In this document: positions 1 to 41,608 of the stretch, in pieces
Position numbering within the stretch: the stretch's first letter is position 1
How the letters are laid out: each line of letters begins with the position of its first letter
Assembly (NCBI RefSeq): GCF_004366375.1
Contig: NZ_SOEF01000026.1
Span: forward strand, 1-41,608
Source of the DNA: Halanaerobium congolense
GTDB lineage: Bacteria; Bacillota; Halanaerobiia; Halanaerobiales; Halanaerobiaceae
Direction of reading: 5' to 3'
Length of the DNA stretch: 41,608 nt
Translations under genes and position numbers: made by a program
Notes under the pieces: model-generated
Told to the model about the DNA's origin: nothing
Databases searched by the model: none
The model's input: the letters and a program-made list of their open reading frames with translations, nothing else

Positions 1-316
1 TTTTTAAAGTACTGGATAATATACAGAGTTTAGAATTTGGTTGACATTGAATTCTAAAAGAACTGTAAAATTTTAAGAAAATAAAGGAAGACTACGGGAT
101 ATCTATACCCAATTTTAATAGTGATTTTTACCATAATAACAAAAAATAGATTTTTTAAAAAATTAAACTCAAAAAATTTCTTTTAAATTCCTAAATCAGA
201 TAATTTTAGAGTTAAGCCAAAGGAAAATTATATTTCGTAATTGCTATGAATAATTCAGGTAAAATACTGTTAAGACTATTATTCTTTAATTATAGTATTT
301 CTCCTTTATTTTATTT
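1..316. other. Intergenic region, no gene seen
   Basis: This AT-rich stretch downstream of carB has stops in all frames and no start with a convincing Shine-Dalgarno site. A TTGACA at about 42 followed 17 bases later by TGTAAA could be a weak plus-strand promoter, but no gene follows it. Confidence 0.5.
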
Positions 317-358
317 AGAAAAAGATACTTAAATTTTTAGATTCAAGTATCTTTTTCT
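317..358 (-). terminator. Terminator downstream of carB
   Basis: A perfect 14-bp inverted repeat (arms 317-330 and 345-358, 14-base loop) starts just past the carB stop codon. The stem itself ends in a T-rich run on the minus strand. The reverse strand also continues into T-rich sequence, so it may work in both directions. Confidence 0.75.
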
Positions 359-365
359 AGGTTTT

Positions 366-3300
366 TTATTTCTGATAATCCTGCAGCGCTTTATATTCAA
401 TTCTCTCACCATACTCAATTTCTTTTAAAACTTTAAGCATTGCCTGAGTTGTATCCAGGGAAGTTAAACAGGGTATTCCCATCTCCACTGCCGATCTTCT
501 GATTTTAAAACCATCTCTTTCCGGAAGCTTACCTTTTGTCAGAGTATTGATTACCAGATCAATCTTGTCATCAGAAATCAACTCCAGTGAATCAGGTGAT
601 CCTTCTCCTAATTTTTTAACTATGTCTACCTTAAGACCTTTTTCCTTTAAAGCTGCTGCTGTACCCTCAGTTGCAGCAATCTTAAAACCAAGCTCTGCAA
701 AATCTTTAATATATTCAATGGCTTCTTTCTTATCTTTATCTGCAATTGTGGCCAGAATTGTGCCAGCACGAGGAATCTCAAGTCCGGCTCCAATCAATCC
801 TTTATATAATGCTTTTTCGTAAGTTTCAGCAAGCCCCAAAACTTCCCCAGTTGATTTCATTTCTGGACCCAGATTGGTGTCAACCTGAGTTAATTTGGAA
901 AATGAGAAAACAGGAACTTTAACAGCTACGTGATCTTTTTCTGGAACCAAGCCACTTTCCCAACCTAAATCCTTAAGTTTTCTACCAAGTAAAGCCTTTG
1001 TTGCCAGATCAACCATCGGCACCCCTGTTACTTTGCTCAAATATGGAATTGTCCGGCTGGAGCGGGGATTAACTTCAATCACAAATATTTCTCCCTCACT
1101 GACTACATATTGAATATTGACAACTCCCTTAACATTTAAAGCCTGCGAAATTCTTTCCGTATATTCCACTGCTTTTTGCTTTAACTTCTCAGACAAACGG
1201 TGAGGAGGATAAACTGCTATACTGTCTCCTGAATGAACACCTGCTCTCTCTACGTGTTCCATAATCCCAGGTACTATTACTGTTTCTCCATCAGAAATTG
1301 CATCAATTTCAATTTCAGTACCGCTTAAATATTTATCAACCAAAACCGGTCTATCTGGTGAAATTTTAACAGCATTTCTCATATATTCTTCTAATTCTTG
1401 CTCATTATATACAACTTCCATTGCCCGACCGCCAAGTACATAGGAAGGTCTTACCAGTACTGGATAACCAATTTTAGCAGCAATTTTTTCTGCTTCAGCG
1501 AATGAAGCCGCAACTTCCCCCTGAGGTACTGGAATATCCAGTTCATTTAAAAGACCGATGAATCTATCTCTGTCTTCTGCCAGGTCAATCGAATCAACAG
1601 AAGTTCCAAGTATCTTAACTCCTGCTTCAGCCAGCGGCTCAGCCAGATTAACAGCAGTCTGACCACCAAACTGACAGATAACTCCTTCTGGTTTTTCATT
1701 TTCAATGATATGCATAATATCTTCTTTGGTCAGAGGTTCAAAGTATAATCTATCTGAGGTATCAAAATCTGTACTCACGGTTTCTGGATTATTATTAACT
1801 ATAATTGACTCATAACCTTCTTCATTTAAAGTCCAGGCAGAATGAACACTGCAGTAATCGAATTCTATACCCTGGCCGATCCTAATTGGTCCTGAACCAA
1901 TTACCATTACTTTCTTCTTTTCAGTTGGCTGAGCTTCATTAACCTTTTCATAAGAAGAATAATAGTAAGGTGTTTCTGCTTCGAATTCTGCTGCACAGGT
2001 ATCCACCATTTTAAATACGGGTTTTAACTGCAGCTGGTCCCGGATGCTTTTTATTTCCGCTTCTGTTTTTTCAGTCAAAAGAGCAATCTCAGAATCTGAA
2101 AACCCTTTTTCTTTAGCCTTGTAAAGTAGTTCTCTGTTTTCACTTATATTTTCTTTATTGGCAGCTAGAGAGTTTTCAAGCTCAATAATGTTTTTAATTT
2201 TATATAAAAAGAAAGTGCTGATTTCAGTTATTTGGTTAATTTTTCCGACTGTATAACCACGGCGCAGCGCTTCTGCTATCACAAAAAGTCGATTATCATC
2301 TGCCGCAAATAAGGCATCTTCAATTTCCGGGTCACTCATTTTTTTAAATTCTTCTAAGTAGAAGCCATAGCGCCCGATTTCCAGTGAGCGCACAGCCTTG
2401 AGCATTGAAGCCTCCAGATTTCTTTCAATTGCCATTACCTCTCCTGTAGCCTTCATCTGAGTTCCCAAATTACGATCAGCATAGTGAAACTTATCAAAAG
2501 GCCAGCGAGGTATCTTAAAGACTACATAATCTAAAGCTGGCTCAAAACAGGCTGTTGTTTTACCAGTGATTGCATTTTCAATCTCATCTAAGCTGTAGCC
2601 TAAGGCTATTCTGGCTGAAACTTTAGCAATTGGATAACCGGTTGCCTTTGATGCCAAGGCACTAGAGCGGCTGACTCTGGGGTTTACCTCAATTATATAA
2701 TACTGAAAACTCTCGGGATCAAGTGCATACTGAACATTACAACCACCTTCAATTCCTAAGGCTCTTATTATCTTTAAAGCTGAGCTTCTAAACATCTGAT
2801 ATTCTTTATCTGTTAAAGTCTGACTGGGAGCTACAACAATACTGTCACCAGTGTGAACACCTACCGGATCAAAGTTTTCCATATTGCAAACAACTATACA
2901 GTTATCATTTTTATCCCGCATTACCTCATATTCTATTTCCTTCCAGCCTTTAATACTTTTTTCGATTAAAACCTGGCCAATCAGGCTGTGTTTAAAACCA
3001 CGGGCAGTGATTTCTTTTAATTCTTCCAAATTATCAGCAACACCACCACCGGTTCCTCCCATAGTATAGGCAGGACGTACAATTACCGGATATCCGATTT
3101 TAGCTGCAATTTCAGCTGCCTGATCAATGTTTTCTGCAATTTTACTGTCTAAAATTGGTTCTCCAATTTCATTCATTAATTCTTTAAAAGTATTTCTATC
3201 TTCTGCCTTCTCGATTGTATCAATTGGAGTTCCTAAAAGTTCTACATTCAAATCTTCTAAAATATTTGTTTCGGCTAAGTCTATAGCCAAGTTTAAAGCA

Positions 3301-3581
3301 ATCTGTCCTCCTAAGGTTGGAATCAGTCCATCGGGATTTTCTTTTTTTAAAATTTCTATAATACTTTCAACAGTTAGGGGTTCAATATAAACACGATCAG
3401 CCATATTCTCATCTGTCATAATTGTAGCCGGATTGCTGTTGACCAAAACAACTTCTAAGCCTTCTTCTTTCAAAGCCCGACAGGCCTGACTCCCTGAATA
3501 ATCAAATTCAGCTGCCTGACCGATAATAATTGGACCTGAACCAATAACCATAACTTTTTTAATATCTTCTCTCTTCGGCAT
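366..3581 (-). CDS. carB: Carbamoyl-phosphate synthase large subunit
   Basis: CarB makes carbamoyl phosphate from bicarbonate, ammonia delivered by CarA and two ATP, for pyrimidine and arginine synthesis. The 1071-residue protein is full length and shows the internal duplication: each half begins with a V-M-V-I-G-S-G-P-I dinucleotide-type motif (about residues 10 and 560) and carries an ATP-grasp domain with an E-V-N-P-R motif. The last ~130 residues form the methylglyoxal-synthase-like allosteric domain. The ATG has a TAGGAGG site. carA lies 93 bases upstream on the same strand, so the two are one transcript controlled by the PyrR-type leader ahead of carA. Nothing is missing or broken. Confidence 0.97.
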
Positions 3582-3674
3582 CTTATCCTCCTATTGTGTT
3601 ATTCTAAATTTGTTTGATTTAAATTATTTAGATATTATTTAGAAATATTTGCTAAGTCCCCAGTACTATCAGCA

Positions 3675-4748
3675 TCAGCGCATTAAGTTAACAAATTGAT
3701 CAAATAAATAGTGAGAGTCTTCTGGTCCTGGTGAAGCTTCAGGATGATACTGAACAGAAAAAGCTGGATAATTTTGGTGTTTAAAACCTTCAACTGTTTG
3801 ATCATTAACATTAATATGGGTTAATTCTAGATTCAAATCATTTAGCGAATCTTCTTTAATTGCAAAACCATGATTTTGAGAAGTAATGTAAACTCTGTTA
3901 GTACTTAAATCCTTAACTGGATGATTGGCTCCCCGGTGGCCAAATTTAAGTTTATAGGTATCTGCACCACAGGCTCTTCCCAAAAGCTGATGACCGAGAC
4001 AAATTCCAAAAATAGGAACCTCACCTAAAAGTTCACTAATGGTCGCTGCCACATAATCTGCATCCTCTGGATCTCCAGGTCCATTGGAAAACATTACTCC
4101 ATCAGGATTATAATTTAATATATTCTGAGCCGATGTGCTGGCCGGTACCATTATCACTTCACAATTACGCTTAACTAGTGAATTTTTGATATTATCTTTA
4201 GCTCCACAGTCAACTAAAATCACTCGATACTTATTTCCTGTTCCATAAGTTTTTGTTTCTTTTCTGCTGACAAGTGAAACTAAATCCCTTCCCGAAAGTC
4301 CTGGTGCTTTTTTTGCCTTCTCGATTAATTTCTGCCTACTTAAGTTTTCAGTAGTTATAATCCCGCGCATCGTTCCCTGCTGCCTCAATATTTTAATTAA
4401 AGCTCTAGTATCTATGCCCCTGATTGCAGTAATTTCGTTTTCTTTTAAATATTCTTCAAGTTTTTTCTTTAGACGCCAGTTTTCCGGTTCCTCTGCAAAT
4501 TCTTTGACTATAAAGCCATTAACATGAGATTTGATAGATTCAAAGTCGTCTTCATTAATCCCATAATTTCCGATTAAAGGATAGGTCATACAGACAATTT
4601 CTCCCTTATAGGAAGGATCAGTCAGTATTTCTTGATAACCAGTCATACTAGTATTAAAAACAATTTCACCTGAACTTTCCTTATCAGTTCCAAAAATTTC
4701 TCCATTAAAAATACTGCCTTCTTCTAGAACAAGTTTTGCTTTTTTCAT
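3675..4748 (-). CDS. carA: Carbamoyl-phosphate synthase small (glutaminase) subunit
   Basis: CarA hydrolyses glutamine and channels ammonia to CarB. The 357-residue protein has the N-terminal CPSase small-chain domain (about 1-150) and a C-terminal class I glutamine amidotransferase domain. The nucleophile is Cys250 in G-I-C-L-G-H, and the His335/Glu337 pair sits in Q-Y-H-P-E. The start has a GGAGGT site. It is the first gene of carAB; the long leader ahead of it holds a promoter, a PyrR site and an attenuator. Because the leader shows PyrR-type control, this copy probably serves pyrimidine synthesis mainly (inference). Confidence 0.97.
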   Translation of the reverse strand: MKKAKLVLEEGSIFNGEIFGTDKESSGEIVFNTSMTGYQEILTDPSYKGEIVCMTYPLIGNYGINEDDFESIKSHVNGFIVKEFAEEPENWRLKKKLEEYLKENEITAIRGIDTRALIKILRQQGTMRGIITTENLSRQKLIEKAKKAPGLSGRDLVSLVSRKETKTYGTGNKYRVILVDCGAKDNIKNSLVKRNCEVIMVPASTSAQNILNYNPDGVMFSNGPGDPEDADYVAATISELLGEVPIFGICLGHQLLGRACGADTYKLKFGHRGANHPVKDLSTNRVYITSQNHGFAIKEDSLNDLNLELTHINVNDQTVEGFKHQNYPAFSVQYHPEASPGPEDSHYLFDQFVNLMR

Positions 4749-4860
4749 ATAGCTACCTCCACCACTATTGGTTTACAAAAATAAACAGATAAATTAAAAA
4801 ATCTAAAGATAATTTATCTTTTGTTACTTAATACAGTAAATTATTAAATTTTAATCATAA

Positions 4861-4899
4861 AAATAAAACCTTCTCCCCAGAAAGAATGGTTTGAAGGTT
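4861..4899 (-). terminator. Attenuator terminator in the carAB leader
   Basis: On the minus strand AACCTTC (4893-4899) pairs with GAAGGTT (4867-4873) across a 19-base loop, followed by a T-rich tail (TTTTATTTTTAT). It lies about 120 bases before the carA start, downstream of the PyrR site. The 5' arm can instead pair with the PyrR-hairpin 3' arm at 4958-4966, the competition expected of an attenuator. Confidence 0.75.
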
Positions 4900-4957
4900 A
4901 AATTGACACAGCTATCCCAAAATTTAAGAATTTATTATCTTAAATTAATTGCTTAGC

Positions 4958-4998
4958 TCAACCCTTACCAGCCTCTCTGGACTGATTTAAAAGGTTAA
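4958..4998 (-). promoter_or_regulatory. PyrR-binding anti-antiterminator hairpin of carAB
   Basis: The minus strand holds AGTCCAGAGAGGCTGGTAAG (4964-4983), close to the PyrR RNA-binding consensus as I remember it from Bacillus pyr leaders (ARUCCAGAGAGGCUNGCAAGG). It folds as a hairpin: the inner stem CAGTC/GGCTG closes a CAGAGA loop, and the outer stem TTAACCTT (4991-4998) pairs with AAGGGTTGA (4958-4966) with one bulge. The terminator's 5' arm repeats the TTAACCTT sequence, so the 4958-4966 strand can pair with either. UMP-bound PyrR would stabilise this hairpin and let the terminator form. pyrR itself is outside the window. Confidence 0.85.
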
Positions 4999-5022
4999 TC
5001 TATTCTTTTATTATTGTGATTT

Positions 5023-5051
5023 AGTTTAACATTAATACTGAAAACTGTCAA
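5023..5051 (-). promoter_or_regulatory. carAB promoter
   Basis: A consensus -35 TTGACA (5046-5051) is separated by 17 bases from a -10-like TAAACT (5023-5028). Transcription would start near 5015, just ahead of the PyrR hairpin. The promoter begins only ~20 bases after the hydrogenase stop codon, so hydrogenase readthrough could also enter the attenuator. Confidence 0.7.
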
Positions 5052-5069
5052 TAGTTATCCATGTATCCA

Positions 5070-6782
5070 TTAAATTTTTCGCACTTTATATTTTGTGTGC
5101 AGTAATTTATGAGCAATTTCACTTCCTGGGTTTTCCAAATATTCCTTATATAATTTAATTATATAAGGATTTTCATGTGATTTTCTTAATTTTTTGTTTG
5201 TATCTATTTCATAAATAGCTTTCATTCTATTTTTTAAGACCTCTTTATCTGCAGCTAGTGGTTGACCTCCTCCTCCAAGACAGCCGCCCGGGCAGGCCAT
5301 AAATTCTATAAAATGAAATTCCTCGCCTTTTTTAATCATTTCAAAAACTTTCCTTGCATTTGAGAGTCCATGAGCAACTGCAGCTTTAACTTCTAACCCA
5401 TCGATATTAACAGTAATTTTTTTAATTTCATCAAAACCCCTTACACTATTAATATCAATCTCCTCTAATTCTTTTCCTGTTATTTTTTCATAAGCAGTTC
5501 TTAATGCAGCTTCCATAACACCACCTGTTGTCCCAAATATAGCTCCTGCACCAGTAGATTCACCCATTAGTTGATCAAAATTGCTGTCTTCAAGATTTTC
5601 AAACTTAAATCCAGCCTCCTTTATCATCTGAGCAAGTTCTCTTGTTGTTAAGACATAATCAACATCGCCAGCCATTTCCTCTCTTTGAGCTTCAAACTTT
5701 TTGGCAGTACAGGGCATAATAGAAACTACTATAAGATCTTTTTCTTCAACTTCAGTATTATCCAGATAATATGAGTGAGCCAGTGCTCCAAACATCTGCT
5801 GTGGTGATTTGCAGGAAGAAAGATTATCTAAATATTCCGGATAATATTCTTCAATAAAATTTATCCAGCCTGGGCTGCAGGAAGTAAAAAGAGGTAACTT
5901 ACCCCCCTGATTAATTCTTTCAACAAATTCATTTGCTTCTTCCACAATTGTTAAATCAGCAGCAAAATTAGTATCAAATACCTTATCAAAACCAAGCTTT
6001 TTTAATGCTGTTACCATTTTTTCTGTACAAATTTCACCTGATTTGCCACTAAATGCTTCTGAAAGTGAAACTCTAACTGCGGGTGCAGTCTGAACCACAA
6101 CATGTTTTTCTGGATCATCCAGCGCCTGCCAGACTTCTTCAATATATTCTTTTTCACGAAGCGCACCGGTTGGACATACTAAAGTACACTGTCCACATAA
6201 AACACAGGGACTATCAGCTAAATTTTCATAGAAAGACGGCTTAATTACTGTTTCAAACCCCCTTCCAAAAACTTGAACTGCCTCTACTGATTGAATATCT
6301 CTACAAACACTTTCACAGCGCCTGCACAGGATACATTTTTCTGGATCACGAAAAATTGATGGTGTGGATTGGTCTATTTGATAACTGCTTTTTTTACCTT
6401 CAAACCTTACTTCTCTAACACCAAATTCTTCAGCAATTTCTCTTAACTCACAACTTTCGTTACTAATACAGCTAGGACATTCGATATTATGATTTGAGAG
6501 TAAAAACTCTAAATTCATTTTCCTATTCCTTCTAACTCTACTGCTGTTAGTCTTAATTTTTAGCCCCTCAGATACTGGAGTTATACAGGAAGCTGCAAGT
6601 TTACCTGAATTTTCAATTTCTACCAGACAGATTCTGCAGGCTCCAATTAAGTTTTTTTCTTCTAAATAGCATAGTGTTGGGATATCTTTATTTAATTTTT
6701 TCGCTGCATCTAAGATAGATGTTTCCGCTTCAACTTCTATACTTTCTCCATCAATTTCTATATTAACTAATTTATTTTCCAT
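5070..6782 (-). CDS. hydA: [FeFe] hydrogenase catalytic subunit (HydA type)
   Basis: This is the H2-evolving subunit of a trimeric NADH-linked hydrogenase. Domains in order over 570 residues: a [2Fe-2S] ferredoxin domain (Cys38, 49, 52, 66), a His-Cys3 [4Fe-4S] motif (His98 to Cys111), a two-[4Fe-4S] ferredoxin (Cys150-160 and 193-203), then the H-cluster domain. H-cluster motifs are T-S-C-S-P-G-W (300-306), M-P-C-T-A-K-K-F-E (356-364) and E-F-M-A-C-P-G-G-C-L-G (493-503). The C-terminal small-subunit-like tail is present. In the first motif the second cysteine, a cubane ligand in clostridial CpI, is serine. The ATG directly follows the stop of the upstream NuoF-like gene, so translation is probably coupled. 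Confidence 0.93.
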   Translation of the reverse strand: MENKLVNIEIDGESIEVEAETSILDAAKKLNKDIPTLCYLEEKNLIGACRICLVEIENSGKLAASCITPVSEGLKIKTNSSRVRRNRKMNLEFLLSNHNIECPSCISNESCELREIAEEFGVREVRFEGKKSSYQIDQSTPSIFRDPEKCILCRRCESVCRDIQSVEAVQVFGRGFETVIKPSFYENLADSPCVLCGQCTLVCPTGALREKEYIEEVWQALDDPEKHVVVQTAPAVRVSLSEAFSGKSGEICTEKMVTALKKLGFDKVFDTNFAADLTIVEEANEFVERINQGGKLPLFTSCSPGWINFIEEYYPEYLDNLSSCKSPQQMFGALAHSYYLDNTEVEEKDLIVVSIMPCTAKKFEAQREEMAGDVDYVLTTRELAQMIKEAGFKFENLEDSNFDQLMGESTGAGAIFGTTGGVMEAALRTAYEKITGKELEEIDINSVRGFDEIKKITVNIDGLEVKAAVAHGLSNARKVFEMIKKGEEFHFIEFMACPGGCLGGGGQPLAADKEVLKNRMKAIYEIDTNKKLRKSHENPYIIKLYKEYLENPGSEIAHKLLHTKYKVRKI

Positions 6783-9700
6783 TTATATCACTTCCTCTTT
6801 TTCTTTAACATCACAGCGTAAGCAGCGAGATGCTTCTTCAACTGCCTGATCCAAAGAATATCCTTTTTCAACCTCTTTAAATCCTCTTTTTCTTTCAGAC
6901 AGAAGTATTGTAGGCATCTTGACTCTGGATTTTTGTTCCTCTAAAATAGGACTGGAGATATTTCTTTCAAAATTTTCTTTTTTAACTACTTCTCCATCAC
7001 CACCCAGGTATTTATCAATTTCTGAGGCTGCCTTTTTACCCTGCTGAATTGATTCAACTACTGTTGAAGGACCGCTTACACAGTCTCCCCCTGCAAAAAC
7101 CCAGTCAACATTTGTCGAAAAATCTCCTTCAGTCTTAATCAAATTACTTTTTGTTAACTCAACTTTAAATTTACCTTTATTAAAATAATCTTCAACTTCC
7201 TGACCAACTGCAGAAATAATAATATCGGTATCAATCATTAACTTTGAGTCTTTAATTTCAACCGGTTTTCTTCTACCACTTTGATCAAATTTTCCACCTT
7301 TAACTTCTAAACATTCTAATTTTTTAATTTTATTATTTTCAGAATGAATTTTATATGGATTCAGCTGTGAATAAATATTTACTTTTTCATATTCAGCTTC
7401 TTTTATCTCTTCTTTGTGTGCAGGCATATCATTCTTAGTTCTGCGGTAAATAATATTCACTTCTTCAGCCCCAAGTCTAATCATATTTCTGGCAGTATCA
7501 ATTGCAGCATTTCCGCCTCCAATTACAGATATTTTCTTATCTTTAAAATCAAATTCATGACCCTGATTTAGCTTTTTCAAAACATCTAAAGCAGAGTAAT
7601 AACCTTCTACTCCCTCATTTCCTTCAATATTTAAGTCTCTATCTTTTTGAGCTCCTACAGCCAGATATACAGCCCAAAAACCTTCTTCTCTTAAATCTTC
7701 AATTAATATATCTTTTCCGATTTTAGTATTTACAACAATTTCTACCCCCATTGCTGTTAAAACACCAATTTCTTCATTTAAGAGTTCTTTTGGCAAACGA
7801 TATTCTGGAATTCCTAAAGCAAGCATTCCTCCTACTTCTGTTTCCGCCTCAAATATTGTAACCTGATAACCTTTTTTGCGCAGATAAAAAGCTGCAGTTA
7901 AACCTGAAGGGCCAGAACCAATTACTGCAATTTTTTTATCTTTTTCTGCTTCAATTTCTGGAATTGGAAAACCATCTTCATTTTTTAATAGATAATCACT
8001 AGCAAATCTTTTTAATTCTCTTATTGCTAGAGCTTCATCTATTCCATCCCTGTTACATGCATTTTCACAGAGATTATAACAAACCCGACCACAAACTAAA
8101 ACTAAAGGATTTTCAATTTGAATAATTTGATAAGCTCGTTTGTAATCACCATGTCTGATAGCATCAATATAAAGAGGTACATCTACATTTGCTGGACAAG
8201 CATTCTGACAGGGAGAAGTAAATAAGGAAGCACAAACTGAAGAATCACAATGTTTGTTTTCAATATGATCCAGATATTCGTCTTTAAAATATCTTATGGT
8301 ACTTAAAACTGGGTTAGGAGCAGACTGACCTAAACCACAGAAAGAAGAGTCTTTGACTACTTCTCCCATTTCTATAAGTAAATCTAAATCCTGCTTTTCA
8401 CCACGGCCTTCACTGATTTTTTCTAGAACTTCAAGCATTCTTGTTGTCCCAATTCTACAGGATGTACACTGACCACATGATTCGTCTTTACAGAAATCAA
8501 TAAAATATTTTGCTAAATCAACCATACAGGTCTGAGTGTCCATTACTATTAAACCTCCAGATCCCATTATAGTTCCTAACTCTTTAAGCGAATCATAATC
8601 AATTGGAACATTTAAGTGTTCAACTGGAATACATCCTCCAGACGGTCCACCTGTTTGAGCCGCTTTAAATTCTGCATCATTTTCTAGTCCTCCACAAATG
8701 TCAAATATTATTTCTCCTGGCGTGGTTCCCATCGGAACTTCCACTAAACCATTAGTTTTTATTTTTCCAGCCAGAGCAAAAACTTTGGTACCCGGACTCG
8801 CTTCTGTACCAGTCTTTTTAAACCATTCACTACCCTTACGTATTATTTCAGGAACATTAGATAAAGTCTCAACATTGTTAATAACTGTTGCTTTTTTAAA
8901 TAAACCAGACTCGCTTGGAAATGGTGGTTTAGAACGGGGCTCTCCTCTTTTTCCTTCAATCGAAGCAATAAGTGAAGTTTCTTCTCCACAAACAAAGGCA
9001 CCTGCCCCCAATCTAATGTTTACTTTAAAATCAAAACCACTGCCTAAAATATTTTCTCCAAGCAAACCCATTTCTTCTGCTGATTCAATTGCATTTTTAA
9101 GTCTTTTAATTGCTAATGGATACTCAGCTCGGCAGTAAATATATCCCTGGGAAGCACCAATTGCATAAGCTGCTAAAGCCATCCCTTCCAGCAGTCTGTG
9201 AGGGTCCCCTTCCAAAATGCTTCTATCCATAAAAGCACCTGGGTCCCCTTCATCAGCATTACAGATTAAATATTTTTCTTGATCATTATTTTTTGCTGCA
9301 AGTTCCCACTTTAACCCGGTTGGAAAACCTGCTCCACCTCTACCACGCAATTTTGCATCCTTGATAATTTTTATTACTTCAGTTGAACTGAAACTTTCTA
9401 AAGCTCTGGCAAGCCCAAGATAACCGTGATTTGCAATTGCCTCTTCTATATTTTCTGGATTAATATTTCCACAATTTTTGAGTACAATCCGTTTTTGTTT
9501 GCTAAAAAAGTCACTTTCTGGATCAATCAACCAGCGATTTATGATATTTTTTTCAATTAAATGTGATTTTAAAATTTCTCTAGCTTTTTCCGGGTTTAAA
9601 TTACCATAGATAAAACGTTTATTATCAGTTCTAATCTCCATAATTGGTTCTTCAGCACAGATACCCAGGCAGCCAGTTATTGAAATTTCTATATCATTTA

Positions 9701-9863
9701 AATTCAAATTTTTTAATTCCTTTTTTACTGCTGTAAGTATTTCTTCTGCACCTGCTGCAATTCCACAGGTACCCATACCAATAACAATTCTATCTTTTTT
9801 TATGTCTGAATATTTAGCAAATAAGTCCTTTTGAATTTCTTCTAATTCTCCTATTTTAAGCAT
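6783..9863 (-). CDS. hydB: NuoF/HydB-like NADH subunit fused to a GltD/NfnB-like flavoprotein
   Basis: The chosen ATG (9861-9863) has AAGGAGG six bases upstream and overlaps the previous stop; an in-frame ATG at 9887 has no such site. Over 1026 residues: a thioredoxin-like [2Fe-2S] domain (Cys33, 65, 69), a NuoF core with the FMN/NADH glycine motifs (G-R-G-G-A-G-F near 173 and G-A-G-A-F-V-C-G-E-E near 286), an SLBB region, and [4Fe-4S] Cys463, 466, 469, 509. From about 540 the usual C-terminal two-cluster ferredoxin is replaced by a full GltD-like unit. This has cysteines at 552-603, FAD motif G-S-G-P-S-G (649-654), NAD(P)H motif G-G-G-N-A-A (782-787) followed by Y-R-R-T, and A-G-G-D at 924-927. 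It probably links NADH, NADPH and the hydrogenase (inference). Confidence 0.92.
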   Translation of the reverse strand: MLKIGELEEIQKDLFAKYSDIKKDRIVIGMGTCGIAAGAEEILTAVKKELKNLNLNDIEISITGCLGICAEEPIMEIRTDNKRFIYGNLNPEKAREILKSHLIEKNIINRWLIDPESDFFSKQKRIVLKNCGNINPENIEEAIANHGYLGLARALESFSSTEVIKIIKDAKLRGRGGAGFPTGLKWELAAKNNDQEKYLICNADEGDPGAFMDRSILEGDPHRLLEGMALAAYAIGASQGYIYCRAEYPLAIKRLKNAIESAEEMGLLGENILGSGFDFKVNIRLGAGAFVCGEETSLIASIEGKRGEPRSKPPFPSESGLFKKATVINNVETLSNVPEIIRKGSEWFKKTGTEASPGTKVFALAGKIKTNGLVEVPMGTTPGEIIFDICGGLENDAEFKAAQTGGPSGGCIPVEHLNVPIDYDSLKELGTIMGSGGLIVMDTQTCMVDLAKYFIDFCKDESCGQCTSCRIGTTRMLEVLEKISEGRGEKQDLDLLIEMGEVVKDSSFCGLGQSAPNPVLSTIRYFKDEYLDHIENKHCDSSVCASLFTSPCQNACPANVDVPLYIDAIRHGDYKRAYQIIQIENPLVLVCGRVCYNLCENACNRDGIDEALAIRELKRFASDYLLKNEDGFPIPEIEAEKDKKIAVIGSGPSGLTAAFYLRKKGYQVTIFEAETEVGGMLALGIPEYRLPKELLNEEIGVLTAMGVEIVVNTKIGKDILIEDLREEGFWAVYLAVGAQKDRDLNIEGNEGVEGYYSALDVLKKLNQGHEFDFKDKKISVIGGGNAAIDTARNMIRLGAEEVNIIYRRTKNDMPAHKEEIKEAEYEKVNIYSQLNPYKIHSENNKIKKLECLEVKGGKFDQSGRRKPVEIKDSKLMIDTDIIISAVGQEVEDYFNKGKFKVELTKSNLIKTEGDFSTNVDWVFAGGDCVSGPSTVVESIQQGKKAASEIDKYLGGDGEVVKKENFERNISSPILEEQKSRVKMPTILLSERKRGFKEVEKGYSLDQAVEEASRCLRCDVKEKEEVI

Positions 9864-10365
9864 TTTCTTCCTCCTTGATTTTACCATTTAAATAACTATC
9901 AATAATTTTTACTGCTTTTTCTGGATTAAGTAGTCCATGTGCTTTACCATTTACAGTCATTACGGGAGAAAGTCCACAGGCACCTAAACACCGCACAATA
10001 TTTAATGAAAGTTTACCATCTTCTGTTGTCTGGCCTGATTTAATTCCATACTTATTTTCGATTTTTTCAATGATTTCCTGGGAACCTTTAACATAACACG
10101 CAGTTCCTTTACAAAGCGAAACCTGGAACTCACCTTTAGAATATTCTGAAAAGTGATTATAAAAAGAGACCACACTGCTAACCCTACCAGGTGCTAAATC
10201 TAACTGTCTGGCAATAATCTTTTGCGCTTCCTTTGGTAAATAGCCAATTAATTCCTGTGCTTCATGTAAAACTTCAATTAATTCATACTCACTGCCTGAA
10301 TATTTTTTTAAAATATTCATTAATTCCGGTTCATATTCCCTTAATTCTTTCACATTTAATGACAT
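9856..10365 (-). CDS. hydC: NuoE/HydC-like [2Fe-2S] subunit
   Basis: A 169-residue thioredoxin-fold [2Fe-2S] protein of the complex I 24-kDa family. An N-terminal helical region (about 1-75) precedes the cluster ligands Cys85, Cys90, Cys126 and Cys130, the standard C-x4-C ... C-x3-C spacing. It is the first gene of the hydrogenase operon and its stop overlaps the start of the NuoF-like gene by 8 bases. The start has an AAAGGAGG site. In bifurcating hydrogenases the equivalent subunit is an electron relay; the exact role here is inferred from the family. Confidence 0.93.
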   Translation of the reverse strand: MSLNVKELREYEPELMNILKKYSGSEYELIEVLHEAQELIGYLPKEAQKIIARQLDLAPGRVSSVVSFYNHFSEYSKGEFQVSLCKGTACYVKGSQEIIEKIENKYGIKSGQTTEDGKLSLNIVRCLGACGLSPVMTVNGKAHGLLNPEKAVKIIDSYLNGKIKEEENA

Positions 10366-10496
10366 AATATCCTCCTTTGTGAATTATATATCTTTGATTT
10401 GCTTAAAAATTTATTTTATTCTGTCAATTTACATCAAAATATGTATAATGCTATTTTATCACATTATTTTAAATTTTTTAATTATTTTCTAAGTTA

Positions 10497-10526
10497 ATTA
10501 TATCACACCTAAATAATTATAATCAA
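10497..10526 (-). promoter_or_regulatory. Probable hydrogenase operon promoter
   Basis: TTGATT (10521-10526), an 18-base spacer and an extended -10 TGTGATATAAT (-10 hexamer at 10497-10502) give a leader of about 125 bases before the first gene. I saw no clear Rex-type operator. A TTGACA nearer the gene has no matching -10. Confidence 0.5.
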
Positions 10527-10599
10527 ATATTAAAAAATTACATTTAGGACATTTGTCCGGTCCTATTCTTCCTGATTCTTAGTATTTCAAATTAATCTA

Positions 10600-10958
10600 T
10601 TATTTATCGTTATCAGAATCAAAATATTCAGGATGATATTTTTCTATCAGCTTCCTGTATTGTTTGATAACAGAAGCTCCTCGGCCTGTCATATGTTTGA
10701 TCTGGGTTGTGCTTATACCGCGCCTGATAAGGAATTTAACGCGTTAATAGTCTTTGATATATCTATCTACAGCATTTAATGAATGATTTGTTTTTCTGGC
10801 TATATCAGGTGGCTGAACCTTTTGCTCATAAAGCTCTATTATCGCTTTTTTATGAGTGGTTCCACGACCCATATCCAGTATATAACCTTTAAGAGGTAAC
10901 ACATCATCAACTGAGGTACCAATTAAAACAAAAGATTGTGAATTTATTCTTCTGTACC
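10600..10958 (-). pseudogene. Decayed DUF1670-like protein, C-terminal fragment with a stop
   Basis: Read on the minus strand this gives about 118 codons of coherent protein: G-Y-I-L-D-M-G-R-G, then an HTH-like K-T-N-H-S-L-N-A-V-D-R-Y-I-K-D-Y, an in-frame TAA (10744-10746), then R-V-K-F-L-I-R-R-G-I and T-G-R-G-A-S-V-I-K-Q-Y, ending at the TAA at 10600-10602. The pattern matches my memory of DUF1670 proteins, where the stop position is usually occupied by Asn or Glu. There is no start: the 5' end runs into a palindromic repeat at 10954. It is therefore a truncated, stopped remnant. The family name is from memory and unchecked. Confidence 0.65.
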
Positions 10959-10989
10959 AGGTACAAAAAAGCCTTTTTGTACCTGGTAC
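10954..10989. repeat. 36-bp palindromic repeat with GTACC-rich arms
   Basis: Two perfect 16-base arms (10954-10969 and 10974-10989) flank a 4-base loop. Each arm contains GTACCAGGTAC, itself nearly palindromic. Two further copies of TGTTGTACCT follow at about 10995-11014. The element sits at the truncated edge of the DUF1670 remnant and looks like a REP/MITE-type remnant; no transposase is seen. Confidence 0.6.
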
Positions 10990-11018
10990 CTATATGTTGT
11001 ACCTTATGTTGTACCTAA

Positions 11019-11066
11019 TAAAAAAGGCTCCTATCTTAATAAGGATATCCCTACAAGATAGGAGCC
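11019..11066 (-). terminator. Terminator of the class V aminotransferase gene
   Basis: A perfect 12-bp stem (arms 11026-11037 and 11055-11066) is followed on the minus strand by TTTTTTATTAG. It lies 45 bases past the aminotransferase stop. Confidence 0.85.
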
Positions 11067-11110
11067 ATCATCTGTCAAATAAATAATAATTGAAGGGGAG
11101 CGCCATCCCC

Positions 11111-12247
11111 TTAGTTCATTTCATTTACAAATACTTTATGTAATTCAACATTTAAATTAAAACCTAGTTCTCTTAAACTGTGATCAAAAGCTTTTAAAGT
11201 TCTATACAGCTTTTCTTCATAACAATTTTCTCCCATATGTCCAATTCTGATTAACTTATCTTCAAATTCTCCTAATGAGGCTGCAATCATAACATTATAA
11301 CTTTCTGTCATCAACTGATTTAATTCTTGATAATTTATAGAATTGGGAATCTCTATAGCAGTAACAGTATCAGAATAACCATTTTCAGCAAATAGATTAA
11401 GATTTGATTTTTTTATAGATTCTCTAACTGCTGCAGCAATTTTATTATGACGGTCAAAAATTTCTTTATCTGCCAGCCATTTATCTAAAGCAGCATTTAA
11501 AGCATAAATATCACTAATCGCCTGAGTATAAGGAAAATATTTTTCCTCATACCAATTCTGCCAGAGCTGTAAATTAGTATAGTATCCTCTAACAGGGGTT
11601 TCTCTATTATTTACTGTCTCCCAGGCTGCATCACTAACACTCATAAATGTAAGTCCTGGTGGCACAGAAAGACATTTTTGAGAGCCTCCCAATATGATAT
11701 CAATTCCCCATTTATCAACTTCAATAGGAACCCCACCAATTGCAGAAACTGAATCCACAACTGACAAAATGCTATATTTATTTAATAAATTAGTAATTTC
11801 ACCAGCATTATTTATAATTCCAGTAGGAGTTTCGCAATGAACAAAAGTTGCAAATTTAAAATCGCTATTCTCTGCTAATTTTTTAGATAATTCATCAATA
11901 TCTATTTCTTGATTATAGGGGAAGTCCCATTTTGTAACTTCCGCCCCATATAAATCAGCAAAATCTGCAAATCCTCTGCCAAAAATTCCATTATCTAAAA
12001 CTAAAACCTTATCCCCCGGCTCAATTAAGGAAGCACAGGCAGATTCCAGTCCTAAAATACCCTCCCCACTCATAATAATCACATCATTTTTTGTTTTGAT
12101 AACCTGCTGCAGTTTAGAACTAACATCAAGATAAAAATCAAAAAATTCAGGATCCAAATCAGGATTAGTAATTTTTTGGCTCATTGCCCGTCTAACTTCT
12201 TCACTAACTTCAGTCGGACCGGGTGTCATAATTAATAAATCACTCAC
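11111..12247 (-). CDS. Class V aminotransferase, serine/alanine-glyoxylate type
   Basis: A PLP-dependent aminotransferase of fold type I, closest to the serine-pyruvate/alanine-glyoxylate/phosphoserine group. Visible: T-P-G-P-T-E near the N-terminus, M-S-G-E-G-I for phosphate binding, H-C-E-T-P-T-G, D-S-V-S-A-I-G-G, and the lysine motif G-G-S-Q-K-C. The likely start is the GTG at 12245-12247, which has GGGAG eight bases upstream; an earlier in-frame GTG at 12262 overlaps that site. The gene is alone between a strong promoter and its own terminator. The substrate cannot be read from sequence; serine-glyoxylate or alanine-glyoxylate transamination are likely options. Confidence 0.85.
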   Translation of the reverse strand: MSDLLIMTPGPTEVSEEVRRAMSQKITNPDLDPEFFDFYLDVSSKLQQVIKTKNDVIIMSGEGILGLESACASLIEPGDKVLVLDNGIFGRGFADFADLYGAEVTKWDFPYNQEIDIDELSKKLAENSDFKFATFVHCETPTGIINNAGEITNLLNKYSILSVVDSVSAIGGVPIEVDKWGIDIILGGSQKCLSVPPGLTFMSVSDAAWETVNNRETPVRGYYTNLQLWQNWYEEKYFPYTQAISDIYALNAALDKWLADKEIFDRHNKIAAAVRESIKKSNLNLFAENGYSDTVTAIEIPNSINYQELNQLMTESYNVMIAASLGEFEDKLIRIGHMGENCYEEKLYRTLKAFDHSLRELGFNLNVELHKVFVNEMN

Positions 12248-12282
12248 AAAAATCACTCCCACAATTTTACGGTCTAATATAG

Positions 12283-12336
12283 ATTTTATAACTTTTTATG
12301 GGAGATTGTCAAGCTAAATACCGTTTCAAACCGTAT
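12283..12336 (-). promoter_or_regulatory. Aminotransferase promoter with an upstream palindrome
   Basis: TTGACA (12307-12312), an 18-base spacer and TAAAAT (12283-12288). Five bases upstream of the -35 is a 19-bp near-perfect palindrome (12318-12336; arms ATACcGTTT and AAACcGTAT), placed like an activator or repressor site. Confidence 0.65.
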
Positions 12337-12550
12337 TATAATTTTCGATTTGAGTAGATTATCTTTAACTTAACAGTACAGCCTCATTAATTAACAATAA
12401 TTCATTTTTTATAAATTTTAAGTTCATAACCTTAATAATAATTCAAAGATCTTTTAACTTTTCTTTTCATTAGATTAGCTGTAATGATTGCTGGTTCCGC
12501 AGGAAGTGCAGCTTCAACTGCTGCTAAAACTGGTAATATAAAGTTTTATA
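12337..12550. other. Mostly empty region with a short coding-like stretch
   Basis: On the plus strand, 12474-12560 reads as an alanine/glycine-rich peptide (M-I-A-G-S-A-G-S-A-A-S-T-A-A-K) that could be the remains of a membrane protein. I do not recognise it, and it has no convincing start signal or continuation. Confidence 0.25.
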
Positions 12551-12981
12551 TTGGAACAAATATTTATACTCTTTGGTTATCATATTCATCATTTATATAT
12601 TGGGATAGCGTTAATTGCTCTAGCTGGTTGGTTTTCTATTACTAAAACTAAATTTATTGATCGAAGAGATAATGCATTAATGTATGGTATTGGATTAGGA
12701 TTATTTATGGACGAAATTGGATTATTATTAAGCTGGGGAGATTATTGGCACAGCACAACTTATTTACTTAGCTTACTTTTGGTGGTCTTTTCTTAAATAT
12801 TATTTTCTTTCCAGATTTTTGGAAAGATTTAAGAATACACTTAGGAGAATTTAATCCAAAAAATAAAATTCTAAAACATTATAGCTCTATCAATGTCGAC
12901 TCTGATAGAGCTATAAACACACTTTTTATATTAATTAAAATTATAATATATAATTTTTTACATAATTTTAAAACTTGTTAA
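12551..12981 (+). pseudogene. Small conserved membrane protein, apparent frameshift
   Basis: From a TTG at 12551 an 81-codon frame encodes three hydrophobic segments with H-I-H-H near the N-terminus and G-I-G-L-G-L-F-M-D-E-I-G-L-L-L-S-W-G, resembling an uncharacterised family of small membrane proteins. It stops at 12794-12796. Adding one T to the T-run at 12788-12791 opens a frame that continues sensibly (V-V-F-F-L-N-I-I-F-F-P-D-F-W-K-D-L) and stays open to 12981. One base has thus probably been lost, by mutation or sequencing error. No Shine-Dalgarno site precedes the TTG, so the gene may also be truncated at its start. Confidence 0.45.
12879..12916. terminator. Perfect 14-bp hairpin, possible bidirectional terminator
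   Basis: Arms at 12879-12892 and 12903-12916 are perfectly complementary with a 10-base loop. T-rich runs follow on both strands but start 5-6 bases from the stem, so terminator function is likely but not certain. It lies between the broken plus-strand gene and the degV/tRNA-Thr unit. Confidence 0.55.
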
Positions 12982-12994
12982 TTCTTCTTTTCAA

Positions 12995-13070
12995 TGGAGC
13001 CGGTGACAGGAATTGAACCTGCAGCCTGTAGTTTACGATACTATTGCTCTACCAGTTGAGCTACACCGGC
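12995..13070 (-). tRNA. tRNA-Thr (anticodon CGT)
   Basis: A complete 76-base cloverleaf with encoded CCA: acceptor GCCGGTG/CACCGGC, D arm GCTC-GAGC, anticodon loop ATCGTAA (CGT, reading ACG), T arm GCAGG-TTCAATT-CCTGT. The top anticodon-stem pair is an A.C mismatch. It starts four bases after the degV stop, so the two are likely co-transcribed. Confidence 0.93.
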
Positions 13071-13074
13071 TTTT

Positions 13075-13911
13075 TTAAAATGCCAGCACTATTCCACCTT
13101 CATTAGCATAAACTGTACTAATTCCAGCAGTTTCTACAATAATAGTCTCTCTAAAATTGTATTTTTCCGCTGCTTTTTCTTTTATATACTCCGCTTTTTC
13201 TAAGGCATTACAGTGAGCTATCCCAAGAACTTTTTTTTCTAAATTTTCTCCTCTTTCACCAATTTTCTCTACTAATTTTCTAATTGCACGTTTACTGCCT
13301 CTTGCCTTATCAAAAAGCGTAATAGTACCTTCAGGTGTAGCACCTAAAACCGGTTTGATATTAAAAAATGAAGCAATTTTTCCTTTTAATTTACCCATTC
13401 TTCCTGCTTTAATCAAATTATCAAGAGAATCTAATACAAATAAAGTTTGCATTTCTTCAACATATTTCTCAGTTTTTTCTACAATTTCATCTCTATTTAA
13501 TCCAGCTTCAATCAACTCACCTAATTTATAAGCAATCATTGTTTCACCTGCAGAAGCACTAAAAGAATTAAAAACTTTTACAAATTTATCTGCTGCTTCT
13601 TCTTTTAATAATTCTTTTGCAAGTACAGCATTTTGATAAGATGCACTTAATTCTTTTGATAGAGTAACTACAAATGAGTTTTCATATTTTTGATATAAAT
13701 CTAAAAAAGGCCCGGGACCCGGACTAGCAGTCTTAGGTACATCACTGCTGTTACGCATTGCATCTAATAAGCCATCTCGATCCAGGTTTTCATCATCTAT
13801 GTAGTGCTTATTACCAACATCTATAGACAGTGGTGCTGTAGAAATATCAAATCTTTCCCTTAATTCCTCTGTAAGATCACAGCAGCTGTCAACTATTATT
13901 TTAAAATTCAT
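13075..13911 (-). CDS. DegV family fatty-acid-binding protein
   Basis: A 278-residue DegV-fold protein: N-terminal D-S-C-C-D-L, then T-A-S-P-G-P-G-P and F-N-S-F-S-A-S-A-G, matching the two-domain fatty-acid-binding family (related to FakB, which presents fatty acids to the FakA kinase). No FakA is present in the window. The start has a GGAGGT site. The gene has its own promoter and runs directly into tRNA-Thr. Its specific lipid and partner are unknown. Confidence 0.88.
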   Translation of the reverse strand: MNFKIIVDSCCDLTEELRERFDISTAPLSIDVGNKHYIDDENLDRDGLLDAMRNSSDVPKTASPGPGPFLDLYQKYENSFVVTLSKELSASYQNAVLAKELLKEEAADKFVKVFNSFSASAGETMIAYKLGELIEAGLNRDEIVEKTEKYVEEMQTLFVLDSLDNLIKAGRMGKLKGKIASFFNIKPVLGATPEGTITLFDKARGSKRAIRKLVEKIGERGENLEKKVLGIAHCNALEKAEYIKEKAAEKYNFRETIIVETAGISTVYANEGGIVLAF

Positions 13912-13962
13912 GAGCTTACCTCCACCTTACTATTTTTTACTTTCTTTTGTCATCTATATATA

Positions 13963-13991
13963 ATTTTACCTTTAGTGATAATAAAAATCAA
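13963..13991 (-). promoter_or_regulatory. degV promoter
   Basis: TTGATT (13986-13991), a 17-base spacer and TAAAAT (13963-13968), about 50 bases ahead of the degV start and downstream of the cold-shock gene terminator. Confidence 0.6.
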
Positions 13992-14016
13992 CTATTATTT
14001 TTATTTTAAAACATAG

Positions 14017-14045
14017 AAAAACCCCAGTTAAATTAATAACCAGGG
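14017..14045 (-). terminator. Terminator of the cold-shock gene
   Basis: A 9-bp stem with two G-T pairs (arms 14022-14030 and 14037-14045) followed on the minus strand by TTTTT. It separates the cold-shock gene from degV. Confidence 0.8.
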
Positions 14046-14070
14046 CAACTTTTACATAATTAAACTTTAA

Positions 14071-14274
14071 TTATATAACATCAACATTCTCTGCTTGAGG
14101 TCCACGATCTCCTTCAACAATTTCAAATTCTACTTCTTGACCCTCTTCTAAAGTTTTAAAGCCTTCCTGCTGAAGAGCAGAGAAATGTACAAATACATCG
14201 TCGCCATCTTCTCTTTCAATAAAGCCATAACCTTTTTTCTCATCAAACCATTTAACTTTTCCTGTGTAAACCAT
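14071..14274 (-). CDS. Cold-shock domain protein (CspA family)
   Basis: A 67-residue single cold-shock domain of normal length. RNP1 reads K-G-Y-G-F-I and RNP2 V-F-V-H-F, after the usual G-K-V-K-W-F-D start. It would be a cytoplasmic single-stranded RNA/DNA-binding chaperone. The start has a GGAGG site ten bases upstream. A strong promoter lies about 60 bases further up, leaving a leader of roughly 60 bases. Whether expression is cold-inducible cannot be told from sequence. Confidence 0.96.
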
Positions 14275-14340
14275 ATTAATATCTTCCTCCTAAAATTTAA
14301 CCTGAATATGTGTAACTAGTTTAGAATACTCAGTAAGTTA

Positions 14341-14369
14341 AATATATCATCATCATCCGTATTTGTCAA
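14341..14369 (-). promoter_or_regulatory. Cold-shock gene promoter
   Basis: Perfect -35 TTGACA (14364-14369), a 17-base spacer and TATATT (14341-14346). Confidence 0.8.
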
Positions 14370-14425
14370 ATTTTTCTGGACTCATATGAAGTTTTATTTT
14401 TCTTTTAGTCTTTTAGCAGTTGTGA

Positions 14426-14459
14426 TATAATTTTTCAAAAGGGGAGGGATTGTTAAATG
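14426..14459 (+). promoter_or_regulatory. Start signals of the antiporter-like gene
   Basis: An extended -10 TGTGATATAAT (hexamer 14426-14431) is followed by a strong GGGGAGGG site (14441-14448) and an ATG at 14457. These place the real start 77 bases before the first long open frame and expose the frameshift after it. The -35 is weak. Confidence 0.55.
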
Positions 14460-15532
14460 GCGGAGCTTATTTTAAATAACTTTTTTTAAATAATACCAAT
14501 ATATTATTTTTAGTTACAGGGTTTTTAGTTAGCATGTTTACTTTATTTTCCAGTTGGAGAAAAATTAAAAACTATAAATTTTTATTTTTAGGTCTCATAT
14601 TTATTTTTATTATTAATTACAGTCTTGTTATTAGCACAACAAACTGGTTAATTTTTATGATCGGATGGGAAATGGTTACTCTGACAACTTCTTTACTCTT
14701 AGCCTGGGACGATAAAAATATTGCCTGGAAATATTTTGTGATTCAATTTATAGGTGGTAGCTTTTTAATTTTAACAGTTTTAACTGCCTATACTAACGGA
14801 TATAAAACAATAGGAGCAGTTGATGAGTTCTGGCTGCAGTTAATGTTTATAATCGGTTTAGGGGTTAAAAGTGCGGTTGTTGGATTTCACAGTTGGGTCC
14901 CATATGTTTATAAACAGGCTTCTACTAGTTTTTCAGCTATTTCTTCTGGACTTGTTGCAAAGTTAGGTTATATTACACTCTTAAGAATTATAACAGAAGG
15001 TAATAGAGTTTTGCTTTATCTAGGTATGATTATGATCTATTATGGAGGAATCAAAGCTCTTGAAGAAAAGAATTATAAGTTGGTTTTAGCCTATAGTTCT
15101 ATTAGTCAGTTTGGTTTTATCACACTTGCTATAGGCAGTGGAAATATTTTTGGATATTATGGCGCAGTATTACACATTATTGCTCATGCTTTTGCTAAAT
15201 CAACTTTATTTAATAGTGCAGGTGATTGGATTAAAGAGTTTGATTCAACTTCAATTTTTGAATTTAAATGCTGTGGATTAAAACAAAAAACAAATACATT
15301 TAGTACTATTTTATCATTTCTTTCTTTGATGGCCTTCCCATTTTTTATTGGTTATAATAGCAAACATTTAATAAAATATTCTTTAAGCTCAATCCCTATG
15401 TTTGAATTTCTACTTCATTTAGGAAAGCAATTTGATTTTCATTATTTGAGAGGTTTTTTCACAACTTCAATCTATTTAATTATTGCCTATTTAATCTGTT
15501 TTCCAATTATGTCTAGAATAAATGAGATCTAA
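14457..15532 (+). pseudogene. NuoL/M/N-MrpD-type antiporter subunit, frameshifted and short
   Basis: Membrane protein of the complex I/Mrp cation-antiporter family. Family landmarks are visible: G-W-E-M-V-T-L in the glutamate helix, G-V-K-S-A-V-V-G-F-H-S-W-V-P in the lysine helix, then L-A-Y-S-S-I-S-Q-F-G-F and H-A-F-A-K-S-T-L-F. The ATG with good start signals (14457) gives only ten codons before TAA at 14487. One extra T in the seven-T run 14481-14487 would fuse it in frame to the open frame ending at 15532, restoring a hydrophobic N-terminus. Even so, about 360 residues is well below the ~480-500 usual for NuoM/N; the last helices are absent or divergent. No partner subunits lie nearby. 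Gene decay, a homopolymer sequencing error or phase variation are all possible. Confidence 0.65.
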
Positions 15533-15683
15533 TCTACGTGAATTTTACTTATTAAAATGAACAAAATGTCCTTAGGACAATCCGTAATACAGTAAGGTTA
15601 AATTTTGTTGATAGCGGAAATTATGAAACTATAAATATTATCCACAACAAACCATTAGGTATAATCTCCTAGCTAATAAAAAA

Positions 15684-15699
15684 CCTCCTCAAAAAGGAG
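15684..15699 (-). terminator. Terminator of tRNA-Leu
   Basis: A short CTCCT/AGGAG stem followed on the minus strand by GTTTTTTATT, 35 bases past the tRNA. Confidence 0.65.
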
Positions 15700-15733
15700 A
15701 TTTCACATTATGAATCTATATTTTTTTATCAAA

Positions 15734-15820
15734 TGGTGCCGAAGGTGGGACTCGAACCCACACGTCCGTGAGGACAACGGATTTTGAATCCGTCGCGTCT
15801 GCCAATTCCACCACTTCGGC
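15734..15820 (-). tRNA. tRNA-Leu (anticodon CAA)
   Basis: An 87-base class II tRNA with encoded CCA: acceptor GCCGAAG/CTTCGGC, anticodon stem ACGGA-TCCGT with loop TTCAAAA (CAA, reading TTG), a long variable arm, and T loop TTCGAGT. It has its own promoter and terminator. Confidence 0.96.
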
Positions 15821-15833
15821 ATCAACATTATCT

Positions 15834-15862
15834 ATTTTAACACAGAAAATTGTTAAAAGCAA
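15834..15862 (-). promoter_or_regulatory. tRNA-Leu promoter
   Basis: TTGCTT (15857-15862), a 17-base spacer and TAAAAT (15834-15839), placing the start just ahead of the mature tRNA end at 15820. Confidence 0.65.
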
Positions 15863-15939
15863 GAATTTAAAACTTCTAAATATCTATTATAAATTTTAAA
15901 AAAAGAAGAAAATAAGACCCTAAAAGGAGAATTTTATTT

Positions 15940-17178
15940 ATGAAAGTTGATCTTATCATTGCAGGTGCTGGACCTGCAGGACTTTTTGCCGCAATTCAGG
16001 CAGCAGAAGATAATAAAAACAAAGATATATTAATTTTAGAAAAAAATCATAGTGCCGGAAAAAAACTATTAATAAGTGGTTCTGGCCAGTGTAATTTAAC
16101 TCATGCGGGTAATATAGCTAATTTCTTTAACCACTATGGTGATAATTTTAATTTTTTGTTAGGACCGTTATATACCTTTGACAATAAAATGTTGATGAAT
16201 TTCTTTAAACATAGAGGTATAAAATTTAGAAAGGCACGGGGAGGAAAAATATTTCCTGCCTCTAATAAAGCATCAGATATATTAGACGTTTTATTAAAAG
16301 AATGCAATAAAAAAAATATAAAAATAAAGTATAATACAGCTGTAAAAAATGTATCTTATAATGAAAATTTAAATCACTTTGAAATAAAAACAACAAACAG
16401 AAATTATCTAAGCAGCTATTTTCTTTTAGCAACTGGAGGAAAGTCATTCCCTAAAACTGGATCAACTGGTGCTGGTTTTAAAATTGCCGCTGACTTAGGA
16501 CATCAAATTATTGATCCAAGACCTGCTCTTGCTCCAGTTATTATTAAAAACTATCAATTCAAAAGTCTTAGTGGAATTTCATTAAGAAATAAAAAGATTT
16601 CACTTTACAGGAATAATAATCTTCTCCGAAGCTGGAAGGATGATCTACTTTTGACTCATCGTGGTCTTTCGGGCCCAGGAATTATTAACTATTCTCGCTA
16701 TATTAAAAGCGGTGATATAATTAAGATTAAATTACTTAACTATAATAAAGAAGAGTTAGAAAAAAATCTGATCAAAAAAATTGAAAGAGAAGGTAAACTG
16801 AATTTGTTAAATCTTCTAATCAATTATCCTTTAGCCCAAAGATTAATTGAAAAAATTCTAAAGATGTCGGAAATTGACGGTAGTATAAATGCAGCTCATC
16901 TAAATAAAAAAGAAAGAAAAGAAATTATTGAACATTTTTCTAGTTTAGAATTTGAAGTTAAAGAATTAGCAGGCTTTCATCAATCTATGGTAACAAAAGG
17001 TGGTATTGATTTAAAAGAAATTAATCCTCAAAATATGGAGTCAAGAATAATTAATAATTTTTTTGCTGCTGGTGAAGTTTTAAATATTGATGGAGATACA
17101 GGTGGTTATAATCTTCAGGCTGCTTTTTCTACTGCTTATTTAGCTGGAATCGAAATTTCGGAGCGTTTAAAAAACTAA
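15940..17178 (+). CDS. BaiN/HI0933-family FAD-dependent oxidoreductase
   Basis: A 412-residue flavoprotein of the HI0933/YhiN/BaiN family. The N-terminal FAD-binding motif reads A-G-A-G-P-A-G-L-F-A-A; then G-K-K-L-L-I-S-G-S-G-Q-C-N-L-T, the family signature; a middle insertion domain; and a C-terminal A-A-G-E-V-L-N-I-D-G-D-T-G-G-Y-N-L-Q-A-A that closes the FAD site. Length is normal. An AAGGAG site sits ten bases before the ATG. It is monocistronic and shares a terminator with the convergent gene. BaiN acts on bile-acid intermediates in some gut clostridia, but most family members have no known substrate, so none is proposed. Confidence 0.92.
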   Translation: MKVDLIIAGAGPAGLFAAIQAAEDNKNKDILILEKNHSAGKKLLISGSGQCNLTHAGNIANFFNHYGDNFNFLLGPLYTFDNKMLMNFFKHRGIKFRKARGGKIFPASNKASDILDVLLKECNKKNIKIKYNTAVKNVSYNENLNHFEIKTTNRNYLSSYFLLATGGKSFPKTGSTGAGFKIAADLGHQIIDPRPALAPVIIKNYQFKSLSGISLRNKKISLYRNNNLLRSWKDDLLLTHRGLSGPGIINYSRYIKSGDIIKIKLLNYNKEELEKNLIKKIEREGKLNLLNLLINYPLAQRLIEKILKMSEIDGSINAAHLNKKERKEIIEHFSSLEFEVKELAGFHQSMVTKGGIDLKEINPQNMESRIINNFFAAGEVLNIDGDTGGYNLQAAFSTAYLAGIEISERLKN

Positions 17179-17210
17179 AGACTGCCTAAAAAATTCAGAC
17201 AGTCTTTTTT
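17177..17210. terminator. Shared terminator between convergent genes
   Basis: An AAAGACTG...CAGTCTTT stem with a T-run on the plus strand and a looser T-run on the minus strand, overlapping the flavoprotein stop. It can serve both convergent genes. Confidence 0.8.
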
Positions 17211-17221
17211 AAGCTAGTATT

Positions 17222-18364
17222 TTAATATCTATAAATTGCCAGAATATCATTTTCTTCTGGCATTTCATCCTTTTCTATTGAATAGACTGAGCCACCATTT
17301 TTTATTGTTTCCACTGCAGCATAATTATAAAGATCGTAATCCTTGGTATTATCCATTAGCTTAACTTCATTTTGATCTTCTACAAAAACTCCAGCTTTCT
17401 CAGCTAATTTATTTAAAACCAGAGTATCAACTTTTCCATAATGAGCTGCTTCAACAATCTTTTCTAAGTCAGCTGAACTTTTATCGCTCGATTTTAGTTC
17501 CATATATCTTTCTTTAATATCTTCTAAATAGTCATGAATATGGGAACCAATAATCTCCCAGCTCTTTTCTCGAAGCTCTTTATTATTCATTTGTTTAGCA
17601 TTGCCGTTTAAATGTTCATCTAAAAGACCTTGATAACTATTAATGTTTTTATAAAGAGAAAATAAACTATCATCTGCGGCAACAATTAAATAATTTTTCT
17701 TATCCTTTAATTTAGTATTAATAACACGATCAATTTCTTTTAAATAATGAAGCAGGTCTTCATTATCATCATCGCCAGCTGCTCCCTGTCCATGAAAAAC
17801 TGGGGACCCTCCAGCTGTATTTATTGATTGATATTTTTCGGCCGCTTCATCATCTAAATTAAGAAATTCTTTAATGTTTAGAGGTAATTCCTCTAAATCA
17901 AGTGCTTCAATATCATTTCTGTTCACCCGATATAATCGATTATAATTAGAACTTAAAGCTAATAAATAATATTCCTGACTGTCATGAATCTCAGAAATTA
18001 ATTGTTTTAAATTAAAATTATAACTTACATGTGAATTATCATAAGTATCTACTGAAAGTTTAAAAACTCTAAAATTCTCAGAAGATATAAAAACTGCCAG
18101 TCCTTCTTTTTGCTGCTGCCAAAAATTACTGTCAGATGCCAATTTAAATGCTGGCTCCAATAATTTATTAATTTCTCTTTCCTTAAATCCCCAATCTGCT
18201 TTTAGCTTCTCTTCTACTTTTTGTAATAAATTTTTAAACTCAATTTCTAGCTTTTTAAATTCTCCTTTGTGCACCGCCTTAGTTGACATGTAAATTGAAA
18301 TACAGGGACTCTCCTGACATTGAATAAGGTCTTTTAAAGTTTCCAATTTTAGGTCTTCTGTCAT
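17222..18364 (-). CDS. baeRF-family protein (eRF1-like fold)
   Basis: A 380-residue protein matching the bacterial archaeo-eukaryotic release factor (baeRF, probably type 3) group: an N-terminal region with P-C-I-S-I-Y-M-S-T, the F-H-G-Q-G-A-A-G-D-D-D segment near the centre, and a C-terminal L7Ae-like part with A-H-Y-G-K-V-D-T-L-V. The family is proposed to act on stalled or hibernating ribosomes, but experimental support is thin. An AGGGGG site precedes the ATG. It stands alone and ends at the shared terminator. The assignment rests on pattern recognition. Confidence 0.75.
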   Translation of the reverse strand: MTEDLKLETLKDLIQCQESPCISIYMSTKAVHKGEFKKLEIEFKNLLQKVEEKLKADWGFKEREINKLLEPAFKLASDSNFWQQQKEGLAVFISSENFRVFKLSVDTYDNSHVSYNFNLKQLISEIHDSQEYYLLALSSNYNRLYRVNRNDIEALDLEELPLNIKEFLNLDDEAAEKYQSINTAGGSPVFHGQGAAGDDDNEDLLHYLKEIDRVINTKLKDKKNYLIVAADDSLFSLYKNINSYQGLLDEHLNGNAKQMNNKELREKSWEIIGSHIHDYLEDIKERYMELKSSDKSSADLEKIVEAAHYGKVDTLVLNKLAEKAGVFVEDQNEVKLMDNTKDYDLYNYAAVETIKNGGSVYSIEKDEMPEENDILAIYRY

Positions 18365-18500
18365 TTTATTTAACCCCCTATTAAATTGAATAAAAAATTG
18401 ACTCTTTTGTGACTTAATAACTAAGACAAAGTTAATAAAGAATTTAATAATTGCTTATATTATTATTTTAGCATATATTTTAAAAAAATAAAGTTATTTA

Positions 18501-19952
18501 TTAACTGATAAACTGCCAATAAATTTTAGCTAAAACCATAACTCCCTGTTTTATTGAGAATTGATTTAATGATGCCGCTGAAATAATTAGTTCATTACTT
18601 ATTTCACGACTGAAAAAGTTCCTATAATCAGGTAATAAAAGAGAATTTTTTTCAGCAAAAACTTTGAAATCATGCTGATTGATATTTTGGTTCAATAATA
18701 ATTTAAAATAAAACAAAGAAGAAACATCTGCAGTTTCAATACCTCTAAAATGATCCTTAATTGCTTCTCTTAATAAAACCTTCCTGTTATTTAAACGCTG
18801 TCTTAAAAATTTAATTCTTTTTTCTAGATAGCCATTATCAATATAATAACTTAAAAGATTATTAACTAGATTTTCTCCTGCAGATAGATTTTTTTTATTT
18901 ATAAAATCATCCAAAGAATATTTATTTAAAATTGAATTATTATCTAAAGAATTTAAATAATAATCATCTAAATAGGCTAATCCTAATTTTAAACCTGGAA
19001 AAACCCTATTTGTTAATGCTTGAATTAGAATAATTTGATTATTATATTTAGATTCTAAAAGTTCTTTTATTTTTTCATTGTTTTGATAAAGAGCAAAATG
19101 CTCTAAAATAATCACTTTAAACTTAAGCATTTGAGAAAGTTCCAGCAAAGATTTTATTTTAGAAAGGCTCCAATTAAAAATGCTTTCCTCTACAAAATCA
19201 TCACTTATGATTAAATAGTCAATGGTATTATTTTCAAGATAGTCCATTAAACTATCGTAATCTGCAGAACTTATATGAATATTTGCATTTGGAGTAGAAA
19301 AAGAAACTTTATTGGTTTTACTATTAATGCTGTGATCTTGCAAAAATAATTTAGTAAATAGAGAATTGTCACTACCACTGGTAAATAATAATTCTTTGTT
19401 TTTCCCAACTAATGTCAATAATATTTCTTCTAATTTGGCTTCTGAACTATAATAAAGTTTGCTTTTACTCAAATTTTCATTTTTTGATTTTAAAAGCTGA
19501 AAATAGCTGCTTTTTTTAGCTTCAACTTTTTTAAAACTCTCACTTTTAAAATCAGAATAAAAACGATCAAAAATCAAATCCCATGCATACTCTTCTAGAA
19601 ATTCTTTTCCGTGTTCTGGACCACTAAAATCAATGATTTTTTGAGAAGATAAAGACGGTTTAGAGGTTAAAATTCTTAGTCTCTGATCATCACTATTATT
19701 TTTGAGAGCAGCAGCAGGAGCAATATAGCTCCCACTACCCTCTTTTTTGTAAATAAGATTTTCAGCTTCCAGTAAATCATAAGCCTTAACTACAGTTTCT
19801 GCATTCACACTAAGTCGGGAAGCAAGTTTTCTTATTGATAGCATTTTTGTATCAGGGGTATATTTGTCTGCCAGAATTTCTGCCCGTATTGCTTCATAAA
19901 TTTGGGTATATAGATTTTCTCTGCCATCTCTTTTTAATTCAATATCAAACAT
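18501..19952 (-). CDS. MocR-like GntR regulator with a degenerate aminotransferase domain
   Basis: 483 residues from the ATG at 19952, which has GGAGGG seven bases upstream (an earlier in-frame ATG at 19967 overlaps that site). Residues 1-78 are a GntR winged helix (L-Y-T-Q-I-Y, L-S-I-R-K-L-A-S-R-L, G-S-G-S-Y-I). The rest is an aminotransferase-type domain as in PdxR/GabR. In the PLP-lysine position the motif reads T-N-R-V-F-P-G-L-K, with Asn315 where S-K-x-L-x-P-G is expected. The Asp that binds the pyridine nitrogen also seems lost (I-L-E-H-F). It probably cannot form a PLP Schiff base and may sense another ligand. It lies 72 bases downstream of the ATPase gene on the same strand. Confidence 0.8.
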   Translation of the reverse strand: MFDIELKRDGRENLYTQIYEAIRAEILADKYTPDTKMLSIRKLASRLSVNAETVVKAYDLLEAENLIYKKEGSGSYIAPAAALKNNSDDQRLRILTSKPSLSSQKIIDFSGPEHGKEFLEEYAWDLIFDRFYSDFKSESFKKVEAKKSSYFQLLKSKNENLSKSKLYYSSEAKLEEILLTLVGKNKELLFTSGSDNSLFTKLFLQDHSINSKTNKVSFSTPNANIHISSADYDSLMDYLENNTIDYLIISDDFVEESIFNWSLSKIKSLLELSQMLKFKVIILEHFALYQNNEKIKELLESKYNNQIILIQALTNRVFPGLKLGLAYLDDYYLNSLDNNSILNKYSLDDFINKKNLSAGENLVNNLLSYYIDNGYLEKRIKFLRQRLNNRKVLLREAIKDHFRGIETADVSSLFYFKLLLNQNINQHDFKVFAEKNSLLLPDYRNFFSREISNELIISAASLNQFSIKQGVMVLAKIYWQFIS

Positions 19953-20024
19953 TTGGCTTCCCTCCATTAATTAATTATATCTTTTAAAATAAATTCTCAG
20001 CTAAAATGACGACAATTTTAAAAA

Positions 20025-22772
20025 TTATACATTTGCTTTCCGCCGTCTAAAAAACTTGATAACTTCATTTAAGATTAAAAATAACACACTGGAAGTCAAA
20101 ATTCTACTCCAGGCGGCTATTCCTACTCCGGCAAAACCAAGAAAATCGTTTATGTTTGGAATATAAACCACTCCTAATACTAATCCAATTGAAATTAAAA
20201 TTGCATATAGCATTTTGGGATTATTAAAGAAGCTCTTAGAAAAGATACTCTGATATTCATATCTTAAAGACATAATATTTATCCACTGCAGACAGGCCAC
20301 AGTTAAATAACTGATTGTTGTCGCCTGAGCATATAATTTTCCACCTTCACTAACAGCTGAAATTCGTCCATTAATGAAAGAGTAGAAATTGAAATAAGCA
20401 AAGCCCCCAATTACTAAAGCCATAAAAGCAAACCTGCTGAAACTTTTTTTATTAACAATATGGTCATCCTGACTTCTTGGCGGTACGGTCATTATCTGCT
20501 CTGAAGCTGGATCAAAAGTATAAGCTGTTAATGGTAAAATTTCAGCTAGGAGGTCAATTGATAGAATCTGAATAGCCAGTATTGGAATCGGTAAGTCAAA
20601 AAGTGCTGCAGCAATCAATCCAAGCAATACGAGTGTTAATTCAGCCCCATTTGCAGTTAATGTTCCCAGAATTGTTTTCTTTAAATTATTATAAATGGTC
20701 CTTCCTTCTTTAATCGCATAGACTAAGGTGGGATAACTATCATCCAGTAAAATCAACTCTGATGCTTCTTTGGACACATCTGTACCCATCTGCCCCATAG
20801 CAACACCAATATGAGCACTCTTAAGTGCTGGAGCATCATTAACTCCATCTCCTGTTACAGCAACAATTTTCTGCTGTTCTTTTAAATTTTTAACTATCCG
20901 CAATTTATCCTCAGGTGATACCCGGGAAAAAATAAGTGACTTATTTTCTTCCATAGTCTGTCTCAGTTTTTCTTCACTCATCTCTTCCAAATCTTTACTG
21001 GTAAATACTGGTACATCTTCATCATCAACAGAAAGACTAATTTCTTTTCCTACTGCCTGGGCAGTAGTTGCATGATCACCAGTCATGATATAGGTATCAA
21101 TATAGGCATCATGTGATTCCTGAATGGCTTCCTTAACTCCTTCTTTTGGAGGATCAATCATCGCCACCATTCCCAGAAAAATAACATCCTTTTCTATTTC
21201 TTCTAAAACATAATCTGTCTCCTCATCTTCCAGTTTGCGGTAGGCAACTGCTAAAACCCGCATTGCATCCTTTGAATACTTTTCATTAAGTTCCTTTAAT
21301 CTTTCTTTGTCTTCTTCTGTAATCTCTACTATTTCTCCATCTTTGAGAATATGTTTGGAAACAGAAAGCACACTACCTAAAGCTCCCTTCATCTTAAGAT
21401 AGTTTCCATCTTCAAATTCTCTAATTGAACTCATTCTTTTACGGTCAGAATCAAAACTGAATTCATGTAATTCAGGATTTTCTTCATCTTCTTTAGGAGA
21501 GCGAGTACCTAATTTTGTAGAAAGAGTAATTAGAGCAGCCTCTGTTGGATCACCGATTGCATACCAGCCAGGATGCTCTTCATCTGGCTCATGAATCTCT
21601 GCATTGGAAGCCATTGTAGCAGCATCAAAGATAATCTCCATCTCTGCAATTTCTGCTTCAGTTAGTGGTTCTCCATCTTCTCCTATAAGTTCACCTTCTG
21701 GTTTATAACCAAGACCGGTTACTTCATACTCCCGGCCATCAAAATATACTTTTTTTACTGTCATTTCATTTTTGGTTAAAGTCCCAGTCTTATCTGTACA
21801 GATAACATTGGTTGAACCAAGAGTTTCAGCCGAAGAAAGCTTTTTGACTACTGCATTCTTTCCTGCCAGTCTTTTTACTCCCTGAGACAGAGCTACTGTA
21901 ACCTGCATCGGTAAAGCCTGAGGTACAACAGCTGCAGCTACACCAAGAGCATATATTAAAGCGAAGTTCAATCCATAACCTCTATAAATACTCACTCCAA
22001 AAAGTGTAAATCCAACTACAACTGCAAAGATACCAATTCGATTGGCCACTGTATGCAGCTCATCCTGGAGAGGGGAACGGGATTTATCCTCTTCTTGAGT
22101 CATCGAAGCGATCTTACCCATCTCAGTATCCATTCCAGTTCTAACAACTACACCTTTAGCTGAGCCAGCGGCAACTGTTGTTCCTAGATAGGCCATATTA
22201 TCACGGTCTGCTAGTGGTCTTTCTTCCTCAATGTAATTAGACTGCTTCTCCTGAGGCATTGATTCACCAGTTAGAGAAACATCATTAGTTTTCAAATTAA
22301 ATGATTCAATAATTCTCAAATCAGCTGGAATTTTATCTCCTTCTTCCAGACTTACAATATCTCCAACTACCAGTTCTTCCTGTGAAATTTCTCCGATTTG
22401 ATCATCACGAATTACTTTTGAAGGCGAATTAACCAGTTTATTTAGAGAATCCATTATTTTTTCCGCTTTATATTCCTGCATAAAACCAATTACAGAGTTA
22501 AGAACTGCAATCATAAGCATCACTGTAGCATCACGATAACTTCCAATTAATAGTGACATTACAGCGGCTATTAAAAGTAAGATTACAAGTACATCTTTAA
22601 ACTGCTGTAAAAAGATTACAAATAATGACCTTTTTTTAGCTGCTTCAAGAACATTTTTTCCATCTCTCTGCAGCCTTTTTTCTGCTTCTGATTGGCTTAG
22701 TCCCTGAAGACTACTTTCTAAAGTTTTCACAACATCTTTGGCTTTTTGTCTATAAAATTCTTTTTCTGACAT
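20025..22772 (-). CDS. P-type cation-transporting ATPase (P2-like)
   Basis: A 915-residue P-type ATPase with the complete catalytic set: L-T-G-E-S (167-171), D-K-T-G-T-L-T with the phosphorylated Asp327, T-G-D-H (564-567), T-G-D-G-V-N-D (640-646), and about ten membrane helices. The overall plan is SERCA/PacL-like, but the ion-site residues differ. Helix 4 reads V-V-P-Q-A-L-P, with Gln285 in place of the SERCA Glu. Helix 6 reads S-I-D-L-L-A-E, where SERCA has V-N-L-V-T-D. Helix 5 keeps an acidic residue (Glu711). The transported cation is therefore uncertain; Na+, K+ and Ca2+ are all conceivable. It is preceded by a DUF2254 gene and followed by the MocR-like regulator, all on one strand. Confidence 0.9.
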   Translation of the reverse strand: MSEKEFYRQKAKDVVKTLESSLQGLSQSEAEKRLQRDGKNVLEAAKKRSLFVIFLQQFKDVLVILLLIAAVMSLLIGSYRDATVMLMIAVLNSVIGFMQEYKAEKIMDSLNKLVNSPSKVIRDDQIGEISQEELVVGDIVSLEEGDKIPADLRIIESFNLKTNDVSLTGESMPQEKQSNYIEEERPLADRDNMAYLGTTVAAGSAKGVVVRTGMDTEMGKIASMTQEEDKSRSPLQDELHTVANRIGIFAVVVGFTLFGVSIYRGYGLNFALIYALGVAAAVVPQALPMQVTVALSQGVKRLAGKNAVVKKLSSAETLGSTNVICTDKTGTLTKNEMTVKKVYFDGREYEVTGLGYKPEGELIGEDGEPLTEAEIAEMEIIFDAATMASNAEIHEPDEEHPGWYAIGDPTEAALITLSTKLGTRSPKEDEENPELHEFSFDSDRKRMSSIREFEDGNYLKMKGALGSVLSVSKHILKDGEIVEITEEDKERLKELNEKYSKDAMRVLAVAYRKLEDEETDYVLEEIEKDVIFLGMVAMIDPPKEGVKEAIQESHDAYIDTYIMTGDHATTAQAVGKEISLSVDDEDVPVFTSKDLEEMSEEKLRQTMEENKSLIFSRVSPEDKLRIVKNLKEQQKIVAVTGDGVNDAPALKSAHIGVAMGQMGTDVSKEASELILLDDSYPTLVYAIKEGRTIYNNLKKTILGTLTANGAELTLVLLGLIAAALFDLPIPILAIQILSIDLLAEILPLTAYTFDPASEQIMTVPPRSQDDHIVNKKSFSRFAFMALVIGGFAYFNFYSFINGRISAVSEGGKLYAQATTISYLTVACLQWINIMSLRYEYQSIFSKSFFNNPKMLYAILISIGLVLGVVYIPNINDFLGFAGVGIAAWSRILTSSVLFLILNEVIKFFRRRKANV

Positions 22773-22865
22773 ATGACCACCTCTTTATTTTATGATTTTA
22801 GTTTTTAGATATAATAATAACATTTTTAAAAATAATTTAAAGTTCCTGTTTTATACTATAATTTA

Positions 22866-24248
22866 CTAATTTACTTTAAAATTTTCAACTTGAAAATATT
22901 TTTCTCGCTGCTCTTTATGACCGGTTTCTTTAGCCAGACGGTAGATTTTATGATTTAAAAATTTCTTATCTTCCTGCTCCAATACATTTTTATCAAAACC
23001 ACCTAAAATATAATGGCTAAAGTGCCAGACCTGTTCTTTAATATCTTTTGGACTTCCTTCAGCAATAATCACCAGTGCATCAATAATAGATCCCGCAACT
23101 GATACATCCTGATTTCCATAATGACTGAGTTGATAAAAAGTTTTATATAGAAGATCCCAAAAAGAAATATCCTCTAATATAAAACACAATTCATCTTTGT
23201 CATTATAATAATAAGTATTTTCTAAATTGGCAACTGCAATTCTTGATAAAACCCAGCCTAACTGATTAATACAAAATATTGCTGTATTGGGATCATTAAT
23301 CCCTGGAGAAATGGCTCTTAAAGCAACCTCTGTTAATTTTAATAAACCAAATTCTATATCATTTTTCTTGCTTCTTTCATTGTTGATTGCCAGATTATCA
23401 AGAATTTTATTTTTTATTTCTTCAAGTTCTTCATCACTAAATCTCTCAGCTTCTTCATTTAGCTGCCAGAATTTAAAAACAATTGTATTTTCAGTTACAT
23501 AATCACCAATCATTTTTTCAGCCCTAATTATTATGTCATGTTGATCTGCCAACTTGGTTAGTTCAATATCATAAATAACCTGAATATATCCACTCTGCTC
23601 AGGATGAACCTCACATGACTCTCTGTCCAGCATTTCTTTTAAATTCTCAGGTGGGTCATTACGAATCTGATCATTGCTGTTATTTCTTGCCTCAATTTTA
23701 TCAACTATTTCAATAACCTCTTCTTTTAAACTTTCAATCAAGAGATTTACCTGAACTGAATTAGCTGCATGATGGATAAAATAGACAAAATAACCTAGAC
23801 AGACAATAGCAACAACAACCCCAATCATTGCCGAAAATATAATTGATTCCCCGCTTCCCTGCAGGCTGTCATCTATAAAAAGCAGAGTTAACATTGAATA
23901 AATAAAACCAGCAAGAAAAACTCCTAAAACTTTTAAGGTTATTTTGTTTTTAAGAAAATCCTGCATCGTCCGCGGCGAAAACTGCGAAGAGTACATGGTC
24001 AGTACAACCATAATAGTTGAAAAAGAAACTGTAATCATTGCAAAAAGGGAGCCTGCTATGGTAGACAAAATTGTTTTTGAAAGGTCATAAGAAGTAAAAA
24101 AATATGCGGGCAGTACATTTGTCAGAGTATCTGTATACTGATATTCAATAAATATTACCGCTATTGAAAGTAGAGCAGCAGATATTGTATAAATTAAAGG
24201 AATAAAATATATTTTATTTTCTATATTATGCAGAAATTTAAATTTCAA
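22866..24248 (-). CDS. DUF2254 membrane protein
   Basis: A 460-residue protein with four membrane helices in the first ~170 residues (near 15-37, 57-85, 108-126, 140-160) and a long soluble C-terminal part. The motifs F-A-M-I-T-V-S-F-S-T and S-S-Q-F-S-P-R between helices 2 and 3 and A-L-R-A-I-S-P-G-I-N-D-P-N-T-A later are characteristic of DUF2254. The function is unknown. The start is TTG (24246-24248) with a GAGGG site ten bases upstream; no ATG fits better. The P-type ATPase begins 93 bases downstream on the same strand, so a shared role in ion handling is possible but unproven. Confidence 0.85.
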   Translation of the reverse strand: MKFKFLHNIENKIYFIPLIYTISAALLSIAVIFIEYQYTDTLTNVLPAYFFTSYDLSKTILSTIAGSLFAMITVSFSTIMVVLTMYSSQFSPRTMQDFLKNKITLKVLGVFLAGFIYSMLTLLFIDDSLQGSGESIIFSAMIGVVVAIVCLGYFVYFIHHAANSVQVNLLIESLKEEVIEIVDKIEARNNSNDQIRNDPPENLKEMLDRESCEVHPEQSGYIQVIYDIELTKLADQHDIIIRAEKMIGDYVTENTIVFKFWQLNEEAERFSDEELEEIKNKILDNLAINNERSKKNDIEFGLLKLTEVALRAISPGINDPNTAIFCINQLGWVLSRIAVANLENTYYYNDKDELCFILEDISFWDLLYKTFYQLSHYGNQDVSVAGSIIDALVIIAEGSPKDIKEQVWHFSHYILGGFDKNVLEQEDKKFLNHKIYRLAKETGHKEQREKYFQVENFKVN

Positions 24249-24420
24249 AATTTACACACCCTCTATAATTTTCATTACTTTTCCCTCTATCATTTAATTT
24301 CAACATAATTACCTAATATCCTTTTTATATACTGGATAAAATTAATCATAATGATTTGATATTTAGGCTGTAATTTAATTATATTTATTAAATTGTCAAT
24401 TGCTTAACATATTTTAAAAA

Positions 24421-24540
24421 TTACATTGCATCTTCAAATATAGCTTTCACCTGTTCAACTGTTCCTTTTCTGGGATTAATTTCAGCATTTTCATCTTCTA
24501 ATACATATTTGGCCATTTCTTTAAAATCTTTTTTTAATAT
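24421..24540 (-). pseudogene. C-terminal remnant of an iron-containing alcohol dehydrogenase
   Basis: About 38 codons ending at TAA (24421-24423) read M-A-K-Y-V-L-E-D-E-N-A-E-I-N-P-R-K-G-T-V, then E-Q-V-K-A-I-F-E-D-A-M. This matches the C-terminal end of Fe-ADH family proteins, whose last helix follows an N-P-R motif. There is no start, and the frame upstream degenerates within ~10 codons. The rest of the 24249-24582 interval shows nothing. Confidence 0.65.
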
Positions 24541-24582
24541 CAACAATATAAAATAATTAGATCAAAATCATAAATTATTTTA

Positions 24583-25212
24583 TTAACTTTCCATTATTTT
24601 TCTTATCTCTTTTTTTAAAGAAATAAAATTTTCTTTTCGATCTTGTTTTTCAACTATAAAATAATCATTAACATTAATAATAATTTTATTAAAAGGAAGT
24701 GGGATTTTTAAATTATCCCATCTACTTGTTAGTTTTACACTATTTTTCACATCAATAGTTAAAGGCAGAATTTTTCTCTTTGAAAAAAGGGCCATAATCA
24801 TTGCAAAATCTTTTATTTCGTGTTCTGGGCCTTCTGGGCCGTCAACTGAGAGAACTAAATTAGCATTATTGGCTTTATTAATTTTATTTTTTAATTGAAA
24901 AATGTAATTTCCATCAGCTGCTAAGTCGGGCAGCCGCAAAACATCATAACCAAAATAATGACTAATTCTCGTAATAACTCCACCTCTTTTATTTTTTGTA
25001 GTAACAACATTCAACCTTTTTTGTTTTAAAAAAGGATAATAACAAAAACTATCACCATGCCAGATAAATAAAATAAATTTATCTGGATATTCAGATTCTA
25101 AATATTCAAGATTTCCATATCTTTCTATTTTGCTTGTTTTATAAACAAAATCTATATAATAGTACAAAATAGCACTGATAATTTTTTCTTTTATCTGATT
25201 TAATATCTCCAT
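24583..25212 (-). CDS. DUF374 lysophospholipid acyltransferase-like protein
   Basis: A 209-residue protein of the DUF374 group in the glycerolipid/lipid A acyltransferase superfamily. The catalytic-type motif is F-I-W-H-G-D-S-F (near residue 50), and the second conserved block is S-V-D-G-P-E-G-P with P-L-T-I-D after it. Members are found mainly in bacteria with outer membranes, where they are thought to acylate envelope lipids; the substrate here is unknown. It is divergent from fchA, and upstream is the iron-ADH remnant's flank rather than a partner gene. Confidence 0.78.
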   Translation of the reverse strand: MEILNQIKEKIISAILYYYIDFVYKTSKIERYGNLEYLESEYPDKFILFIWHGDSFCYYPFLKQKRLNVVTTKNKRGGVITRISHYFGYDVLRLPDLAADGNYIFQLKNKINKANNANLVLSVDGPEGPEHEIKDFAMIMALFSKRKILPLTIDVKNSVKLTSRWDNLKIPLPFNKIIINVNDYFIVEKQDRKENFISLKKEIRKIMES

Positions 25213-25279
25213 GATACCACTCCTAATTATATCTTTTTTAGTTATTATTTTTTAATTTTTATATAAAATAAATTTTAGC

Positions 25280-25308
25280 TTGTTTATCTGCAATTGATTT
25301 ATTATAAT
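25280..25308 (+). promoter_or_regulatory. fchA-folD promoter
   Basis: TTGTTT (25280-25285), a 17-base spacer and a perfect TATAAT (25303-25308), about 65 bases ahead of the fchA start. Confidence 0.75.
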
Positions 25309-25373
25309 TAACATACCTTAAGAATAATTGAATCTTTCAATTTATGCAAATTTATTTAGAAAGGAGTTTTATT

Positions 25374-25961
25374 ATGTATTCTCAAAAATCTATCGAAGAA
25401 TTTTTAAATGATTTGAGTTCAAGCAACTCTATTCCCGGTGGTGGTAGTGCTGCTGCCTTAAGTGGGGCCTTAAATGCAGCTGTTATCAGCTTTATTGCTA
25501 ATCTTACAATTGGTAAAGAAAAATATAAAGAGGTTGAAGCAGAAGCCAAAGAAATCCTAGCTGAAAGTGAAGAATTAAAAAAGGAAATGCTGTTAATGAT
25601 TGATCAGGACAGCAAAATTTTATCTGATATTCTTGACAGCTACAAGGATGGAGATCAGAATAAAGTTAAATCTGTCTGTCAGGATGCAGTTGAATTTTCA
25701 ATGGATATGACTAAAAAGGCAGTTAGATTAATGCGCCTCAGCCTGGAAATTAGTGAAATTGGAAATAGAATGCTGGCCAGTGATTTTGAAGTAGCAGCTT
25801 ACATAGGAGATGCAGCAGTTAGCAGTGCAATTGCTAATGTTAAAATCAATCTTAAAAGCCTTGACAATCAGGAATATAAAGAAAATATAAAAAATGAATA
25901 TTTAAAATTAAAAAAAGAAAGTTCTCGCCTTAAAGCAGAAATTATTGAGCTTGCAAATTAA
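25374..25961 (+). CDS. fchA: Methenyl-THF cyclohydrolase / formimino-THF cyclodeaminase
   Basis: A 195-residue helical protein of the FTCD_C family. The N-terminal S-I-P-G-G-G-S-A-A-A-L motif (about 19-29) and I-D-Q-D-S are the family's folate-site signatures. In purinolytic clostridia the stand-alone protein acts as methenyl-THF cyclohydrolase. The start is the ATG at 25374 with AAGGAG upstream; an earlier in-frame ATG at 25344 lacks such a site. folD follows after 56 bases from the same promoter. No histidine-degradation genes are adjacent, so the C1-folate (cyclohydrolase) role is more likely than formiminoglutamate metabolism. Confidence 0.85.
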   Translation: MYSQKSIEEFLNDLSSSNSIPGGGSAAALSGALNAAVISFIANLTIGKEKYKEVEAEAKEILAESEELKKEMLLMIDQDSKILSDILDSYKDGDQNKVKSVCQDAVEFSMDMTKKAVRLMRLSLEISEIGNRMLASDFEVAAYIGDAAVSSAIANVKINLKSLDNQEYKENIKNEYLKLKKESSRLKAEIIELAN

Positions 25962-26017
25962 TTCTATTTTAGCATCTTAACTTACAAATTTATTATTTAA
26001 TCAAAGGAAGTGACTAA

Positions 26018-26857
26018 ATGAAAGAATTAAGCGGCAGAAAATTGGCAGCTGAAATTAAAGAAAGTTTAATTAAAGAAGTTGAAAATCTTAAAAATGAAAC
26101 CAGTGCGGCCCCCCACCTTATTGTGCTCCAGTATGGTGAAGATGCTGCAAGCAAAGCTTATGCTTCCCGAATAGAAAAAAATTGTAAGGCAATAGGAATT
26201 GAATTTGAATATCAGCAGCTTATTAACCAGCCTGAAAAATTTAAAGCTCTCCTAAAAAAAGCAAATAAAGATACTAAAATAACTTCAATTATGGTTCAGC
26301 AGCCCCTTCCAGCTGAATTAAAAGACAGCCTGGAAATGATCAACCCTCAAAAAGATTTAGAAGGCATAACTTCTGCTTCTTTAGGAAAACTTTTTGTTGG
26401 TCTTGAAACTTTAAATCCTGCCACAGCTGAAGCCTGTATGGAAATTCTAAATTATTATGATATTCCTATCAAAGGTCAAAGAGCTGTTGTTGTTGGTAGA
26501 AGCAATATTGTCGGGAAACCAGTTTCAATTCTATTACAACAAAAACACGCTACTGTAACTATGTGTCATTCCCGTACTAGGGATTTAGAATGGGAATTAA
26601 AAAATGCAGATATAGTTGTAGCAGCAGTTGGGAAAGCAGAAATGATAAAAGGTGAGATGCTGGATAAAAACTCAGTAGTTATTGATGTCGGTACTAATTT
26701 TATTGATGGCAAATTACTGGGAGATGTTGATTTTGATTCAGCAGCTAAAAAGGTAAAGGCTCTTACTCCTGTTCCAGGTGGAGTTGGCACAGTTACCAAT
26801 CAAGTTTTAATGAGAAATATTGTCAAATCATTTAAAAATCTGCATAGAATTAAATAG
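26018..26857 (+). CDS. folD: FolD-type methylene-THF dehydrogenase, cyclohydrolase site altered
   Basis: A 279-residue FolD homologue with the folate half (1-~120) and the Rossmann half: V-V-V-G-R-S-N-I-V-G-K-P-V near 157, V-I-D-V-G-T-N, and T-P-V-P-G-G-V-G near 250. Two catalytic positions differ from the bifunctional enzyme. In the Y-x-x-x-K-x-K motif the first lysine (Lys54 in E. coli, Lys56 in human) is Ile52 here. The Asp of K-D-V-D-G is Glu115 (K-D-L-E-G). Lysine mutants of the human enzyme lose cyclohydrolase activity. This FolD is probably a monofunctional dehydrogenase that relies on FchA next door. The start has an AAGGAAG site; a strong terminator follows. Confidence 0.9.
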   Translation: MKELSGRKLAAEIKESLIKEVENLKNETSAAPHLIVLQYGEDAASKAYASRIEKNCKAIGIEFEYQQLINQPEKFKALLKKANKDTKITSIMVQQPLPAELKDSLEMINPQKDLEGITSASLGKLFVGLETLNPATAEACMEILNYYDIPIKGQRAVVVGRSNIVGKPVSILLQQKHATVTMCHSRTRDLEWELKNADIVVAAVGKAEMIKGEMLDKNSVVIDVGTNFIDGKLLGDVDFDSAAKKVKALTPVPGGVGTVTNQVLMRNIVKSFKNLHRIK

Positions 26858-26880
26858 TTTTAAAAACTAATTAATCTTTA

Positions 26881-26913
26881 AAAGGCCCTTCTAAAATTTT
26901 CAGAAGGGCCTTT
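26881..26913. terminator. Bidirectional terminator between folD and rbsB
   Basis: A perfect 12-bp stem (AAAGGCCCTTCT, 26881-26892, with its complement 26902-26913) and T-rich sequence on both sides. It ends the fchA-folD transcript and probably also the ribose operon. A second 8-bp inverted repeat (26919-26926 and 26957-26964) lies closer to rbsB. Confidence 0.85.
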
Positions 26914-26994
26914 ATTTATGCCTGATGGTCTATTTATTCATGTCCATTGAATTTAAATCAGGCAGTTTAAATACATTTTATACTTTCTAATTAT

Positions 26995-27888
26995 TTATTC
27001 AGTAATTAACTCTAAAGGTACAGGTGTGTATTCATCAACTTCTTCACCATTTGCAACCTTAACTGCTGTTTCTACTGCCATTTCTCCCATCAGAGCTGGT
27101 TTCTGGGCAATAGTTGCTGCTAAGTCACCTGCGTTTACTGCTGCCACTGCATCATCAATAGCATCAAAGCCAACAATCATTATCTCATCAGAACGACCTG
27201 CTGCTGCAATAGCTTCCATTGCACCTAAAGCCATATTATCATTGTGAGCAAATACAGCATCAATTTCTGGATTACCCTGTAGAATATTTTCCATAACAGT
27301 CATACCTTCTGCCCGATCAAATCCAGCAGGCTGTCTAGCTATAACTTCCATACCCTCATATTTATCCATAGCTTGATTAAATCCTTTACCTCTATCTCTA
27401 GCAGCAGAAGTTCCAGGAATACCTTCTAATTCTACAACTTTACCTTCTTCATTTAACTGTTCAGCAATAAAATCTCCAGCCATTTCTCCACCAGCCACGT
27501 TATCTGAGGCAATATGACTTACTACTTCTCCACCTTCTGCACCACGGTCAACAGTAATTACAGGTACCCCTGCATCATTTGCTGCTGTAATTGCTGAAAC
27601 AACAGCATTACCATCAACTGGGTTCACTATTAAAACATCAATTTGTTTGATTAATAAGTCTTCAACACTACTTAACTGAGCTGCAGCATCGTCTTGGGCA
27701 TCTACAACCAAAATTTCTACTCCCATTTCTTCTGCCATTGACTCTGCTCCCTCTTTTAAGTCAACAAAGAATGGATTGTTAAGAGTTGAAACAGCTAAAC
27801 CTATTCGTAAGTCCTGAGCTGCGATACCTGCTGTAAGTCCAGCCACCATAATTAATGATAAAACTAAAATAATTGTTAATTTTCTCAT
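26995..27888 (-). CDS. rbsB: Ribose ABC transporter substrate-binding protein
   Basis: A 297-residue periplasmic sugar-binding protein of the RbsB family. A Sec signal peptide covers residues 1-24 (cleavage after G-I-A-A); there is no lipobox cysteine, which suits a diderm with a true periplasm. The mature part begins L-R-I-G-L-A-V-S-T-L-N-N-P-F-F, followed by N-P-V-D-G-N-A-V and F-A-H-N-D-N-M-A-L-G, the hinge and sugar-contact motifs of the ribose/galactose family. The start has an AAGGAGG site. It is the last gene of rbsRKDACB, 122 bases after rbsC, and has its own strong ribosome site. Confidence 0.93.
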   Translation of the reverse strand: MRKLTIILVLSLIMVAGLTAGIAAQDLRIGLAVSTLNNPFFVDLKEGAESMAEEMGVEILVVDAQDDAAAQLSSVEDLLIKQIDVLIVNPVDGNAVVSAITAANDAGVPVITVDRGAEGGEVVSHIASDNVAGGEMAGDFIAEQLNEEGKVVELEGIPGTSAARDRGKGFNQAMDKYEGMEVIARQPAGFDRAEGMTVMENILQGNPEIDAVFAHNDNMALGAMEAIAAAGRSDEIMIVGFDAIDDAVAAVNAGDLAATIAQKPALMGEMAVETAVKVANGEEVDEYTPVPLELITE

Positions 27889-28010
27889 TTTGTTATTCCT
27901 CCTTGAGTTTAATTCTTTTAATAATGTTTAATTGAATTCATTGAATCACTTCCAAAGAAGCTGATGAAAACTCACCTCCTATTTGAGATATTTTATTTGT
28001 ATTTATATTA

Positions 28011-28973
28011 TCACTGCTGCTGGCTTTTACGATCTAAGAAGACAGCAAGCAGAATAACAGCACCTTTAGCAACTAACTGATAAAATGAAGATACATTTAA
28101 AAGGTTTAAGCCGTTATTTAAAACTGCAATTATCAATGCACCAACAATAGTACCAATAACAGTACCACTTCCACCAGAAAGACTTGTACCTCCTAAAACA
28201 ACAGCTGCAATTGCATCTAATTCATAACCTTCTCCAGACATCGGTTGAGCAGAGTTTAACCTTGATGTTAATATTATACCACTAACTGCAGCTAAAAAAC
28301 CATTTAAAGCATAAACAGCTACTTTTATTTTTTCTGTATTAATTCCAGAAAGCTTTGTTGCTGTTTCATTGCCGCCTATAGCATAAATATAACGGCCAAA
28401 TGGTGTCTTTTTCAGTAAAATATAAATAATAACTAAAAACATAAACATGATGACTACTGGAATTGGTATTCTACCAAGATATCCTGCTCCAAAAAATCTA
28501 AAAGTCTCATTAAAACCTGAGATTGGACGACCATTTGTATAAATCAAAGTAAAACCTCGGGCAATTGTCATCATTGCTAAGGTTACTATAAAAGCTGGTA
28601 ATTTAGCTTTAGCAACTGCTAAACCATTAAAGAAACCTAAAGCAGTACCGGCAGCTAATCCGATAAAAATTGCCAGAAATACATTTAGCCCTGAGTTAAC
28701 CATCATTCCGGCTGAAATCGCTCCAGAAAAAGCAAGCATCGAACCAACTGAAAGGTCAATTCCTCCTGTTAAAATTACCATAGTCATTCCAAAAGAAACT
28801 ATTGCTATAATTGAAACCTGTCTAATAATATTTAAAATATTTGGTATGGTTAAAAAGTAAGGACTCATAAATGACAGCACAATTACTAAAATTAATAATC
28901 CAATTCCTGTCTTAAATTTATTTAAAATTTCTAAAATATTTTTTTTCTGTATATCATTATTAAGCTTGTTCAC
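28011..28973 (-). CDS. rbsC: Ribose ABC transporter permease
   Basis: A 320-residue permease with 8-10 hydrophobic helices of the RbsC/BPD_transp_2 family. The conserved G-G-I-D-L-S-V-G-S-M-L-A and V-L-G-G-T-S-L-S-G-G-S-G-T blocks are present. It starts at GTG (28971-28973), with GGAGG nine bases upstream at the very end of rbsA, so the two are translationally coupled. It forms the membrane channel with RbsA and receives ribose from RbsB. Confidence 0.94.
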   Translation of the reverse strand: MNKLNNDIQKKNILEILNKFKTGIGLLILVIVLSFMSPYFLTIPNILNIIRQVSIIAIVSFGMTMVILTGGIDLSVGSMLAFSGAISAGMMVNSGLNVFLAIFIGLAAGTALGFFNGLAVAKAKLPAFIVTLAMMTIARGFTLIYTNGRPISGFNETFRFFGAGYLGRIPIPVVIMFMFLVIIYILLKKTPFGRYIYAIGGNETATKLSGINTEKIKVAVYALNGFLAAVSGIILTSRLNSAQPMSGEGYELDAIAAVVLGGTSLSGGSGTVIGTIVGALIIAVLNNGLNLLNVSSFYQLVAKGAVILLAVFLDRKSQQQ

Positions 28974-28974
28974 T

Positions 28975-30474
28975 TTACTGATTCCTCCTTCCGGTTGCCA
29001 GCTTCATTACAGCTTCCTGATCTGCTTCGGCGGCATCCAGCTCTCCCATGATTTTTTTTTCATGCATTACTATAATTCTATTACTTAAATTTAAAACTTC
29101 AGGTAGTTCTGAGGATATTAAAATAACTGCTACCCCATCATCAATCAATTCCTGCATTAAATTATATATTTCTCTCTTCGCTCCAACATCTATTCCCCTG
29201 GTAGGTTCATCAAAAATTACAACCTCTGGTTTAGTAGAAAGCAGCTTTGAAATTACCACCTTTTGCTGATTTCCTCCACTTAGATTTTTAACAAGCTGTT
29301 TTTCAGAAGGAGTTTTAATCTTTAAATCTTCTATATATTTTCTTGCTAAATTGTTTTCAGCATTTGAATCTATAAAAGTATTTGCCTTTAACATTGATTT
29401 TAAAACAGAAACACTTATATTATTAGCAACAGAAAGCCCAAGAACAAGACCTTCCTCTTTTCGATTTTCACTTAGATAATATATCCCATTATTTATAGCA
29501 TCAGCTGGTGATTTAATCTCAATTTTTTTTCCTCGATAATAGATATCACCACTTTTTTCTTTAAAAACACCAAATATTGCTTTTGCCAGTTCGGTTCTTC
29601 CAGACCCCATTAAGCCCGCAATACCTAAAATTTCCCCTTTTTTTAAGGAAAAAGAAGCACTATTTATTTCATCTGGTACAGTTAAATTTTCAATCTTTAA
29701 TATTTCATCAGTAGGATTAAAATTCATTTCAGGGAAACGATCTTCAATTGTTCGACCAACCATCATTTTAATTAGCTGATCTTCATTAGTATTAGATGTT
29801 TCAACCTCACCTACAAACTGACCATCTCTTAAAACTGTAACTCTATCACAAATTTCAAAAACTTCTTCTAATCGGTGTGAAATATATACTATTGCTATTT
29901 CTTGTTCCTTTAGCCTTGCTATTAGTTCAAACAAAATATCTATTTCCTGATTGGTTAAAGAAGAAGTTGGTTCGTCCATTACCAGTATATCAGCATTTTG
30001 AGAAACAGCTTTTGCTATCTCTACCATTTGCTGACTACCAATATTTAAATCTTTAATCTGAGCTTTGGGATCAATATCAACTCCCAGCATATCAAGAACT
30101 TCTTCAGTTTTTTGATAAAGCTTTTGATAATTGATAAAAATACCATTTCTATCTTCTCTACCTAAAAATATATTTTCAGCTACATTTAAATAAGGAATTA
30201 ACTCCAATTCCTGATGAATAATTGCCAGACCGGCCTTCTGAGCTTCTTTAGTATTCTCAAATTCAACCGGCTCACCTTTTAAGATAATTTTTCCTTCGTC
30301 CCGTGGATGGATTCCATTTAAAACTTTCATTAAAGTAGATTTCCCAGCTCCATTTTCACCTACTAAAGCATGAACTTCTCCTTTTTTAAGGGAAAAATCA
30401 ACTTTATCTAATGCTTTAACTCCAGGAAAGGTTTTGGTGATATTTTTCATTTCCAAAACAGTTTCTTTTGCCAT
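28975..30474 (-). CDS. rbsA: Ribose ABC transporter ATP-binding protein
   Basis: A 499-residue double ATPase of the sugar CUT2 type. The N-terminal half has Walker [10 protein letters not shown], signature L-N-I-G-S-Q-Q-M and Walker [10 protein letters not shown]. The C-terminal half has the usual degenerate Walker A ([10 protein letters not shown]), signature L-S-G-G-N-Q-Q-K, and F-D-E-P-T-R-G-I-D. Its ATG directly follows the rbsD stop codon. Family members may carry ribose, xylose or similar sugars; the rbsK and rbsD neighbours favour ribose. Confidence 0.95.
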
Positions 30475-30870
30475 TTAAAAATCAACTCCTGAAATTAAAA
30501 TTATATTAGCATATGGAATTATTTCTCCACTGCGAACTACAGCCCTGGAGCTATTTGTTTTATTTTTAAATTCAGTATGCGGAATATATTCAACCTCTAT
30601 ATCAGGCAGTATCTTTATAATTTCCGCTTCCAATTTAGGACTTTTTTCTTTAATTTCTGCAGCTAAAATTGCCTTTTCAACAACCAACTCGTTCAATACA
30701 GCCTTTAATATTTCTAAAAATTTAGGGTATCCTTTTGTCAGTGATAAATCAACTCTTTCAACTTCCTCTGGAATTGGTAAGCCGCAGTCTGCAATTGTCA
30801 GGCTATCTTTATGACCCATCTCAGCAATTACTCTTACTAATTCACTATTAATTATTCCACCTTTTTTCAT
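30475..30870 (-). CDS. rbsD: D-ribose pyranase
   Basis: RbsD interconverts the pyranose and furanose forms of ribose, feeding RbsK. From the ATG at 30868-30870 the protein is 131 residues, the family length; this start has AAGGAG eight bases upstream and lies one base after the rbsK stop. An earlier in-frame ATG at 30891 is inside rbsK. Visible family features are G-I-I-N-S-E-L, the active-site M-G-H-K-D, D-C-G-L-P-I-P and the C-terminal P-Y-A-N-I-I-L. Confidence 0.93.
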   Translation of the reverse strand: MKKGGIINSELVRVIAEMGHKDSLTIADCGLPIPEEVERVDLSLTKGYPKFLEILKAVLNELVVEKAILAAEIKEKSPKLEAEIIKILPDIEVEYIPHTEFKNKTNSSRAVVRSGEIIPYANIILISGVDF

Positions 30871-30871
30871 C

Positions 30872-31789
30872 TTATTTACTCCTTTCTGCAAGGAATTCTT
30901 CTAATTTTTTTTTATCTGGGATAGAACTCTGTGCTCCTGCCTTGGTTACTGAATAGGCTGCAGCCTGAACAGCAAACTCCAGTGCTTTTTTTAGTTCATT
31001 TTCTGCTATTAAACTAGCAGCAAAGGCTCCTGCAAACACATCTCCTGCTGCTGTTGTATCAACTGCTTTAACTTTTAATGTATCTAAATGGATTTCTTTT
31101 TCCTGACCATAATAATTAATCCCTTTCTCTCCTTCAGTAACGATAATATTTTTTATACCTTTTTTAAGAAGGATCTTAATTTTTTCAGAACGGCTTTTTG
31201 CTTTTATATCTTTCAATAATAAGTCCAATTCGCCTTCATTTGGCAGCAGATAATCTATTTTTTCTAAAATACTATCTGATAATTTCTGAGCTGGTGCCGG
31301 ATCTAATATAATCTTTGTCTTGTTTTTTGAGGCAATTTCTACAATTTTTTCAATAGTATTAAGCGGAATTTCCAGCTGTAAAAGTATAATTTCGGCTTCA
31401 ATAATTTTATCTTTAATTTTTTCTATTTTTTCTGGAAGCAGCTCATAATTGGCACCTGGAGAAACAATTATCCTATTATTTCCCTTTCTATCAACAGTAA
31501 TCACTGCAACTCCTGTGCTCTGACCTTTAATTTCAAAAATATTATCAATATTAGTTCCTCCATTTTTCAAACTAGACTTTAATTTAGGTGCAAAACTGTC
31601 ATCTCCACAGGCTCCAATAAATTCAACATCAGCTCCTAATTTAGCAGCTGCCAAAGCTTGATTTGCTCCTTTACCACCAGGGATTTGTTCAAATTTACCA
31701 CCAATAATAGTCTCTCCTTCTTCTGAATACCTATCTGTTTCAACAACTAAATCCATATTCATACTTCCAATAACAAGTATTTTTGACAA
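30872..31789 (-). CDS. rbsK: Ribokinase
   Basis: A 305-residue PfkB-family kinase that phosphorylates ribose at O5. The N-terminal signature G-G-K-G-A-N-Q-A-L-A-A-A-K-L-G (near 38-52) and the C-terminal D-T-T-A-A-G-D-V-F-A-G with the catalytic Asp are intact, as is the anion-hole region. It is the second gene of the operon, 30 bases after rbsR, and is nearly fused to rbsD. Confidence 0.95.
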   Translation of the reverse strand: MSKILVIGSMNMDLVVETDRYSEEGETIIGGKFEQIPGGKGANQALAAAKLGADVEFIGACGDDSFAPKLKSSLKNGGTNIDNIFEIKGQSTGVAVITVDRKGNNRIIVSPGANYELLPEKIEKIKDKIIEAEIILLQLEIPLNTIEKIVEIASKNKTKIILDPAPAQKLSDSILEKIDYLLPNEGELDLLLKDIKAKSRSEKIKILLKKGIKNIIVTEGEKGINYYGQEKEIHLDTLKVKAVDTTAAGDVFAGAFAASLIAENELKKALEFAVQAAAYSVTKAGAQSSIPDKKKLEEFLAERSK

Positions 31790-31819
31790 TTAACTCACCT
31801 GCCTTTTATAATTCTTTAC

Positions 31820-32812
31820 TTAAACTGATTCTCTAATAATCAAATCAGTAGTTAATATTTGATCTTTAATTTCAAATTCCTGCTTATTAATCATTTCCAA
31901 CAAAATTGTTACTGCTCTTTCTCCCATCTCATATTTAGGCTGGCGCATTGTTGTTAGCTCAGGTTTCAAAAGCGAGGCTAAATTAATATCATCATGACCA
32001 GCAACTGCTATATCCTTAGGAATTTCTAAAGCTGCTTCAAAAAGAGCTTTATAAACTCCTGCTGCACTTAAGTCATTTGCAGCAAAAACAGCCCTAGGTC
32101 TGTTTTCTAAATCTAACAAAGACTGCATAGCTTGATAAGCAGAGTTTTGGGTATATTCACCTTCAATAATATATTCGTTCTTTATTGGGATTCCATGATT
32201 TTTTAACGCTTTTTTATATCCTTCTAACCTATCACGAGCAGTTGTTGTATTTAAATCACCACTTATATGGGCAATCTTTTTATATCCTTTTTTTATCATA
32301 TATTCTACCATTTGATAAGCAGATTTCTTATTATCAATACTAATTAAAGGATAATGATGATCTAAAACTGATCTATCTATCTGAACTACAGGATAATTTT
32401 CAGCTTTTAAGTCCTTTAATATTTTTTCGTTTCCAAGAGAAAGAGAAACAATTAAACCATCCAGCTGCTTACTCTTAAATAATTCAACTGCTTTTCTTTC
32501 TCTTGCCAAATGATTATCTGTATTAAATAAGATTACAGAATAACCAAGTTCCTGTGCTTTATCTTCAACAGCCCTTACTATTTGAGGGAAAAAGGGGTTG
32601 CTGATATCGGGAATAATTAAACCAATAGTATGGGTTTTCTGCATCACAAGTCCCCGGGCTACACTATTTGGATTATAATTCATTTCGTCTATTATTTTTA
32701 AAATTTTTTTTCTAGTATCATCACCAACATCAGGTTTATCATTTAAAACTCTGGATACTGTAGTAACTGATACATTTGCTTTTTTTGCTATATCTTTGAT
32801 TGTAACTCCCAT
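31820..32812 (-). CDS. rbsR: LacI-family regulator of the ribose operon
   Basis: A 330-residue LacI/GalR-family repressor. The N-terminal helix-turn-helix I-K-D-I-A-K-K-A-N-V-S-V-T-T-V-S-R-V-L is followed by the hinge helix (P-N-S-V-A-R-G-L) and a periplasmic-binding-protein-like sensor domain with I-S-N-P-F-F and A-G-H-D-D-I. It leads the ribose operon and a LacI-type operator sits over the start of its own transcript, so autoregulation with ribose as inducer is likely. The ligand is inferred from context. Confidence 0.92.
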   Translation of the reverse strand: MGVTIKDIAKKANVSVTTVSRVLNDKPDVGDDTRKKILKIIDEMNYNPNSVARGLVMQKTHTIGLIIPDISNPFFPQIVRAVEDKAQELGYSVILFNTDNHLARERKAVELFKSKQLDGLIVSLSLGNEKILKDLKAENYPVVQIDRSVLDHHYPLISIDNKKSAYQMVEYMIKKGYKKIAHISGDLNTTTARDRLEGYKKALKNHGIPIKNEYIIEGEYTQNSAYQAMQSLLDLENRPRAVFAANDLSAAGVYKALFEAALEIPKDIAVAGHDDINLASLLKPELTTMRQPKYEMGERAVTILLEMINKQEFEIKDQILTTDLIIRESV

Positions 32813-32875
32813 AAGATCACCTAATTCTCAATTAATAGTGTTTTAACTTAATTATTTTTCTTCGAAATTAATTTT

Positions 32876-32937
32876 ACGTTAACGGTTTCGGTAACGTTTC
32901 CAATTATAATTATAAAATATTCTGAAAAATAATTCAA
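32876..32937 (-). promoter_or_regulatory. rbs operon promoter and RbsR operator
   Basis: TTGAAT (32932-32937), a 17-base spacer and TATAAT (32909-32914) form the promoter. Just downstream, over the expected start, 32876-32901 holds two LacI-type boxes on the minus strand, GGAAACGTTACC and GAAACCGTTAAC. A repressor bound there would block initiation. Confidence 0.75.
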
Positions 32938-33063
32938 CTATATCTGCTGCTTAATTTAATCTTTATCATGCATTAAAGATAATTATTATTAGATTACTTT
33001 AAAATACTCTATCAGGAAAGCTATAATTACTTTTACCAGTTTAAATGATTTTAAAAAAGAAAA

Positions 33064-33083
33064 ACTCCCCGGGGGAGGGGAGT
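33064..33083 (-). terminator. Terminator of the malonate transport operon
   Basis: A 7-bp ACTCCCC/GGGGAGT stem followed on the minus strand by TTTTTC, 34 bases past the madM stop. Confidence 0.8.
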
Positions 33084-33116
33084 AAAATTGTATAAAATGT
33101 TAATAAATAAATTATA

Positions 33117-33887
33117 TTATAACAAAATGGATCTAATTATAATAAATCCAACTGATGGTACAATTAAAGTTCCTAATCCAGTATAAAAAGTAGCAGTCAT
33201 TGCTCCATATGGAACTAATTCTGGTGCTGTTGCTGCAAGACCTCCGGCAACTCCACTTGTTGTTCCAATTAATCCTCCATAAACCATGGCAGAAGTAGGA
33301 TTGTCAAGTCCAACTAGATCTGCTATGAAAGGTGTTATCACCATTGTCATGATTGATTTCACCAGACCCGCGGCTACAGAAATAGCAATAATCTCTGAAC
33401 TAACACCTAAGGCGGTTCCAGTTACAGGACCAACAATAAAGGTAACTGCTCCAGCACCAATTGTTGTAACTTCAGCTGGATCTGTATAACCTAAAGCCAT
33501 AGCAACTGCACTGCCAACTATAAAAGAAAAGATTACTCCCACTAATAAAGAAATTACTCCAACTGGGCCAGCCTTTTTAAGGTTTTTAAGTTTAACACCA
33601 TATGCAGTAGAAATAATTGTATAGTCTCTCAGCATACTACCACCTAGTAAACCAATACCAGCACCACTGAAAATTGATATATCAGCTAGTCCACTACTTC
33701 CACCAGTTACTTTACCACCAATGAATGCTAAGACTAAACCTGTAATAATAGCCAGGGCTGATGCTATTCGCTCTTCTCCCAGCATAATAGAAATTTTCTT
33801 AGTTATAAACATTATTAATGCAATTAGAGCTATTGAAATAATTAAATGATCTGCTCCAGCAAAAGAATTAAATGCAGCTGTTAACAA
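33117..33887 (-). CDS. madM: Malonate transporter subunit MadM
   Basis: A 256-residue, very hydrophobic protein with about eight helices. It is glycine/alanine-rich, with V-G-P-V-T-G-T-A-L-G and G-G-L-I-G-T-T-S-G-V-A-G-G as conserved-looking loops. It matches MadM, which with MadL forms a sodium-dependent malonate symporter described in Malonomonas rubra. It follows madL by 29 bases in one operon with a CoA-transferase. No malonate decarboxylase genes are in the window. Transport of a related dicarboxylate is possible. Confidence 0.8.
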   Translation of the reverse strand: MLTAAFNSFAGADHLIISIALIALIMFITKKISIMLGEERIASALAIITGLVLAFIGGKVTGGSSGLADISIFSGAGIGLLGGSMLRDYTIISTAYGVKLKNLKKAGPVGVISLLVGVIFSFIVGSAVAMALGYTDPAEVTTIGAGAVTFIVGPVTGTALGVSSEIIAISVAAGLVKSIMTMVITPFIADLVGLDNPTSAMVYGGLIGTTSGVAGGLAATAPELVPYGAMTATFYTGLGTLIVPSVGFIIIRSILL

Positions 33888-33916
33888 TTTAAATCACTTC
33901 CATTTCTTTAATAAAA

Positions 33917-34273
33917 TTATTTTTTTAGTTTTGATAATAAAGGTACTAAAAACATTGCACCTATTGTAGCTATACCACCTGCTAAAATAGCAACCAAACC
34001 ACCATTAATAGCACCAACAACATTTAAACGCGCTGCCATAGCAACAATAATTGGAATATATAAAGCACTTAAGAATTTAATCCCATTTTCAGTTCTAGGT
34101 TTAAACATTCTTCCTCTATTTTCAAGATAATTTACTGTCAAAACCATAAATAACATTGCAAGTCCAACTCCACCAACATCTCCACCAGTTCCAAGAAACT
34201 GGCCCAAAATTCTTCCTAAAAATGAGCCAAGCAGCATAAAAAATGCTACAAAGCCCATACCGATAATTTCCAT
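33917..34273 (-). CDS. madL: Malonate transporter subunit MadL
   Basis: A 118-residue membrane protein with three to four helices and the MadL pattern: an N-terminal G-S-F-L-G-R-I-L-G-Q, V-G-G-V-G-L-A-M-L-F-M-V, then an N-G-I-K-F-L-S-A-L-Y-I-P-I-I-V-A-M-A-A block. It pairs with MadM just downstream; both subunits are required in characterised systems. The CoA-transferase stop is 41 bases upstream. Confidence 0.82.
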   Translation of the reverse strand: MEIIGMGFVAFFMLLGSFLGRILGQFLGTGGDVGGVGLAMLFMVLTVNYLENRGRMFKPRTENGIKFLSALYIPIIVAMAARLNVVGAINGGLVAILAGGIATIGAMFLVPLLSKLKK

Positions 34274-34314
34274 AATCTCACTCCTTAAAACTTTTAACCA
34301 ATTTAATATTATTT

Positions 34315-35520
34315 TTAACCAATAATTCCCTGGCTTTTCATTTCTTTAATTTGAGCATCAGTTAAACCTAAACTTTCTTTAAGCACTGAATCAGTATGCT
34401 CACCTTTAGCAGGGGCGTGACTTTTTATTTCTCCTGGTGTTTCGGATAAATGGAATGGAGATCCAGCCACTTTAACTTTACCGAGTCCAGGCTGTTCCAA
34501 GTCTACTATCATATCTCTGTATTTTAAGTTATCATCTTCGACAACCTTATCGACTGTATTAACAGGTGAATAAGGGAGTCCATACTCTTCGAAAATTCCT
34601 TCCCATTCAGCAGTATTTTTTTCTTTTATTCTTTTAGCTAAAATTGGTATTAACTCATCCTTGTTTTCTGCTCTTAATGGATTTGTTTTAAATCTTTCAT
34701 CATCTGCTAACTCTGGCATTTCAAGAGCGTCACAGAACTTTTTCCATAAGCTATCATTTCCAATTGGAGTTACAATATAATTGTCTTTAGTTTTAAATGA
34801 TTGAAACGGAACAATTGTTGGATGTGCTCCACCAAGAGGACCAGGAATTTCACCGTCCATTGTGTATCGAGCAATAGCATTTTCTAAAACAGAAACGAGT
34901 CCATCTACCATTGACATATCAACATGCTGTCCCTTACCAGTTCTATCACGATAGCGTAAGGCACTTAAAATACCAATAACCGCCTGATGGCCTGCCATAA
35001 TATCACCAATAGAACTTCCAACACGGCAGGGTTCTCCACCTTCTGGGCCCGTAATACTCATCAAACCACTATATGCCTGTGCAACCATATCATAAGCAGG
35101 CTTGCTGGCATATTCTTCTAAAGCATCATGTCCGAATCCACAAATTGAACAATATATTATATCTTCTTTTATTTTTTTCATTTCTTCATATGAAAAACCT
35201 AATTTTTTCATTGTAGTAGGACGATAATTTTCTACGACTACATCTGCATTACTTATTAAATCTCTTAATATTTCTTTTCCTTTTTCTTCTTTTAAATTTA
35301 AAACAATACTTTTTTTATTGCGGTTAATACTAATAAAATAACCACTCTGCTGTTCTCCAGCTTCATCTTCAACAAAAGGACCAAACTGTCTTGAATCATC
35401 ACCAAATGGTGGCTCCACCTTAATAACCTCTGCACCTAAATCTGCCATAATCATTGTGGCAAATGGTGCTGCCAGTACATGGCTTAAATCAATAACTTTT
35501 ATACCATCTAAAGCTCCCAT
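34315..35520 (-). CDS. Class III (CaiB/BaiF, Frc-like) CoA-transferase
   Basis: A 401-residue CoA-transferase of the Frc/CaiB family. The catalytic Asp is D173 in S-S-I-G-D-I-M-A-G, matching Asp169 of formyl-CoA transferase. Other family features are D-L-S-H-V-L-A-A-P-F, V-I-K-V-E-P-P-F-G-D-D and V-E-N-Y-R-P. It moves CoA between carboxylic acids. Being transcribed with MadLM, it most likely activates malonate (or a similar dicarboxylate) from succinyl-, acetyl- or another acyl-CoA; this is inference. The start has a TAGGAGGAG site. Confidence 0.85.
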   Translation of the reverse strand: MGALDGIKVIDLSHVLAAPFATMIMADLGAEVIKVEPPFGDDSRQFGPFVEDEAGEQQSGYFISINRNKKSIVLNLKEEKGKEILRDLISNADVVVENYRPTTMKKLGFSYEEMKKIKEDIIYCSICGFGHDALEEYASKPAYDMVAQAYSGLMSITGPEGGEPCRVGSSIGDIMAGHQAVIGILSALRYRDRTGKGQHVDMSMVDGLVSVLENAIARYTMDGEIPGPLGGAHPTIVPFQSFKTKDNYIVTPIGNDSLWKKFCDALEMPELADDERFKTNPLRAENKDELIPILAKRIKEKNTAEWEGIFEEYGLPYSPVNTVDKVVEDDNLKYRDMIVDLEQPGLGKVKVAGSPFHLSETPGEIKSHAPAKGEHTDSVLKESLGLTDAQIKEMKSQGIIG

Positions 35521-35577
35521 TTAAAAATCTCCTCCTATAAAATATTAAATTAATGATGTTCTAGTTAAAAAGTCAAC

Positions 35578-35637
35578 TCGACCACAAGTCAATTTGACTC
35601 ATAGTCGAATTATATAATAAATCAATTATTTTGTCAA
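35578..35637 (-). promoter_or_regulatory. Perfect promoter with 31-bp operator for the malonate operon
   Basis: TTGACA (35632-35637), a 17-base spacer and TATAAT (35609-35614), both consensus. Directly after the -10, 35578-35608 is a 31-bp symmetric element: TCGAC, four bases, AGTCAA, A, TTGACT, four bases, GTCGA. A further TTGACT follows downstream. It covers the transcription start, so it should be a repressor site; no cognate regulator gene is adjacent. Confidence 0.8.
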
Positions 35638-35650
35638 CAAATTAACAAGC

Positions 35651-35668
35651 CCCGGTATTGAAACCGGG
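35651..35668 (-). terminator. Terminator of the usher-like gene
   Basis: A CCCGGT/ACCGGG stem with a moderately T-rich tail on the minus strand, about 32 bases past the stop codon. Confidence 0.65.
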
Positions 35669-35699
35669 ACTAAACAGAGCATTGCTGCCCTGGGATAAC

Positions 35700-38600
35700 T
35701 TAATCTCCATAAATCAAAGCAATGTCTAATTCTCGGTAATCAAGATTATCTTCTGTAATAAATATTTCAAATTGATAACCATTTTGAGAAATTAATCCAG
35801 CTGGTAAAGAATCCTTTAAAATCTCTAGCTGATGGTTACCCAGTGGAATATTTTCAAAGTAATATTTGCCTCTACCATCTGTATAATCTTTTTTATTAAG
35901 CTTTTTTATCGACAGTCCCACCCAGTCCAGATATTCTTCATTCTCATTTTTCTGCCCATCAGCATTTTTATCTAGATAAACACGGCCACTGATAGAACCA
36001 TTAATTGTAACTCCATAATTTTGATGAATATTTTGATTATATCTTACTTTTACAAATACATTTTCAGTTACTGGAGTATAGTCTGCAGTTAGATTGTTGT
36101 AATCAAAGTCAAGCAGATAAATATCATTAAAATATGGTTTGAAAATATAAAAACCCTCTTCATTTGTTCTGGTTCTCAAACTTCCAAGCCGCATTGGCAT
36201 ATCAGGTAATCTGCGCTCATTATCATCCATCTGGCCATTATAGTTTTCATCCAAAAATACATATCCGGTGACCATTGATCGAGGTTCGCCATCTGAAAAT
36301 CTAGTAGGAACTGTATTGCCACCACTAAAGGATAAAGCATGAGAATAAGAGATCATCGCATAGTTCTCATATTTTGACTCTCCAAAGAGATAGCCTTCAT
36401 ATTCACGACCAATTTCAACTATTATCCCACTTTCATTATCTCTTATTTTATCATAAACAAAACCATAAGAGATACCACTTTCTCCAACTTCTGGTAGAAT
36501 ATATTCAGCAAATAATTGGATATAACCAGGGTTATTGGGGAAATAATAATTACCACTTAAATAAACAGACTGATAGTTACGATTTAGATCAGCTAAAAAA
36601 TTACTGCTGCCAATATATTCTGTCTGATAATCTTTTAATTCAGCAGATATACTGTAATCAGAATTAAAATAATAATCTAATTTCAAACTCGTTGTTTCTT
36701 CAATATCATAATAATCATCATCTTCATCATCTTCATCGTCATCCTCGTCTTCCTCTTCATCTTCATCTCTTTCTGCCTTTAAAGTAATTGTAGTTCGATC
36801 TCCCAAATAAAGACTCGTCTGTAGATTATACTGTCGTTCATATGTTTCTCTACCGCTGTCAAACTCTTCTTTTTCACCTAAAAAACTGCCAGAAAACAGA
36901 AGGGTTTCGCCAAGTCTTTTGTAAAAATCAAATTCTGCTTCATATTCTTTAGAATCATCTCCATCCACTTTACCAATAAAATTATTATTAATATATAAAT
37001 CATTAATAGTTTCTTCATTTTCATAATAATCTAAATCAGTTAAAAATCTGTAGCTTGAGCCATAGCGGTTCAAATAAATATTAGCACCCTTTTTTATAGT
37101 ATCAAATGAACCGTATTTAAAAAAAGTAGAAGGACCAAAAGGATTAGCTATTTCTCTCCATATTTCTGCTCCATCAAATTCTTTAACTTCTTCATATCTA
37201 AAAGAAAAAGCAGAATAATTACGCCAATTTGGGTTGTCAATAATTTGAAAAATATAATAATCTCTCTTATATTGATCATCAAGATTATCAAAGCCATTAT
37301 ATAAAGATTCTTCATTACCTATAGTTGGCTGAATACTCAAGCGCTCTGTTAGATCCAGCTTAAAATTGAGAGATTTTTTCTCCCCCTCTTCTCGATCCAG
37401 ATATGCCTCCAGTTCAGGTGGAATATAGGCATAAATTCCTCTAAAGTAACCATTCATCAGAGAATAAAGGAAAGAAGCCTCGGCACCACTTTCTAAACTT
37501 TCAATTTCTCCACCTACTAAAAAATCTAAATTTAAAACTGTTCTTCCACCAAGACGAATATTAAAACCTGTAACTGCAGACAACATCTCATTTTCTACTT
37601 CTTCTTTATCGTAGAATGCAGCTTCTAAATTATAAGTTAAATGCTCAGTTAAAGCATAATTAGAGCGCAGAGCTGCAAAATTACCCTGCCAGTCTTCAAA
37701 ATCTGTTTTTCGATCACGATAACGACCAGCAAAAAATTCGATCTCCTTCACTTTTGGCTGTAAAATATCTTTACTCCCAGACAGATATTTAATAATTTCT
37801 TTTTTGTTTCCATCTTTCGAAATGATCTCAATTACTATTTTATTTAAATAATTTGCTCTTAATTCCAAATTATTAACCTCATAAACACCATCTTTTTTGA
37901 TGACTTTTTTTACTATAAATTTATTGTTAATAAAAATAGTCACCTCATCTTCAGCCTTAGTATCAACACTCACTGCTGTATAAGGAATTAATTTGAATTG
38001 CAAATTTTCAGGGAATTTAAAATAAATACCCTGCATATCATTTCTTTTAATGGTATCTTTAAAATAAAATTCATGATCACCAATAATTATTAAACGATTA
38101 TTTTCTCTGTTACTGAACTTAATTTTATCTAAAGTATAATCTGTCACTTCCAAATCTAAATCATATTCAAAGTCATTATTAATATAATAAGCCCAATCAT
38201 TATAACGACCATAAAAATTTAAATCTCCTCTAATTTCTTTTCTTTCTTCTGTTAAAAGATCATCTTCCATATTTAATTCAATCCGGTAGTGAATAGAGCT
38301 TAAAGTTAGACCTTTATTTGCACTTCCTAGAACTTCTTCTTTTTCTGTAATTTCTTTTTTTTCTGCTTCAGTTTGATCTTCTTGATCTTCAGAAAACTCT
38401 TCTAAATAATCGTCTACAAAGTCACCACTAATAATAAGTTCCTGTAAAGCATTGTTCCAGACTATATTATAATCGCCTAAATAGGAAAATACTTTTTTGG
38501 AAAGATAAAACTCTCCTCCAACAATTAGAGGAGGTTGATCATTCCATTCCTCCTGATCTAAGTATTCTTTTTGGTTCAAATCAATTCTTACTTCTCTTTC

Positions 38601-38888
38601 ACCTTTTCTTAAACTTAGTAAACTAATATCTCTTTTAAAATTTAGATCCACCTCAAGGTAAGGGGACAGCAAATTTGCTGGCAGTAAAATATAATCTTCT
38701 TCTGTAAAATAATATAATTCAAAAAAAGGATCACTATCTACAGTTATCTCTCCGTCCATTAAAGTTAAAAGCACTATACTACTTTCTATTCCTGGTCGGC
38801 TCTCTTCTAATTTTTGAGCAGCTAAATTAGAACTGCAGCTAAATAAAAAAATCATTATTAATAAATAGGTTAATATAAATTTTTCCAC
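35700..38888 (-). CDS. Usher-like outer-membrane protein with B-repeat domains
   Basis: 1062 residues, starting at GTG (38886-38888) with an AGGTGGTG site. A signal peptide covers 1-24; L-F-S-C at 15-18 might instead be a poor lipobox. Residues ~25-155 resemble the copper-amine-oxidase-N/usher N-terminal type fold (Y-I-L-L-P-A-N-L-L, L-I-V-G-G-E-F-Y-L). Residues ~190-870 are alternating polar/aromatic strands of beta-barrel character, including a hairpin module (I-F-I-N-N-K-F-I-V-K-K) typical of ushers. An acidic run of Asp/Glu lies near 705-729. The last ~190 residues hold two SdrD-B-like domains (D-E-N-Y-N-G-Q-M-D-D near 881 and D-K-N-A-D-G-Q-K-N near 972). With a PapD-like chaperone just upstream, it is probably the assembly usher. 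Direct homology to PapC is not obvious, so this is inference. Confidence 0.65.
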   Translation of the reverse strand: MEKFILTYLLIMIFLFSCSSNLAAQKLEESRPGIESSIVLLTLMDGEITVDSDPFFELYYFTEEDYILLPANLLSPYLEVDLNFKRDISLLSLRKGEREVRIDLNQKEYLDQEEWNDQPPLIVGGEFYLSKKVFSYLGDYNIVWNNALQELIISGDFVDDYLEEFSEDQEDQTEAEKKEITEKEEVLGSANKGLTLSSIHYRIELNMEDDLLTEERKEIRGDLNFYGRYNDWAYYINNDFEYDLDLEVTDYTLDKIKFSNRENNRLIIIGDHEFYFKDTIKRNDMQGIYFKFPENLQFKLIPYTAVSVDTKAEDEVTIFINNKFIVKKVIKKDGVYEVNNLELRANYLNKIVIEIISKDGNKKEIIKYLSGSKDILQPKVKEIEFFAGRYRDRKTDFEDWQGNFAALRSNYALTEHLTYNLEAAFYDKEEVENEMLSAVTGFNIRLGGRTVLNLDFLVGGEIESLESGAEASFLYSLMNGYFRGIYAYIPPELEAYLDREEGEKKSLNFKLDLTERLSIQPTIGNEESLYNGFDNLDDQYKRDYYIFQIIDNPNWRNYSAFSFRYEEVKEFDGAEIWREIANPFGPSTFFKYGSFDTIKKGANIYLNRYGSSYRFLTDLDYYENEETINDLYINNNFIGKVDGDDSKEYEAEFDFYKRLGETLLFSGSFLGEKEEFDSGRETYERQYNLQTSLYLGDRTTITLKAERDEDEEEDEDDDEDDEDDDYYDIEETTSLKLDYYFNSDYSISAELKDYQTEYIGSSNFLADLNRNYQSVYLSGNYYFPNNPGYIQLFAEYILPEVGESGISYGFVYDKIRDNESGIIVEIGREYEGYLFGESKYENYAMISYSHALSFSGGNTVPTRFSDGEPRSMVTGYVFLDENYNGQMDDNERRLPDMPMRLGSLRTRTNEEGFYIFKPYFNDIYLLDFDYNNLTADYTPVTENVFVKVRYNQNIHQNYGVTINGSISGRVYLDKNADGQKNENEEYLDWVGLSIKKLNKKDYTDGRGKYYFENIPLGNHQLEILKDSLPAGLISQNGYQFEIFITEDNLDYRELDIALIYGD

Positions 38889-38902
38889 AATGATTTCACC
38901 AC

Positions 38903-39700
38903 CTAATTAATCGTGATTGGTATCTGGTAGTCTGCCGTCTTATCTGTATTATAAAAACTAAACTGCAGCATTAATTTATAATCACCTGGTTTAAGCCTTT
39001 CAGCAAGCATAAAGGTAATCTTTCTTTTATATTCCGGTAAAATAATAAACTCCTCATTAAATTTTTCTTCCATTACTAATCTGTTTTCACTATCCACTAC
39101 TCTATAAGATAGATAGTATCTAAAATGTCCGGTACCTGCATTTTCCACACTTAAAACAACAGGCTGTGGTTCAGGAGGATATGTTTTATAAATTCTAAGC
39201 CCGGTAAATTTAAAATTATATTTAATATCTGCTGGCACTAAATAAATAACTGTTCCAATCTGAGTAATTATTTTTGAGCCTGTCTGAGCATCTGTAAAAT
39301 CTGTTTCATGTTCAAAAAAAACTACACCTCGTCTTTCTTTTTCAGGATTTTCTGGGGTATTAATTGTGAAACGGACTATCTGTTTTTTCCCGGGCTGCAG
39401 AATAAAAGAACGTGGGTTAAACTTAATTAAACCAGCAAGTGAATAATTGCTTTTACCAGCTTCAAAAAATAAAAGTGCATCTTTCTCATCTAAGCTCCAG
39501 TCATTTAAGACTGCTGTTAATTCTACTGCTTCTTCCCCTTTATTAACAACCTCTATAGTTCCTGTACTGCGGCTGCGGGAAAGTGAATTAATAATTATTC
39601 TGGCAGGTTCTACTCTAACAGTTGCTCCAGCATTAGTAGAAACAAAAATAATAAAAAATAAAAGTACTATTAAAATATATTTTTTATTAATTCTCCTCAT
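38903..39700 (-). CDS. PapD-like periplasmic fimbrial chaperone
   Basis: A 265-residue secreted protein with a signal peptide (1-26, cleavage near N-A-G-A). The N-terminal immunoglobulin-like domain shows the chaperone pattern: V-E-P-A-R-I-I-I, T-G-T-I-E-V-V-N-K-G, a tryptophan strand (L-N-D-W-S-L), F-N-P-R-S-F-I-L-Q-P-G-K-K-Q-I-V-R-F, then R-R-G-V-V-F-F-E. A second beta domain follows. Such chaperones hold pilin subunits in the periplasm by donor-strand complementation. It sits between the pilin-like and usher-like genes, 14 bases from the latter. The start has a GGAAGGAG site. Confidence 0.8.
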   Translation of the reverse strand: MRRINKKYILIVLLFFIIFVSTNAGATVRVEPARIIINSLSRSRSTGTIEVVNKGEEAVELTAVLNDWSLDEKDALLFFEAGKSNYSLAGLIKFNPRSFILQPGKKQIVRFTINTPENPEKERRGVVFFEHETDFTDAQTGSKIITQIGTVIYLVPADIKYNFKFTGLRIYKTYPPEPQPVVLSVENAGTGHFRYYLSYRVVDSENRLVMEEKFNEEFIILPEYKRKITFMLAERLKPGDYKLMLQFSFYNTDKTADYQIPITIN

Positions 39701-39739
39701 CGAAAAAACTCCTTCCTGAATTACTCTACTTAAAATATT

Positions 39740-39765
39740 CAGGGGCTGATAAAAATCAGCCCCTG
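39740..39765 (-). promoter_or_regulatory. Intercistronic hairpin after the pilin-like gene
   Basis: A perfect 11-bp stem (39740-39750 and 39755-39765) with a 4-base loop lies between the pilin-like stop and the chaperone start. No T-run follows, so it is unlikely to be a full terminator. A role in 3'-end protection of the pilin message, favouring the abundant subunit, fits better. Confidence 0.65.
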
Positions 39766-39802
39766 CCTTGTAGTGGAAAATCTTATATACAAGTTCAGAG
39801 AA

Positions 39803-40624
39803 TTAGATAGTAACTGCTCTGAAAGTAATTTGACCATTATACTGACCCTGAGCTGTGCTCATGTTATAAGGAACTCTGAAATTATGCAATGCTTCTAATT
39901 TATTTCCAGCAGATCCATTATAAATAACTTCAGTATTTGGAGCTGCTGCACCAAAGGTATCATATCCAGCTAACCAGCTAGAACCTGAATCAACACTTGA
40001 TCTCATATGCATTGGCAGTAAATTGGAACCTTGAGTTAAAGCAGCTGCTTCTACTTCATATCTGTAGTCATCATTACTCATTACTTCTACTGCAAAGATA
40101 TCACAGGCACCAATATAAACCCCTGTACCTGGGTTAATCTCAACATTAGTTCCGTGGCCTAAAGAATTCCAATTTTCATCAAGATAGCCACCAATTTCAT
40201 TGTCAAATACTAATTCATACCCAGAAGCTGTTGTTGATCCTTCAGCACCAGAGCCATAACTTATAACACCGGTTGTTCCCTGGTTACCTGTTAATTTCAT
40301 TTCTAAGAAACAGGGAATATAAGCTTTAGCATTAATTGTGATTTCTGCTTTTTGCTTTGCAGAATTTGCTGTATCAGGAGTGTAATTACGATTTAGATCT
40401 TCTAAGTTTGTATAATTACCAGGATTAACTGCATCTACATCATGATAAAATACTAATCCATCGTCTCCTACATGAGCATCATAATTTCCATAATAGTCGT
40501 TCCAGGTGTCAGTGTCATCCCATGAAAATGGATTATCAAAAACACCCGCATATTGAGCCATTGCCATTCCACCAAAAGCAAGTACAAAAACCATTGTTAA
40601 AGCCAACCAATAAAATTTTCTCAT
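39803..40624 (-). CDS. Pilin-like major subunit, secreted
   Basis: A 273-residue exported protein with a clear signal peptide (1-23, M-A-M-A cleavage site). The mature part is rich in Asp, Asn, Gly, Ser and Tyr with few lysines, and has one Cys pair (in Y-I-P-C-F-L-E-M and Y-I-G-A-C-D-I-F). It ends in a strand G-Q-Y-N-G-Q-I-T-F-R-A-V-T, the kind of C-terminal strand seen in spore-coat-U/fimbrial subunits. The AAGGAGG site is the best in the operon and an mRNA hairpin follows the gene, both suggesting high expression. No database family is recognised with certainty. Confidence 0.6.
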   Translation of the reverse strand: MRKFYWLALTMVFVLAFGGMAMAQYAGVFDNPFSWDDTDTWNDYYGNYDAHVGDDGLVFYHDVDAVNPGNYTNLEDLNRNYTPDTANSAKQKAEITINAKAYIPCFLEMKLTGNQGTTGVISYGSGAEGSTTASGYELVFDNEIGGYLDENWNSLGHGTNVEINPGTGVYIGACDIFAVEVMSNDDYRYEVEAAALTQGSNLLPMHMRSSVDSGSSWLAGYDTFGAAAPNTEVIYNGSAGNKLEALHNFRVPYNMSTAQGQYNGQITFRAVTI

Positions 40625-40662
40625 TTTTCTTCCTCCTTGTTTTTTTTGAATTTTAATTAAAA

Positions 40663-41463
40663 TTATTCAATAATAAAGTTAAGCTGATAATCTTTCTGAC
40701 CTGCTTTGATTTCCCTAAAATCATCTATTCTCAAGACATATATTAATTCTGCATCTCCACCAGGTAATTCTGTAGTTTTATTTCCCTGAGCAATTATTAC
40801 AGCCTCTTTCCCAATTTTAATGAACTCATCCCGCGAATTACTCACACTACCATTACCTTTAAACTCCTTTAATTTAATCTCTAAGTCTTCTCCACCTTCA
40901 TTGTTAACCTTTAGAGTCCAAGCTTTGTTGGCTCTGATTAATAACTTTGATTGTCCTGAACTATAGATCTGCTGGGAGAAATTACCCTCTGAATATTTTA
41001 TATTTGGATTCATATCCCCGCCTGCTCTAACTTCCATTATAGTAGGAATTTCAAAGTCAATTTTTAGTCTTTCTTCCCCCCTTTCTGTTTGAATAATTAA
41101 ATTATTTCTGTATAAACCTGGAGAATAAGCAGACTGTAACCGTAGTTTAAAATGAATTTTATTGGAATCTAAAAGATTCCTTTTATTAAGTTGAATAAAT
41201 GATTCTGAAAGAGGAACCGCACCACTTCTAGTCAATATAAATAAATTGTGAGCAGATATCTTATCCTTTTCTGCCATAAAAAATTTTTTTTCCACCTTCA
41301 AAGCTAATTGATTTAAATCTCTATCGGCTCTGATCGGAAGTGAAAAATCAAATTGATCATTCTGCATAATATTCAAAGTTCCTAGATAAACGCCTGCTGA
41401 ATCAACAGTACCTTGAAACAAAAAAATCATAGAAAAAATAACCAAAATTATTCTAATTCTCAT
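40663..41463 (-). CDS. Secreted two-domain beta protein, possible minor or tip subunit
   Basis: A 266-residue protein with a signal peptide (1-23, V-D-S-A). It appears to have two beta-rich domains. The first ends in P-G-L-Y-R-N-N-L-I-I-Q-T, like the closing strands of spore-coat-U domains; the second ends in D-Y-Q-L-N-F-I-I-E. It has no cysteines. It is the first gene of the surface-fibre operon, 38 bases before the pilin-like gene, with a GAGGTG site. A tip or minor subunit, or a second chaperone, would fit its place; neither is proven. Confidence 0.5.
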   Translation of the reverse strand: MRIRIILVIFSMIFLFQGTVDSAGVYLGTLNIMQNDQFDFSLPIRADRDLNQLALKVEKKFFMAEKDKISAHNLFILTRSGAVPLSESFIQLNKRNLLDSNKIHFKLRLQSAYSPGLYRNNLIIQTERGEERLKIDFEIPTIMEVRAGGDMNPNIKYSEGNFSQQIYSSGQSKLLIRANKAWTLKVNNEGGEDLEIKLKEFKGNGSVSNSRDEFIKIGKEAVIIAQGNKTTELPGGDAELIYVLRIDDFREIKAGQKDYQLNFIIE

Positions 41464-41495
41464 ATAATTTTCACCTCACTTTGTTATTAATATTA

Positions 41496-41525
41496 ATATT
41501 ACCAGAGCCACCTAGGTAACGTCAA
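41496..41525 (-). promoter_or_regulatory. Surface-fibre operon promoter
   Basis: TTGACG (41520-41525), an 18-base spacer and TAATAT (41496-41501), about 35 bases before the first gene. Confidence 0.65.
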
Positions 41526-41543
41526 GTATTTTGTGTAAATAAA

Positions 41544-41608
41544 TTAATATCTTTCTTCAAATAGTTGAATTAGTTTTTCTCGAGCAGCTAAAAATCCTTT
41601 TAATCTTC
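41544..41608 (-). CDS. Partial CDS, C-terminal end only
   Basis: The last 65 bases read on the minus strand as R-L-K-G-F-L-A-A-R-E-K-L-I-Q-L-F-E-E-R-Y then TAA (41544-41546). The composition is helical and protein-like, but it is too short to identify, and a chance open frame cannot be excluded. Confidence 0.4.
   Translation of the reverse strand, partial: RLKGFLAAREKLIQLFEERY

Follow-up and report, generated by a model that had tools for sequence, protein, structure and literature searches.

Chaperone-usher (CU) pili have been described as Proteobacterial structures; the archaic type also has members in Cyanobacteria and Deinococcus-Thermus (PMC4654587). No publication on CU pili in Firmicutes turned up in a literature search. 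The solved ushers, FimD and PapC, have a 24-stranded barrel, and some CU systems produce amorphous, capsule-like layers. The WxL gene clusters of monoderm Firmicutes are a second point of comparison; their hosts are Gram-positive and, to our knowledge, no usher has been described for them. The clusters are described as typically comprising WxL proteins and a WxLIP (PMC10599100).

How does a four-gene locus of Halanaerobium congolense compare? The window, i.e. the whole stretch of DNA analysed (41,608 nucleotides), carries what is very likely a complete four-gene CU pilus operon, one that belongs to a divergent branch of non-classical, archaic-like type and sits in a diderm Firmicute. The preliminary description of this DNA had proposed a chaperone-usher-like operon in such a host, and usher fold, plug, chaperone fold and residues, profiles, synteny and the LpxC and Omp85 genes agree with it. 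The computed basis comprises gene order, domain folds, usher and chaperone homology, signature residues, outer-membrane genes and a conserved hairpin. The four genes very probably build hair-like surface fibres; no report of fibres in these bacteria was found in the accessible literature.

Operon layout and host envelope

The genes share the minus strand and run from position 41463 to 35700 in the order two-domain secreted protein, pilin-like protein, PapD-like chaperone and 1062-aa usher, at the positions first given for them. The earlier labels ‘two-domain’, ‘pilin-like’, ‘PapD-like’ and ‘barrel-like’ were all borne out by AlphaFold2 models, fold searches, and profile and strand analyses. 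The genes and the hairpins beside them are as follows.

40663..41463, minus strand: P0004, two-domain secreted protein, likely a tip adhesin or initiator, the second domain being a pilin domain (open reading frame of 266 aa; family A9; match to profile A8)
39803..40624, minus strand: P0003, pilin-like main subunit with a lineage-specific N-terminal extension of ~65 aa (open reading frame of 273 aa; family A8)
39740..39765, minus strand: terminator- or attenuator-like hairpin between the pilin and chaperone genes (position kept, sequence not)
38903..39700, minus strand: P0002, periplasmic PapD-like chaperone (open reading frame of 265 aa; family A7; AlphaFold2 model; Pro96, Arg124)
35700..38888, minus strand: P0001, usher-like outer-membrane assembly platform (open reading frame of 1062 aa, GTG start; family A6; AlphaFold2 model)
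35648..35671, minus strand: terminator-like hairpin 3' of the usher gene (hairpin scan)

Each of the four proteins starts with a hydrophobic, signal-peptide-like segment, and the source genome has a single copy of the operon. Because homologues occur in the same order in other Halanaerobium species (34-61% identical) and in more distant Firmicutes (~12-45%), the four open reading frames represent real genes. Synteny, an intended check of the operon, extends over more than 20 loci of Halanaerobiales and Hydrogenispora-like Firmicutes.

The host was rightly taken to be diderm. LpxC and Omp85 are present in the source Halanaerobium genome and absent from three controls without the operon. In Halanaerobium saccharolyticum, an outer membrane has been seen by electron microscopy (PMC5007114); this species also carries the operon (locus L081).

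The usher-like protein

A Pfam scan of P0001 itself gives no usher match, and PF00577 has no match above cut-off over 299 genomes of the phylum; what Pfam and NCBIfam see in the usher are SdrD-like adhesin domains. Homology to PF00577 is not seen for P0001 alone but appears at the family level, where the profile check of the usher family had a positive outcome. The family member L064 is matched by the PF00577 profile (E 1.6e-4), and the A6 profile recovers two PF00577-positive proteobacterial ushers over the barrel start and plug (domain E 2e-9 and 2e-7), with 0 matches among roughly 100 unrelated (decoy) open reading frames. Profile-profile comparison of A6 with six proteobacterial ushers gives E 1.2e-29, partly from common SdrD_B domains. 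Many proteobacterial A6 matches are only to SdrD_B domains of giant adhesins, and the count of ushers was restricted to matches at model positions about 186-445 within open reading frames of 800-1100 aa. With hhalign, the usher profile lands on the plug of a single FimD sequence (E 0.036), but this match is not evidence alone because decoys scored equally high. The usher profile does not match the EcpC sequence, and single-sequence PDB searches gave weak or no matches, except for EcpB at E 0.18.

Fold comparison points the same way. For the AlphaFold2 model of P0001 (pLDDT 81, pTM only 0.59), the top 18 Foldseek matches in the PDB are all FimD or PapC (E 3e-25 to 2e-10), and the best non-usher barrel in the list is LptD (2e-8); TM-scores are modest (0.2-0.5) and sequence identity to FimD/PapC is ~10%. 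VIA-align places 624 FimD residues on model residues 163 to 1058. The order of parts in the model is six barrel strands, a plug, 24 further strands and two C-terminal sandwiches, preceded by an N-terminal domain.

38424..38786, minus strand: N-terminal periplasmic domain of the usher, copper-amine-oxidase-N-like, residues 35-155 (PF07833; AlphaFold2)
38013..38309, minus strand: barrel strands 1-6, residues 194-292 (AlphaFold2 model)
37776..37982, minus strand: plug domain between strands 6 and 7, residues 303-371 (AlphaFold2, Foldseek, A6 profile)
36324..37748, minus strand: barrel strands 7-30 as predicted, residues 381-855 (AlphaFold2 model)
36018..36317, minus strand: C-terminal sandwich domain 1, SdrD_B-like, residues 858-957 (domain profiles, AlphaFold2, VIA-align)
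35703..36017, minus strand: C-terminal sandwich domain 2, SdrD_B-like, residues 958-1062 (domain profiles, AlphaFold2, VIA-align)

In known ushers the N-terminal domain binds complexes of chaperone and subunit. Here PF07833 is matched in 17 of the 18 usher family members; the fold search barely reached this N-terminal domain. A plug after strand 6 together with C-terminal periplasmic sandwiches is the mark of an usher, and both are found here, in the AlphaFold2 model and in the Foldseek and VIA-align comparisons with FimD/PapC. The preliminary description had looked for a plug and ~24 strands. The plug is in place, but the strands as assigned by DSSP number 30 (6+24), a count that belongs to the predicted model and might be its artefact. 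They are kept in 15 of 18 relatives; whole hairpins are absent from two.

The chaperone and the subunits

P0002 has a two-domain PapD-like fold (pLDDT 91) with the proline that is invariant in the superfamily. Its best Foldseek matches are the WxLIP structures of Enterococcus (9i25/9i1y, E 7e-13), ahead of the pilus chaperones; CfaA, EcpB, CsuC, CupB2 and PapD come after them, and are found in the VIA list as well. A Pfam scan of P0002 itself gives no PapD_N match. PapD_N is matched by 6 of 20 chaperones, as against 15 of 20 that weakly match WxLIP_PGBD. The A7 profile matches archaic-like chaperones (E 2e-21), and EcpB matches the chaperone profile at P 4.5e-7, well above decoys and best among E. 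coli proteins; FimC shows no sequence match to it.

The CU-wide invariant proline and the anchoring arginine of archaic and alternative systems have been defined (PMC4654587). Pro96, which corresponds to that proline, is conserved in all 20 chaperones, and position 124 is Arg (15) or Lys (5) in all 20, with Arg throughout the type B chaperones. Arg124 is at the archaic/alternative carboxylate-anchor position (Arg89 of CsuC and EcpB), a register set by the motif E-x-R/K and the spacing from the proline (28 vs 29-30), hhalign being one column off. Archaic-only chaperone residues are Tyr196 and Arg174 of CsuC. In the tree, P0002-type chaperones form their own supported branch; with this branch and the archaic/alternative-type residue, the initial view of an ‘independent or archaic branch’ was broadly right.

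Of interest among the subunits is a link between the two: the pilin profile A8 matches the C-terminal domain of P0004 (E 2.2e-4). The strongest alternating-hydrophobicity stretch of P0003 covers residues 92-114.

40307..40351, minus strand: putative N-terminal donor strand and A strand of the pilin, KAEITINAKAYIPCF (alternating hydrophobicity)

Subunits of CU pathways have an incomplete Ig domain and an N-terminal donor strand. By sequence, all of the pilins carry an N-terminal strand that is donor-like; for L063 and L068, two shorter relatives, it lies near the start of the mature protein. The pilins also have a long acidic N-terminal extension. Neither P0003 nor P0004 has a match among known subunit families. 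The spore coat U profile (SCPU, PF05229), one of those initially suggested, did not match any of the 18 pilins at E values of up to 5, and WxL profiles had no match in the pilins or the P0004 family.

In most loci a hairpin of varying sequence lies 3' of the pilin gene, and the pilin-chaperone gap has a median z of -3.9 vs -1.4 in the neighbouring gap. This fits expectation if the pilin is made in excess. The subunit had been called ‘abundant’; abundance itself was not observed, but the conserved hairpin makes it plausible.

Proposed assembly and comparison with known systems

How might such a fibre be built? P0002 would meet the secreted subunits in the periplasm and lend a strand so that they fold, with Arg124 holding the C-terminal carboxylate of the subunit. 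P0001 would take up the chaperone-subunit complexes, the next P0003 would supply its N-terminal donor strand in exchange for the chaperone strand, and the fibre would pass through the barrel after the plug moves aside. P0004, with its pilin domain, would start the fibre and sit at the tip, and the hairpin 3' of the pilin gene may keep pilin output above that of chaperone and usher. Donor-strand exchange between these partners, the tip position of P0004 and excess pilin synthesis are inferences, as are the fibres themselves and any role in adhesion.

Could P0001 instead be an unrelated large outer-membrane barrel, e.g. LptD- or receptor-like, that lies by chance beside a PapD-like gene? The missing Pfam match and chance strand similarity among big barrels would allow it, and porin VIA Z values approach those of ushers, over fewer residues. 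But ushers lead the Foldseek ranking by many orders of magnitude, the plug follows strand 6 and two sandwiches end the chain, and the A6 profile reaches PF00577-positive ushers at 2e-9; fold ranking, plug position and profile homology largely refute the idea, which is extremely improbable. The WxLIP matches raise another question, whether P0002 is a WxLIP-type surface protein with WxL-like subunits, the locus being a diderm WxL cell-surface system and not a pilus. Both the best structural matches and the more frequent WxLIP_PGBD hits favour this, but the pilins match no WxL family, fold and profile both identify the neighbouring P0001 as an usher, CfaA, CsuC and EcpB are also strong structural matches of P0002, and WxL clusters as described (PMC10599100) typically consist of WxL proteins and a WxLIP. 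We consider a WxL system very unlikely.

Export of a non-polymerising protein, with single subunits delivered as a surface coat or capsule-like layer and no fibre, would use identical machinery. Precedents exist in the CU systems that yield amorphous layers, and the absence of a matching pilin family and the long acidic extension are compatible with it. The donor-like strand in every pilin and the pilin domain in P0004 nevertheless point to polymerisation, and display without a fibre is improbable.

Read as a CU pilus operon, the locus resembles the archaic (sigma) pili, e.g. Csu of Acinetobacter, in the usher plug after strand 6 and the C-terminal domains, in a chaperone that has both the proline found throughout CU systems and, at the position of Arg89, a basic residue, and in having a two-domain subunit and a main pilin with an N-terminal donor-like strand. 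Unlike Csu-type operons, its proteins lack PF00577 and SCPU matches, the usher N-domain resembles copper-amine-oxidase N, P0001 has SdrD_B-like C-domains and 30 predicted strands, the two-domain protein is encoded first and the pilin extension is long. In the E. coli common pilus (ECP, alternative CU), EcpB has the proline and arginine positions of the P0002 family, but EcpC does not match the usher profile and the subunits are unrelated by sequence. With the classical type 1 and P pili the likeness is structural, FimD and PapC being the top matches of the P0001 model, whereas FimC has no sequence match and usher identity is ~10%. The WxLIP proteins of monoderm Firmicutes share the P0002 fold and the weak WxLIP_PGBD matches; the pilins here differ in lacking a WxL family match. 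CU-like operons of Alteromonas and other Proteobacteria (L103, L114, L115, L117) also have an SdrD_B usher without a Pfam usher match, which the A6 profile recognizes at 1e-11 to 1e-18, and the L103 usher is Cu_amine_oxidN1-like, as in Halanaerobium. Their chaperones, unlike P0002, fall in one group with the type B chaperones of Halanaerobiales, and the one pilin scanned (L114) is DUF4402-like, unlike P0003.

The 30 predicted barrel strands, the copper-amine-oxidase-like N-domain and the SdrD_B-like C-domains distinguish this operon as a variant of the known CU type. Two evolutionary leads come from barrel growth in units of whole hairpins and from the closeness of the chaperone to WxLIP. Does the operon represent an old, separate CU-pilus class of diderm Firmicutes with a ~30-strand usher, in which the chaperone corresponds, on the diderm side, to WxLIP and monoderm WxL/WxLIP is a remnant left after loss of outer membrane and usher? 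This is a tentative and rather doubtful proposal. The annotation of loci like this one is likely to be wrong, given that Pfam and NCBIfam report SdrD-like adhesin domains and miss the usher; surveys of CU distribution are therefore probably underestimates. The syntenic operon in Halanaerobiales and Hydrogenispora-like Firmicutes extends the CU pathway to diderm Firmicutes, organisms that are central to the question of an outer membrane in the Firmicutes ancestor.

The operon, its hosts and its surroundings

All four genes of the operon are read from the minus strand in one direction, with a hairpin between the second and the third.

41463-35700, minus strand: four-gene operon
41463-40663, minus strand: two-domain secreted protein P0004, 266 aa
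40624-39803, minus strand: pilin-like subunit P0003, 273 aa
39740-39765: pilin-chaperone hairpin, imperfect terminator-like
39700-38903, minus strand: PapD-like chaperone P0002, 265 aa
38888-35700, minus strand: usher-like protein P0001, 1062 aa

It is present once in the source genome, of which the window is contig C26. Relatives are found in Halanaerobium salsuginis, H. kushneri, H. saccharolyticum and Orenia metallireducens, as well as in metagenome-assembled genomes (MAGs) of Halobacteroidaceae, Hydrogenispora and UBA/DTU Firmicutes; more than 20 loci conserve the gene order, with the two-domain protein first, followed by pilin, chaperone and usher. Within Halanaerobium the operon is accessory, with a close chaperone homologue in 5 of 11 other genomes.

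Is there an outer membrane to host such a system? LpxC and Omp85 are both encoded in the source genome; every operon-carrying genome has Omp85 and all but the incomplete assembly G193 have LpxC, and both are absent from three control genomes that lack the operon. In H. saccharolyticum, an operon carrier, an outer membrane was seen by electron microscopy (PMC5007114).

The pilin-chaperone gap carries a strong hairpin of variable sequence at most loci (median z -3.9, with 15 of 24 reaching -3 or below), whereas the gap before the pilin gene does not (median z -1.4, 0 of 19). Partial termination or 3'-end protection downstream of the pilin gene might yield an excess of pilin. A perfect promoter-like TTGACA-17-TATAAT site lies on the minus strand at window positions 35609-35637, between the usher gene and a CoA-transferase-like gene (34315-35520).

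A regulator gene is found upstream of the fibre operons in Halanaerobium (L017:521-1684; L026:12618-13793, with a BTAD domain where scanned, in L026), and look-alikes precede the operons of Orenia and Halobacteroidaceae (L082:2688-3914, L093:2093-3274, L094:1882-3054); the regulator may control them. In H. saccharolyticum a curli-like cluster with curlin repeats, CsgF and CsgG (L017:2445-4976) is immediately upstream of the chaperone-usher (CU) operon, and these are therefore two neighbouring fibre systems. Two Halanaerobium genomes carry a different operon in the same chromosomal neighbourhood (L018:14614-19532, L026:4610-11296). Its products are pilin-like proteins, a protein of 507 aa resembling WxLIP-HBD, a short secretin (394 aa) and a further protein of 440 aa; together they may form a fibre or coat system on the cell surface that is coupled to the secretin and fits no known type.

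The usher-like protein

In Pfam, the matches of P0001 alone are limited to SdrD_B-type domains and a Cu_amine_oxidN1 hit that falls just short of the cut-off, and its relatives give the same picture. One family member, L064, is nevertheless matched by the usher family PF00577 (1.6e-4 in the genome search, 0.0016 by hmmscan). Searched against 398 proteobacterial genomes, the P0001-family profile matched ORFs 800-1100 aa long in the region that runs from strand 5 through the plug to strand 8; two of these ORFs, L116 and L118, are PF00577 ushers (3e-19 and 3e-32). In a controlled search of ~100 ORFs these two scored 2e-9 and 2e-7 over the same region and no unrelated ORF scored; profile-profile comparison with six proteobacterial ushers gives 1.2e-29. 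Proteobacterial CU operons at L103:5155-9845 (Alteromonas), L114 and L115 have ushers with SdrD_B domains and no Pfam usher match, and are part of a wider set of overlooked CU systems.

The AlphaFold2 model (pLDDT 81, 18 relatives as input) has FimD and PapC as its first 18 Foldseek matches (3e-25 to 2e-10), the next fold being LptD (2e-8); TM-scores are modest (0.2-0.5). VIA-align gives Z 16.1 against the FimD pore and aligns 624 residues with full FimD. Comparable Z values are also obtained with other barrels, over no more than ~430 residues. The model begins with six strands, continues with a separate small sandwich (residues 303-371) and a further 24 strands, and ends in a pair of C-terminal sandwiches; as predicted, this is the usher plan, with the plug after strand 6. 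The predicted total is 30 strands, compared with 24 in solved ushers. All 30 are conserved in 15 of 18 relatives, those of L068 and L022 lacking the pair 16-17 and most or all of the pair 22-23, and ~18 residues per strand is consistent with the count, which is a prediction only. L022 represents a third CU-like operon (L022:5779-11296), whose 1096-aa usher-like protein misses two barrel hairpins and has an extra C-terminal domain.

Chaperone and subunits

The P0002 model (pLDDT 91) has WxLIP of Enterococcus as its Foldseek top and best solved-structure match (7e-13), followed by CfaA, EcpB, CsuC, CupB2 and PapD interspersed with other Ig-like proteins; with VIA-align, WxLIP leads and the matches after it are almost exclusively pilus chaperones. 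That WxLIP is the best match of P0002 (window:38903-39700) is a hint that WxLIP and the CU chaperones share an ancestor. By hhalign, the chaperone family matches E. coli EcpB (P 4.5e-7, clearly over decoys) and archaic-like proteobacterial chaperones (2e-21). Two residues are diagnostic of CU chaperones, a superfamily-invariant proline and an arginine that anchors the subunit C-terminus and is exclusive to archaic and alternative chaperones (PMC4654587). Pro96 is present in 20/20 aligned chaperones; position 124, with the register of the arginine set by motif and spacing, is R in 15/20 and K in 5/20.

Neither subunit family matches a Pfam family. In the pilins, alternating hydrophobicity peaks just N-terminal to the conserved core, at residues 92-114 (score 4.7, median 1.2). 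In the shorter pilins of L063 and L068 this putative donor strand is near the mature N-terminus, the position of CU donor strands; the remaining pilins have an extension of ~40-70 residues ahead of it. The pilin profile matches the second domain of the P0004 family (2.2e-4); judged from sequence, P0004 is therefore built like a tip subunit, with two domains.

Placement and comparison with known systems

The tree of chaperones places 21 operon members together (support 98/96), and a weaker, larger branch (90/75) also takes in L022, L068 and another four rows from Firmicutes. A second, CU-like operon type in a few Halanaerobiales (type B: L023, L024, L025) encodes a pilin, a chaperone, an 857-aa usher-like protein, a two-domain protein and a further secreted protein; its chaperones cluster with proteobacterial ones, grouping with Alteromonas-like sequences (100/100). 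Since the two types fall on separate branches, the tree points to at least two CU lineages in Halanaerobiales; deeper placement is unsure because of long branches.

Archaic CU systems have been reported from Proteobacteria, Cyanobacteria and Deinococcus-Thermus (PMC4654587), and no more than passing mention of CU pili in Halanaerobiales or other Firmicutes was found in the open-access papers searched. The CU pathway itself is known; the host group, the usher end-domains, the predicted strand number and the subunits are new.
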